Shown here one piece after another: positions 1 through 63,589 of a DNA stretch of 63,589 bases (within the stretch, counting starts at the first letter, position 1; the number at the start of each line of letters is the position of its first letter). The stretch comes from Beroe ovata (taxonomy: Eukaryota; Ctenophora; Nuda; Beroida; Beroidae): the NCBI GenBank assembly GCA_946803715.1, contig CAMPET010000220.1, positions 20,430 to 84,018 on the forward strand, in the 5' to 3' direction. A program made the position numbers and the translations under genes. The notes beneath the pieces were generated by a model. The model saw only the letters and a list, made by a program, of their open reading frames with translations, searched no databases and was not told where the DNA came from.

Positions 1-63
1 TCCCCTCTGCTAACTCCCCCCTCTTTACCTCCCTCTCCGCTAAGTCCCCCTCACCTCTGATAG

Positions 64-2441
64 GATATTCTGAAAGCTGAGTTTGAGGAGTGGACGATGT
101 CAGATGTTAGTTGTTGGGAGAGGTCTCCCCTTGTCGCGTTTGTGAGCTGTGTGGTGAACCACGAGGTCGTACACCCCTACGTGTTCAGGTAATTGCCTTC
201 TGTTACCATGGTGTTACCATGGAAACGTGGTGATTGTCGAGTGGTTGGGAACGCATCACAGCATCACAAGCGCGCGGGGTCTTCATTATCATGGTAGTGC
301 ATGGATTGTGGATACCTATTGCTTTATTGGATGTCTGACGTCTGTCATGTGCGTAACTTCAAACTTCACATCTGAGAAAGAATTGGAATTTTCCGATGAG
401 CCAGCTCAATAATTTCTACAGATTAACTGCCATCTTACGGTGAAACCTAGTGATTGTGATAGAAAAGAGGAGAAAAGTAGTCTCCGAACTCTGACGCTTG
501 GTAACCATGGTAACCATGGTAACAACCACTTGTTCAGATCGTACGATATCCCGTCTGATAAAAAGGTAGTGTACCGGGGAGGGTACAAGCATCTGCTGNT
601 GGTGTTACCATGGAAACGTGGTGATTGTCGAGCGGTTGGGAGCTCTGCACAATGTGGGCGTGGCTTCATGGCGAGTATAAACACTTTATGTTAGTAAAAA
701 GGATTGCTATTTGAGTATTTGTATTGTGAGAGCAGGAAAGATGATTTGGTGGAAAATTTTCCATTATTGTGATAGTAAAGAGGAGAAAAGTGATCTCCGA
801 AGTCTGATACCATGTTCTGATACCATGGTCTCCGAAGTCCGTAACCTTGGTAACACTGTAACAGGATAACACCCGCATAACCATGGTAACAACCACTTGT
901 TCAGATCGTACGATATACCGTCTGATAAGAAGGTAGTGTACCGGGGAGGGTACAAGCATCTGCTGTGGGAGAGTCTGAGGGCATCGACCGCAGCTCCCAG
1001 CTATTTCGGGGAGCATGAGATTGGATCTGATGTGCACATTGATGGAGCTCTGCTCTACAATAACCCAACGGGTTAGCTTGTTAATGAACATTGTATAATG
1101 TACTTCTTATAGCTTTATAGATGTACATTGTCTAAATTATGTATTATCCTTTTCAATTCTAGATGTATCAAATTCTAGGATACAGCGCATTGCGTCAGGT
1201 TTTGTCTTTCATGACGTTGTGACTTATCTTCAGACATCTTAAGAGTTAGGACAAGTCACCTCTTGAGTTGAATTAAAGGACACACAGCGACAATCGGCAT
1301 AGGCTGATGTCAAAATCATATAGTTGCCACGTTTTTGGGAAAAACCTGGATCAAAAGCATGAACTCGCAGTATCTAATTAACATTTGAAATTCAATTACT
1401 TTGCAGATATACTCGAACCATTGTTCCTAAATATAGCACCATATCGTAATTCTATGATAACATGTCCTGTAACTTTAACCATTGAAATAATTCTTGAGAA
1501 GCAGTCACTCAGAACCAGATAAATTGCCTCGGAAAATACCCTAAAACCTGTTCTACCACTGTTTTTTCCTGTGAATCATGAAATTGATTTACATTCCAAC
1601 ACAGCAAGTAGAACAAGTTAAAACGAACCACTCCTTTGAGTCGTCATGGTAACTTTGAATTCACGCCAACTTATATCTCGGTCCGTTTGCTAAAGGAAGA
1701 ATTTCAGTCCAAGGAGTTTGAACTATTAGGTACTATCTAGATGGAACTAGCTACTTAGTGTTACGTGTCTGAACTAACAATATCTATATCACAGCTCTAG
1801 GACTGAGAGAAGCGAGGAGGGTGTGGCCCAATGAGACCCCTCAGTGTGTTGTTTCCATAGGATCTGGCAAGTTGCCATGGCAATACCGTACTGTGGAGGC
1901 TAAGCCATCGTCTCTACTTGACACTATGCATCACGTGAGTTTACAAGATTCATCGTTCTCGGTCAAAGAACGTTGTTACTGTTGAATTAGATCAAGTTTC
2001 TATGTTATATTGCGGTGAACAATGACGTCATTCTCAGGTGATAGCAGGTGCCACAGAAACTGAGACAACTCATCTGACACTGGCGGATCTCCTGAACAAA
2101 CAGAACTACTTCAGATTCAACCCACAAATCAAGGAGGTAAGATGGAGATTCTCTTTCTTTTATGACTCTATTGAATAAAACAGTTATTGATTACTGCGGA
2201 CAATCGGCAACTACAGACTTAAATTTGATTCACTAAGGTGCAGTAACCAATTGTTTGAATAATCATATTCCAGATCACGCCATTGGACGAAATCAGCACA
2301 TCAGTATTACAGAATCTGATACTGCAGACTGATAACTTCATCAAGTGGAATGCTGATAAGTTTGCAGCGTGCAGTGAAGCACTGCTGGTTAACGGGAAAC
2401 CACCTGATGATTTGTGGACCAAACTAAACAAACAGCTATGA
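64..2441 (+). CDS. PNPLA8: Calcium-independent phospholipase A2 gamma-like (patatin family), 3' part
   Basis: Patatin-like lipase that would hydrolyse membrane phospholipids, in vertebrates at mitochondria and peroxisomes. Exons read: 64-188, 905-1071, 1795-1934, 2038-2136, 2274-2441, all GT-AG with matching phases. The first visible exon ends HPYVFR and continues SYDIPS, as in PNPLA8 (PYVFRNY). Exon 905-1071 has RASTAAPSYF and then the catalytic-aspartate motif DGALLYNNP. The next exon gives a WP..PQCVVSIGSG stretch equivalent to the conserved VSLGTG segment. The N-terminal half, including the GXSXG serine, lies left of the window. A second truncated copy of the 905 exon occurs at 538-598 and is treated as an assembly duplication. 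Family membership is firm; the exact orthologue is inferred. Confidence 0.88.
189..904. repeat. Duplicated intron/exon segment around single N at 599 (probable contig overlap)
   Basis: The exon start ATCGTACGATAT and about 60 following bases occur twice, at 538-598 and 905-965, with two or three substitutions. The phrase GGTGTTACCATGGAAACG occurs at 210 and again at 601, directly after the N. Intron text around 460-530 and 770-895 is also partly alike. The first exon copy is cut off exactly at the N. Two slightly different contigs (alleles) placed in tandem explain this better than a real exon duplication. Confidence 0.7.
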
Positions 2442-2806
2442 AAAACACTAAACATGAACCAACTAAAGTTATGTTCCTGCGAGATTTAACTTATTTGATA
2501 GGGATTTTTGTAAATAGCTTATACCGATAGCATGATGCATTATATTGAAATTCAACACGGCATGTAGACAGACATGTATGACGTTTCATTGTCCACCCAT
2601 TCTTTCGCAACCGGAATCTTATTACCGGTTTCGAAACAAGGGTTAACGAATCCCATGAAAACATTTGCCACTGACATACCATGTCACAAGATATTTCGGT
2701 GCTTCGCGTCGGCGGCGGTAATATTGTGACGATTTTGAGACACGCGCAGCCGCGCGGCGCGCATTGTAGAAATCAGTGGACATAACTTGCATATTATCTC
2801 AGTAGC
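2442..2806. other. Intergenic spacer and probable uL10m promoter
   Basis: No coding sequence recognised. It separates the phospholipase stop from the next ATG by 365 bases. A GC-rich stretch with CGCGC palindromes (about 2735-2765) lies 40-70 bases before the next start codon, which would suit a small CpG-containing promoter; this is inference. Confidence 0.4.
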
Positions 2807-3848
2807 ATGGTTCAGTGTCAGCGATCGTTGACACCACTCGTGACATGCGTACGTCACATGGCAGTCGGATACAACTACAAAGTATCGAACAAGCGATGTT
2901 TTTACGATCCTAAACGGGGGGATGAGGCGGAGAGCAAGGTGAAGATACCCTTCAAAGAGAGGATTGAAAACATGTCAAGGGAGAGGAAATGGCAGCTCAG
3001 TCTGGTGGAGGATATCTTCAATAATTACCAGAACATCATCGCTTTTCATATGAAGTATCAACCTAGACAAGAGTATGAGTAAGTCGCTATCAATCCGCGG
3101 AAATTCATTAATTTGATTAAATTATCTCTATCTGAAGAAACAGTGTCGGAGAATATGATGAAACCAAATTCCTGATCTGACATGTTTCCCAGCGTTACTC
3201 ATCAGCAAGTTATATCTACAGGCAAAAGTTAGACTGGGATTTGGTTGACGAACTGCAAGGAACAACAATCCAGGGTAACTGGTATCCCAGACACTGTGTA
3301 ATGAATTACCTGAGACGATCGCCGTACATACACATGTTGCCGCTCTTTCAACACAGGACTGGGATACTTTATACCCACAATGAAGAGGAGGTGCAGAAGA
3401 TTTGCAAGTGAGGACTCGGGAAATTGGGGAACAGAAACAGGGGTGATATGAGGATTGAGGGTAGGGGTGTGATTGGCCGATCGGGGTTGAATGGGGTCAG
3501 TGGTGTGATCAAGATCTAGCGAGAATAAGGGGGTTGGCGTTGCTGGGATGGGTGTTTTCCCATATTCTGATTGGTGTTGTCGATAGAGGAGTTTAATGAG
3601 ATCACTGTTTCAGGATTCTGCTCAAGTCCCAGTACAAGAAACACCTGATCCTAGGCGGTCTCGTGGGTGGAAAACTGTACGGACCCACTGACTTGGTCCG
3701 GTTAGGAGAGCTGGAGGATAAGATAACAGAGCAGAGCAAACTAGTCGGACTTTTGTCTACCCCAGGTGTGACACTCTCACAGACACTCTCCCACACGTCG
3801 TCCAACCTGGCACTGGTTCTCCAACATCGACCATCGCCGGACAGCTAG
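2807..3848 (+). CDS. MRPL10: Mitochondrial large-subunit ribosomal protein uL10m
   Basis: Component of the mitochondrial ribosome stalk base. Exons 2807-3078, 3222-3407 and 3614-3848 give a 230-residue protein (human form is 261). The N-terminus is basic and free of acidic residues, as expected for a mitochondrial leader. Middle and C-terminal parts match uL10m: MLPLFQHRTGILY resembles the human LLPLFVGHNMLLV segment, HLILGGLVGG resembles the human PLLGG segment, and the protein ends with SSNLALVLQHRP where human has THSLLQHQP. Starting at ATG 2807 keeps the leader. An AATAAA is visible shortly after the stop near 3913. The neighbouring gene starts only 197 bases downstream on the same strand. 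Confidence 0.88.
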
Positions 3849-4044
3849 CATTCTGTGTTTGGGCGTTTGGTAGGGAATGAACTATGTGGGAATGAAATAT
3901 TAAGCGTTCATGAAATAAACTATGTTGTTCAATTATTGTTCATTTATTGTCGTTGTATGTGTTTCTATTCAGTACCGGTTCCTAGGGCTTTATCATGTGA
4001 TCACATATCTCAATAAACAACTCAATTGATCTCACTAGCAAGAT

Positions 4045-7000
4045 ATGTTATGTAGACGGTGTGTACCACTCTTACAACGATCAGCTGCCAGTAAACCCAG
4101 GAATAGAGCAGACACCACTGTGACCACACAGACACTCCTCAGACACTCCTCTACGTCCAAAGACACCACCATACGTGATCAGGTGACTATAATCATATTC
4201 TCCAGCAAGTTGATTATATATTTCGGCAACTATTCAGCGTTTTCCTGGATATATTGCGGGTTGGTTATCCGAAATCACATTCTCAGGGCAGCGAATCACG
4301 TGAGCTGGTTGCGGAAGATGAAGTAGATGAGCTGAAAAGTATATCCGAGTGCAACACAACCACGGATAGACGGGGATTTTATCGTCCACTGTCGTCGAAA
4401 ACACTCACCGGTCACAAGATACACCGTGAGTTTGACGGTCATTGACATGTTCCACCATAACCACGATTATCAAGCTGAACAAAAGAATCAAAGCCTCATC
4501 ATTTCAGCGCACAATCACATTGTGGACAAGCTGTACTGTGAAACCCAAGACAGAGAGATGAAATACTTAGGATTGGACTCGAGCCAGATGAGTTATGACG
4601 AGGAAACGGTTCTCAATACCATCAAACAGCCAAAGGTTGGTCATGATCCTCCCCAGGGTCCATCTTGTCATCAATCGGACACTGTGTCCGTGCAGGAACA
4701 GTTGACCGGTGGACGGATAAAATTTGGCAGCACTATCCAAATTGGCGCCCCGAATCTTTGCGGTTCTAGTTGTGGAGGTATGTTTTTGTTGGATTAAAAT
4801 GAAACACGTCTATTGCTTGCGCTCATTGAGTCGTTTCCAGGTTCAGGAGTTTATTGACGGACTTCAGGACAAGTACTTGGCAGAGTTGCCCGGCAGACTA
4901 GAGGGAGCACTGAAACAGGCCCAGAAAATCCGGAACTTCCGAATGTACCCACAAAACTTGATGGGACTAGATCCCTTCAACTACATACGAGAAGTTAGCA
5001 CTCAGACATCCTGTTCACTAACAGATAAATGCAATTTCCACTGCAGTGAATGCAATGATTGATATTGGCAAATCGGTGGGTACAATATACCAACTACTGT
5101 TCTCCTGTCCGCAGGAATTGGCAGCACAGGAACACATGAACGAGATGTTTCCTGGCGGAGAAACACGTGTTTCCACGGGAACGGCACTCAATAAACTCGC
5201 CCTGAAGAGCCCCCTCGACCTCCCATATCTATTGAAGAACGAGGGGTTCAGCACGGGCATCTCTCAGTTCTTCAAAATCTACTTCATGCAGGTAGAATTG
5301 CCCAGGGAAAGTGTGCTAATTTCCACGACTGCCATGGGATAAACTCGCGTGTTGAACAGTGCAATACGGCGCACCTCATTTGCGCGCGATGGTGCGACCT
5401 GTGACAATTTTGGCAGAGCAATGATGGCATTATATATGTAGAAATTCACATTATACAGTAATTAATTGATATAGTTATTAATTGATGACATCATGAAAGG
5501 GTAAGAGCGCGGGGACTGCCAAAGTTCGGAGTTTGAAGAACAGGGGATACGATCACGGAGTATCGGACAGAGCTCTGAGAAACAAAACTCTCGCAGCCCA
5601 TCTGCAAGACGTGAGTTAACCCGCTACTCTCAACTGTTTTCCAAGATCGAGATATCAGCGTAATCTTCGTCGGCAAGTTCCACGGTTGTTCTAGGATCAT
5701 CTTGCGTAGTATGAGGTGTCTCCAGATTTGAGTACACTTCATCATGATCATGATATTCGTTTGAAGTGGGTTTTGAGTGAGCGAGGTCAGAATAAGTGTT
5801 TTCTAAGTCAATAGCCTCGGATATGTCCACTTGTCCAGAATACAATTCCTCATCACTCACAGTCACACATTTCTTCTTGTTCATATCTCTCGTTTTTGTG
5901 GTTGACAAATGGTTGTACACAGAATCGTCATCTTCTCCAACAACGTCTTCTTCAACACGACCCAATGTTGCGTAAGTCATGTTTCCATGTGAACCACTCT
6001 CCACAGTGGTCGTCAATTTTGTGGTTTTGTTTAGAGTGGTTGACAAATGGTTGTAATCAGATTCATTTCCATCCTCAACACGACCCAGTGTAGCGTAAGT
6101 CATGTCCTCATGGTCGATAACAACAGAAGTTGCCTGGCTGAATGACTTTTGAACTGACCCACTCTCCACTGTGGTCAATTTTATGGTTGACAAATGGTTG
6201 TACACAGAATCACCATCTTCCTGACCAACAGCGTGGCCCAACGTGGCGTACGTTGAGTTCCCATCGTTACACACTGTATCACATGACTCAAGCTTGCTCG
6301 TGATTGGTTGAATATCTTCTTCAATCACCGCACCCGTTGGCTTACCCCCGCCAATGCCCGTATACAGCGATTCCTCTTGTTGCACCGCTGGTAAACCACC
6401 CATGACATGTTCCATAACAGCGAGTGTACTGTTCCCCCGATTCCTCATTCTCTTCCTCGTGTATAGAGTGCACGTAACCACGGCAACGACCGCAACCACC
6501 ACACCCACAACTTCTCCTACTATGGCGAGAGAAGACACACCCGAAGACGGGCGAACACACCTCGCGCCCTGCGCGCCATTCCGACAGACACGTGCCCCGG
6601 ACACTTTATCACACGTGTAGTATCGTGATGGGGTACACGATACGGAGCAATTCATGCCGTAATACCCCTCTGAACACGTGTCACACTCGAACCCACTCCA
6701 ACCGACTTCACATATCTTCTCGCCATGATCATTGCACGTGTATCTGCCCTGTGCAGATTCACACCGCACGTCACAGATCCACAGAGGGTAGTAATTGGGG
6801 GCACAGGAGTCGCAATTAGCACCGGTCCATCCAGTTTTACAGTCATTACAGTGCTCCCCGACTTTGTTTTCATTCCGGCACAACTGTCTCCCAGTTTCAC
6901 CATCGCACGTGTAAATGAGCGTCGGTTTACAATACTCTGAGCACGTGTGAGTGTAGAAGTGCGCGGCGCACTGGTTACAGCCCAGACCAATGAAATTGCT

Positions 7001-9139
7001 CGCACACTCTATGATTCGATAGCGCATGACTAGATACGCAACGTCAGTTTCAATTGTGTGATTCAACTTCTCTCTAGACGTACGTCCAGTGTTTTCCACT
7101 ATGTTCTCGTATGGTATAGTCAGCTGAACATCATGCAGTACTTCTGTTGCACCGTTCACACCCCAATTCAGTATTTGAAGTTTTAATGTCACTGTTGTAT
7201 TGGTCGGCAACCTAAATATGAACGGAGACTCAATTCCATCTATCCTTCGCAAATCAAATCGACCATCATTTAGCTCATCTTGTCTACTTGTTTCCGTCCT
7301 GTTAAACAGTGTGTTGTCGCCCGAGTCGAATATACGTATGTTAGCGAGAGATATGTCACACCCCGACTGCGGTGTGCTGCACGCTGTGTCCTTGAACCAG
7401 TTAATTTTGAGATCTGCCTGACCCTCGGCTTTCGTCTGGCAAACCTGGGCAAGAGCGGGGTGTGGTTACCTGAATTCGGTTCGGCACGAAATGAATATAG
7501 GATTATGTGTCATGTTGGGGATTGTAACACCCCCATGTGACTGAGAAATGTTTAGGAAATTGGGTCGTTCAAACTATATATAGGTATCTGATATCTATAG
7601 ATATCCACTTCAAACTAATTCAAATTTCCGTAGCTATCTTCTTCAAACTAGGTAGTACTAGTAGGTACCTATTGATAGTTAAAAGTTACTGCACTATAGG
7701 AAAACTATAGTTAGCCCAGTTACGCGTATGTGTACACATGGAAAAAAGGCGGATGGAAGGAAAAATAGACGCGCAATTGTTAGCAATTGTTAGCAGTTTC
7801 ACTGTAAAGTGCGCGTCTTTTTCTTTCCGTCCGCTCTTCCTTCCATGTGTACACATACCGGTTAGCTAAACTTTGTGTAGGAAGCACTCGCTTTAACTCA
7901 CCGTTGCAATCATAATCACCCACCACAACATTTCAGTCACAAGTCACTACTACGGTAAAATATGATAAGTTAATGCTCGAGAGATCAGGTCAGCACATAA
8001 TAATGATATGTCGGGAAACTTGACGGATAGTACCAATACGATATATATTATGGTGGTGGAAAACGTACGCCGTACGGATTAGCACTGCTGGAAGTGAAAA
8101 TCGTGGAAATCTTGAGTTGAGCATGTGTATTGTGTATCAATAATCAGGGTAACACCGAAGCATCCGAATGTATATCAGATATTCAGAGGTAGATGATCCA
8201 ACACCTTCTAGGTAACTCCTTCTAAGTAACACCTAAATAACACCTATATGACACCTTCTAAATTACACATCTTAATTTGATTTAGTTACAACCATTTCTC
8301 TTTGATCATTATCAGGTCTATCTGCGACATTTCGAGCTAATCAAAGAGCAGAAGTGGAATGTGCTTCTCGATTACATGGCTGAGAAGAAGGTCTCTGAGC
8401 TGATGACGTCATGCAGGAATGAGGAACCGGACCTTATCAGGGCGTGGTTTGATGTTAAGTTCCTGGAGAACATCAAGAAACCGAAGATTCTGTCCCACAT
8501 GGAGTTACCCCTCGGGGAACAGAAGTTTATTCAGGTATTAACACGTTGAGAGTCTGACACGTTCCTTCGTAAAACCGCACGACGTTACAACGATACGAAC
8601 AAACGCACCGACAAATTTCTTGTTTGCCTGAATGTGTGTGTGTGTATGCGTGTGTTTGTGTTTGTGACACAGACAAACACACACACATACACACAAACAC
8701 ACACACAGTGTTACTCAAGCACACTGATCTCAGGTTTTAGTGAGGTTCAGTGTCCGAGTGGAGTGTCTCCACCTAGTTGAGGGAGAGGGGGGAGAAAAGG
8801 AGGCGATAACTGGTCCCCAGGATATGATACACTATGTGGTTTTTGAGAGAGACATCAACGACATCCTCTCTAATTATCGGATCATTGACAAGGTAAACAT
8901 AGCTTCTACTGTTCATTCGGTAGTGATGTCATAAATTGAGTGATGATAATAACCCCGAATATTGTGAAGACCTAGGTGTGGTGAGTTCAGACTTCAGATT
9001 ATGAGCTGTATTGACCCAATATAAGCCACGCCACTTCCATCAGGTGAGGGAAGATGATATCGAGTTTTTCAAGAGGAACAGGTTAGACGAGGACACTCTA
9101 AACAGGACAGGGCCCCGGTTAGGGGACGTGATGTCATAA
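4045..9139 (+). CDS. MRPL45: Tim44-like-domain mitochondrial protein, probably ribosomal mL45
   Basis: Likely mitochondrial ribosome/membrane-tethering protein with a Tim44-like fold. Exons read: 4045-4182, 4287-4425, 4475-4635, a region around 4700-4785 whose junctions I could not resolve, 4841-4993, 5115-5291, 5500-5610, 8316-8534, 8734-8892, 9044-9139. The start MLCRRCVPLLQRS looks like a mitochondrial leader. The C-terminal half gives YDHGVSDRALRNKTLAAHLQDV, aligned with the human mL45 segment around DYDANFKIKDF...EAH, and later QDMIHYVVFERDINDI, aligned with KDVLEYVVFEKQLTNP. Phase 0 on both sides supports joining 5610 to 8316 across a 2705-base intron that contains a complete gene on the other strand. 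The N-terminal 250 residues are not recognisable, so this part could have another origin. Tim44 itself is the main alternative. Confidence 0.6.
5630..7931 (-). CDS. Single-pass receptor with tandem DSL-like domains and ITAM/ITIM-like tail, nested in an intron
   Basis: Two exons: 7902-7931 (MLWWVIMIAT) and 5630-7444, joined in phase 0 to give about 614 residues. The short first exon with VCQTKAEG makes a plausible signal peptide. An N-terminal C2/MNNL-like region (about residues 20-150) is followed by three cysteine-rich modules of DSL type, for example YTCNDHGEKICEVGWSGFEC, the spacing seen in Delta/Jagged. A hydrophobic segment rich in V/A (about residue 315) precedes the basic stop YTRKRMR. 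The cytoplasmic part holds about ten YxxL/I motifs: three copies of the pair YATL...YNHL, then YSDL, YSNL and YADI. By family logic it is a cell-surface ligand or receptor signalling through SH2 proteins. MITE copy 1 lies in its only intron. The start exon is my prediction; the main exon is very secure. Confidence 0.82.
7721..7864 (+). mobile_element. MITE-like hairpin element, copy 1
   Basis: A 144-base element whose ends are inverted repeats of about 45 bases, beginning TATGTGTACACATGG and ending with its complement. The core carries two copies of CAATTGTTAG. It has no coding capacity, as expected for a non-autonomous DNA transposon. It lies in the intron of the DSL gene and, on the other strand, in the large intron of the mL45-like gene. 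A near-identical copy in the opposite orientation is at 10215-10358. Confidence 0.8.
7932..8315. other. Intron 3' part / upstream region of the nested DSL gene
   Basis: No exon recognised on either strand. It should contain the promoter of the nested minus-strand receptor gene and the 3' end of the host intron, which closes with ATTATCAG at 8308-8315. Short repeats of the phrase ACACCTTCTA/ACACCTA occur at about 8200-8260. Confidence 0.4.
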
Positions 9140-9418
9140 TCCTTGTGTTTCACTATCATTATCCGGATATTCTCTGTAATCATTCTGAAACCTTCCTGTT
9201 TGCTGGCAGCTATGAAGCTGAACTGATTCCATACCAATGAACTCGTTTTTTAAGTTTTGAATATGATAATCGGGTTTATTGTTAGATGCTTATTAATTTA
9301 TTCTATCCTAGACTTCATTCAATGAATCATTGTTCGATTCCTCATTGCCACCCTCGCTCTTTTATGCGTCATATCTCAGTTTCTCATTCTATAATCGATA
9401 CTTCTTCTTTAGGTTCCC

Positions 9419-10195
9419 ATGTCTACAGTCAAACCCAACGTTAAGCTCACCCAGCATTCCTCAACCCGCAAGCCCGGTGTGGATTTCACCCGCCTGCCCG
9501 CCTACCAATACCGCCATGTTAATTGGAGTGACCTTAAGCACATGGACATCCCCGGACCCGAAATGAGGGGACCCCGGGTCCGGGCCACGCCCTGCCGGAA
9601 GGACGAGGAGTTCTCACGGATCCCCGAAACAAGTGCAAATTACCAGCCGCACATCTACCAGTTCAGTAGTCAGAGGGAGCGAAATGCAGCGAGCAGGGAA
9701 GTCAAGGAGGTGAAAGAGATCAAGAGCAAGATTGAAAACTGGGAAAACGTCACGAGAATCAATCTGTCGTATCAGGAAATAGGGGGAAAATTCCAATCTT
9801 TAATGTTGAGGAAGAAGTTGAGACAACTTATCAGGTGTGAGCAGCTCATCCTATCCGATAACCGACTGAGTGACCTCACTGAGTACACGTTTCCCTGCAT
9901 GCAGGTACTCAACTTGTCGCTCAACATATTCGATTCGTTTGGCAAGCTGCCAAAATGCCCGCAGCTGCGGGTTTTGAATTTGGCGGGAAACAAGATCTCG
10001 GGTATTGATGGAATTGGCAGGTTTTCTTCTCTGGAGGAGATCATTCTGAGGAATAATCCCCTGGTGTGGACCGTCCCTGAGTACAGGCACTTGCTGTTTG
10101 ATGCCCTGCCAGGCCTGGTTTCTGTCGATGGGATAACCCGACAGGGGCTGCCAGCTAGGGAGGATAACGGGAAGCCAGAACTTACCCGATCATGA
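9419..10195 (+). CDS. Intronless leucine-rich repeat protein (SDS22/LRRcap type)
   Basis: A 258-residue protein in one exon. The first 110 residues are basic and unordered in appearance, followed by an amphipathic lysine/glutamate stretch (EVKEVKEIKSKIENWEN). Four leucine-rich repeats follow, with the consensus LxxLxLxxNxL visible in CEQLILSDNRLSDL, MQVLNLSLN and QLRVLNLAGNKI. It closes with the C-terminal cap pattern NPLVWTVPEYRHLLFDALPG. Such proteins act as protein-binding scaffolds, often at cilia or phosphatases; here the role is unknown. The ATG at 9419 follows CTTTAG, so a 5' untranslated intron is possible. MITE copy 2 begins 20 bases after the stop, probably in the 3' UTR. Confidence 0.8.
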   Translation: MSTVKPNVKLTQHSSTRKPGVDFTRLPAYQYRHVNWSDLKHMDIPGPEMRGPRVRATPCRKDEEFSRIPETSANYQPHIYQFSSQRERNAASREVKEVKEIKSKIENWENVTRINLSYQEIGGKFQSLMLRKKLRQLIRCEQLILSDNRLSDLTEYTFPCMQVLNLSLNIFDSFGKLPKCPQLRVLNLAGNKISGIDGIGRFSSLEEIILRNNPLVWTVPEYRHLLFDALPGLVSVDGITRQGLPAREDNGKPELTRS

Positions 10196-10214
10196 ATCAG
10201 ATCAGGTATCACAT

Positions 10215-10358
10215 TATCCGGTATGTGTACACATGGAAGGAAGAGCGGACGGAAAGAAAAATACGCGCACTTTACAGTGAAACTGCTTACAATTGCTAAC
10301 AATTGCGCGTCTATTTTTCTTTCCATCCGCCTTTTTTCCCATGTGTACACATACGCGT
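10215..10358 (-). mobile_element. MITE-like hairpin element, copy 2 (inverted relative to copy 1)
   Basis: Reverse complement of the element at 7721-7864 with only a few differences, including the flanking CCGG and CGCG that mark the element ends. The two copies could pair as a long inverted repeat bracketing about 2.35 kb. No transposase is present. Confidence 0.8.
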
Positions 10359-10888
10359 ATCAGTTAGATGACAGTTACTGACACTGACAGTGGACGTCTA
10401 CAGTAGACACACCTTTGACGTGTGTATTGTGAACTGACGTGAATAAACTGTATAGAATGTAAATAGATATCTCGCATGGAACACAGGGAAGACACTGATT
10501 ATCATTTCCAATTTTCATAAGAAAAGGGTTAACATCATGATTATTTCATTTACATCACAAAAATGTAGATTATGAAAATATTCATCCTCTATCTGAATCA
10601 GAAACAAACAAAATCATACATTTTACACATGCTTAACTCTGAAGTTTAAAACAACTGTTAATATCCAGTCAGGTCTGTGTTCATGCATGCCTTATGCCCA
10701 TTCCACTTGCTTCACCCCCAAATGAGGCGAATTGTTGTACCCTTGTTGTTTCGGACCAATCTCTTCATTCACTTGAAAATCGATAAAAACTGTAAGAGAG
10801 AGAGTTCCATATGATCTCTATCTCCCCCGTTCCCCCTCTCCATCCTCCTCCCGTTCCCCCATCCTCTTCCCATTCCCCCATCCTCTTC
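10359..10888. other. Spacer between convergent genes
   Basis: No coding sequence seen. It contains an AATAAA near 10443 usable by the upstream plus-strand gene and a pyrimidine-rich CCCC/CTCTTCC tract at about 10820-10890, just past the 3' end of the minus-strand PDZ gene. Confidence 0.4.
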
Positions 10889-13800
10889 CTAGACCCTTGA
10901 GAGTTGTCGCTGACCAGGATGAACTCGTCTCTTCTTGAGGAGATCGTTGAGTTCCGTGTTACTCACACCGGGCACTGAACTCACGATTGAGAGCAGGTCT
11001 GAGCCACTTCCGGATGAGTTCTGGAGAGGATGGGTAATGTCAGATGTGACATTGTTAAAAAGGGGAGTGTGCAAATAACGGCGCAAACCCCGCATGCACA
11101 TTGCACAACCAGTATTATGATATGCTGAAGGTTGATTGTTGATATATCGGTAATTGATTTCTTACGCTAGTTTTGGTGTGGTGAGTGTTGCTCACTTCCT
11201 CTGGTCTCTGCTGCAAACCCGCAGGTCTCGAGTAGAAGTTCCTTCGGAATTGGGGAGATCTGAAGCCGGGCGTAGTGGCGGGCGGTTGTGGCGATCTCAT
11301 CATCACCCTCTCTTCCCGCGGGAGTCGAGGTGTTGTCATGGTGTCACGTGCTGTTGTCATGGTGTCAGCTCTTCTCGATACACGAGGAGATGTCATCTCA
11401 TATCTTCCATGATCAGCAGATCCATCCTCGCTGTGGAGATCTGCAGGATAACCTCGGTTATTAACTTCTCCTCTGACACCCGTGATGTTAACATCTCCCC
11501 TGACACCCGTGTTGTTAACATCTCCCCTGACACCCGTGTTGACGCCGGCAGGTCTTGAGTAGTACCCGCCAGGGTAGGAAATATCTGTTCTGCCATTGTC
11601 CTGGGACACATTTTCCCGCCACTCGGTCATTGTGGGCGTGGCTCTGCTCTCCCTTCTAGCTGCATCCAGGTTGTTATTATGTCCCGTGATCGTCATGTTG
11701 GTAGAGGGTTGATATCTCCGCCGAATAGTGTTGCTATAAGCAACACTACCATCTGTAGACTGGTTGTTGTAACTCCCGTGACTGCTCCTACTCCGGTTGC
11801 TATGGTAACTGTGTTCTCCCTGACTCCCATAACTACCGAAACTCGCAGATGTATCCACGCTCATATCACGGATATGGTACGATGTTATATCGTCCGCTGA
11901 CCCGTGCGAGACAAGTCCTATTTCCTGAGGACGATACCGCCCTTCCTCTATCCTGGTTCGTTCCGAGTTTCTGGACTGAATCATGTCTGTTTCTGAGTTT
12001 GTCATATTGTCCTGATGTGACTCATCATCATTGTACCGTCTGATAGTGTCGCCCGAACTGCCAATATTTGGCGGATAGTGGTAATCGTTGCCATAGTAAC
12101 GAATCATGTCACTACTGTTAATCCGTTCTGTGTTGCTCAGGAAGCGCGATGTTTTGGATGAATGCTCTTTGCTGTGGTTGTTGTTGTTGCTGTTTGAGTT
12201 AGGCCGAGAGTCATTCCCCACTCGAGCAACATTAAGTGTTGAGGTACTTGTTGAATCCTGAAAAATAGTATGTCGTGACTCTCAACTATTCAACGTCACG
12301 TAGTATATAAGGGGACAATTTGGCATTACTTCTCCACATGATACCAAAGTACCACTGCTATTACCAGAGATGACACGTTGCGTGGACCACTGACAAGAGG
12401 GATAGCCGATATCTTGGTGGATAGCAACCCTCGCCACGAGCTTGTCTCCACTGGACGACACATCTGAAGAGACAGCATATCAGGAAACATGGGGTGAAGA
12501 ATCAGGTTAAAACCATAATCACCATGATCAGGAATCAAGACTCTCGTACATAAACACTGGCAGCAGATATAACATTCTAACCCACCTTGAGTTGTAGCAC
12601 AGGACAGGGTTTGATCATCCTGACAATGTCCTCAATCGTATGAGTAGTGATGATCTCCCCATTGACGGCCAGTATTCGCTCTCCCAATGACAGGTGACCC
12701 TCGAGATCGGCCGCTCCGAACGGGGTTATCTGTCGGATGATCAGGACCGAGCCCTTGTCCTCACACTTGTCATTCGGTTCCTGTGAGAGGAGTTGTTTTG
12801 GAATAGCGGTCGCTAATTCGTCAGAAAATGTTTCAGGCAACAGTGTCTAGTGTATCTCCATACCTTGTAATCCATGATACTGAAACCGAATCCGTTAGCC
12901 AGCTTCGTCAACGTGACAAAGTGTTTTTCTTTGCTCCATCTGTAAAGCGAATGGGGGTTAGCCGGTTAGCTCTGACGACGCCCCACCCCATGGTCATGAC
13001 GAATAGTTACATCAACTTGTCACGTATTATACCTTATCCATGCTGGTGCAGGTAGTATGACAGTACCAAATCTGTAAGCTATGGGAGCAGTTGGGTGAGC
13101 ATCAGACCATAGGGCCTCGGGCAGGAGCAAATCTGGGGTCTGATCTCCATGTTTGTGTGTGGGTAGAGTGGACCCCGGGCCCGTCTTGTTAGTAGATGGC
13201 GATGGACATGATATATCGGTTGTTGTTGTTGTGTTGCTTGAAGAGATCTTTCGTTGCTTGGATACGTGTTGTACTAGCAACTTGACCTGTATGAGGGTTT
13301 CTCTCATTGAAATGTGTGTTCATGTTGCATATTGAGATCATGAATTTGGAGTGTGACAACAGTACCTTGGGAGTAGAGTTTCTCAATTCAGGGATGATTA
13401 TTTCCTTGGTTTCGTTGTGCCCCATGTTTGTACACTTAATATCATTCACTTGTAGAATATGATCACCTATGTGTAATCTTCCATCCTGCAATAAACAACT
13501 GTGTTTCATTTCTATCTCGATGAAATGTCTAGCTCTTAATTTTTCCTTGCGCGCGCATGGAAAATTTTCCCACGCTTAATTGCGGCGCGCGCATGGAGTG
13601 ACTGCCGAAAAGTAGACTTTCCATGACGTTAACGTTTCGCGGATCACGCGAACAACACTAATTTGCCAAAAATCCTAAAGATTTGTGGATATATCACTGT
13701 CGACTGTCACCATTCCGTAATTAATCTAATTCAGAGTCGACGACGCAACAAAAACACGCCAATCTGCAAATGTAGACCAGAAGCCATATGCTACACAGCT

Positions 13801-14278
13801 TGCACACAGGTTATTGCCACTAATTTCCACAGATCACTGATCACTAATAACTGATCATGATGTTATGTTCTTGGATTAGGCAGACAGCAGAGGTTAATGT
13901 TCTAATACAGACAACTATTATAGCACAGGATATACGATGATCTCATGTAGATTAGCAGGGACTATAAAGACTGTGGTATACATTGACTTGTACATTGTAC
14001 AAATCAATATAACACACAGTATGAACACAAATCTGTTATAGATAACGCAAGTTACATAGAAATAGTGATGAGATTACAGTTCATGAGATTTACCTTATCG
14101 GCGATTGATCCCTGCAGTATATTCCTGATAATAACACCACGTTTACCAGAGATACCAATCCCAATCCCACTACCATTGTTTGGTAGCACTATGAACTCTG
14201 TGGAACCCATACTTTGCATACTTTGTGTCAGACTGTCCAGTGATTCTCTGTAGAAGTCCTTGTTCACAGAACTGAAAC

Positions 14279-14312
<34 letters not shown>

Positions 14313-15626
14313 GCGCTTACAGCATAATTTTAGTGATAATAAGGGTCGGTGACTCGACCGTATCATGTGACAAAATGGGACATTTCACAATCGAAACAAA
14401 GTCCGAGAGACATCTCAGTGAGATGTGTTAATCTACCCACAACGTGATGTAGTGAAATATGCTGAACAAAAACTGGGTGATTACGCGACATGGACAAATT
14501 CAAGATAAATCAGATTTCTTGCGGTTTATGAGCTAAGAATTGTCCTGATTTTTATACCTTTTACTACTAATGGAGGAGGTGTGAGAATCCTTGGTTCCTT
14601 GAGATTGATGCGACTTTGATCTGTTAGAGAGGACATATTCACTACTTTCTATACTCGAAAACACAAATCCCACCCCTGTTATCACTTAACCCTCCTCCAG
14701 CTTCTCTCCTCCACCCATAACTGCAAACACCCCCTAACCTCCCCTCAACTCCTCGACCCTCTAACCCCTTAACACCCCCTTAACCCCTCTATCATTAGCC
14801 CATTATTCCCTAACCCCTCTAACCTCCCCTCTACTCCTCGACCCTCTAACCTGCTATCACTGGTGTTCTGGTAACTGCCCCCTCTACGAGGAGGGGACCT
14901 ACCCCCACCTCCCCCACTCCTGCTGAGAGGGCTGGAGAGTGGCCGAGTGGACGGGTACGATCCGGATCCTGATGATGTGGATCGGGTTCTCATGTTATCG
15001 TGAGATGAACTTGTGGTAGACACGCTGTCACCTACAGAACCTGCAGAATTTGTCATGTGTGAGTAAGTGATCATTACTTCAGCAGAATACAATGACCAAT
15101 GAATCGTGTCATGTGAACAGAACGTGATGTTCTGCTATGTAACGTGTAATACAACTATATGAAATATTGTGGTTATATTAGAATGCTGGCGCTTGGCGTA
15201 TGATGATGTTCACGATATCTGAAGATAGAGTTCTTGTCGCATGTCCAAGTTACCTACCACATGACCATGAGATAAGTGACACGATCATATCCATAAGAAA
15301 GCAAGAATAGATCCAGCCCGGATAATGTAAGGAATTATAGAGGGATTTCGGTATGAGAATGTTTAACACAGGAATGTGTTACCCCCGTAATTGATTTTTA
15401 AATCCGACTCTGTAGCATAATAATGTACAACATTATATGATGATGAATCCATGTAGTGAGTTATAGTAAGTGATGATAATTCATTAGGGGGAATAATATG
15501 ATATACTGTAAAACACTTGACGAATAGGGTGATCATACCATTTTACTGTAATGTTTTTACAGGTAATCATTCTATTTATGCGTCATGCGTGCTATGAGAA
15601 CATACCATGTCTGTTTTATGCAACAT

Positions 15627-15661
<35 letters not shown>

Positions 15662-17715
15662 GTGAGTGTGTGTGTTTGTGTGTGNGTGTGTGTGTGTGTG
15701 TGTGAGGGGGAGGGGGTGAACAAGGTTGGCAGGGTCCAGGTCGTTCTCGATAATTGATTTATCTCGAGATAATGGGTACAATAATATTACGTGTATAAAC
15801 GCGGGTAAATATGAGTAAACATGTTACACAGAATCAATGTCTTTGTGTGCTTGTGTGTGTGTGTACTGTGTGTGTGTGTGTCTGTGTGTCTGTGTGTCTG
15901 TGTGTGTCTGTGTCTGTGCATGTGTCTGTGTGTGTATGTGCGTGTATGTGTACACATGTTAGCCAGGCAGAATATTGGCTGCCCTTGAACACACATTGAT
16001 AACAAGATTTCTGATAAATCTGATGTCTGAATCTGCACAAATCACAATCAATCGGACATGCACATACACACAGAATATTATGTAGGTAATTCATCACCAG
16101 TTTTTAAGGAAAAACAAACCGAATGACGTGACCCGTCCACACATCTGTCTACCTGTCCATGTGTCACCACGTGTGTCACCACGTGCATCAGATGCTTGCA
16201 ACGTGCCTCGCGGTAACGTGTCGCACCCTGTTACACTCAGGCTACTGAAATATGATGTAACGGTTGTAGTATGTTTTTCATAATGATTACCAATTAATAT
16301 CAGAAGAGAAGACCACTTGTACACCACTGTGAAATTGTATAGAACCGGCAATTAATAATGCTTCATTCCCAACCCCACATGCACACACACACTCAAAACG
16401 CCCACATGTGATACAAGTGTCAAATTGACAAAGGCACCGCCCTCTGGGCTTTACACATCAAAGCAGAGTGGTTTGGAGCGAGTAATCGCAAAACCGATAT
16501 ATCAGTTATCTCGTGATTAATCAGCTGTATCATGTATCAAGCGTGCAGCAGGGGGTAAAGTCTATATCGACATTTTCGGAGTATGAGATACCAATTTCAT
16601 TTCAAGAGGGGCAGGGTTGAAGAATGTCTCACGCCTTGGGAACATCAAAACCGAGTAAAATTGAATTGCGTCGCCGATAATATTCCATAATCGTCAGAGT
16701 AGTGTATACTTCACTTATTAAAACATGAGAAATTCATTTCATTAACCCCGGGTAAATGAAATGAATTTCCCATGTTTTTCTCTGTGTTCTACCGATTCAC
16801 GGGAATTTCATTTGCTCACAAAGAATGAAGTCTCCATTGGAAATTCTCTGTGTGTGAGGAGGACAATTAATAAGCAATACATTTTTATCGGTCACAATAA
16901 TTACAAATTACCACTCTATTGCTTGCTACAGACCCTTAGGAAGGAAGCTTTTTCAGTCGTTTTTCTCCTACACTACGAATATACAATCATGCATGTTTAC
17001 AGTTACAATGATTCGTAAAAAAGTGTGTGTGTAAGTCTCTGTGCGTGTGTGTGCGTGTAGGTTCATACAATCTCACTGTCTGACACTAGACTGGGTGTGG
17101 TCCTGATTATCAAAGTTTACAATTAAACTGATGTTTGCTTGTCGATAACGGCTTGCTCAACGAACTGATAAAGCACGACAAGAAAACTTGGAGTCTAGCC
17201 AATTATCCAACAAATCGTTATCTTAAACAGACTATATAATGGGCCTATCACTTCCTCTTCAATCGTGACAAATCTAGTCGATCGTCAAATCTTCCGATTT
17301 TCCTGAAGGCTTTTTCCTCAGAAAAACTCCTCGCACACACTCAAACTCACTTGTTTTTCACCAGCCACAACCTACTCACGTGTTTCTGAAGAAGGGTCCA
17401 TGATGATGCTCACTGCTCATATCCACACTCCGCTCCCTCTCACAGCTGCTACCGTTAGACAGTGTCGTGCCAGCCGAGCTCATCGATAGATCTAGAGCAA
17501 GCTTGTACGAGTTCTCTAGTGCCTGAAATAGGCATTATGCGTGATCGGGATATTGCGTGATTATCACAAATATTGTGTGATAAGTTACGCAATTTGGGAT
17601 GCTCAGCTCCAAGTTACTCAAACTATTGTACCCAAACAGCACATAGTTTACCCCAAAACTACATTAACACATTTGCTACCGGGCTCTGATTATTCGATTA
17701 CTACACTCGCACTAG

Positions 17716-17749
<34 letters not shown>

Positions 17750-20700
17750 TCGTGTGTGAAAGTCTGACTCCCGCTGTGACTGTTTGACATTACTTGATTA
17801 ATAATCACCGCACAGGAGTTACACGCACACATCCCACACACATCCCACACACACACACACACAAATCACACACATGCATCACCTCCATTTAACGTGTTCA
17901 GTGTTCATTGGTAAAATGCCCAGACACGCGCAGTGACCAGTGAAGCAAAGGGGTACTGCAATTATCGAGGAGCGTTGTGCCACCATGATAGTTCACCAAT
18001 GGTTTCAGCTACACGTGCATCAATCAGACACTATCCAAATATCTTTGAATCTCACAATGAACGGTCATGGTGTGTGATCGCAAATAGCATCCTGGATTAC
18101 ACAAGGTAGTTGTGATTCAATTGGATTCGCGTGATGGAACTCAGGCAATGTCACACACACACACACACACACACACTCTGCTCACACCGGTCGCGTACTC
18201 GTGTGAGTGTGTGAGAATGTGTGATTGTGTGAAAATTATGACAAAATATTGGGTCCAGTGAAGCGTAAAAAGTGCCTAATCTCTTGTTGGAAAATATGCA
18301 GAATGAAATGTGAAGCTGCATGTGGGTTTATCGCTCTCCCCCCTGTGAAATCTGTGGTTTTCTCCGATCCAATATTTACCCCCAATGAACTGCAATGAAA
18401 TGCACAAATCGGGGCTGAAAATCTCTAAGAAAGATATGTGTGCTCTAGATATATTGTACCTGGGGGATATCATTGGTCATCAGAAACACACAGGGGGTGA
18501 TGGGGTGAGGTGGTAACTGGATGATTGAATGAGCGGACAATGTGATTAGAGTAACACGAAGCTGGAATTAGGAGCATGGGGTATTATGAAGGGGAACCAT
18601 GCTGTTACCATGGTTACCATCTACAGGTATAATCAGTATTCATTACCGGTAGAGTGGTGAGGGTGGATGTATGTGCATAACTTGGACAGCAGCATACAAA
18701 CATACAAGAGCGCGATTTGATGGGTATAATATCACTAAAATCTACTAAAGCCGATATCACTGAAGCAAATATCACTAATGGTGACACTTTAGTGACATAA
18801 TCTGCTACATCACACCAAAAAGTCCTCTCATCATAACTGACATCTACCACGGGTCTTTCCACTATATTCCTTTATCAGCATAAATACGGTATAGTGACGA
18901 ATACTGTTACCCCACATCACTTTATCAGCATCCGTTTATGAGAACCACTAATTATCAGTTCATCAGTTTCCTATCCCAGCTCTAACTCATATCTCTCTAT
19001 CCACAAAGAGTGAGAGTCACACTAAAGACTGGTGGGACACCCTAATACTCTAGAAAGACCTAATAGTACACAAGTTATCGGTCAACAAATCACACTCATT
19101 AAGTGCGAGACTCTGATCTGGACTGAAGCTACTACCATAACACAGATACACGGGACAAGATAAGGGAAAGGGGAGGGAGTGGAGGGAGTGAGAGGGGAGT
19201 GAGGGAATGTGGGGGAAGGGGAGTGAGAGGGGAGTGGAGGGAGTGAGAGGGGAGTGATAATATCGTCATTATGAGATCGTATACCTACACTCGCCAGTGT
19301 GTCTGAGTACAAGATAAGTGACGCTGTATAGTACACAGTACACACTGATTACAGAATATTGAGTGCATTCAATCAGTTATCGGGATATAAGCTCTTAATC
19401 TGAGCTGAACACGTCAATTTAAGTATAAACAACCTCGTCATAGCAACGGCCCCATTACATAGCAACATACGGGTGATTGATGAGGACTCTCTCTGTCGTA
19501 GGTTGTTTCGGGGCAACCTCTCCCATCAAAAGCAACATGTGCCAGCGTCAGCTCAACCTCACACTCACGCTTCAGTAGCTGTATCACCTGAAAATAGGAT
19601 TAAATCCGTGTTACTTCATAGTGAAAGTTAGAACTGCTGACAATTAGAGTGGTGTCAACCAATTAATGGTGTCAAAAAGAGTGACAGGATTTCAGCCATA
19701 TTTTGAGGGTAGATGTTGAATTTCAATGATTCGGTAAAAGAGCAATTAACACTATTCACACACAAACACACACAAACACACTCTCTCAAGCAGTTGTTTG
19801 GAAACAAGTGGCTGAGAAGGAGATACTACAGTGTAGACCGTGATATGAATTGTTGTTGTTGAATAATATTGTTGAAGAATGGGCACAAACACACACACAA
19901 ACACACACACGCAGCGTGACTGTGTTGTTACACTATCAGACTATGTGACTTTAGCATTGTGCAGAGACTAAAGTCAGGCCCACATGATATTCAGACTAAA
20001 GTGAGGTAGCATAATATGTGATATTGGCATAAGCCCTACTGAGACTAAAGTGAGGCTAAAGTGAGGCTATAGTGAGACTAAAGTGAGGCTATTATGATCT
20101 AACGCTACTCAACTCGTATCAAATGTATCGTAACATGTGTGAGAAATGATAGAGATAAAGGTACATGGTGTTTTGCATGTATATTGTATGTGCTTGTGGT
20201 GCGCACACGCACACAATCTTTATAGTTTTACGTAAATTGCGTATATATGTGTGCGTGTGTACTGTGTGCGTGTGTTCAATTACATAATAGGATAAGAACG
20301 CAAGCTCAGTAAGTTACAAATGATACGGTTGCTTTACTATAGTACTTTAACTGTGTTAATCATAAAAGAGTGCGTTGCTACGTGAGACACTATTATCAGA
20401 TTATGTCAGTGAATGACAGATTACTGTATTCGATACATACTTACTTGACGTTTAAACCGACAATTGCAATGAACTTTAATTGTACTGACGATGTACTTAC
20501 AAAGTACTAATAATAAACTCACAATATTACAATCCTGTGTGTGTAACCATGATGAAGAATAACTCACATCTTTCTGCGTGAAGGATTGTCCCACTTGTCT
20601 CCCTGACACTGAGATCAGTCTGTCTCCCTCACTCATTTCACCACACCTGAAATGAACGGACCTGTGAGTGTGAGGGGCATCCGAGTATGTTGTAATATGG

Positions 20701-23140
20701 AGCTATTGTAAACCCTCTGATCTACTGTTGTGTAGCTCGTGGACTTATGCAGATTACACATAAGCTTTTTGTGAACTGGAGTACCTATTTCCCCACCACG
20801 GCACCTGTTTGCACAGTATGCAGTGCACACACACACAACACACAACACACAACACACACAACACACNCACACTCACACACACACACACACACGTCACACA
20901 CACACACACACACACAAACACACACCTGTTGTAGTGTGGGTGGGTACACTCTACTACACAGTACACAGTATATAATACTCCACGCCTAATATACCAGTTA
21001 TCACCTGTATCAAACAGGTGCCTATTACAAAGTAACATTCTTTTAACTATGATAATTCAAACCCCACTCTAATAATTCATTTCTCCGGACGAAACTACAC
21101 TATCTGCCGCGGGAGAAAAAAGGGGGGGATAATGAAATTTGTTCGCAAGTGACTCATATGACTTCTTGAATACTCAGGAATTACAAATAAACCCACACCA
21201 ATATAGTTACTATTGACAACGGGCGAAGTCCCCTCATTACTCTAATACTCTCGGCAATTTTAAGATTTCACCGATTACACATCTCGCTTTTTTAAACCCG
21301 TCACACTCGCGATTTAATTCCGAATTTCGTCTCTCGAAATGGCGCGAGTTGATTGGTAACAATTTGAGGCGGTAACATATGCGTCACACAGAACAATGAC
21401 TTGGAAATATTCTCCCCCGACCATTGGGTTGTTAAAATCATTCAATCCTTCCGCAATATAGTAGGGATTAAGTGGATTAGTGATTGAATGAGGGCACACA
21501 ATACATTTTAACACTAAGTAGGTAGTCGGAGAGCTGTTTACACTCCGGCATATTTGTGTAACAAACGTCAATTACACCCGCCTTGAGCCCTACATTATTA
21601 TCGGATTATCGGATGTATTGTTTGCCTCTACGATCCACATCAACGTAAAAAGAAGCAGAACCGTAGTTGACATAGACATAAATTCCGAGTGAAGCTAGCT
21701 AATCAAAACATCCACTCCATCTAACGGTATCGTACAAATATGGCAACTAACTGTCAACTCACTGGCTAGCGGGAGAGTACGGCTGGAGCCTCCTCACGTA
21801 AACACTACTGCCGATTGTGACGAGTGAGAAGCCGAATCCGATACCGGGTTGCTTTACCAGTGACACGGTCTGCACCGTGTCTGGGTCACGTGACGAGTTT
21901 ATAGCCCTCCACGACAACTGATCAGGTTCATCATCTGATAGGGGGGAGGGGAATTGAGGGTTGGGTGTGGGGATGTGTGGTTGAGTGTGGTTAGTGGAGA
22001 TAAATTGTACTGTGAGGGAGAAGGAGCCTGGAGCAGTGTCTTCAAAAGTAGTGAAACAAGGAATACCAGCCTATCTAATAAAATGGATCTAGTTCTTTTG
22101 AATATCGGCCAATGTGTGTGGCTGTGTGTGATTGTAACAGGTGTGGGGAATATTATTGGTACAATATGATGTGTGCTCGTGTACGTCTTTATTCAGAATG
22201 CTATAGTCATGTACAATACAGCAGATGTTTATGTAGCTCAATGAATTGACCCATGTCTAATGAAAATACTCCACTTTCATAGAGCTCATAACATGATAAA
22301 GTCAAGTTGCAGTGGAAGAATTTCATTTAGTGATATGCATGTTGAATCCTAATCCTCATAATGACAGCTCAGTAAAGTGACAGTATATGCCATGAGCTGC
22401 TCTATACCTGGTAGTATATCAGCTGCAGCCGCACAACCCAGGATCAGTAGTCTGTCACGATACTGGTTTGGGGTTGCCCATGTCAGGGCACTGTCAAACT
22501 CTCTCACCAACCCCTGTGATAGAAACATTGTGATGCAGCAGGTTGAGATGGTGAGTATGGAACTTTTGCAGAGTTAAAACACTAAACCTTCATTATGGCA
22601 GCAAGCTCCAATCAAACTAGCAAGTTGACTGGACAGAAAACTTTAAAACATTAATTTTGAACAAGCACACTTTGATTGCAAGCAATTTGAAACCAAACAC
22701 TGCAATTTAAAATTGAATGCCTCTCAACATGATAAATTGTTCAGACAAAAAATGGGCTAATTGGGTTATCTCAGATAAGGGTGGCACTACATTTTATGGG
22801 TCAGATAATGAAGATTAGAATTTTATAACTGTAATCCCCAATAACATATATGGCCAGGTGCACATTTTGATAGATTAAGTTATCTTTTCCTAAGCATTTA
22901 CCTACAACATAAAATGCAAACCTGGGGCCCAGTTTCATTAAGATAGTCCTGAAGAAGTCCCCCATCCATGAGTGAAAGTGCAGACTGGCTTGGCATACCT
23001 CCATAGTAACCATCTTCAGATTTGGAGAAGTGTGCCTCCAGCATGTTCGATACAATTTCAGCTGCAATCATAGCATTGAGCTGAATGTAAACCATGGCAT
23101 GGGGGTATTCAATATTCGGGAAGTAAAGATATATTTCCAT
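10889..23140 (-). CDS. Multi-PDZ scaffold protein ending in a class I PDZ ligand
   Basis: Cytoplasmic adaptor, likely junctional or polarity-related. Exons read 5'->3': 22922-23140, 22408-22513, 21773-21934, 20568-20646, 19471-19587, 17380-17522, a missing link, 14851-15040, 14094-14271, 13376-13485, 13033-13286, 12864-12939, 12586-12780, 12365-12463, 11166-12257, 10889-11020. PDZ1 has GIGFGFSLV and MSEGDRLISVSG. PDZ2 has GIGIGISG and DGRLHIGDHILQVND. PDZ3 has GFGFSIM and GERILAVNGEIITT. Ser/Gly-rich linkers follow PDZ1, and exon 11166-12257 is a long Ser/Asn/Arg-rich tail. The last exon ends QRQLSRV, an S-x-V ligand. The GTAAGA donor at 11165 and the acceptor before 11020 agree in phase; without that splice the protein would end at 11115. 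The N-terminal 110 residues are unrecognised. Phase mismatch between 17380 and 15040 shows an unseen exon. Confidence 0.8.
14281..14310. repeat. (TG)15 microsatellite beside a PDZ-gene splice acceptor
   Basis: Pure TG run, read as (CA)n on the coding strand, starting about 9 bases upstream of the acceptor of exon 14094-14271. Its length could affect the polypyrimidine context of that splice site. Confidence 0.95.
15627..15958. repeat. Two long imperfect (TG)n tracts
   Basis: TG-rich blocks at 15627-15703 (with an N at 15685) and about 15841-15958, with TGTC and TATG interruptions. They lie in an intron of the PDZ gene. The apparent open frames of alternating Cys/Val or Thr/His here are repeat artefacts. 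Confidence 0.9.
17719..17748. repeat. (TG)15 microsatellite
   Basis: Pure dinucleotide run in a PDZ-gene intron. Further CA/TG blocks lie at 17821-17876, 18152-18176 and 19760-19912. Confidence 0.9.
19157..19257. repeat. Purine-rich GGGGAGTGAGA tandem tract
   Basis: About 100 bases almost free of pyrimidines on the plus strand, made of variants of GGAGTGAGAGGGGAGTG. It lies in an intron of the PDZ gene and could form triplex or G-rich structures. No coding role. Confidence 0.8.
20826..20925. repeat. (CA)n microsatellite with N at 20867
   Basis: ACACA blocks with ACACAACAC variants and one N, in the intron upstream of exon 20568-20646. The N probably marks a collapsed or bridged repeat. Confidence 0.85.
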
Positions 23141-25159
23141 GGTGTGTGTTTAACTCAATTATTCATGATGAACTACACTTAACACCTTAATATACAAGTA
23201 CATTTACCTGCATTTAGAGTCATGTTCAAGTTCAGTGTTCACTGTTCTTCAAAAGTTTCCCATCTTGGCATAATATATTTGCTTCCTGACATACGTTCTA
23301 TTGACCACTTGTATGCTTATGCAGCAAATAAAAGGGAGAGTGTAGCCAAACAAACGTTATACTATGATTGAATGAGCAAATAATTCTTTTTATATTGTTT
23401 TAAAAGCTATTCATGAATAATAGAATACAATACAATACAGTGCTTTAGATTGTCAATGGATGATAAAGCCTGTCTATATAGCATCACAAAGCCTGTCTAT
23501 ATAGCATCACCAGACAATATATTACGGAAGATCAAATAAAATATTCAGTGCCAATCTTGGAGAAAATTATATCATTGCTTACTTCATGAAAAGATATATT
23601 TCATTGCTTAGTACTTAAAATTGCTAAGTACTCAAAAATATGAACTTAGCACCTGCAATTTTGAATATTTTAAATACTTATTCAAAGTTATGTGATGATC
23701 TGAACATAAGATGATAATTATCATTAATACAATTGTTGAAATCGCTTATGTCCGTCAGATTGGTTATTGATTGGCTGTCGATGATAGCCCCTGTCCGCTG
23801 TCGGGGATAATTTCATTATGCGCGCGCGCCGCAAATTATTCTCAAACAGAATAACAACGCAAACGTTTAGCTAAAGCTGACGCGAGCCGCGCGGCAAAGT
23901 GGCGAGTGCCAGCGCGCGCAATAAAATTTTCGACGCGACATGGCTTATCATCAAAAGCCAAGAATCAGCATAATTAAACGCGTGCCGTCACGCGGTTACG
24001 GCGCGCTGCGCGTCCAAATGAGTGGACAATTATTATAAAAGCATGAAATCGTTTTAGTCGAATTTCAATTCACAATTTGATTCAATTATTTTTTTGAAAT
24101 TTGGTAAGAACTGAAATGTCTGTCGCTCCAATTGCACCAACTAATGTTAGTCCATCACAAAATGGGGCCTTTTCAGAGTTGCACGTATGGATTTTGATTT
24201 AGATTGTGCGTTGCCATGGACATGTGCTAGTGTGCCACTGCTGTAAAAGGGACTGACAGCTTATATGTGATGGTGCTTTGTTCATGTTGCTCTTTCTGCT
24301 CTTTTTCACTTCCAAGGAATAATGCACATCGCACATGTTGATGTATATTGTGATCTTGAGTTATTGAATCTGCTCTGCATATATTTTTTGACTCATGGTT
24401 GAATGCATCATTTTGTTATCATACACTATGTAAAATGGAACAAATGTCAAATACTGGCATGAGGCAAGCATCATATCATGGTGCCAATTGCCATTTGTGT
24501 TCCTTCACAAATTGACATTTGGAGAATTTAGTTGAGACTTGACATCTGTTGTCCAACCACTTAATATCTCAATTGATAGGAAAATATCTTGGTGCTGTGT
24601 TTGTTGGATTTGGGTTGTGTTGTTGTATCCAATATGAGTAGTGTATCACATCCACTTGATGGGTTTTCTAGTAGCTACACATGCCGATCTGCAACCATAA
24701 TTGAAATTAAATAAGGAAAATCATTTTTGATTGGTCAAGAGCAAAGAAGTGGTTGTTATTAATGAGTCAATGACTGTCACTTTCTAGTAATGCTCAGTAT
24801 CATTTTTAACTGAGATTTCCTTTCTAAAGCTATAAGTTATAACAACTTTTGAAGATCATAGGAATTCACAGGGAGACCCACATAAGGAAGAACGTGACCA
24901 CAAATGACCTCAAGTTATCACTAAGTAGTGGGCAACTTGGTGAGGATTAGCTGCTGGCTGTGATCACACAAGGAGAACTGGAAAAGGAGTGGTCATTATC
25001 AGCATACTTTACTTGATCCTTCCCTTAATTGCATTTCATGCTACTTATATGACAATAAATGATTTTTGTACTTCCACTAAGTTCACACAGACTCACTTGA
25101 GAACAATTTATATGAATTAAAGATCAATTATTACGAATTAAAGATCAATAATCCTAGCT
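23141..25159. other. AT-rich spacer between two divergent genes
   Basis: About 2 kb between the start of the PDZ gene and the start of porcupine, so both promoters should lie here. I see no coding exon. It holds a direct 23-base duplication of AAAGCCTGTCTATATAGCATCA at 23466-23511 and a GC-rich CGCGCG repeat at 23770-23960. Base composition is clearly more AT-rich than regions to either side. Confidence 0.5.
23770..23960. repeat. GC-rich dispersed palindromic repeat, copy near 23.8 kb
   Basis: Contains GATAGCCCCTGTC, GTCGGGGATAATTTCATT, GCGCGCGCGCCGCAAATTATTCTC and, further on, GAGCCGCGCGGC. The same phrases recur at 35090-35535, so this is a dispersed family and not a local CpG island. No coding capacity. 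Confidence 0.65.
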
Positions 25160-28100
25160 ATGAGTGAGTATTATGACTATGAAGAGAGCATGGATGATGA
25201 AATCGATGAACTGACATATTACTGTGTACTTCCAGTGATTGAACAAGTCACTGCAGTGTTTCTAAAATTATTTGGACTGAGTGCCATAGTAAGTGATTAC
25301 TCAACAATCTTTTCTCCTCCAGCAGTTTGTGTTGATGCAAAGAAATTTGTTTACAAAACCACTTATCCTCAGATATCTATCTTTGCACAACTGAACAGTG
25401 TGAGGATAAATTCAATTGTTGACATATGTTTAGGGTTGATCTGTGCCTTTCTCTTCTATGAATCCAGTATAAGATATATAGGTAAATGTTCTTTTTCAAG
25501 AATGACTTTGTAAATTATGAATTGTTAAAGGAAGGTTTAGTTTTCTACTGCCTTACATTAACTCTCTTCTCAGTTGCTGTGGTGTCAATTTCCTACCTTG
25601 TAGTGTCAGTTACAAGAGGAAGCGGCTATTGTGGTGCCTTAGTCCTCATCTCCAATCTACTGTTTGTTTTCATCTGGTATGTAGCAATTAATTGAAGGAT
25701 AAGAAACGTATGATCCTTCTATATTTTCAATACTTACCCTGGTTACAACAAGTAATATTCATGCAGTGAGCTTGTCATAGTTGAAGCTGAACAATGGCAC
25801 CAAATCCGGGGGACAATTATCTTACTCCTCATGAAAACAACCTCACTGGGATTTGATATGGATGCAGGAGTGATTTCCATACCACCTGCATTGGTGTACT
25901 TTGGTTATACTCTGTCTCCCATTTCCCTCATATTCGGACCTTTTGTTACACTATCAGACTACAGGCGGAGCAAGAATACTCAATTTGTAAGTAGGTGCAT
26001 TAGTTAGAATTGAGTAAGATAGTGACTGCCACTCTTCACTTACACTGACATATTCCTACATTACAGACTCGAGAGACAGTATACGGCATCAGCAGCTCAC
26101 TCTGTCTTGCTTACAGCACAGCGATATTTTCCACCTGTATTCTCAATTATGCGCTGGATGGTGCTCATAAAAACACGTCAGTACCACTTACTAAAGTATT
26201 TATACTCAAGTATCACAGCTTACTATATGGCTGACTTACTATTGTTTATATGTCGCTGTTTCCAGGATGTTCGGAGTGTACTTCACGGCACAGTCATTCC
26301 GAGCTAGTCACTACTTTGTGTGCTACACATCACAAATCACAGCGCTCATTGGAGGTTACCAGCACACAGCTGAGGAACCGTAAGTACACTGCGTCTTGTG
26401 ATCTGTATGGTCTCTTTTATCATTCTGTACGAGGGGAGACTTGCTAATTCGAACTGAAATCGACTTTGACCAAGACAGAGTGGTTATGTGCCTAGCCTGG
26501 AGATTATTGCTGTACGGCATGTTAAACAAGGAATCGAAACCGTGGGGTTCCGTACAGACCACTCTGTCACAGAATTTAATAGCCTTATCACATTATAAGT
26601 GAGGATGTGGGAATCTAACCATTAACCAATGACCAAGAAGTTTTTACAAACACTCACTTACTTGTAGGGATGAAAATAGTAAGTTAAAATAGTAAGGCAT
26701 CCTTATTATTCGAACTAGCTTGTCTTCCCTCTCCAATGAATCTGAAGAGCTTTATTCTGCCATAAAACAAATCCAATAATCAGGTATACAGTGGTTTCAC
26801 CACTCCAAGTTGAGATTCCCGCGTCTATGTCAGCTGTTGCTAAGTCGTGGAACCTACCCATGCACTACTGGCTCAAAACATGTGAGTTCGCACTCTTTTA
26901 AAATCTATTTTAAACACACCAACGATTTCATTGACTGTTAATCCATTTTGTTTTTGTCAGATATATACAAGAAGTCAAGGTCCCTGGGAATGTATGTTGC
27001 TGCATTCCTGACATATGCAGCGAGTAGCATCCTACATGTGAGTGAAACAGTTACATAATTGTCACGTCACGAATTGAATTAGATTTCGTGATTGGCCGAA
27101 TTGTCACAAAATCACAAAAAATGCGAACAGATCCAGTATTTTCACTAACGCGCGGAAATGTTATTGTTGAGTTTCAGCAGTTGAAACTAGCGATAGAAAA
27201 TGCGCGCGCATTAGTGGCGCGCAACATGTGCTTCACTATTTGCGCGGGAAATGAACTGAGATCCTCCTTCAGGGCTTGAACTTCCAACTCCCTGTGGTCC
27301 TCTTTTCGATATTCCTATTCTCCTACGTTGAAATCGGTGGGTGACAAATTACACAGGCTGGTATCTCTTGTTAACATTATTTTATGATTTTGTCGATGCT
27401 TTGCAACTCTCAAAACATCATCCCACATTCCTGCATTTCAGCCCTCAGGAATGAACTAGCAACACTTCTTGACACTTGTGTACGAGTTCACAGATGTCAC
27501 AACTGTTCTCACAAAAACAAGGTGAATTCCAGTGACGATATTTGTATTTCACGCACCGATAACTGCTGAATGCAAATGATAATGCTCGATAATATTCTCA
27601 GATATTGCGTGGGCCTATCAAGTTGCTATTCATTGCTATCAATGTGATACAGTTAGCATATCTCGGTGTTATGTTTGACTCTGACCCTTCACAGACAGAG
27701 GTTAGTCAATCGTGAAAAAATGTATTTTTAACTCACACTGAAATTTGAGCGTCCACTGATAATGATATGAAACCGAATTCTTTTGTTGTAGTGGAACAGT
27801 GTAGTTGTGAGAAATTGAACTGAAACGAGCATATTTTGTTGCATACTTTTAGCTGTGTTTGATTATTGTTGAGAACTGGTCACATACTGGTTACGTTGTT
27901 GTTCATCTTTCCTCCCTCTAATTTGTATTGTATTCCGTGAATCACATCGAGAGGCACTTTCGCTTTTGGATATTAAACTCATAACACTATGCACATCATC
28001 TGTTAATATTACTTGTTTATGTCGGATTATGCATCATTCTGCTCCCACCTTTTGTCTTTAGATCTCGGTACAATTCTGTGAAGATATATTCAGGTATGGC

Positions 28101-29723
28101 CAGGGTGAGACGATTTCTCAACACAATCCAGAGGCTGAATGCTGATGTCAATGCTTTCATAAACATCAACAGTTTCGCTGTCGAGCAAGGTATTGAATCC
28201 GAAGAGAGAATCAAGAACAACTCCCAGAAATCTGATATCGATGGCATGGTAATATCGGTTAAAGATAACACCCATGTCAAGGGCATGCCAAACACAGCCG
28301 GCACTCAAGCACTGAGAGATTTCATTCCTACTGAAAACGCTCCTGTAGTCGAGAAGCTACTATCTGCTGGAGGGATCTGTATCGGCAAAGTCAACATGGA
28401 GGACATGGCGTTTGGAATCACCTCCTACAACCCGGTGTACTGTCAGGGCGGAGTGAAGGGGGTCAGGAACGCTCACGACCACACCAAGATAGCTGGCGGC
28501 AGCTCGGGCGGGAGTGCTGTATCCGTTGCCATGGAGATGTGTGACGTGTCGCTAGGGAGTGACACGGGGGGTTCAGTCCGCATACCCGCCGCCCTCAACG
28601 GGGTCGTGGGGTTCCGGCCCTCCACTGGGCGGTATTCCAGTGAGGGGGTAACCCCCATTTCCCACACTCGGGATACTATCGGTATACTTAGCGGGGGTGT
28701 GGGGGATGTACAGCGTGTTGATAGTGTGATATCTGGAGATGGGATATACGCTCTGGGAGAGGGAGATAAGGTAGTGGTGGGTTACGATGCTGCAAACTCA
28801 CTGGCTAATTGCTCTGATGAGGTACTCCAAGCGTGGAATGCCGTGATTGAAACTCTGAAACAGGATGATCGCATCACGCTAGTCCCAGTCGACACAACTA
28901 AATCAGTGGAACTCTGTGCTGCAGTTACTAGTCCTATAGTACTGCACGAGGCCAAGTTTGATCTCATATCTTATCTAAACCGGTACATCCCTGATGTCCC
29001 AATAGAAGAACTGGTGGACCAAGTCACGACCCCGCCCATCAAGAAGACGTATGCAGCTATCATGATGGATCACAAAGCAGAGTATGACACGGCGATGACC
29101 GATATCCGTCCCAAACTGATCGCTGAGTATCGGGGACTATTTGAGAAGATCAATTTGATAATAGCCCCAACGTGTCCTGTAACTGCTATGGATGCTGATC
29201 CTGACGTGCTGTGGACGCAATGGAATGAGATTTTCCGGTTGTACGTACAGAATGTAGACATTGCAAGTGTTGTTGGTTCGCCAAGTATCACGATTCCGGT
29301 TGCTAACCCCACTGGAGGTTTGCCAGTGGGGTTGCTCATTGACGGAGATGTGAAGTGTGATTCGTATGTTCTTGCTGTCGCACGACTGCTTGAGGGAATG
29401 TTGAAATGACTTAATGGAGATCTTTTGAATTGTTAGAAAATTATTGTCTCATAATCAATTATTGTCTTGTTTTATGTTTAATCATTTTATCTTCTAAGCC
29501 TGACAGATTACACGTACTCAGCGAGTAATCACGCACAAATCACGCATTCTTCACATATAATCACGCACTTGATATCACGCATTATTAACAGGGCTACTCG
29601 TGGTGGAACGTGGTATCAAAGTGGTCGTCTCTCTACTGGTACGGGCACGTGCTGTGTGGTGCTGGTGCAGTTTTCACAGCTCTACTCCATCTTGTCAACA
29701 GGATAACAAAGAAACAACAGTGA
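25160..29723 (+). CDS. PORCN: Protein-serine O-palmitoleoyltransferase porcupine (MBOAT family)
   Basis: ER membrane acyltransferase that attaches palmitoleate to Wnt proteins, needed for Wnt secretion. Eleven exons: 25160-25481, 25574-25676, 25767-25986, 26067-26176, 26266-26379, 26784-26881, 26961-27037, 27273-27336, 27442-27521, 27602-27700, 29592-29723; total 1419 bases, 472 residues (human 461). Diagnostic segments: WHQIRGTIILLLMKTTSLGFDMD (human [23 protein letters not shown]), FGPFVTLSDY, SWNLPMHYWLKTY with the conserved Asn, and AASSILHG with the MBOAT catalytic His. The last exon GYSWWNVVSKWSSLYW matches the human ending with HKWSELSWASHW. Multiple hydrophobic spans are evident. The final intron (27701-29591) is far longer than the others and contains a complete amidase gene. 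Confidence 0.95.
28096..29409 (+). CDS. Amidase-signature hydrolase, intronless, inside the last porcupine intron
   Basis: A 437-residue enzyme of the amidase signature family, which hydrolyses amides (GatA, indoleacetamide hydrolase, FAAH and relatives). The Ser-cisSer-Lys triad is visible: Lys in VISVKDN, cis-Ser in GGSSGGS, nucleophile Ser in GSDTGGSVRIPAA. The C-terminal GGLPVGLLIDGD...LAVARLLEG resembles bacterial indoleacetamide/mandelamide hydrolases more than FAAH; that is an impression, not a search result. ATG 28096 is the first in frame, but the N-terminus looks about 30 residues short. The frame is open upstream to 27985 with a hydrophobic stretch, or may join an unseen exon. Same strand as the host gene, no introns although neighbours have many: signs compatible with horizontal transfer or retroposition. 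Confidence 0.9.
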   Translation: MARVRRFLNTIQRLNADVNAFININSFAVEQGIESEERIKNNSQKSDIDGMVISVKDNTHVKGMPNTAGTQALRDFIPTENAPVVEKLLSAGGICIGKVNMEDMAFGITSYNPVYCQGGVKGVRNAHDHTKIAGGSSGGSAVSVAMEMCDVSLGSDTGGSVRIPAALNGVVGFRPSTGRYSSEGVTPISHTRDTIGILSGGVGDVQRVDSVISGDGIYALGEGDKVVVGYDAANSLANCSDEVLQAWNAVIETLKQDDRITLVPVDTTKSVELCAAVTSPIVLHEAKFDLISYLNRYIPDVPIEELVDQVTTPPIKKTYAAIMMDHKAEYDTAMTDIRPKLIAEYRGLFEKINLIIAPTCPVTAMDADPDVLWTQWNEIFRLYVQNVDIASVVGSPSITIPVANPTGGLPVGLLIDGDVKCDSYVLAVARLLEGMLK

Positions 29724-30377
29724 CACATGGTGAGATGAAGTTTCCAGAAGCAAAACGTTACAAAAACACATCTTATTTAACGTTTATACTCCAGTTTTTT
29801 ATTATAATAATTTCGACAAAATACGGTGAAAATACTAACAACTGCACGAGGCCGTAGAATAGAAAAAACACTAAGTTTTAGCATCACATACAAATATCAT
29901 CAATCTGCAGTTCTCCGTTTCGCATAAATCTGAAGTTCTCCATTTCGCGCATTCGATCCTTATCTACCTTGCCTAGCGTCCGGGAGTGGTGTACCGTGAG
30001 AAATTCCCCAGTGGAACTGAGCTACTCTGTAGTTTGGGAGCTAGACCTTGGGGATCTGGTTTCTTTGACACAAACAGGCTGTTGTACGTTGTGGAGTATT
30101 CATTGGGAGCGTCGTGAGTCAAGATCAGATGGCTGTCTTTCAGCTGAGGGAGGGTGAAGTGAGTTGCTATAGCAACATTGTGACACTTTGCGTTGTCATG
30201 GTAACACTATCTTACCCTGCCGAGAACTGTTGCTTTGTGTGCGAATTTCTGGTGGTCAGCGTTGCTCTTGAAGTTGTCTTTTATCTCAGATACCGGTGCT
30301 TCTCGGTACTCTGAGCAATGGTATCGTTCAGTATTGAAAGAGGACTGAGGAGTTACCAGTTAGTTTTACTGATCAAA
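29724..30377. other. Spacer between convergent genes
   Basis: No convincing coding exon on either strand. It should contain the 3' UTRs of porcupine (+) and of the SAXO-like gene (-). Confidence 0.4.
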
Positions 30378-30620
30378 TTATGAGTTGCCATGGAAACCTG
30401 TCTGTGAGCCGAGGGAGAACCCATTCTGGAACTTGACCAACTGATCCACCCTGTCGCGCGGCTTGACATGAGCTAGTTGTGACACGTAACATGACTGCGT
30501 TGAAGCTGATAGCACGGGGTTATCAGTTCCAAGTACCACTTTACTCTTTGTAATGATCTCCTCCCCCTTCACTTTGGGATTCAGTATGACTCCAGGTGCT
30601 CTCTGAGAGAAAAGGGGGTG

Positions 30621-30692
<72 letters not shown>

Positions 30693-30926
30693 CCCCACTC
30701 GAACTNNNNNNNNNNNNNNNNNNNNNNNNNNNNNNNNNNNNNNNNNNNNNNNNNNNNNNNNNNNNNNNNNNNNNNNNNNNNNNNNNNNNNNNNNNNNNNN
30801 NNNNNNNNNNNNNNNNNNNNNNNNNNNNNNNNNNNNNNNNNNNNNNNNNNNNNNNNNNNNNNNNNNNNNNNNNNNNNNNNNNNNNNNNNNNNNNNNNNNN
30901 NNNNNNNNNNNNNNNNNNNNNNACAC

Positions 30927-30961
<35 letters not shown>

Positions 30962-33565
30962 CAAACACTTACCACTGGGAAATGTTCCCCGTAGGAGGTG
31001 TCATTTTGGAGCTGTTTCGTTCTCTCCGGGTGTCGATCACCCTCTGGAAAACTGCTCTCAAACACGTTGTCGGGTTTCATGGACAGTGTCGGACCTGAAT
31101 GTGTCATTACTTACACAAAATAGTGGGTCAGCGTCATGACATGTTACACATGAATAGTTTGTCTGACATTGTAGACACTAGACATTCATGTCTCATATGA
31201 GTGACACCTCATTGTGAGAAATATGCTTCAGATAAACGTGTTTTGTACGCTGAATGAATGTCATCAATCTACTGAAAAATGACGTATAATATGTCCTATA
31301 CCGTAGCTCCTGCCGGTGTGGTATTGCAAGTTGGTGGTGTCAGTGTGTGTCAAGCTGCCGTTGTGTGGTGTCTCACTACCAAACAAGAATGTTGTTCCCA
31401 ACACTTTGGATACGGCAGCGGATTTGTTATACCTGAGACCAGAGAAGATGAGACTTACACCCGATCCACAATGGATTGCTATGATCGAAACTGTGCCTTT
31501 CAGATTGAAACGAGGCAACTATTATGCAGACAATATAAATCTCCAGCTATTATATTACTGATGAATTGGGAGTTTCACATTTCTATCACATCCCATGTAC
31601 CTCTTGGTAGTGAAATCCTGGGGGACATACTCGTCCCGGACATTGGTGGTGTGTTGGGGCGTGGTCTCATTGCCCAACCCCACCGCGTGAGTGCCACGCT
31701 TCAGTGCTGCCTCCCCATACGGCTGCTTGATGGCTGGGTCAAACTGTCCGCTGTGTAGTTCCTATAGTAGTGATGGTGTTGATGGGGCTGTGCTGCAGCA
31801 ATGCAGCATGGACATTGGGTAATGAGTTGTGTGAGTATCCCACAATAAGAATTGAGTGCACTATCGATACCCACGCCTCTCTCTCCCTTCCCAACTCTCA
31901 TTCTCTGACATCCCTAATTCGGCCCCACCTGGCTCCCACTCACTGACCTGGTTTGTTGTCCTGTAGGGGGGTGGCTGTCTCCTATCTGTCTTGAGGGTAT
32001 CAATAATCCCGTAGTCAATGTGCTCGGGGTACCTATTGGGACGGATGTGACCCACATTTTGTCCCGGATAGCTATCATGAACCTCGCTGAGAGGGATCCT
32101 GACTTTGTCCTTGTCTCCACTCGGCACAGAACTCGTCATCAGACTCTTCTGTTCTTTCTTGTCGAACTTTAGAGCGTTTTCCGGCTTGAAGTGGTCTTGG
32201 GCTGTAGTCCTGCGAGAACAAAAATGTGATGAAAAACAACGATTTGAACGCGTTATGTAAGTAGGTATTCTAAGTGAGGTGTTTGGGCTTTTGGTTCACT
32301 TCATTGAATCAGATTTCACTGAAATGATTCCGTGTTATCATTCAAACGATCGTGTTAATTCACGCCCAGTGGTCTCTACCAACACTAAACAACGTAATGA
32401 ATAATCCGATAGAACTCAAGAATTCCATTGCTTTAAGAACTTACACGTCAACGAACTTTCGTAGGACATGTTTTTCGTAGATTAGCGGTCCAAAATAGTT
32501 CATTTTGACGCAAAACTATGAACTACCGTGATAAGGAACTTACAATTCCACGATGAACAATTAGGAAATAAATCATTTAGATTGGATTGGGGGAATAGAT
32601 TGATATCGCAATATGCAATAGGAGATGAAATTTCACTTGTTGCTGCAACAACTCAATCGCATAACAAGTATTAGTTACAATAGATGAGGTTAATCGCTTC
32701 GTTAATTGATTAAATCGATGTCATTAGTATCATGCAACTAGCTTGAATAACTCTATCCAGTTTTGTAGATGCGTACGTGTCATGGTAGAACCTTTGTGGA
32801 GTTTCACACTGACTTCGAGAAACCCGCGTGATGTCTCCTTTGCAAAGTTATTACTGGTGTATCATACTCACTGAAACGAGATGCACTGGGAATCGCTGTG
32901 ACTGAGGAAGTTAGTGTTAAGTCTGCCCGAGTAATCGTTCCACTCTCGTGTTGCCACGCCCATACTCCGATACGAGTCCTTTGTCTGTGAGACTGCTTGT
33001 TTGTTGTAGTGTGAACTGCTGTAAATATAAACGGGGTATGCAGTATCACCATTCATTTCATCTAAAGGGAAATAATAATCATGTATTTCCGTAAAAAAGT
33101 AAAACCTGTGCATGAGTTGACTGTCACCAAGGTTCTTGGCTGCCACCTGATCTACTGACACTGGGCCTCGGTCTTGGAATGCCAGCTTGTTAGCACTCGT
33201 CTTTGTATCCTGATGTTAGATAAACGCGGTCATGCATCTCGTTAATCAATCCTATCTTCATGCTCATTAATACCCGTCTCTATAGTTTCCTGCAGCCTTC
33301 TCTCTAGTTTCCTGCAGCCAGCTCGTAAACACGTTTATATGATTGTACACATGGCTCTTTGGTCCATGTGCCCAACGAGAAATCACTAGTTTGAACTTGT
33401 CATTCTTCATTCGGCACAATGACCTATACCAATATAATTGAATGAGTGACGTGTATAACGGGTTCAATGAACCTCTAGGAAAGAGGAATCCATCCCGATA
33501 GTAAAGTGTGATGAGGAGAGGAAGTCCTTCCCCGTTTTCTCGTAGGGTAGTGTCCCAGCCGCCAT
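30378..33565 (-). CDS. SAXO5/TEX45-like axonemal microtubule-associated protein
   Basis: Probable ciliary microtubule-lumen protein. Nine exons: 33473-33565, 33106-33209, 32872-33018, 31948-32209, 31601-31743, 31461-31490, 31302-31432, 30973-31094, 30378-30602; summed length 1257, 418 residues, all phases agree. The start GKDFLSSSHFTIGMD is close to the N-terminal FL.ASHFSLG.D motif I recall from SAXO5. Related short motifs recur: TNFLSHSD, TTFLFGSE, VVLGTDN, and also EYVPQDFTTK and QDHFKPENA typical of this class. The ATG sits in GCACCATGG. Exon 31461-31490 is only 30 bases. The last intron holds (CA)n repeats and an assembly gap. The gene structure is firm; the family assignment is moderate, with PPP1R32-type proteins as an alternative. 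Confidence 0.72.
30619..30970. repeat. (CA)n microsatellite interrupted by a 217-base assembly gap
   Basis: CA repeats at 30619-30689 and 30923-30966 flank Ns at 30706-30922. Everything falls inside the last intron of the SAXO-like gene. The Cys/Val and Thr/His open frames through it are artefacts. Confidence 0.95.
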
Positions 33566-34532
33566 GGTGCCCCCTGGACTTAGCAAGTGTAATGACTAGT
33601 AACTGGAGAAACAAGCAAAACTTGCGCGCGCGTGGTGTAAAATGTACGAGCAACAAGCATTGATATATTGGAGCTATTGGACACACAATACGGACCGAAC
33701 CAGTTTAAACTAGAGAGCTTGTGATTGCTCTTCTGAATCATGCTCTGTAATCTAGCATGGTGATTGTGAAGTTATTGCGAAGGAGAGAGAGAGAGAGAGA
33801 GAAATGCCAGTTAATGCATCATGGCCAGAATCATGTGCGGATAAATTCACGTCATGATGGACCAGCATATGAGAGATGCCATTCTGTCAGATCACTGTCT
33901 GTTTGGACAATACACAATTGCAGAGAAATAGCACAACTGTAGTAAACTGTCAAATTGAAAGTGCAACAATGCATCTCGATTATAAACAGCACTCAGTAGT
34001 CGGCAAAGTTGAGCTCTACTACGATGTTGTTATGTGGTTGTGAGACCTCCTTCGAGACTTCGATTAATTAAATCCAAAGTCTCACGTAGTCATGACAACA
34101 AGTTACCATGGTAACACCATGTTGAAGAGGCTATTCAGGTTAAATTCCAATTCCAATTTGTCTTGTTCCTATCTTTCATCATGTATCGATGCACAATGGT
34201 TCCGAGTTCGATTTAATCACACGGCACCCCTCAGTCTTGTTAGAACAGTGAGTAAGCGATGCAATTTATTGGATGAGTCTTCAAAAGCAAAATACATATG
34301 ATTATGAATGGAAAGAGTAAACTGTAAGACTGTAGATACTAGATATTCTGTGACATAAAACCAAGTTTGGCTTGCTCTTAAGCAGCAAAACAGAACAGCG
34401 ACATACACATATGAAACATTATATATCGCATGGATTTTTAGATCATGAGCCTATAGATGAGCTCCAGCTAGTCCATTATTTGCTTCATGTTAAATGTCAC
34501 TCACTTAATGATGTAATGATGTAATGTGAAGC

Positions 34533-34560
34533 AAAACTGCGCTCTTAAGAGCGCAGTTTT
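34533..34560. repeat. Perfect 28-base palindrome
   Basis: Left arm AAAACTGCGCTCTT is followed directly by its exact reverse complement, with no loop. It could be a dimeric protein-binding site or a small hairpin remnant. Confidence 0.9.
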
Positions 34561-35089
34561 CCATAATATGGGGGATAATTGGTCTATTTCCGGATGTTCA
34601 ACTTCATGAGAACTAGACAACTTTTAGAATAATAGACAACTTATAGTTATACGACAACTGATCAGAATTGAAGACGAAAAACATCCGTACTGCATACCCT
34701 TCAGTTTCCCTTTTCTGCTTCCGAATCCTATTTATCGGGAAGCTTTCTCGTTTCTTTCCGTATTCCGGTTCCATTCCTGATCCTATGTCTAGTAAATTTA
34801 AATTATTTAACTCTTTTTAATTTTTTCATGATGAAATTCATCCTATTTTTAATTTTATACTTATAGCCAATTTCATATTTCAATCTGTACACTGTATACT
34901 TCAAAATATGATATCAATATCATTATATCAGGCCTTGCCAGGCGCGCGTGTTCGATGTTCGCAGTTCGGAAGATGAGAAGTTCCGAAATCCGATCCCACA
35001 TTCCCACGTTGCATGATCAAAATCAAACGATCCATGCCGCGGCGAAAATGAAGATTCAAAAATTTTGACTGTCCGCGATGATGACGATG

Positions 35090-35535
35090 ATCAATGATAG
35101 CCCCTGTCGAGTTGTCGGGCGATGCCAGACCGCTGACATGATGCAAGCCGCGAATAAGTTTGCGCCGCGCGCGAAACGAAATTCTCGACAGGGTCTATCA
35201 TCGATCGACAACTGTCGAGAATTTCATTGCGCGCGCGCCGCAAATTATTCTGATCGTGGCTGGCGTCACTGCAAGCAAAGATTTAGTTGTCCATCGATGT
35301 TCCCGCGCTGCGTGACCCAAATACTCCGCGCGCGCTGCGCGTCTCCTTTCTACGACTTTTCAGTTCAACTTCACTGCAGAGTAGAACAGGGGCGCGCAAC
35401 GTGTGCACATCCAATATCCATCGATGATCAATGAAAGACCCTGTCGAGAATTTCGTTTTGCGCGCGCGTGGCGCAAACTTATTCTCATCGGCTTGCATCA
35501 GCGATCTCGCATCGCCAGACAAAGATTTAGCTCCG
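35090..35535. repeat. Cluster of GC-rich inverted repeats (family shared with 23.8 kb)
   Basis: Repeated phrases GACAGGGTCTATCAT / GATAGCCCCTGTCGA, CTGTCGAGAATTTC (at least twice forward and once inverted) and GCGCGCGCCGCAAATTATTCT recur in both orientations. At least three units are nested here. Consistent with a small non-autonomous element family; the ends are unclear. Confidence 0.65.
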
Positions 35536-35863
35536 CCGGAGCTGATATGAGTCTTTGATCGTCGAGTAGTATAAATTAGTGCAATTAGTCCGTACTATGC
35601 TAGATATTTTTGTATAATTACCATGCATATAGGTGTTATATTCAATGTTGTTGCTTAAAATAATAAAATGTTCTACCAGCAATTTTTAATGAGTGAGGCA
35701 ATATCTTGTCTGTTGCCATTAAAAATTGGTGAAATGTTCCCATAACAGCATTTCCTATCTTAATTGTTTCCTTATGTTTGACTTACCTTTTAGAGAACTC
35801 AGTGATTCTTCCATTGTTATGCTTCCTAATGATGAAAAGAAGTAGATCATTCATTGAAGAGCC

Positions 35864-37124
35864 ATGGCTTTGAACTATGCTGCTGCTCTCTCTAAATATC
35901 CAGACAAGGGTGTGTTGGGAGCTGAAGAAATTGTAGAAGATTTATGCAAGATTGAAGAAAAGGCATCCATTCTTGCAAATGAAATTAAGTCTGCAAAACG
36001 AATTGTATTTATCACTGGTGCTGGGATAAGTACTTCCTGTGGCATTCCTGATTTTAGAGGTCCAAAGGGTGTATGGACTTTAGAAGAAATCGGTTGCAAG
36101 CCCACTATCAATATAGATTTCAAGATTGCTGCCCCTTCTTATACTCATTTTGCTATTTGTGCCCTTCTCAAATCTCAATGCTTTTGCTATGTCATAAGTC
36201 AAAATGTTGATAACTTGCACATGAGGTCAGGTTAGTCAATTGCCGGTATTGTAATATTATAGTAAGATTTTTGATCACTAACATAACTTAATATTCATCA
36301 ATTTTCAGGGATTCCTAAGTTTCAATTATCAGAGGTTCATGGTAACATATTTACTGAAAAATGCATGAGTTGTGGTAGAGAATTTATGAAAGGATCGCCA
36401 ACAGAAACAATTGGACTCAAGAAGACTGGAAAGCTATGTTCATCTGTAAGGAGTACAAAGCGCAAATGCATGTGCAGGTTTGCGAATACTCTGATTTTGA
36501 CAGTTACACTCATCCAAGACTGTTACTATGTATTTATTGTTAGTGTCCTTCAGAGGTAAACTTGTTGACTCAGTCCTTGATTGGGAAGATAGCCTACCTT
36601 GGGATGAGCTTGCAGAGTGTGAATATCAGTGCTCTGTGGCAGACCTTTGCATTGTTCTCGGCACTTCCCTTCAGATTCAACCCACTGGTCAGCATATTGT
36701 TATTTCAATCAATGTAACATCTATATCTACATGTTTAAATGTATCAACATCTTAAAATGTTTCAGGAAACCTTCCCTTCAGAACAAAACGAAATGGTGGT
36801 AAAATAGTGATAATAAACCTTCAGAAAACAAGGATGGACTATCACGCAGACCTTGTCATTCATGCAAAGTGTGATGATGTTATGAGAATAGTTACTGAGA
36901 AGTTAAAAGTTGATGTGGAAGAGAATGTTATTGATTTACCAGAAGATGATCAGCTTGTTGTAATAAAACACGCCTATAGACCAGATCCACCGTCATTCAG
37001 AGCAAAGAGACTGAAAAAGGAGAAACAGGAAGTTGTCCCTGAACACCCACTTGATTTACCTTCAGAAAATAAGCAAGATGTTCCTGATGAGAGAGATGAG
37101 GTGAAAACAGTAAAATCAGAATGA
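35864..37124 (+). CDS. SIRT6: NAD-dependent deacylase sirtuin-6
   Basis: Chromatin-associated class IV sirtuin that removes acetyl or long-chain acyl groups from histone H3 and ADP-ribosylates targets, acting in DNA repair and metabolism. Exons 35864-36230, 36309-36477, 36554-36687, 36766-37124: 342 residues (human 355). [16 protein letters not shown] matches the human start [45 protein letters not shown], the catalytic His in SEVHGN and the [13 protein letters not shown] segment are present. The four zinc ligands appear as CMSC and then C...C in [14 protein letters not shown]. The tail is lysine/glutamate-rich (KRLKKEKQE), a likely nuclear localisation signal. Codons are AT-rich compared with nearby genes. 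Position 87 of the human SQNVDGLH Gly is Asn here. Confidence 0.96.
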
Positions 37125-37501
37125 TATCGATGTTATCAGAGTCAAGCTGAGTCTGCATTAGAAATGACAAATGCGTAGTTCAAATCCCATTTATCACTAT
37201 TTATAAAAGTTTATGATACTGACTTGATGTCAACACATTTTCTATTCATTACTGAATATTATATCTTTTGATATTTATTATTGAGATGAACTTGATCATT
37301 AAATCCCTTGTTCTAAATTAATTCATGCATTATTTATACCTAAACATTGTATATTTGGTTTCAAATTGGTATTTTTACTCGCAACTTTACTTTATCTCAC
37401 TACATGATCAAGTTGACTTCTCTCATGATTTGTTGTAACGCCATTATCATGCATTGTAATGATGCTGCAATTTCGTTATTCCACTATATATTCATCTTAG
37501 A

Positions 37502-38833
37502 ATGTGGAAGAGTGTTGTTCCATCATCAGAAGGATGTTTGAAACTCACACAAGCAGTGCGATGGAGGCATGTCCCAGCATCTAAGAAAGCACTTCAGAAC
37601 AACTATCTGAGACAGTCGAAGCGGATGCAGTACTACGACAGATTACAGTGAGTCAGCACTACTTTCGGCATCCGCTGCATCGAACTTCTACGATGTCGCG
37701 AACTTACACGCCTGCACAGTGCAGAACATCGAAGTTCTAGGAATTGTTACGGATTCGTGATATATGCGCATCTATCTGTGTTTAGAAATCGGTATCACAC
37801 TTGTTCTTGAGCCAGGTATTCACTGTTCAGTATGTATGTTGATTGTTGCTGTCCAGGTTGGAGACAATCGCTGAATCAGACTTGCTGCCTCCAAGGATCA
37901 AGAAACAAGCTGCAATGGACTTAAAAAACTTTCCCAAATTCACTCACAAGTATACAGAAACAGACAGGTACTATGAAATCATGTGTACCTACTTCATAAA
38001 AGTATCCACCATGACAGAAACAGGACGTTTTGATAAGTATAGTCGGTAATAGATTGACACCCGATCCTGTAGGTGTCCGATGACAGGTCATATAATGGGA
38101 TGTGTTAACGATTACAAGATAAACAGACACTTTTTCCGCGCCCTGGCGAGGAAAGGAAACATATCCGGACTCAAATTTGTGAGTCTCACCACACCCCAGT
38201 AACTATTCAATTACTTTTCAGTGTTTACCTCCTCTTGTTGACAAATTCATCTAATAACTACCCACATCACCTCCACCTCACCCCACTCCACCCCGCACCA
38301 CCCCACCCNTACCCAACCCCGCACCACTCCACCCCGCACCACTCTACCCACTCCACACACACTACCCTACCCTCTCATACTTTTAGTGGAAGTATCCGAA
38401 CTACAGTCGGTGGGACAAGGAGAAGCTGTGTCTCCGACTTCTCCTGCTCAAGGACAACCCTTACTACAAGGCACAGATCGACGAGCTGAGCAAAGGTTAG
38501 TGGTGGGGAGAGAGGGTTGTTCACGCGCGCGTTATTAGCCGAAGGGGATGGTTTCGAATGATAAGGTCGAATTGGATTTGTCATGTCATATCGCGTAATC
38601 AGTTGAGGGGAAGGGGCTTTCAAAAGGATCACTTACTGAAAGTCCTGCTTTGCTGTTCATTACATCCTGTATTTTTGTCGATAATACCCGGTCTTTTTGA
38701 AGATCGGGAGTTCCGTGAGATATACGAGAGATTGTACGTCGAGAAGGCTACTGGTTCTAAGGGAGACGATTACACGTGGTGTATGAGGAGGAACTTTACA
38801 CCTGACAAGTGGAACGAGGATTACAGGTTCTAG
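37502..38833 (+). CDS. MRPS14: Mitochondrial small-subunit ribosomal protein uS14m with C-terminal extension
   Basis: Structural protein of the mitochondrial ribosome small subunit head. Exons 37502-37647, 37857-37967, 38073-38178, 38387-38495 and 38703-38833 give 200 residues; the human protein has 128. The conserved core is CPMTGHIMGCVNDYKINRH followed by FFRALARKGNISGLKF, equivalent to human [33 protein letters not shown]. The N-terminal part is basic. After the normal end of the family (about residue 120) two further exons encode about 80 residues rich in Trp/Tyr and charged residues (YPNYSRWDKEK, DREFREIYERLY), which I do not recognise. The gene starts 378 bases after SIRT6 on the same strand. 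Confidence 0.85.
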
Positions 38834-39100
38834 AGGTCTAGACACGTGTACAGTTATTTATTGAACTGTTATTCATTGAACTGTATCGAGGGACACACAC
38901 TTTTGACACGTGATCACCGACTAACGCAGCAGTTCTTTGAGTACTATTTAGTATGTTGCTGTTATAACGTGTTGTATTCTATGTGATCATGCGTGCCCTA
39001 TATTACTTCTGAAATCATATTGCAATATCAACGTTTCAATTGTCCTTATATTAGCAACATTCCAACCTAAACTCCCCTAACCTCGACTATTATAGGTACA

Positions 39101-41907
39101 ATGATAATAAAATGTATTTTACTATTGATGTACTACACAGTACTGGCGTTTGTGTATAACATAGAAGAAGCGGAACATCTGAAGTATGGGATTGATATCA
39201 ACTCTAACCCTGTTCTACGATCAGAGGTTTGCAGTGCGCGCCGTGATAGGAGTGTCCCTCCTTAATTGAAAAGAGTGTCTTTCAGTCCGGTCCTCTTACT
39301 TCAGTGTATTGGCCATGATGAATGACAAGCCTAGGTTCAATGTTCATGTATCAGTTATTTACTAATGAGAATGGGGATACAATCAGATCGATATATGCTG
39401 TCACGTGATTAAAAGCACTATTCTCCATTTTAAACGCAGCATTTCTGTCTTTAGGTGAGTGATGTGGAGCACATTATCATGAAATCAAAGTATAATCAGG
39501 AGTATTCGTGTGTACTCCCGAACATAGCGACTAAAGATGAGACGGACACAGAGCTTGAGAATGTTCTCAAATCGTTCTCGGCCCGGTTCGCTGGTACCTC
39601 CTGTTTATACAGGGTGAGTACAATATCCTGTTTTTGCAGGAACAGTTCATTCATGCCTGTTCCCGTGAAATGACATTCATTGTGTAAAATAGGACCAGTT
39701 TACTGGTATACAGTTACCTCTCAACATTCATTTCATTGATAGACGAAGGGCTGGTGGACGTACAGAGTTTGCTTTGGGGAGATAATACAGCAGTACAGAC
39801 AAGAAGGTAATGAACAATGTTCATTCCCAGTTGGGAATTGGCCTCTATCTATGTTTCTTGTTCTTTAAACGATTTGATTTCAGATGTAAGACTAAGATCA
39901 CAAGTCCCAGACGAATTCACAGTTATCGGACATTACGAAAAAGACATGAATTGGACAGAGCTATTAGAGAGCAAAGTGAGTTTTCTGTAGAAGCTATTTC
40001 ATTGAAATACCGCATTGTTTTGTTTAAAATGTGCCACTGTGACACAGAAGTTGTGAAGTTATAACTACGTACACCGCGCAACATTTTGATCGAGTGTACG
40101 CACTCCGTTCACGCGCGTTTACCGCGCGTTCTTGTAGAATTCGGCGCGCTATCCACTATTGTACGTTGACTATTTAGTTGACTACCTCAGTAAAAGTTGT
40201 AAGATGTAAGATAATCACTATTTTCAGAATATCAAGTACTATGAACAGTTACCCCAAACACACAAGCAGTACTTCACAGAGGGGGACATATGTGACGAAA
40301 CAGGGATTCCTCGTCAAGCCACAGTATCGGTGAGACAGTGCGTTCTCGCATCATCTCGCATCATAGCTTGTTTTGATAGCTTCTTTTGTAGACAACTTGA
40401 TTCATTCCGAATGTTGACTACATCACCGTCTTTTCAGCATTGCATATAGATCACGTATCCGTACCATAAGGTTCATTATTCCCAGTATGCGTGTGACCCA
40501 GACGCCAGTCGTGACTTCATAGCGCTGATTGATGAACGGGAGATCTGTGTGTACAAAATAGTGATAAACACGCCGCGCATGTGCAAACATGAGATGTTCA
40601 TGCCTGGTCATGCAGGAGTGAAACACAAGATTTCGTGCAGTCCTATTGTAAACAGTCTTCCCTCTCGACATCACGTTGTGAAGAGTGAGTCCTCTACTTC
40701 ACTCTTTCTCTTGATCATGAATTCATAGTGTTCTGGGTAAACGGTTCGTTTCAAATATATCATAAAAGGCGAGGAGTTTTGTAAAGAGTTAATTATCTAA
40801 TATTGTCAGGACCATCGATTCACGTTCCTAAGATGACAGACAATCAACCTAATTGGGTTGGTGCATTCCCAACGACACAACATTACACACTTCGAGACTA
40901 TTTGGATGATTTAGCTCACAGTCGGTATCAGAACCCAATAAGGGCTATCAGAAAAATGATAGAGGAGGTCATTAGTAATCTGAATATTAATGATCTTTCG
41001 TTAACAGGTTGGTTTACACTCGACTTTTCCGATCATTGTTAGCAGGTTTCTCGCCAGTCGCCCGCTTTTTTCGATATTCCTTCGTTCAGATAAGACAACG
41101 GGTAAAGAAGTGGATTTAGAGCATATCAGTGAGAGTCAAATACAGAAAATTCTGGAATCTGATGAGGTATGCACTATAAATTACTTGATTAATTCATGTG
41201 ACAAAATCTTATCACTTTGTACATCCATCATCATATTCAGATAGAGAATGTGATGCAGCAACTAGTACACTCTGCCAAGAGGGAAGTCGAGGTTCTGCAG
41301 AAGAAACAGCAGATAGAAATAAAAGTCATCTACAGGTACATATTCTAAGCACGGTCTAAGCACGGTCTTTAGCAATACATAGCAAATAGCAGTTGCCAAC
41401 CTCGGTAACTGTAAGACGTAAGTGTATCACACCCATCACATCTTGATAAGTGATCATCACCTGGATGACTTTGTCTATCCTCTGGCTATAAGAGCTACCA
41501 ACTCTCATTTCTCTCTTGACACACAATATTTCTCTCAGGGATGCAGATGGTAATGTAAAGATCAGTGATGCTGACGGACGTGTACCAGAACTACATGACA
41601 CTGTCCTTCAACTCATGGTAATACCATGTCCTCATTGGTAACCAATCGCGTGATAAGACCCTTTCCCAATGATGCTGTCACAAGAAATGATGAATGTGTG
41701 ACTGCTAGTTCTACAAATCATAAATGCTTCACCAGTTCTATAATCCGGACTTAATCGCAATACTCCACTGCTCCTTCATCAACAAATTCACCGCAGGCTG
41801 CAGGAGTGGAGGAGCAGGAAGAGATGGAGCGACACAGTAACATGCAGGATGCATACAAATACGTGGAGCACACACCCCAAGGGGAGGATGGTGATGGCAC
41901 CTCCTGA
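39101..41907 (+). CDS. OS9: OS-9 type ER lectin (MRH domain), ERAD
   Basis: ER luminal lectin that recognises trimmed N-glycans on misfolded proteins and passes them to the HRD1 complex. Eleven exons: 39101-39226, 39455-39613, 39743-39806, 39884-39975, 40228-40329, 40486-40684, 40810-41007, 41090-41166, 41241-41335, 41539-41617, 41797-41907; sum 1302, 433 residues. A signal peptide is visible in MIIKCILLLMYYTVLAF. HLKYGIDIN matches OS-9 EMRYGIEIL. TKGWWTYRVCFGEIIQQY matches TKDWWTYEFCYGRHIQQY, whose two Trp residues bind mannose. MRH cysteines and RxxE/Y elements follow (YTEGD.CD, YACDPD, ICVYKIVINTPRMC). The C-terminal part is acidic and coiled-coil-like. Erlectin has two MRH domains; only one is seen here, favouring OS-9. 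Confidence 0.93.
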
Positions 41908-42539
41908 GTATTGCCACCTCCTGAGTAATGGCACCTCCTGAGTAATGGCACCTCATAATTCACTTTTCATGAACTGCAGTCTAGTATAAGTAGGGATATA
42001 TCAATGATTGGTACGCCTCTATAAGAGGGCTGTCGTCAAGAACTTCCGCGAACCTCCACCCTCTCCTTTTGCCTTACGTATTTTTACTGCAGAACGGGTC
42101 ATTCTTCATCTTTCGCTGAGAACGTCCTTCATCGACAGCCCTCTTAATTGTAAACATAAAACATGCACCTTTTCTCATCGGGTTAATCACTGCTTATTTT
42201 AAACCAATTTGTATAGCGATTCAAATGTTGATATGAAATTAAATGTTTGTGTGACGTAAAATCTCCTTTAGTAGGGATTGATAATATGATATTTAACTAT
42301 TTTTTGATTACTTCAGATTGTTAAAGAACACCTAATTTGATGAGTTAATGGTTTTTGTAAGTTGTCTATTTATTCAGTTGATATGTTACACAATATGATG
42401 TTGAAGTCCTCCCTGCCTAGAGTTTTTGCTAATCTCCTCACAAACACATACATACTTCACAATGTTACTCCTAGTAATTGTTATTCACACTTCTCTCCCC
42501 ATGCAAAATAACCACACTCTCTTCCCCCATGACTCAGCC
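41908..42539. other. Short spacer, OS-9 3' region and RPB7 promoter
   Basis: The first 40 bases after the stop repeat GCACCTCCTGAGTA three to four times. A nearly matching inverted pair (AGAGGGCTGTCG at 42026 and CGACAGCCCTCTT at 42133) could form a hairpin of about 120 bases. No coding exon seen. Confidence 0.45.
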
Positions 42540-42853
42540 ATGTTCTATCATATGTGTCTGGAACACAGAATCTTGCTACATCCGCAGTACTTCGGACCTC
42601 GGCTCATAGACGTGGTGAAGAAGAAACTCTTCACTGAAGTTGAGGGATCATGCACAGGTGAGCTAGAGGGTGTGGCGTGGTGCGTGTGGGAGAATATTAT
42701 ATTCCACTTATTGAATACCAGCTGACGAGAAGGGGGCAATGGGGCATGTGAGGGCGGCGAGAGCGGTGAGAGAGATAGCAATTCTATTGGTTGCTCGTCT
42801 TACTGTCTGGCGCAATGATGACCATTCGCTTGGTAGACAGTCAAATAACGTTA

Positions 42854-42887
<34 letters not shown>

Positions 42888-43579
42888 TTGCACACAGGAG
42901 AGTACGGTTTCGTGGTGGCGGTTACCACGATAGATCACATTGGTAACGGTGTCATTGACCAGGGACAGGGTTCCGTTCAATTCCCCGTCAAATACAAGGC
43001 CATCGTCTTCAGACCCTTCAAGGGAGAGGTAACTACTCAACTCCCAGTTTCGTGTGGGGAAAATTCCCAATCGTAGCCCTCTCCCTCTTCTAGCACCACC
43101 TGCCCAATTATACCCCCCAACTTTACCACTCATAATCCACGCCTGAACAGGTAGTGGACGCGATAGTGAGGGAAGTAAACAAAGTGGGGATTTTCTGTGA
43201 GGTGGGCCCTCTGACCTGCTTCATTTCTCGTCACAGCATTCCAGCTGATATGGTATTCAACCCAGGTAAGATTAATGGCCATTCATGAAAAGTTCGTTTT
43301 TACCCCTTTACTTTTAATTCACTTGTGTGACCCTCAACATTCTCAGTTTCTGATCAAGCTTAACTTCATTTTCTGAACATTCACCTTTCAAACCCCCCCG
43401 AAACTTCACTCCTCCTCCCTCCCCACACAGACATGGACTGCTACCAAAACCAAGACGAGGGGATTGTCATTCAGAAGGAAGATGAGATCAGGCTGAAGAT
43501 AATCGGGACAAGGGTTGACGCCAACGACATATTTGCCGTCGGGTCACTCATGGATGATTTCCTTGGACTTATCAGCTAG
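42540..43579 (+). CDS. POLR2G: DNA-directed RNA polymerase II subunit RPB7
   Basis: Forms the RPB4/7 stalk of RNA polymerase II. Exons 42540-42657, 42898-43028, 43151-43265 and 43431-43579 sum to 513 bases, 170 residues (human 172). The sequence is nearly colinear with human: [20 protein letters not shown] (human [20 protein letters not shown]), [45 protein letters not shown], then the S1/OB-fold part with SRHSIPADM and [19 protein letters not shown]. It ends DDFLGLIS. Intron 1 holds a (CA)14 run directly before its acceptor. An AATAAA lies near 43674. Confidence 0.97.
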
Positions 43580-45261
43580 GGATAGCTTTACCCTGACTCC
43601 TTATTATTGGGAGTGAGGGGGTGGTTATTTGATATTTGTTAAACCGACCCCAGTGAGTTCACAGTATACTATGCAATAAACACTATACATTGTACATATG
43701 CAATGTACAATGTACATTGTATACACTGTATTCGTGTGCGATGATTGATAACTGATACTCATACACTGATACACCGATACTCAATAGTCAATACTCATAT
43801 ATTTCTGCATAACCGATACACGTTATACTGAAAGTACCCAGCTTCCTTTCACTGCTGGTCATGAAACACGCAAACTCACACAGTAGTATCGCTCTGTACG
43901 GTATATGTTAGGATATTATGATAATGATAGGTGTTATATTGTGATAGAGAGAGGAAACTACTCATTCATGTACTCATGTCACATGTCACGTGACTGCCAC
44001 GGTGATTAACACCCTTTTCCCTATGTATTCCTGCCTGTGTATCTCACTATCATAGTATCTCTCTCTCTCCTACTCTGACAGTTAACTCTTAGCAGTTTAC
44101 TTGATTTTCATTAAACACACACACACACACACACACACACANGACCACTTTCTGACCATTTTTGACCCCCTACTGACCCCCTGCTGACCCCCCTAGGGGG
44201 TCAGTAGGGGGTCAGTAGGGGGTCAGCAGGGGGTCAGTAGGGGGTCAGTAGGGGGTCAGTAGGGGGTCATTGATATATTTTCATACGACCAAACATAATG
44301 GACACGTCTGGTGCAATATCACGTGACTCCCAGCTCTATAATTGCCCCTCATCTTTAGTGATTGCACCGCTCGAAATTTGTGATCAAATGATACTTGCAT
44401 TGTCTTATGACCGTCCGTAATTTGCAATATTATGAATGATATTTCGTAACATCTTGCGATCGAATATTCTAATGAATCAACTCACTCCCCTCTCACTCTA
44501 CAACTTACTGAGACATACCATGTGAGTTGTATTGGTGGGTGAGAAGCAGAGAGGTAGAGAGAGACAGAGAGGTAGAAAGAGAGTGAGGGATAGAGAGAGA
44601 GGTAGAAAGAGAGTCATGGAGACGGAGTTTTGGAGCGTTGAGACTCGCCTGTCAACAGAATCTCTTGACTTACGCAGCGCACACACACACACACATATTG
44701 GAGTGTATGTTAGTATGTGTGTGTGTTTTTGTTGTTATGCATCTTCCCTTCGGATAACATAACGCACTACATAATACGCACACACACTCGGTATTCCTAT
44801 GGCGTCTGTATACCCTGTGCATTGCTCCTCGCATGTGTATATCTCGCATGTGTATATCTCCGCTATGTTCCGTTTATGTTGTCCGCCGGTGTGACAAGCG
44901 AAGCAGCCGTTTTTAGGCAGTTAAAAATGTTTCTGCGTGTCGTATAGCATATGTAATCTTCAGTTCCGTTATAATGTTGTAGGAGATCAAATTTACGACT
45001 CAATAATTGAAAGTCATGTTTGTCATGCTCATCCGCATTGACATAGTATTCCCAAATCTCACTCCTTCTGACCCACTTCTTATCCTCACTCCTCAAAACC
45101 CATGAGTTTGTTTGTTATCACAGTTATTTTTACGGTAATTAATGAGACCTCTCTTTTAATTATTTTTTTAAATAATACAGATTGTGAGACCTACCGGTCA
45201 TATTTCGTTATTTTACTCCTTCTCCTTCTCTCGACACAGCCGCGTGTGTTTTCTTTGTGAT
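43580..45261. other. Repeat-rich spacer before the MYPT-like gene
   Basis: No ankyrin-repeat or other coding exon recognised in 1.7 kb. It contains ATGTACAATGTACA-type inverted repeats at 43685-43725, GATACTCATA-type repeats at 43745-43800, a CA run at 44115-44141, the GGGGGTCAGTA minisatellite, and AGAGAGGTAGA purine repeats at 44548-44620. Confidence 0.5.
44158..44272. repeat. GGGGGTCAGTA minisatellite with inverted start
   Basis: About seven 11-base units of GGGGGTCAGTA (one with CAGCA) run from 44194 to 44270. They are preceded by two to three units in reverse complement (CTACTGACCCC, CTGCTGACCCC), so the array turns over at CCCCCCTAGGGGGG near 44188-44200 and can fold into a hairpin. 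A single N at 44142 lies 16 bases before it. Confidence 0.9.
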
Positions 45262-47012
45262 ATGAACACACCCACTATCGCGATCCATATTGACAATGGG
45301 CTGGGAGTGCCAAAGATTATCGGTAAGCAATTACTTATGCTCGTGCTTAGTTATGAAATAGCTTGTTCTTGATAATTGGACAGAATTGTTGCCCCCTCTC
45401 TCCCTCGCACGGTCATTTCTCTTGGACCCTCTATAGCTTCTTAAATACTCCAAATTCCTATTCCGTAAGATAAAGTCCTCAAGATAAACCCTATTTCCTC
45501 TCACTGTAACTCCCCCCAAATTCCCCCATAATCAAATTTTACACCCTGTAACCACCCTAGAAATCTGTAACCATCCCCCCTCTGCAAGGCCCTGGTTTCC
45601 ACTCGGGGGACTCGGGACAGTCAGGGAGTGACAGTGAACACCACACGAAGAAGGGAGGAACAACTGCCACGCCCAATCGAGTGAAGAGAAGATCACGCGC
45701 AGCGAGGTGTGTGTGTGTGTGAGTGTAAGTGTGTGTGCGACGTGCGTGTGTCTGTGTCTGTGCGTGTTTCTGTGCTAACTCTCTATACTTTGCAGGAGAT
45801 CGACAGGTATCATGCCATCAGAAGCAGACCTGGACACTCCGGACAAAGTCAGTGAGATGGGCGGCTTGCTCGGCCTCACCACGCCCACCACACCCCAAAC
45901 TGCCGCCACAGATCCCCTGGCTAAAGCTGCCGCCGCCGGCCCGCCACCTGTCGCATCCCTTCTCGTCCCCGAGGCCCATGTTTACAAAGTTCCAGCCAAG
46001 AAGAATTCTCCATCCTCCAAGGATAGAATAGGAAAACTCAACAAGGTTTGTATACATTGTGACGTCACGTGACTAGCTGGCCTTAGTCACGTGTTACTAT
46101 GGCAATCGTCACCTTTCTGGCATGATAGCCATCATACTGTACATTCTCTGAATATTAAAGAATACCGTGAAGGAACATATCCCCTAATAATATTTCTATC
46201 GGTGCCTGAATCCATAAAAACACGTTGGTAGTCGTGGCGTGCATTTTACTCTTAGAATGATCGTCACTAACCTCAAGCATTTGCCTGAATCATTAAGAGC
46301 TGAGGTAAATGCCACGGTAAATGTTACTACGTGGAATTTTAACCTCTTAACAGGAAAACACGCGAAGTTTCCCGTAGCTTTAGCTTCTGGAATATTGCCA
46401 AGAATTTCAAATATTTGCCTATGGTGTTCTACGACACTTAATTGGGATAGTCGGGTTATAGTCAGAGTGACAACAATATGACGTCGTGTGTAAAATAGAG
46501 CAGCTGATCTTGTTCTTAGGTTCTTGAGAATAACCAGTGCTTGGAGCAGTTGGAATAAAGGGAGGGGGAAGAGTGAGAAGGGTCAGTGCAACGTGTTATA
46601 GTGTTACGTATGAGAATTGGTCTAATTCTACGTTATCACAGGATTTATCTGGGGTGAGACAGAAGATAGAAGAGAATGACTGCATGTTGATACAGGGGTT
46701 GGAGGAGTTGAGAAGGAAAGATTTGAACGTGAGAGCACTGGAGAAAACACAGTCTCGATTAGAGAACACGCTCACTCAACTACAGAGCGACGTAGCGGTG
46801 AGTGTTTTATTATTATTACTCCTTCATAAATCTCGAGATTGTCGAGACACAAAACTTAGGTACTCCTACATAAATCACCCTATCAAAACCCCCTATTTCA
46901 GAAGTTACTAGCACTACAGGCGGAGAACGAAAAGATCACCAAGGAAAACGCCTCTCTGATCAGAGTTATCGGAAAATTGTCCAACAAGGCGGGTAGACGC
47001 GGGAACAGCTGA
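45262..47012 (+). CDS. Short MYPT/PPP1R12 C-terminal-like protein (leucine zipper)
   Basis: Exons 45262-45322, 45589-45706, 45796-46045, 46642-46797 and 46902-47012 sum to 696 bases, 231 residues. The C-terminus, QAENEKITKENASLIRVIGKLS, closely follows the myosin phosphatase targeting subunit ending ([22 protein letters not shown]), the zipper that binds cGMP-dependent kinase. RRSTG at the second exon junction equals the Rho-kinase site motif RRSTGV around Thr853 of MYPT1. Between them are an Ala/Pro-rich linker and a heptad-rich coiled coil. The KVxF phosphatase motif and ankyrin repeats of full MYPT are absent from the preceding 1.7 kb. In vertebrates the small subunit M20 is a comparable C-terminal-only product. 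Role as a phosphatase/kinase adaptor is inferred. An additional upstream exon cannot be excluded. Confidence 0.72.
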
Positions 47013-48836
47013 GATCAATATATGACGTCATCAATACCTACTCGTACCTACATAATGACGTCATATATCATGAATTTTCATATAAGATCTCTACTCCACC
47101 CCATTTCATAGTGTGTCTACAAAAGTGAAGTCCCGAGGGTTCAGGAAGACAGTTGTACTGCCCGTGTGACAAGATGAGTGAGCGGTGTGTGTGACTGTGA
47201 GTGAGTGTGATGACGAATAGAGTGAACTTCTACATCACCATCGAGACCAGAATAACACTTGTGACAAAAATCCACGAGTTTTCGCCAAAAATCCACGAGT
47301 TTTCGTGATATTTGAGTGTTAAAAACGATCACCAAGAGGGTAAACGACTTCATGATTGCTTGACATCCCCCTTTCTGCGTTCATATGATTCAAATTTTGT
47401 GGTCGTTTAAACGGAATTGTCCATATCTTCTCGATAACTCTGGTTTGTTATTGGTCGCAATCCTGAAAAATAGTCCTGCCAATTTGACGTGTATGTGACG
47501 TGTGTTTGCATGTGTGTGTGCCGCAAATTGACACTCAATATAGTAAGATCTATGGAAATTGCACTACGTTTTCCACTCAGCTGAATCAAGCAGACCATCA
47601 ACAATCCAACATGCATCTTATCAATCAGCCAATCACCTCACAGCTTTTCTTAACAATCTTACTTGACAATTATAATTTAAAACACGCCGCATATCTTAAC
47701 GACGAGTGTTTTGCGCATTGGTTACAGTCGTATGTACTACTACTGCTGATGCTGTTGCTCGCCAGTGTGATACACACTAGAATTATTGTATCTTAATTAT
47801 GCTAATTGCATCTTAATTATGCTAATCACCGTCTAATTATCGTATTCACTGTCACATCTTCGGGCATCACGATGACTGAGATTAATCACGATTATGTTAA
47901 TCACTATACGTGCGTGTGTGTGCGTTTTCTCTCAGTTTGGAATTGTGTGTGTCCCTTGCCCAGAGGGCCCACGACACAGTTCAAAGAGAATGGCCACGTG
48001 GACCCATTATCAGACTTCCTCATCATTCAGAACAGTTCATCCATAGTTTATCCTTAGTTTTCCCTGCATTCAATTTAATCAATCTAAACACTACAGTTCA
48101 TGCAGACAAACAGACAGCTGAAATCATAGTCAGAGTTTAGAGGTCCTTCTGTGGAGTGCGGTCTATCAGTTATCAGGAAGAGCCTCACTGAAGACCAACG
48201 TAAATCTTGAAATGAATCATGAAGTAGATCCTGACTGTTTCGCCGAAGTTCAGGTCAATTCTCGCTACTATCAGTATCTTAATTGCCACGACAATGCGAG
48301 GATCAGTTCATTAGTGCACGTGTGCATGTGCGCGCGGCGCATTCCATCACCTGGGTAGCAGCGGGTATATTGGCGTGGGAACTTGACACTTTGTGGCATT
48401 TAAACTACAATAGACACTCCCTGTCACTTTCTGTCACCGATTCCTTTATGTCTCACTTGAGGAGTAAATTGCAGCACAATGTCTGAGACCACAATACCGA
48501 TACGATCAGGACAAAACGGCTGTACAAAGGAAGATCCCTATTGTCAACTCTCACTAAAATTAGCCAGGATTATAATTGATGTGGATACAGCAATGAAATG
48601 TTGAGCACAATATACTTGATGAACATTGAACAGCTAGCTGAACTGTATGTGAAGTGTGGACCAATATCGAACAACTCAGTATACCAGCCCCACACCTTTC
48701 CCCTCCCCCTCCCCTCTCCTTCCCCTCCCCACCCCTCCCCGCCCCTCTTCTTCCCCCGTCCCCACCCCTCTCCATGCCCCCCTNCTCCCTCTCTTCAATC
48801 CCCTGTCTAACTTTACCAGTGTGTTCAGGTCATGTG
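47013..48836. other. Spacer without recognised gene
   Basis: 1.8 kb with no exon I can support. It contains a doubled phrase TGACAAAAATCCACGAGTTTTCG (direct copies at about 47261-47305), repeats of ATTATGCTAATCAC/ATTGCATCTTA near 47790-47830, and a C/T-rich tract with an N at 48784 just before the claudin-like gene. Confidence 0.4.
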
Positions 48837-51242
48837 ATGGCATTTTGTGGCATTATCTACGGATACAGGTATGCCTGGTGGCAGTTTGCCAGGAGTATCG
48901 CACTGCTCATGGTGGTGCTAGCTGGGGCAATGCCCGGATGGAGCTATGAGCCGGTAACCGGAACCAGGATCGGACTATACCATACCTGTATGAGAGCTAT
49001 CTGCACAACCACATTCGACGGTTTGTACAAACTCAAGATGACGTCATCCAATCTTCCACACAATACGATACCCAGCAAACCCTTGTCTGATATTGACAAA
49101 CACCCCCACAATCCACATTGCAAACACTCCTAACATTACACACCCTCTCAAGTCTCATTACATGCCATCACCTGATTACACTCAATTCTCTTCCAGCAAC
49201 CAGTTCATTAGACGTGAGCGAGGCACTGGTCGTGGTGAACGGTGTGCTGGCTGTTGTTGGACCGGTGTTCATTGTCCTCAACATTGTGCTACTGACTCTG
49301 GACATTGGGGCCGAGGGACGAATCAACGGGGAGAAATACAAGACATTCGTCATCCTTAGGAACCGTGAGTCATCTTTAGGAACCGTGATTCAGGAGGATT
49401 GCTGCTTTTGGCAACCTTCCCAAGAACTCTTCAATGTAGCACTATAAAAAAATCTTATTTCCCACAGAGCACTGAACCCCTCTTTTTCCAGGAGGGCAGT
49501 TTTTCCCCATGGCTCTCGACTTCTTTACATTCATGGAGGTGCCCGTTGTGCTGGCTAACGTGGTTGTCTACATCATCATTCACATGCTCTACTACGATGC
49601 CGATAGTGAGTCATATCCTCCAATATTCGAAACTGTTCCCCCTCCCCTCTGACATATCTGATCCCCTCACCCTTCCATATTCCCCCTGATCCCCCTCTCA
49701 CTCCCTCTTCCCTCACACCCTCCCCCTCTCACTCCCGCTCCCCTCACACCCTCTCCCCTCACTCCCTCTCCCCTCACTCCCTCTTCCTCTCACTCCCACT
49801 TCCTCTCACTCCCTNCACCCCCTCACACCCCCTCCCCTCACTCCCACTCCCCTCACTCCCTCTTCCTCTCACTCCCTCTTCCTCTCACTCCCTCTCCCTC
49901 CCCACAGATTACATGCTGTACGCGTGTTTCTGGGTTTACCTCGCTGCTCTCCTCCTTCTCATGATTGTGGACGTGCACATTCTGGTTGTGAAGTGTCTAC
50001 ACCGGAGACGGGTCACGCCCCCCGAGAATATTTGGAATCCAGGGATCNGCAGTTTGCCAGGAGTATCGCACTGCTCATGGTGGTGCTAGCTGGGGCAATG
50101 CCCGGATGGAGCTATGAGCCGGTAACCGGAACCAGGATCGGACTATACCATACCTGTATGAGAGCTATCTGCACAACCACATTCGACGGTTTGTACAAAC
50201 TCAAGATGACGTCATCCAATCTTCCACACAATACGATACCCAGCAAACCCTTGTCTGATATTGACAAACACCCCCACAATCCACATTGCAAACACTCCTA
50301 ACATTACACACCCTCTCAAGTCTCATTACATGCCATCACCTGATTACACTCAATTCTCTTCCAGCAACCAGTTCATTAGACGTGAGCGAGGCACTGGTCG
50401 TGGTGAACGGTGTGCTGGCTGTTGTTGGACCGGTGTTCATTGTCCTCAACATTGTGCTACTGACTCTGGACATTGGGGCCGAGGGACGAATCAACGGGGA
50501 GAAATACAAGACATTCGTCATCCTTAGGAACCGTGAGTCATCTTTAGGAACCGTGATTCAGGAGGATTGCTGCTTTTGGCAACCTTCCCAAGAACTCTTC
50601 AATGTAGCACTATAAAAAAATCTTATTTCCCACAGAGCACTGAACCCCTCTTTTTCCAGGAGGGCAGTTTTTCCCCATGGCTCTCGACTTCTTTACATTC
50701 ATGGAGGTGCCCGTTGTGCTGGCTAACGTGGTTGTCTACATCATCATTCACATGCTCTACTACGATGCCGATAGTGAGTCATATCCTCCAATATTCGAAA
50801 CTGTTCCCCCTCCCCTCTGACATATCTGATCCCCTCACCCTTCCATATTCCCCCTGATCCCCCTCTCACTCCCTCTTCCCTCACACCCTCCCCCTCTCAC
50901 TCCCGCTCCCCTCACACCCTCTCCCCTCACNGGCAACTGTTCCCCCTCCCCTCTGACATATCTGATCCCCTCACCCTTCCCTATTCCCCCTGATCCCCCT
51001 ATCACTCCCACTCCCCTCATCCCCTCTCCCACCCCACAGATTACATGCTGTACGCGTGTTTCTGGGTTTACCTCGCTGCTCTTCTCCTCCTCATGATTGT
51101 GGACGTGCACATTCTGGTTGTGAAGTGCCTGCACCGGAGACGAGTCACGCCCCCCGAGAATATTTGGAATCCAGGGATCCTGGAGAATCCCGATCTCTAC
51201 GCTAAAGGTGGCTGGGATCTTGTTATTTCTAACGATGTTTAG
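48837..51242 (+). CDS. Claudin-superfamily-like tetraspan membrane protein (split by an assembly duplication)
   Basis: True exons appear to be 48837-49020, 49197-49364, 49492-49605 and one last exon, present incomplete at 49908-50047 and complete at 51040-51242. Exons 1-3 plus the 51040 exon sum to 669 bases, 222 residues. TM1 is SIALLMVVLAGAM. The first loop reads W(11)GLY..C....C (GWSYEPVTGTRIGLYHTCMRAIC), the claudin/PMP22 signature W-GLW-C-C. TM2 (VVVNGVLAVVGPVFIVLNIV), TM3 (VPVVLANVVVYIIIHML) and TM4 (YACFWVYLAALLLLMIV) follow, then a basic tail. Function as a junctional or channel-associated protein is inferred. ATG 48837 is chosen because an upstream ATG is followed directly by a stop. 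An intron at 48870 (ACAGGTATGC) is possible. Confidence 0.7.
50049..50930. repeat. Second copy of 48881-49762, assembly duplication bounded by Ns
   Basis: Offset is exactly 1168 bases; exons and introns look identical across 882 bases, and the copy begins directly after the N at 50048 and stops directly before the N at 50931. The sequence after the second N again restarts inside the same intron. Identical introns and N borders mean overlapping contigs laid end to end. The two versions of the last exon differ by a few silent changes, which suggests two alleles. Confidence 0.9.
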
Positions 51243-51996
51243 GTTAGCGTTGTGTCTTGTTCCATCTCCAGTTGTAGGTTGTGTGTGTATGTGTGCATCC
51301 TTGTGTCTGTGTTTGTTGTTTGGGGAAAGATATTCCCTTCTCGGATATGTAGAGCGTGTAATTCATAGGATCATTCCATCTTCTGCTCGGAGAATCATGC
51401 GAGTTAGTTAGAGCATATCATGTGATCAGTGCAGCCTCTATAGCACCCTTTCTCATTTTCTTTCCGCTTTTCGGAGCCCACCTGTGATCATGAAAGCCCT
51501 GTTCTGCTGACCATTATGATTTGAGCCTTATTTTCTGTCCATGAGACTGACAAGTTAGTTCCTGCAGGAACGTGGATAAACAATGAAGACATCTGGGCCT
51601 GAATCTTCTCAATCTCTTTCTCTCTCTCTCTAGAACATTCTCTCTAAATCACTCTCGGACTTGTGCTCTTCTTCCACAATAGAAGAGTCGCTACAATCGA
51701 GTTCTTGAATTCATTGATGAAAGTTATACAAGTGTTATCGATACTTGAATATAAGTATAACATTGATTAGATAACAATTTTATCAATAATACAGTTTCGG
51801 AATATCCAATCTTTGATTGTCACGAAAGTCGTGCTCCATATGAAATCCCAAAACTCTCAATCAGCATCTCCTGCTATCTTCCCAGTAATATTCGCGTGAA
51901 ATTTAGCAAACATAGTAAAATATTACTCTTAATATATGATTTGTCATGTTTTATGCTATGAATTTTTCAATAAAACGGTGATCGAGTCTCTCAGTT
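51243..51996. other. Spacer between convergent claudin-like and BSX genes
   Basis: No coding exon seen. Contains a (TC)n tract near 51612-51634 and AATAAA at about 51970 on the plus strand. Confidence 0.4.
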
Positions 51997-55088
<3,092 letters not shown>

Positions 55089-55811
55089 GGTTGTGGATAA
55101 CTAACGGTGTTCACTGACGGTGAAGTGGCGGTGCAGTAGCGGTGTTCTAGCGAATCACGAATCACGGAACTTATCAGTGGACAAAATGCTTAGTCGAGCA
55201 CTATGCTCGTACTTTTGGAGCGCCAATGATTTACGATTCGCTTGTCACGTGATTTCTGGAATAAGCCCATCAGCTTAGCCAGAATGACGGTTTGCGTTAG
55301 CCATCACGCGTGAGTATTCACCCTCACCCACATGCGCACCGGCGGATTAATTGTGTTTTGTCTGGAGAGATTAAAACAATGGGATCTATTATATGTGCTG
55401 TAGTACCTACATCCATAGCTGGACAAATCATGACCTTATCCTCCTTGCAATTATCCCGATATATCTATCATAAAGTGTGATTGTGGACAAGCCGCATTTT
55501 AGGTGCATTTCCCACTTATTGTTCAATTATAATCGAATCGGAGCAAGATGTTGAACAATCGCAGATAATTTGTACTCATTGTCCACCCATTATAGTTGAC
55601 GTATTACGAGGGATTGAACTCTCATAAAGCTTGTCAGGGTTTGAACCATGCTGTTTTCATAACCTTGCGGACAGTAACTTATTATAGAACGTGGCAATCT
55701 TCCAATAGTGACAGATAGAACTAAAACAAAATGTGTCAAGCTACTCTGTAGAATCACTAAACCACAAACTATGAAGCACTTCTAAATAGTCCCTCGAAAC
55801 TCAAAGTCCCA
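55089..55811. other. Upstream region of BSX / downstream region of TSR-like gene
   Basis: 724 bases between the BSX start and the stop of the next minus-strand gene. No exon seen; the BSX promoter should lie in the left part. Confidence 0.4.
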
Positions 55812-58800
55812 CTAATCTTCACAGCAGAATCCAGATTGAATCCTGTACTCTTCTTGGCACGCTTTGGGTGTGCAATCACGTGACTCTGTGTTGACACAGT
55901 TAGCGTCACATCCAGTGATATCACGCCACGGCGTGCAGATGCAGTCGGGTACCTCCTCATTACCCTCCTCTGGGAGGGTCAGAGAGGCGGGTGTGTCACT
56001 GTCAGTGCTTGTGCCGTTACCTGTGTGACGGGGTGTGTTAGTGAGAGGGTGTGTTAGTGAGTGGGTGTGTTAGTGAGAGGGTGTGTTCACTAACATGTGT
56101 GGGTTAGTGAGAGTGTGGGTNATTATGAAGTGATTATGTGGGTAATCAGCAGGTCATTACCTCCGGAGCAGCATGGTTCTAGTATTGGTTTCTCCTCGAT
56201 ATCACATTGGTCCACACAGTCTCGTATCATGCTTGCATCGCAAGTTTCTTTGCACCTCCAGGGGGAACACTCGCACGGCTTTTCACAGCAAGCCTCCAGA
56301 ATGGGCTTTTCCTCGATATCACATTGGTCTTCACATTCTCGAATCATTGTGGCATCACAGTTCTCCTTACAATGCCACTCAGTGCATTGGCATGAGATTG
56401 GTTCAATTTGTTCTCCGAGGTCACAGCAAGCCTCCAGAATGGGCTTTTCCTCGATATCACATTGGTTTTCACATTCTCGAATCATCGTGGCATCACAGTT
56501 CTCCTTACATCTCCACTCAGTGCATTGGCATGAGGTTGGTTCAATTTGTTCTCCGAGGTCACAACAAGGCTCCAGAATGGGCTTTTCCTCGATATCGCAT
56601 TGGCCTTCACATTCTCGAATCATTGTGGCATCACAGTTCTCCTTACATCTCCACTCGGTGCATTGGCATGAGATCGCCCCGACTATTTCTCCAAGGTCAC
56701 AGCAAGGCTCAAGTATGGGTTTCTCCTCAATGTCACAGCTGTGAGTACAGTCTCGGACCATAGTGGCGTCACAGCTCTCCTTACACCGCCAATCAGAACA
56801 GATACACTCGTCTGTGCAGCAGTCACTCGAGCCGTACTTTATCTGAGAATGGAGGGAGTTAGTCTTGAAATAGTAGAAACTGATGTCACTTCGTTGCCCT
56901 AAAAGCAAAACTTTTCTGTGATTGTAGCAGATTGGTGTCATCGTTAAGGGGGAACTTAGCATTGGTGTCATCATGGATGTAGCGATGGTGTCAATACACG
57001 TGTATTTCCCTACCTCAACATCACAGGCGGCAGGTCCACAAGTCCTAACGTAGCTGTTGTCACATCTCGGGTTGCAGATCCAGTCGGTACACTGGCATCC
57101 CTCTACGGATCATTATGATATTAGTGTGATGTCGCGAGAATCAAGCGAAATATGTATCATCTGTGGACCTTGTAGAAAATGATTTTGAACAACACGCTCT
57201 ACTGATGGCAATGTATATAGTATGACCATTGAACAATGTCAGTATTTAAGAGTAATGCTGGGTGCAAAAGTGTAAGTGTATCCAGGTTGGCCAGCGTGAG
57301 AAAGAGTTCGATGGTCAGAGTTTGCTTCTGTGTAAGTGTATGCAATGGATGAGCACTCACGGCACTCGGGGGCATCGTCNTGAGCACAGCCACCCTGCGC
57401 CTCTTGGTGACACGCCACTGCCACCCAGTCGCCACACTCGCACCCATCTACTGCTGGAGTCGTGGAGTTGTGACTTGTTGTGACCTCACAGCAGGAGGTT
57501 TCCACGTTCTTCTGCTCCTGATCACAGCTTGGTGGATCGCATGATCGGGACATTCCGAAACAGTCGGCGGAGCACTCCCACGGTCCGCACTCGCACTCCC
57601 CACTCGCTACTCTCTCATCCTCTGACGGGGAGAGAGAGATTACACTCACACATTAGTGTATCATAACCCGACCCTTGATCGTCCCTTGTCATAGATGAGT
57701 AGATGGTACACCACGGTATGCCAATTTAGAAAATACTGCAGCTAGTTCAGACTAGCTTGGAACTTTGGTCATAAATTCAAAATCAGATAGTTTTGGTGGA
57801 TCAGAAACTGCATACGTTCGTACTAGCTGGTCTTTCTTCAATTGGCATGCGAAGAGTGGATACATGTGATGTATGTATTTGCCCCTAATTCCCCTGATGA
57901 TGTGATTGTTTTTACCATTTTGGGGGTATACTGGCGGTTGCCTGATGTTCCAATTTTTGCGAATTTCCATTTTCCAGCGATTAGGTGCGACTTTATATCG
58001 AATAAGATAAATAGTGTAGTAGCCGTTACCGCCCAATATGTCTGATGAATTATACCTCTCGATAGTGTGTGAGCTCTGCCATCTTGTGAACCCCTCATTA
58101 CCACGTGATTATCGAGTGATTATGAAGTGATTATGAAGTGATTATGTGGGTAATCAGCAGGTAATTACCTCCGGAGCAGCATGGTTCTAGTATTGGTTTC
58201 TCCTCGATATCACATTGGTCCGCACAGTCTCGTATCATGCTTGCATCGCAAGTTTCTTTGCACCTCCAAGGGGAACATTCGCACGGCTTTTCACAGCAAG
58301 CCTCCAGAATGGGCTTTTCCTCAATATCGCATTGGTTTTCACATTCTCGAATCATCGTGGCATCACAGTTCTCCTTACAATGCCATTCGGTGCATTGGCA
58401 TGAGGTTGGTTCAATTTGTTCTCCGAGGTCACAACAAGGCTCCAGAATAGGCTTTTCCTCGATATCGCATTGGTTTTCACATTCTCGAATCATTGTGGCA
58501 TCACAGTTCTCCTTACATCTCCACTCAGTGCATTGGCATATGATCGTCCCGACTATTTCTCCAAGGTCACAACAAGGCTCCAGAATGGGCTTTTCCTCAA
58601 TGTCACAGCTGTGAGTACAGTCTCGGACCATAGTGGCGTCACAGCTCTCCTTACACCGCCAATCAGAACAGATACACTCGTCTGTGCAGCAGTCACTCGA
58701 GCCGTACTTTATCTGAGAATGGGAGGGGGTTAGTCTTGAAATAGTAGAAACTGATGTCACTTCGTTACCCTAAAAGTAAAACTTTTCTGTGATTGTAGCA

Positions 58801-61800
58801 GATTGGTGTCATCGTTAAGATGGTGTCAATACACGTGTGTCTCCCTACCTCAACATCACAGGCGGCAGGTCCACAAGTCCTAACATAGCTGTTGTCACAC
58901 CTCGGGTTGCAGATCCAGTCGGTACACTGGCATCCCTCTACGGATCATTATGATGTTAGTGTGATGTCGCGAGAATCAAGCGAAATATGTCGGCGGACCT
59001 TATACATTGTAGAAAATGATTTTGAACAACACACTCTACTATGATGGCAATGTATGACCATTAAGCAATGTCAGTATTTGAGAGTAATATGCTGGGTGCA
59101 AAAGTTTGAGTGTATCCAGGCTGGCCAGCGTGAGAAAGAGTTCGATGATCAGAGTTTGCCTCTGTGTAAGTGAGTGAAATGGATGAGCACTCACGGCACT
59201 CGGGGGCATCGTCTGGGTATCTCGGACACTTGACCGCCATCTCGAACTTGCCAGCGGGGCACTTGTCACGTGACACTTTACAGACGGGATCGCGACACAT
59301 ACAGTCCCTGAATCGAGGTCGGGTCTTCATGATACACGACTTCTCCCCACAGTCAGGTGTCGACCAATCGCTCCACCCTGTGAGATATCGGGTGAATAAA
59401 GAGGACGAGGTGTCCTGGTCTCAGTGGTGAGTGCCCCACTCAGAGTGCGTCTGAGTCAGGGAATCAGGGTACTTCCTCCTGAAATCCATGGTATGGTTCC
59501 ACTGCCAGGGAATTGACTTGATTGTTCGAATTGGGGCTGGTTCAGACAAGGTATTTGGGATGGACTTTGAGCTTCCTACGCAGGGAATATCAATGGTTAA
59601 ATTGGCAAATCTGAAATCTCTGCTAGCTCAACTCCAATTACCTGCATCACAATCCTCGCTATCAGAGTAGACTGTGTCCAGTGGACACCTGGAGCCATCC
59701 ACATAGACATCATTGGTGTCAACACACCGACACTCACGTGTCTTCTGCTTCTCACAGTTGGTGTCACACTCAGACCACTCTGACCACTCAGATACTTCGA
59801 CTGTTATAGAGGGGGTGTCAATAGTCAGAAATTTTGCATTTCAATTTCATAGATCAGTTCGCATCGGAAACTCAAGAAGAAGTTGTTGTTTCATTTATTT
59901 CATTGCTTCCGCCCTTCACACAAATGTCTACTCACATTCCTTGGTGCTGCACACCTCAACTTCCGTTGAGAGTCCGCCCAAATACCCGCACTCGGCCTCC
60001 GCCTCCGCCGCGTCGTGGTTACCGAACTCATCTGTTCCCCATGATATGGTGCTGCTGAACTTGCACAGACACTTCCGTGTTCGGATGACAGTCGACTCGG
60101 TACAGAGTTCCTCGCTGCACCCTCCCTCCCATGGCCCCCATACTGAAGCAGNGTTGTTGAGAGAGAGGGCATGGTTTGGAGTGGTTGGGTTAGAAGGGTT
60201 CATTTAGAGGGGGGTGCTACAGAGTCACACTATCATAATCACGAGATACTAACCTCTGTCACAGGGTATAGATTCAGTGGGCTCTCCACTACACTCGTCT
60301 CTGTAGAGTGGACTCTGCCCGGGCTCCAGACACGCGCATTGTCGGGTACGTGTTTTCTGACATGTTCTCAGTGTGTCACATGCAGTGAACCCGGACCAGT
60401 TGCTCCACTCGACTGTCGGGTGTTAGGAACAGTCAGTGGTTTAGTGTGGGAAACAGTTTGAGTTAGTTGGGTGGACCAGGGGTGATGAATCGAGAGTTGG
60501 AAGTGTGGTTGTCAGGGGAATGTGGTTGTCAGGGGAGTCTGGTTGTCAGGGGGAGTCTGGTTGTTAGGGGGAGTGTGGTTGTCAGTGGATGTGTGGTTGT
60601 CAGGGGAATCGGAAGTGTGGTTGTCAGTGGATGTGTGGTTGTCAGGGGAAGTGTGGTTGTCAAGGGAGGTGTGGTTGTCAGGTGAAGTGTGGTTGTCAAG
60701 GGAAGTGTGGTTGTCAGGGACAGTGTGTCGATACTCACAAGGCAGTGCCGGTGGACACGCGACCTGTTCTCCGTCTGTGGTCGGTCTCTTATCCTCATCA
60801 CATGTGCCCTTGTGCCAGTACGGGGTACACCGGCAAATGGAGGGACGGCGTGTGAGCATGGTGGCGACACACTTCTTCTCGCTACACGTGACTTGAGGTG
60901 GCTCCTCCCACTCACACTCGCCTGGGGATTGAGGGGGTGTTAGCGTGTGAGGGAGAGGGGTTAGATTGAGAAAATATTTGACAGAGAGATGGTCTGGGCA
61001 GAGATGAACTGTATGGGATGTGTTAAAGTTAGACTGATAGAGGCGGCAGGCGATACACTGAAGGTGGGAATGGAGTGTGTCAGTGTTGCTGTGTACACTG
61101 TACTTACATGGGGGTCCAGGACAAGAGACAACTCTGAAGTACAGGTCTCCCTCACAACTGAGATGTTAATGAGGTCATCAATTAACGGTTCATTACGCAA
61201 TTAGTGATTGCTCAATTAGCAGGTTGCACTCACTGGTCATTTGACATCTTGATACCAGGGTTCTGTGCACACCCACACTGCCTGTACTCTGCTGTCTTGG
61301 GATAGCACTGTCCAACTTGTTGAGGAGGACACGGCTTTCTCTGCCACTCTCCCCATTCTACAGAAATAAGAGTGGTAGAAGTGAGTAGTGAGTGGTCGGG
61401 CGAAATTAGTGGATAACTCAACTACCAAAGCTGCTTGTTATTGTTGTCCTAATGTTGTTTTATTGCTCTCGTAATGTTGTCTCAATGTTGTGTTATTCCG
61501 AAACCATTTCAATGGGCCCTCACAACACTTCCAAGAAGACTTCCTGTCTTCCCATACATCAACTCAGTACCTGAAGCACAATCCCGCGTTTCCTCTGCGA
61601 CCCCTCCCGGACACTTAGAAACGTCCGAGTCGTGGATTTGTCGTCCGTCGAAACACGCACATCGCCGAGTCCGTGTCTGTTGGCAGTTTCCGTCACAGTT
61701 ATCCGGCGTCCACGGTCCCCAATCGCTCCACTTGGCTGAGAGGGGGGAAGGATGGGAGTGAAGCTTTGATTCTGTCGACCCTCAGTCGTCATAGCAATCT

Positions 61801-63589
61801 CACTAATCCCTATAGGTATCATGAGTGTGCTATAAGCACACCTATCGCTCTATACTTACAGGGTTCCACTTGGCAGTATTTCCTATCGGGTTTCATCTGG
61901 TCGGGGTCACACTGTCCCTCGTACCACCATGGTGTGCACGTGCAAGTTGGATCCCCGCCAACTGCCCATCCCTCTTCATCCTCGTTACAGGTCTTCTTGC
62001 ACACCGCACTTGTGCCCCCAACCACACCACACGAACCTATAGGGAGGCGATGTGGGAGTCATAGCAACATTCGTGTTTGAAATGTTGATGTTGTTCCTTT
62101 GTCTGTTCTTATAGTTAAGATAACACCAGTCACTCTTGTTATTCACTTCATTCATATTCTTCAGCGGCATTTTATAGCCTTAGGATTCTTTATAATCTTG
62201 TAATCATTTGATGCGCTGAAATTCTTACATTTCTCAGGAACATTGCAGAGGAATGAAGCTTTGGACGGCTCGAAACCACACTTGAAATCGTCCACTAGGA
62301 ACTTGGACTGATCAGCGGGATTGATACAGTAACAGAACCGAACTCTCTTGACGTCGGGAGTGCAGTCTCCCACTGGGAGGGTAGCCGGACACTCCTCATG
62401 GTGGATCCAGTCGCCCCACTCTGCAGACAATGAATAGATGAGGGTGACTTATAGGTGAGAGTATGGTGACCTATAGGTGAGTGTGGGGTGACTTATACTT
62501 ATAGGTGAGTGTGGGGTGACTTATAGGTGAGGGTGGGGTGACTTATAGGAGAGGGTGAAGTGTGGGTAAGTGTGAGGGGTATATCAGTTTGTGGCCCACC
62601 ATATACAATGGTGGTCTACCATATTGATATATATATAGGGGCTTGGTATTTGGTTAAGTTGCTATAGCTGGTTGCATAGCAGAAGGTTCTCTGTGTTTAC
62701 CTGACGCGCAATTTCTGACATCTGTGTGATCATCCACCAAGTTACAGAGCGCTGGTCTGATCTCGAATGAGTTGTCCCGGTCATCACACATGCACTTTCC
62801 ACTGCGTTCTTGTTTGCACGCCTCATCACACTCTGACCACGTGCTCCACTCTGCTCTGGTCAGGCAGGACCTCTCCTCAGACCCACCAGACGGGGAGAGA
62901 CCACAGATTTGGTTGGAGACGGTAGTTCGACTACCGGTGCTCGGGTCGAGACATTTACACGTTCGTGTACGTGTTTTCCAACATGTTTCGTCACAGTTAC
63001 TCCACTCCCCTTCCTCCAAATCTGAAAGTGTTATGAGTGTTCCAAAAAAATCTCGCAGTGTGTCATTGCGTACCGCATGGCATTAGCACATGTCTGCTAT
63101 TGGTCCAATTACCACTAGTGGTCACCAATGGCCCATTGCTGATCCACTTTACCTGTTTGACAGTCCTGCGTCTCTACGGCCATCTCCATATCGCAGATGT
63201 CAGGAGAGACAATTCGAGTGAGACACATGCACGTCTCTGTTCGTGTCCGTGTGCAAGTTGCTGCATCACACTCACCCCACTCACCCCACTCAACCGTGTC
63301 TACAGGGATGTGAGTAGAGGGTGTGTGAGGGGTTAAGGGGATATCGGGTTGAGGGGGCTCCTATAAGGGCCTGGGCGGGGGCTGATATTTGAACAGAACC
63401 CCCATTACATCATCCCGATAACATTGTTAGTGTTACTCACAGCAGGGCACAGTTTCATCCTCGACATCACATCCGGGTGGGTCACAGTCTCTCCATCTGA
63501 ACTGCCGACAATTGTCCCCACATTGGTCCACGTAGTCCCACGCTGTACACTTGCAATCTGAGGTGGGGTGTGTGTGTGTGTGTGTGTGT
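55812..63589 (-). CDS. Large secreted cysteine-rich mosaic protein with TSR-like modules (5' part outside window)
   Basis: Extracellular protein built from one-exon modules. Modules read from right to left: CKCTAWDYVDQCG...CC (about 63443-63560), EWGEWGECD (63155-63303), SNCDETCWKTRTRTC with EWSTWSECDEAC (62700-63023), EWGDWIHHEECP (62210-62422), CTCTPWWYEGQCD (61860-62035), KWSDWGPWTPDNCDGNC (61571-61738), EWGEWQRKPC (61240-61358), CRCTPYWHKGTCD (60740-60922), EWSNWSGFTACD (60253-60412), WGPWEGGCSEE (59938-60150), SEWSEWSECDTNC (59650-59800), GWSDWSTPDCG (59200-59380), CQCTDWICNPRCD (58850-58935), tandem 46-residue repeats (58170-58713), CECGPWECSADC (57362-57621). The final exon 55812-55969 ends SGFCCED and then a stop. 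WxxW and RxRxC patterns are thrombospondin type-1. No membrane segment is seen. Likely matrix or adhesion role, inferred. Confidence 0.8.
56122..57379. repeat. Probable alternative-allele contig duplicating 58110-59213
   Basis: Bounded by Ns at 56121 and 57380. Its text is colinear with 58110-59213 (same exon starts, same intron phrases, same exit at GGGGGCATCGTC) with scattered substitutions and indels. It carries five copies of the 46-residue repeat (exon 56161-56842) where the other version (58170-58713) has four. Either a haplotype contig placed in tandem or a recent real duplication; the N borders favour the first. Confidence 0.72.
58170..58713 (-). repeat. Tandem 46-residue cysteine repeats within one exon
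   Basis: Four units of the form CxCTEWxCKENCDATMIREC followed by xxQCDIEEKPILEPCC, each about 138 bases. DNA identity between neighbouring units is very high. First and last units are more diverged (CICSDWRCKESC and CECSPWRCKETC). Each unit has eight cysteines ending in a CC pair. The same layout recurs, diverged, in single exons elsewhere in the gene. Confidence 0.85.
60485..60726. repeat. GTGTGGTTGTCAGGGGAA minisatellite in an intron
   Basis: Roughly a dozen units of 18-21 bases, variants of GTGTGGTTGTCAGGGGAA, lie in the intron next to the exon at 60740-60922. All six frames stay open through much of it, giving Trp-Leu-Ser-Gly or Asp-Asn-His-Thr repeats that I regard as artefacts. It ends within 15 bases of the splice donor region. 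Confidence 0.85.
62440..62580. repeat. GGGTGACTTATAGGTGAGAGT tandem repeat in an intron
   Basis: Five to six units of a 20-28 base motif containing GTGACTTATAGGTGAG. Each unit contains the splice-donor-like GGTGAG. Located in an intron of the TSR-like gene. Confidence 0.8.
63569..63589. repeat. (TG)n at the right edge
   Basis: Pure TG run reaching the end of the window, so its length is unknown. It lies immediately upstream (in gene direction) of the exon encoding CKCTAW. Confidence 0.9.

Follow-up and report, generated by a model that had tools for sequence, protein, structure and literature searches.

A ctenophore gene predicted to encode a DSL-repeat receptor with an array of cytoplasmic tyrosine motifs

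Does a gene of the ctenophore Beroe ovata join the extracellular modules of a Notch ligand to the tyrosine motifs of an immune receptor, and how might such a protein signal? The gene is located on the minus strand of the window, the whole 63,589-nucleotide stretch analysed here, from contig CAMPET010000220.1 (C220). In the open-reading-frame reading of the window, the minus-strand frame 5630..7465 spans 611 codons from stop to stop. A GT/AG pair in the sequence probably defines an additional 5' exon on the same strand (7902..7931), which contains an ATG and a short signal-peptide-like start, MLWWVIMIAT, followed by a GT donor; splicing would continue the protein as VCQT. The second copy of the gene, C519, carries the same ATG and donor. 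Exon 2 (5630..7444) is an open frame in which an AG acceptor precedes GTT TGC CAG, and it encodes the remainder of the receptor to the stop codon. The predicted product is a type I membrane protein consisting of a C2-like domain, DSL repeats, a transmembrane helix, and a 275-residue tail.

The N-terminal domain (7004..7444) occupies the place of MNNL in Notch ligands and was identified as C2-like by profile matches. The profile of eight N-terminal rows (A6) was compared with the PDB, and C2 proteins account for 11 of the 11 matches at E<=10, the best being PKC-beta (0.0065). Pfam C2 was found in three of the eight rows, with a best value of 0.002. The MNNL profile (PF07657), proposed as a check in the first-pass annotation, had no match in the protein, in the alignments of its relatives, or genome-wide, where the search had no positive control. 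The same profile also misses most sponge Deltas (PMC5684314, excerpt). A Ca2+-binding site in the C2-like domain was considered and rejected: D-x-D-x(4-6)-D is absent from the window protein and occurs in 10 of 19 rows according to a script; by eye, the pattern is also present in P0003 and P0010, so the script overlooked at least these two.

The cysteine-rich region (6551..7006) contains DSL repeats together with a single partial unit of laminin-EGF/DSL-like type. Pfam DSL (PF01414) matches two stretches of the protein with E=1.1e-11 and 45.2 bits against a gathering cut-off of 24.2, and EGF_laminin matches at 2.3e-7. The genome-wide DSL search places matches at C220:26980-27105 and 27109-27234, equivalent to window positions 6551-6676 and 6680-6805, the latter being the best repeat. 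DSL is matched by all seven members of the ectodomain alignment (A3), and the ectodomain profile matches Jagged-2, Jagged-1, DLL1, Serrate, and Delta across the DSL region, so the initial identification of a DSL ectodomain stands. No EGF repeats were found downstream of DSL in the protein; the only matches, to laminin/attractin-EGF, overlap the DSL-rich region, and EGF_DL_JAG was matched in two of the seven alignment members with a best E of only 9.2. Single-sequence searches with the window protein were empty (no match at E<=1e-3 among 7,999 scored candidates; against the PDB only factor VIIa, E 0.98), and the ectodomain alignment was therefore needed to find relatives. It identified 11 among 867 candidates, and P0013 was added from 8,000 scored; the tree contains 17 rows and omits C519 and P0013.

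The succession of a C2-like N-terminus and DSL, together with a single transmembrane helix, is common to C220 and the Notch ligands, including Delta/Jagged and the sponge Deltas. C220 differs from them in the repetition of DSL, the lack of EGF repeats after it, the unmatched MNNL, and the long conserved tyrosine array; the Amphimedon proteins were compared by description. The claim that DSL ligands normally lack such tails was too strong. SH2 sites are predicted in the tails of human Notch ligands, and the figure legend accompanying those predictions lists ITIM and ITSM (PMC1965462, excerpt). Such sites are likewise predicted in the tails of AmqDelta1-4 from Amphimedon, of which AmqDelta4 has no EGF repeats (PMC3482393, excerpt). 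Cnidarian genes composed of repeated DSL contain 1-11 DSL domains, one of them combining MNLL with three DSL (PMC2770060, excerpt); they resemble C220, by description, in their repeated DSL, and the excerpt describes no tail. In the literature searched, no text was found that pairs DSL with tyrosine tails such as that of C220.

The transmembrane helix was positioned at about 6476..6538 from the hydropathy maximum (mean 2.57 across 21 residues). In the translated frame, it is followed by the cytoplasmic tail (5633..6457), with 12 tyrosines and ten YxxL/I motifs. A motif scan shows three modules, YATL-x12-YNHL (6191..6250), YATL-x10-YNHL (6044..6097), and YATL-x15-YNHL (5906..5974), in addition to YTGI, YSDL, YSNL, and YADI, as listed in the first-pass annotation. 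Y-x-x-[LIV] holds 10 of the 12 tail tyrosines, compared with a shuffle average of 2.21, and none of 20,000 shuffles reaches ten; because of the internal repeats of the tail, these sites cannot be counted as independent of one another. Five sites have the ITIM-like form [S/I/V/L]xYxx[L/I/V] (reached by 13/20,000 shuffles). The proposed likeness of YATL to an ITIM holds for STYATL, one of the three copies, but not for the two MTYATL copies, which do not have the ITIM residue at position -2. That residue is present at the three YNHL sites (S-V/D-YNHL) and in SLYTGI. Acidic residues are enriched ahead of the sites in C220 (20/50 versus 50/275 in the tail) and P0005 (14/35 versus 51/255), and the enrichment is absent in C209 (5/30 versus 24/173).

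Two paralogues (C209 and C198) and some relatives outside the assembly share T-Y-A-x-L/V and YAD[VIM][ST] sites. The C-terminal YADISIL of C220 (5642..5662) matches YAD[VM]TIL in C209, C198, P0004, P0005, and P0009, and YADVTFV in P0012. The comparison included ten tails and left aside P0002, P0003, and P0006 (21-23 residues past the transmembrane helix), P0007 and P0010 (no clear helix, best mean 1.40 and 0.98), and the near-copy C519. By eye, every sequence from P0002 to P0013 other than P0003 begins within the N-terminal domain, perhaps as an exon-wise gene call, and their ends may thus be incomplete as well. The counts of YxxPhi are above chance in C220 (reached by 0 of 10,000 shuffles), C209 (1), P0005 (1), C198 (4), P0012 (14), and P0011 (26), and not clearly so in P0004 (566), P0009 (2,075), and P0008 (2,555). 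Among 46 pooled sites, which include near relatives and repeats, T is at position -1 in 18 (background 8.5%) and A at +1 in 22 (background 6.5%), and the recurring tail element is the single T-Y-A-x-[L/V] site. Local tail scores against P0005 are 89 for C209, 87 for C198, and 85 for C220 (shuffled maxima 71, 68, and 80; 0/1,000 shuffles each), and C209 scores 69 against P0012 (shuffled maximum 65; 0/1,000). The C220 tail is weakly similar to those of C209 (score reached by 3/1,000 shuffles) and P0004 (18/1,000), and unlike that of P0012 (490/1,000). The order YADxTIL - YA[DE]V[AS]F - YxxM is common to C209, C198, and P0005. Tail tyrosines are conserved in relatives, which removes the doubt, raised at the outset, that no relative would retain them. 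Genome searches with the C220 tail retrieved only itself and C519, and those with the C209 tail only C209 and C198; no other ectodomain was found to carry this tail.

The repeated tyrosines could also have arisen neutrally, as a consequence of tandem duplication within a disordered tail. YNHLST is identical in nucleotides across all three modules, which indicates that the repeats are partly recent and fits such an origin, as do the five nonsynonymous and two synonymous codon differences between the C220 and C519 tails. However, only synonymous changes separate the three copies of TYATLG, and the sites are kept between paralogues and beyond the assembly. The tails of C209 and C198 are identical at 73 of 158 positions, and five of the six C209 tail tyrosines are kept in C198, which by itself is marginal (P about 0.043). 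The flanks of these tyrosines are identical at 17 of 20 positions, a value reached by random sets of five conserved non-tyrosine positions in 1,122 of 100,000 draws. The dN/dS ratio is 0.079 in the motifs versus 0.356 elsewhere in the tail, and the dS of 0.82 in the motifs shows that they are not a recent copy. The C209/C198 motif values largely contradict the neutral origin, which we consider highly improbable.

Two of the three C220 modules fit the loose ITAM rule YxxL-x(6-12)-YxxL, as had been proposed, and two such pairs are reached by 37/20,000 shuffles; the strict spacing (6-8) is not found in the C220 tail. ITAM spacing is not a trait of the family: the strict form occurs in none of the ten tails and the loose form in two, with two cases in the window protein and one in P0004 (YETI to YVNV). 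Between neighbouring sites in the ten tails, 28 of 36 gaps span 12 to 37 residues. We consider it rather improbable that C220 serves engulfment as an ITAM receptor with a Syk/Shark kinase as its reader. Receptors of this kind, Draper/MEGF10/CED-1, share with C220 a cysteine-rich ectodomain and tail tyrosine motifs, and Draper is read by Shark (PMC8092387, excerpt). In C220, by comparison, ITAM spacing is found in its loose form only, no NPxY was seen in the tail by eye, and no EMI domain was found in the protein or genome-wide, where no control was matched. A candidate reader is encoded on C71, where an SH2 domain followed by ankyrin repeats looks like the beginning of Shark; in Shark, ankyrin repeats separate the two SH2 domains (PMC9486129, excerpt). 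The C71 SH2 domain is, however, nearest to CSK (1.4e-5; SYK 0.0012), and no kinase can be seen because the gene enters a block of N.

The C2-like and DSL order agrees with the N-terminal module of a Notch ligand and would also suit a Delta-type ligand whose YxxL/I motifs serve in endocytic sorting and thereby exert a pull on Notch. YxxL/I (YxxPhi) also fits an AP-2 sorting signal. The tails of Notch ligands drive endocytosis (PMC1965462, excerpt). This function is unlikely for C220, in which DSL is not followed by EGF repeats. One sorting signal would suffice where ten sites are present, and the T and A preferences at -1 and +1 add a specificity beyond YxxPhi. No Notch receptor was recognised in the genome: the two LNR matches (five candidates scored) are in a frame that by eye is GNPTAB-like, NOD gave two matches below the cut-off (E 0.51 and 0.98), and "Notch" repeats on C32 were rejected by eye. 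Yet NOD was likewise not found in any sponge of the cited study (PMC6040629, excerpt). Other DSL genes of the genome (C42 and C53) could encode the ligand.

We consider it probable that C220 is a single-pass C2-DSL-repeat receptor with an ITIM-type array of tyrosine sites for SH2 docking. As judged from the motifs, the array looks more like ITIM-type tails, which are multi-site and usually inhibitory or modulating, than like an ITAM; against this, strict ITIMs are scarce beyond C220, with zero to two in each of the other nine tails. Vertebrate LILRB, KIR, SIRP-alpha, and Siglecs have Ig ectodomains and a number of single YxxL/V sites, in which position -1 is frequently T and position +1 frequently A. 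Their multi-site tails are similar to that of C220, whereas their ectodomains differ, and the likeness is one of motif, with no homology found. ITIM, hemITAM/ITAM, or core Y-x-x-I/L/V motifs are also present on the cell-surface proteins FcoR of Botryllus and Alr of Hydractinia (PMC12065747, excerpt); according to the same excerpt, FcoR differ from C220 in being Ig/sushi proteins of a polymorphic locus. That the receptor was independently assembled, as first suggested, is plausible, with the caveat that no control was matched in the genome-wide EMI search; its suggested part in phagocytosis or immunity is hypothetical.

In the proposed mechanism, the ectodomain, equivalent to the Notch-ligand binding module without EGF repeats, would bind a partner that sits on a surface or on a neighbouring or other cell. 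Clustering could then lead Src-family kinases to phosphorylate the probably disordered tail, an array of T-Y-A-x-L and V-Y-N-x-L type sites, and SH2-domain proteins may dock there; the direction of the signal and the partner are likewise putative. The genome has 19 SH2 matches in all, including one of Src type on C44 (5.6e-17 to Src). No gene combining SH2 and PTP was found, as the 16 PTP contigs and 16 SH2 contigs do not overlap, although the exon-by-exon search can miss such a gene; the expected ITIM partner, SHP, is therefore not seen. Two SH2 domains on C149, at first Syk/SHP-like, were rejected because the surrounding frames look by eye like PLC-gamma. The phosphatases on C57 and C9 were likewise rejected as SH2-phosphatases, since the frames read there show no SH2 and by eye resemble a receptor PTP in one case and a cytosolic PTP in the other.

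The family joins two toolkits that are usually treated apart. An animal with a small genome combines Notch-ligand modules on the outside of the cell with an intracellular series of conserved tyrosine motifs similar to the ones in vertebrate immune receptors, and this combination could represent a signalling receptor that was invented independently. Should the tail prove to be phosphorylated and recognised by SH2 proteins, the family could be used to study cell recognition in animals that lack Ig-type immunoreceptors, and it would bear on whether DSL proteins signal into their own cell and how often ITIM-like tails arose. Because the sites are kept both between paralogues and outside the assembly, individual tyrosines can be chosen for testing.

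The tails are long in C209, C198, and C220 and short in C231 and P0003. C231 and P0003, the latter from outside the assembly, are 46% identical over 341 aa and both end in ILV[QE]PLE[YF]S; an intron at the end of C231 (GTAAGA after the transmembrane helix) was rejected because P0003 ends identically. The short-tailed sister has no sites, and the long and short forms may therefore act as a set. Paired receptors also have long and short tails, but the ectodomains of C231 and C209 are only 42% identical, and a shared ligand is hypothetical. We offer only tentatively, as a somewhat doubtful extension, that early-branching animals evolved their own paired long/short immunoreceptor-like set on a Notch-ligand ectodomain, which would sense neighbours or particles via Src and SH2 proteins, separately from Ig-type receptors and Draper. 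By eye, C425 resembles a partial copy of C198 and was not counted as a gene.

The receptor gene is on the minus strand of the window, which covers positions 20430-84018 of contig C220 in an assembly of 77.8 Mb and 534 contigs, which its gene content identifies as that of an animal. Exon 2 (7444-5630) is a single long open frame. A probable exon 1 (7931-7902, minus strand) encodes MLWWVIMIAT and is separated from exon 2 by a GT/AG intron; its start codon and donor are also present in a second copy of the gene on contig C519. The joined protein of 614 residues matches the Pfam families DSL (1.1e-11) and EGF_laminin (2.3e-7), and its single transmembrane helix is followed by a 275-residue tail.

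In PDB searches, a profile of seven family ectodomains matched Jagged-2 (2.1e-6), Jagged-1, DLL1, Serrate, and Delta across the DSL region. The MNNL profile had no match in the first ~145 residues in Pfam searches of the protein and the family. All 11 PDB matches (E<=10) of an eight-row profile of the N-terminal part are C2-domain proteins, comprising ten PKC entries and a synaptotagmin, with 0.0065 as the best E-value. The Pfam C2 family matched three of the eight rows weakly (best 0.002), and five non-C2 families each matched a single row (best 0.0078). Notch ligands are described as having a C2 domain at the N-terminus (PMC5538765). Since the N-terminal profile also matches C2 domains, the C2-DSL order of Notch ligands seems to be kept in the family, as suggested by these weak profile scores. 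Unlike in Notch ligands, the DSL domain is multiplied and EGF repeats are absent.

The tyrosine sites of the C220 tail are real and above chance: YxxL/I motifs hold 10 of the 12 tyrosines, whereas the shuffle mean is 2.21 and none of 20,000 shuffles reached 10. The YATL...YNHL modules described in the first-pass annotation, with gaps of 12, 10, and 15 residues, were recovered with the same values. Two C220 modules have the loose ITAM spacing and none has the strict one; among the ten tails compared, loose spacing occurs in two and strict spacing in none. The C220 tail contains five strict ITIM sites (SLYTGI, STYATL, SVYNHL, SDYNHL, and SVYNHL). Among 46 pooled sites, threonine is at position -1 in 18 and alanine at +1 in 22 (backgrounds 8.5% and 6.5%); no probability is attached to these counts because the pool includes near relatives and repeats. 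Vertebrate ITIM-type sites resemble this T-Y-A-x-L/V pattern. The tail is probably best read as a putative SH2-docking, ITIM-like array; an ITAM-bearing phagocytosis receptor is possible, but not favoured.

Tyrosine kinases favour acidic residues upstream of tyrosine. Such residues are frequent before the sites of C220 (20/50, background 50/275) and of the outside relative P0005 (14/35, background 51/255); enrichment was not seen at the sites of the paralogue C209 (5/30, background 24/173). The three TYATLG copies of C220 differ only synonymously, and YNHLST is nucleotide-identical in all three modules and uninformative on selection. C220 and C519 differ at 13 codons in total, with five synonymous and one nonsynonymous differences in the ectodomain and transmembrane helix, and two and five, respectively, in the tail. 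By eye, all tyrosines and +3 residues are unaltered, and one change hits the last position of YADISIL.

The DSL profile identified 22 exon matches on eight contigs of the assembly (40 candidates scored). Ectodomains of this type are encoded by C220 and its copy C519, C209, C198, C231, and two frames on C77; C425 is an apparent partial copy of C198, and C53 and C42 carry DSL genes of another kind. Two nearly identical C42 exons (L009, 1998-2219 and 3906-4268), ~2 kb apart, look like canonical Delta-type DSL (second exon 1.5e-10). Long tyrosine-rich tails are present in C220, C209, and C198, and the C231 protein ends shortly after the transmembrane helix. A dense-YxxL/I tail exon was not seen by eye at C77, where a stretch of N adjoins the locus.

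C209 and C198 are identical at 308 of 392 aligned residues in the ectodomain and transmembrane helix and at 73 of 158 in the tail. Five of the six C209 tail tyrosines are kept in C198, which by itself is marginal (P ~0.043). The flanks of the kept tyrosines (-1, +1 to +3) are identical at 17 of 20 positions, a value reached by random sets of five conserved non-tyrosine positions in 1,122 of 100,000 trials; the tyrosines themselves are excluded from this test. The dN/dS ratio is 0.079 in the motifs (dS 0.82), compared with 0.356 elsewhere in the tail; because conserved tyrosines defined the motif set, this contrast is somewhat favoured.

The receptor family is real and conserved. Its relatives outside the assembly are eleven proteins and one more, all "ena" source entries. 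The P0005 tail contains MTYATLN, MSYATLN, YADMTIL, MYADVSF, and YFTM; TYADVTIL is present in P0004 and P0009, TYADVTFV in P0012, and YA[DE][VIML] in seven of the ten tails. P0005 is 42% identical to C209 over 438 residues and 30% to C220 over 477 residues with many gaps. The motif order YADxTIL, YA[DE]V[AS]F, YxxM is common to C209, C198, and P0005. Local tail scores exceed shuffled maxima for P0005 against C209 (89 versus 71), C198 (87 versus 68), and C220 (85 versus 80), and for C209 against P0012 (69 versus 65). Weaker pairs are C220/C209, C209/P0004, and C220/P0004 (3, 5, and 18 of 1,000 shuffles reach the score), and C220/P0012 is not above shuffles (490 of 1,000). For YxxPhi, a tyrosine motif with a hydrophobic +3 residue, the shuffle test shows strong enrichment in P0005, P0011, and P0012 and weak enrichment in P0004 (score reached by 566 of 10,000 shuffles); none was seen in P0008 and P0009. 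C231 and P0003 have a common short end and 46% identity over 341 residues, and are grouped in the tree (support 93/91). Elsewhere the tree is poorly resolved, with stars on 4 of its 14 inner branches and long branches for C220, C77a, C77b, and C231, and therefore no orthology is claimed for C220.

A DSL domain paired with an ITAM-type tail was not found in the literature searched, mostly outside subscription journals. SH2 sites are predicted in the tails of human Notch ligands, with ITIM/ITSM named in a figure legend (PMC1965462), and of Amphimedon Deltas (PMC3482393). Cnidarians have DSL-only repeat genes (PMC2770060), Botryllus has ITIM/hemITAM receptors, and such motifs also occur in Hydractinia (PMC12065747). 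Therefore, the DSL ectodomain and the tyrosine-motif tail each have precedent; their conserved combination was not found in the literature searched.

The assembly contains 19 SH2 matches (25 candidates). The SH2 domain on C44 is nearest to Src (5.6e-17), with kinase matches ~5.6 kb downstream. On C71, an SH2 domain is followed by ankyrin repeats, an order resembling the start of Shark/HTK16, and the assembly reads N from 100615 on. The best matches of this SH2 domain, from a hand-typed query, are CSK (1.4e-5) and SYK (0.0012), and by sequence it is not clearly of Syk type. Phosphatase (PTP) matches number 44 (46 candidates) on 16 contigs, none of which has an SH2 match in the profile searches. 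No Notch receptor was recognised in the assembly by domain profiles, and the EMI search yielded nothing, as did its controls.

The receptor region (window 5423-7739) is 99.0% identical to C519 (L015), versus 91.6% and 92.8% in the flanks; the contrast could reflect gene conversion, a selective sweep, or mixed haplotypes. A short element of 125 nt occurs in two copies, 97% alike and in opposite orientation (7740-7864 and 10215-10354), the latter with inverted termini (48 nt, 83%). Because the first copy, located in the receptor's probable intron, is absent from C519 (alignment break 7739/7845), the element resembles a recently active MITE. Open frames on the plus strand (2823-5291 and 8317-8535) flank the receptor; judged by eye, they may belong to a single gene as exons, in which case the receptor would lie inside an intron of that gene, and Pfam named no family for the four pieces searched. 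Large tandem repeats at 56119-59213 (minus strand) have a 138-nt cysteine-rich unit (CQCTEWRCKENCDATMIRECE...). They form two blocks ~1.8-2.0 kb apart that are up to 97% alike, and the first block matches no Pfam family. An amidase gene (Pfam Amidase, 8.3e-81), which may be a retrocopy, an acquired gene, or an ordinary one, occupies one uninterrupted frame of 474 codons at 27985-29409 (plus strand).
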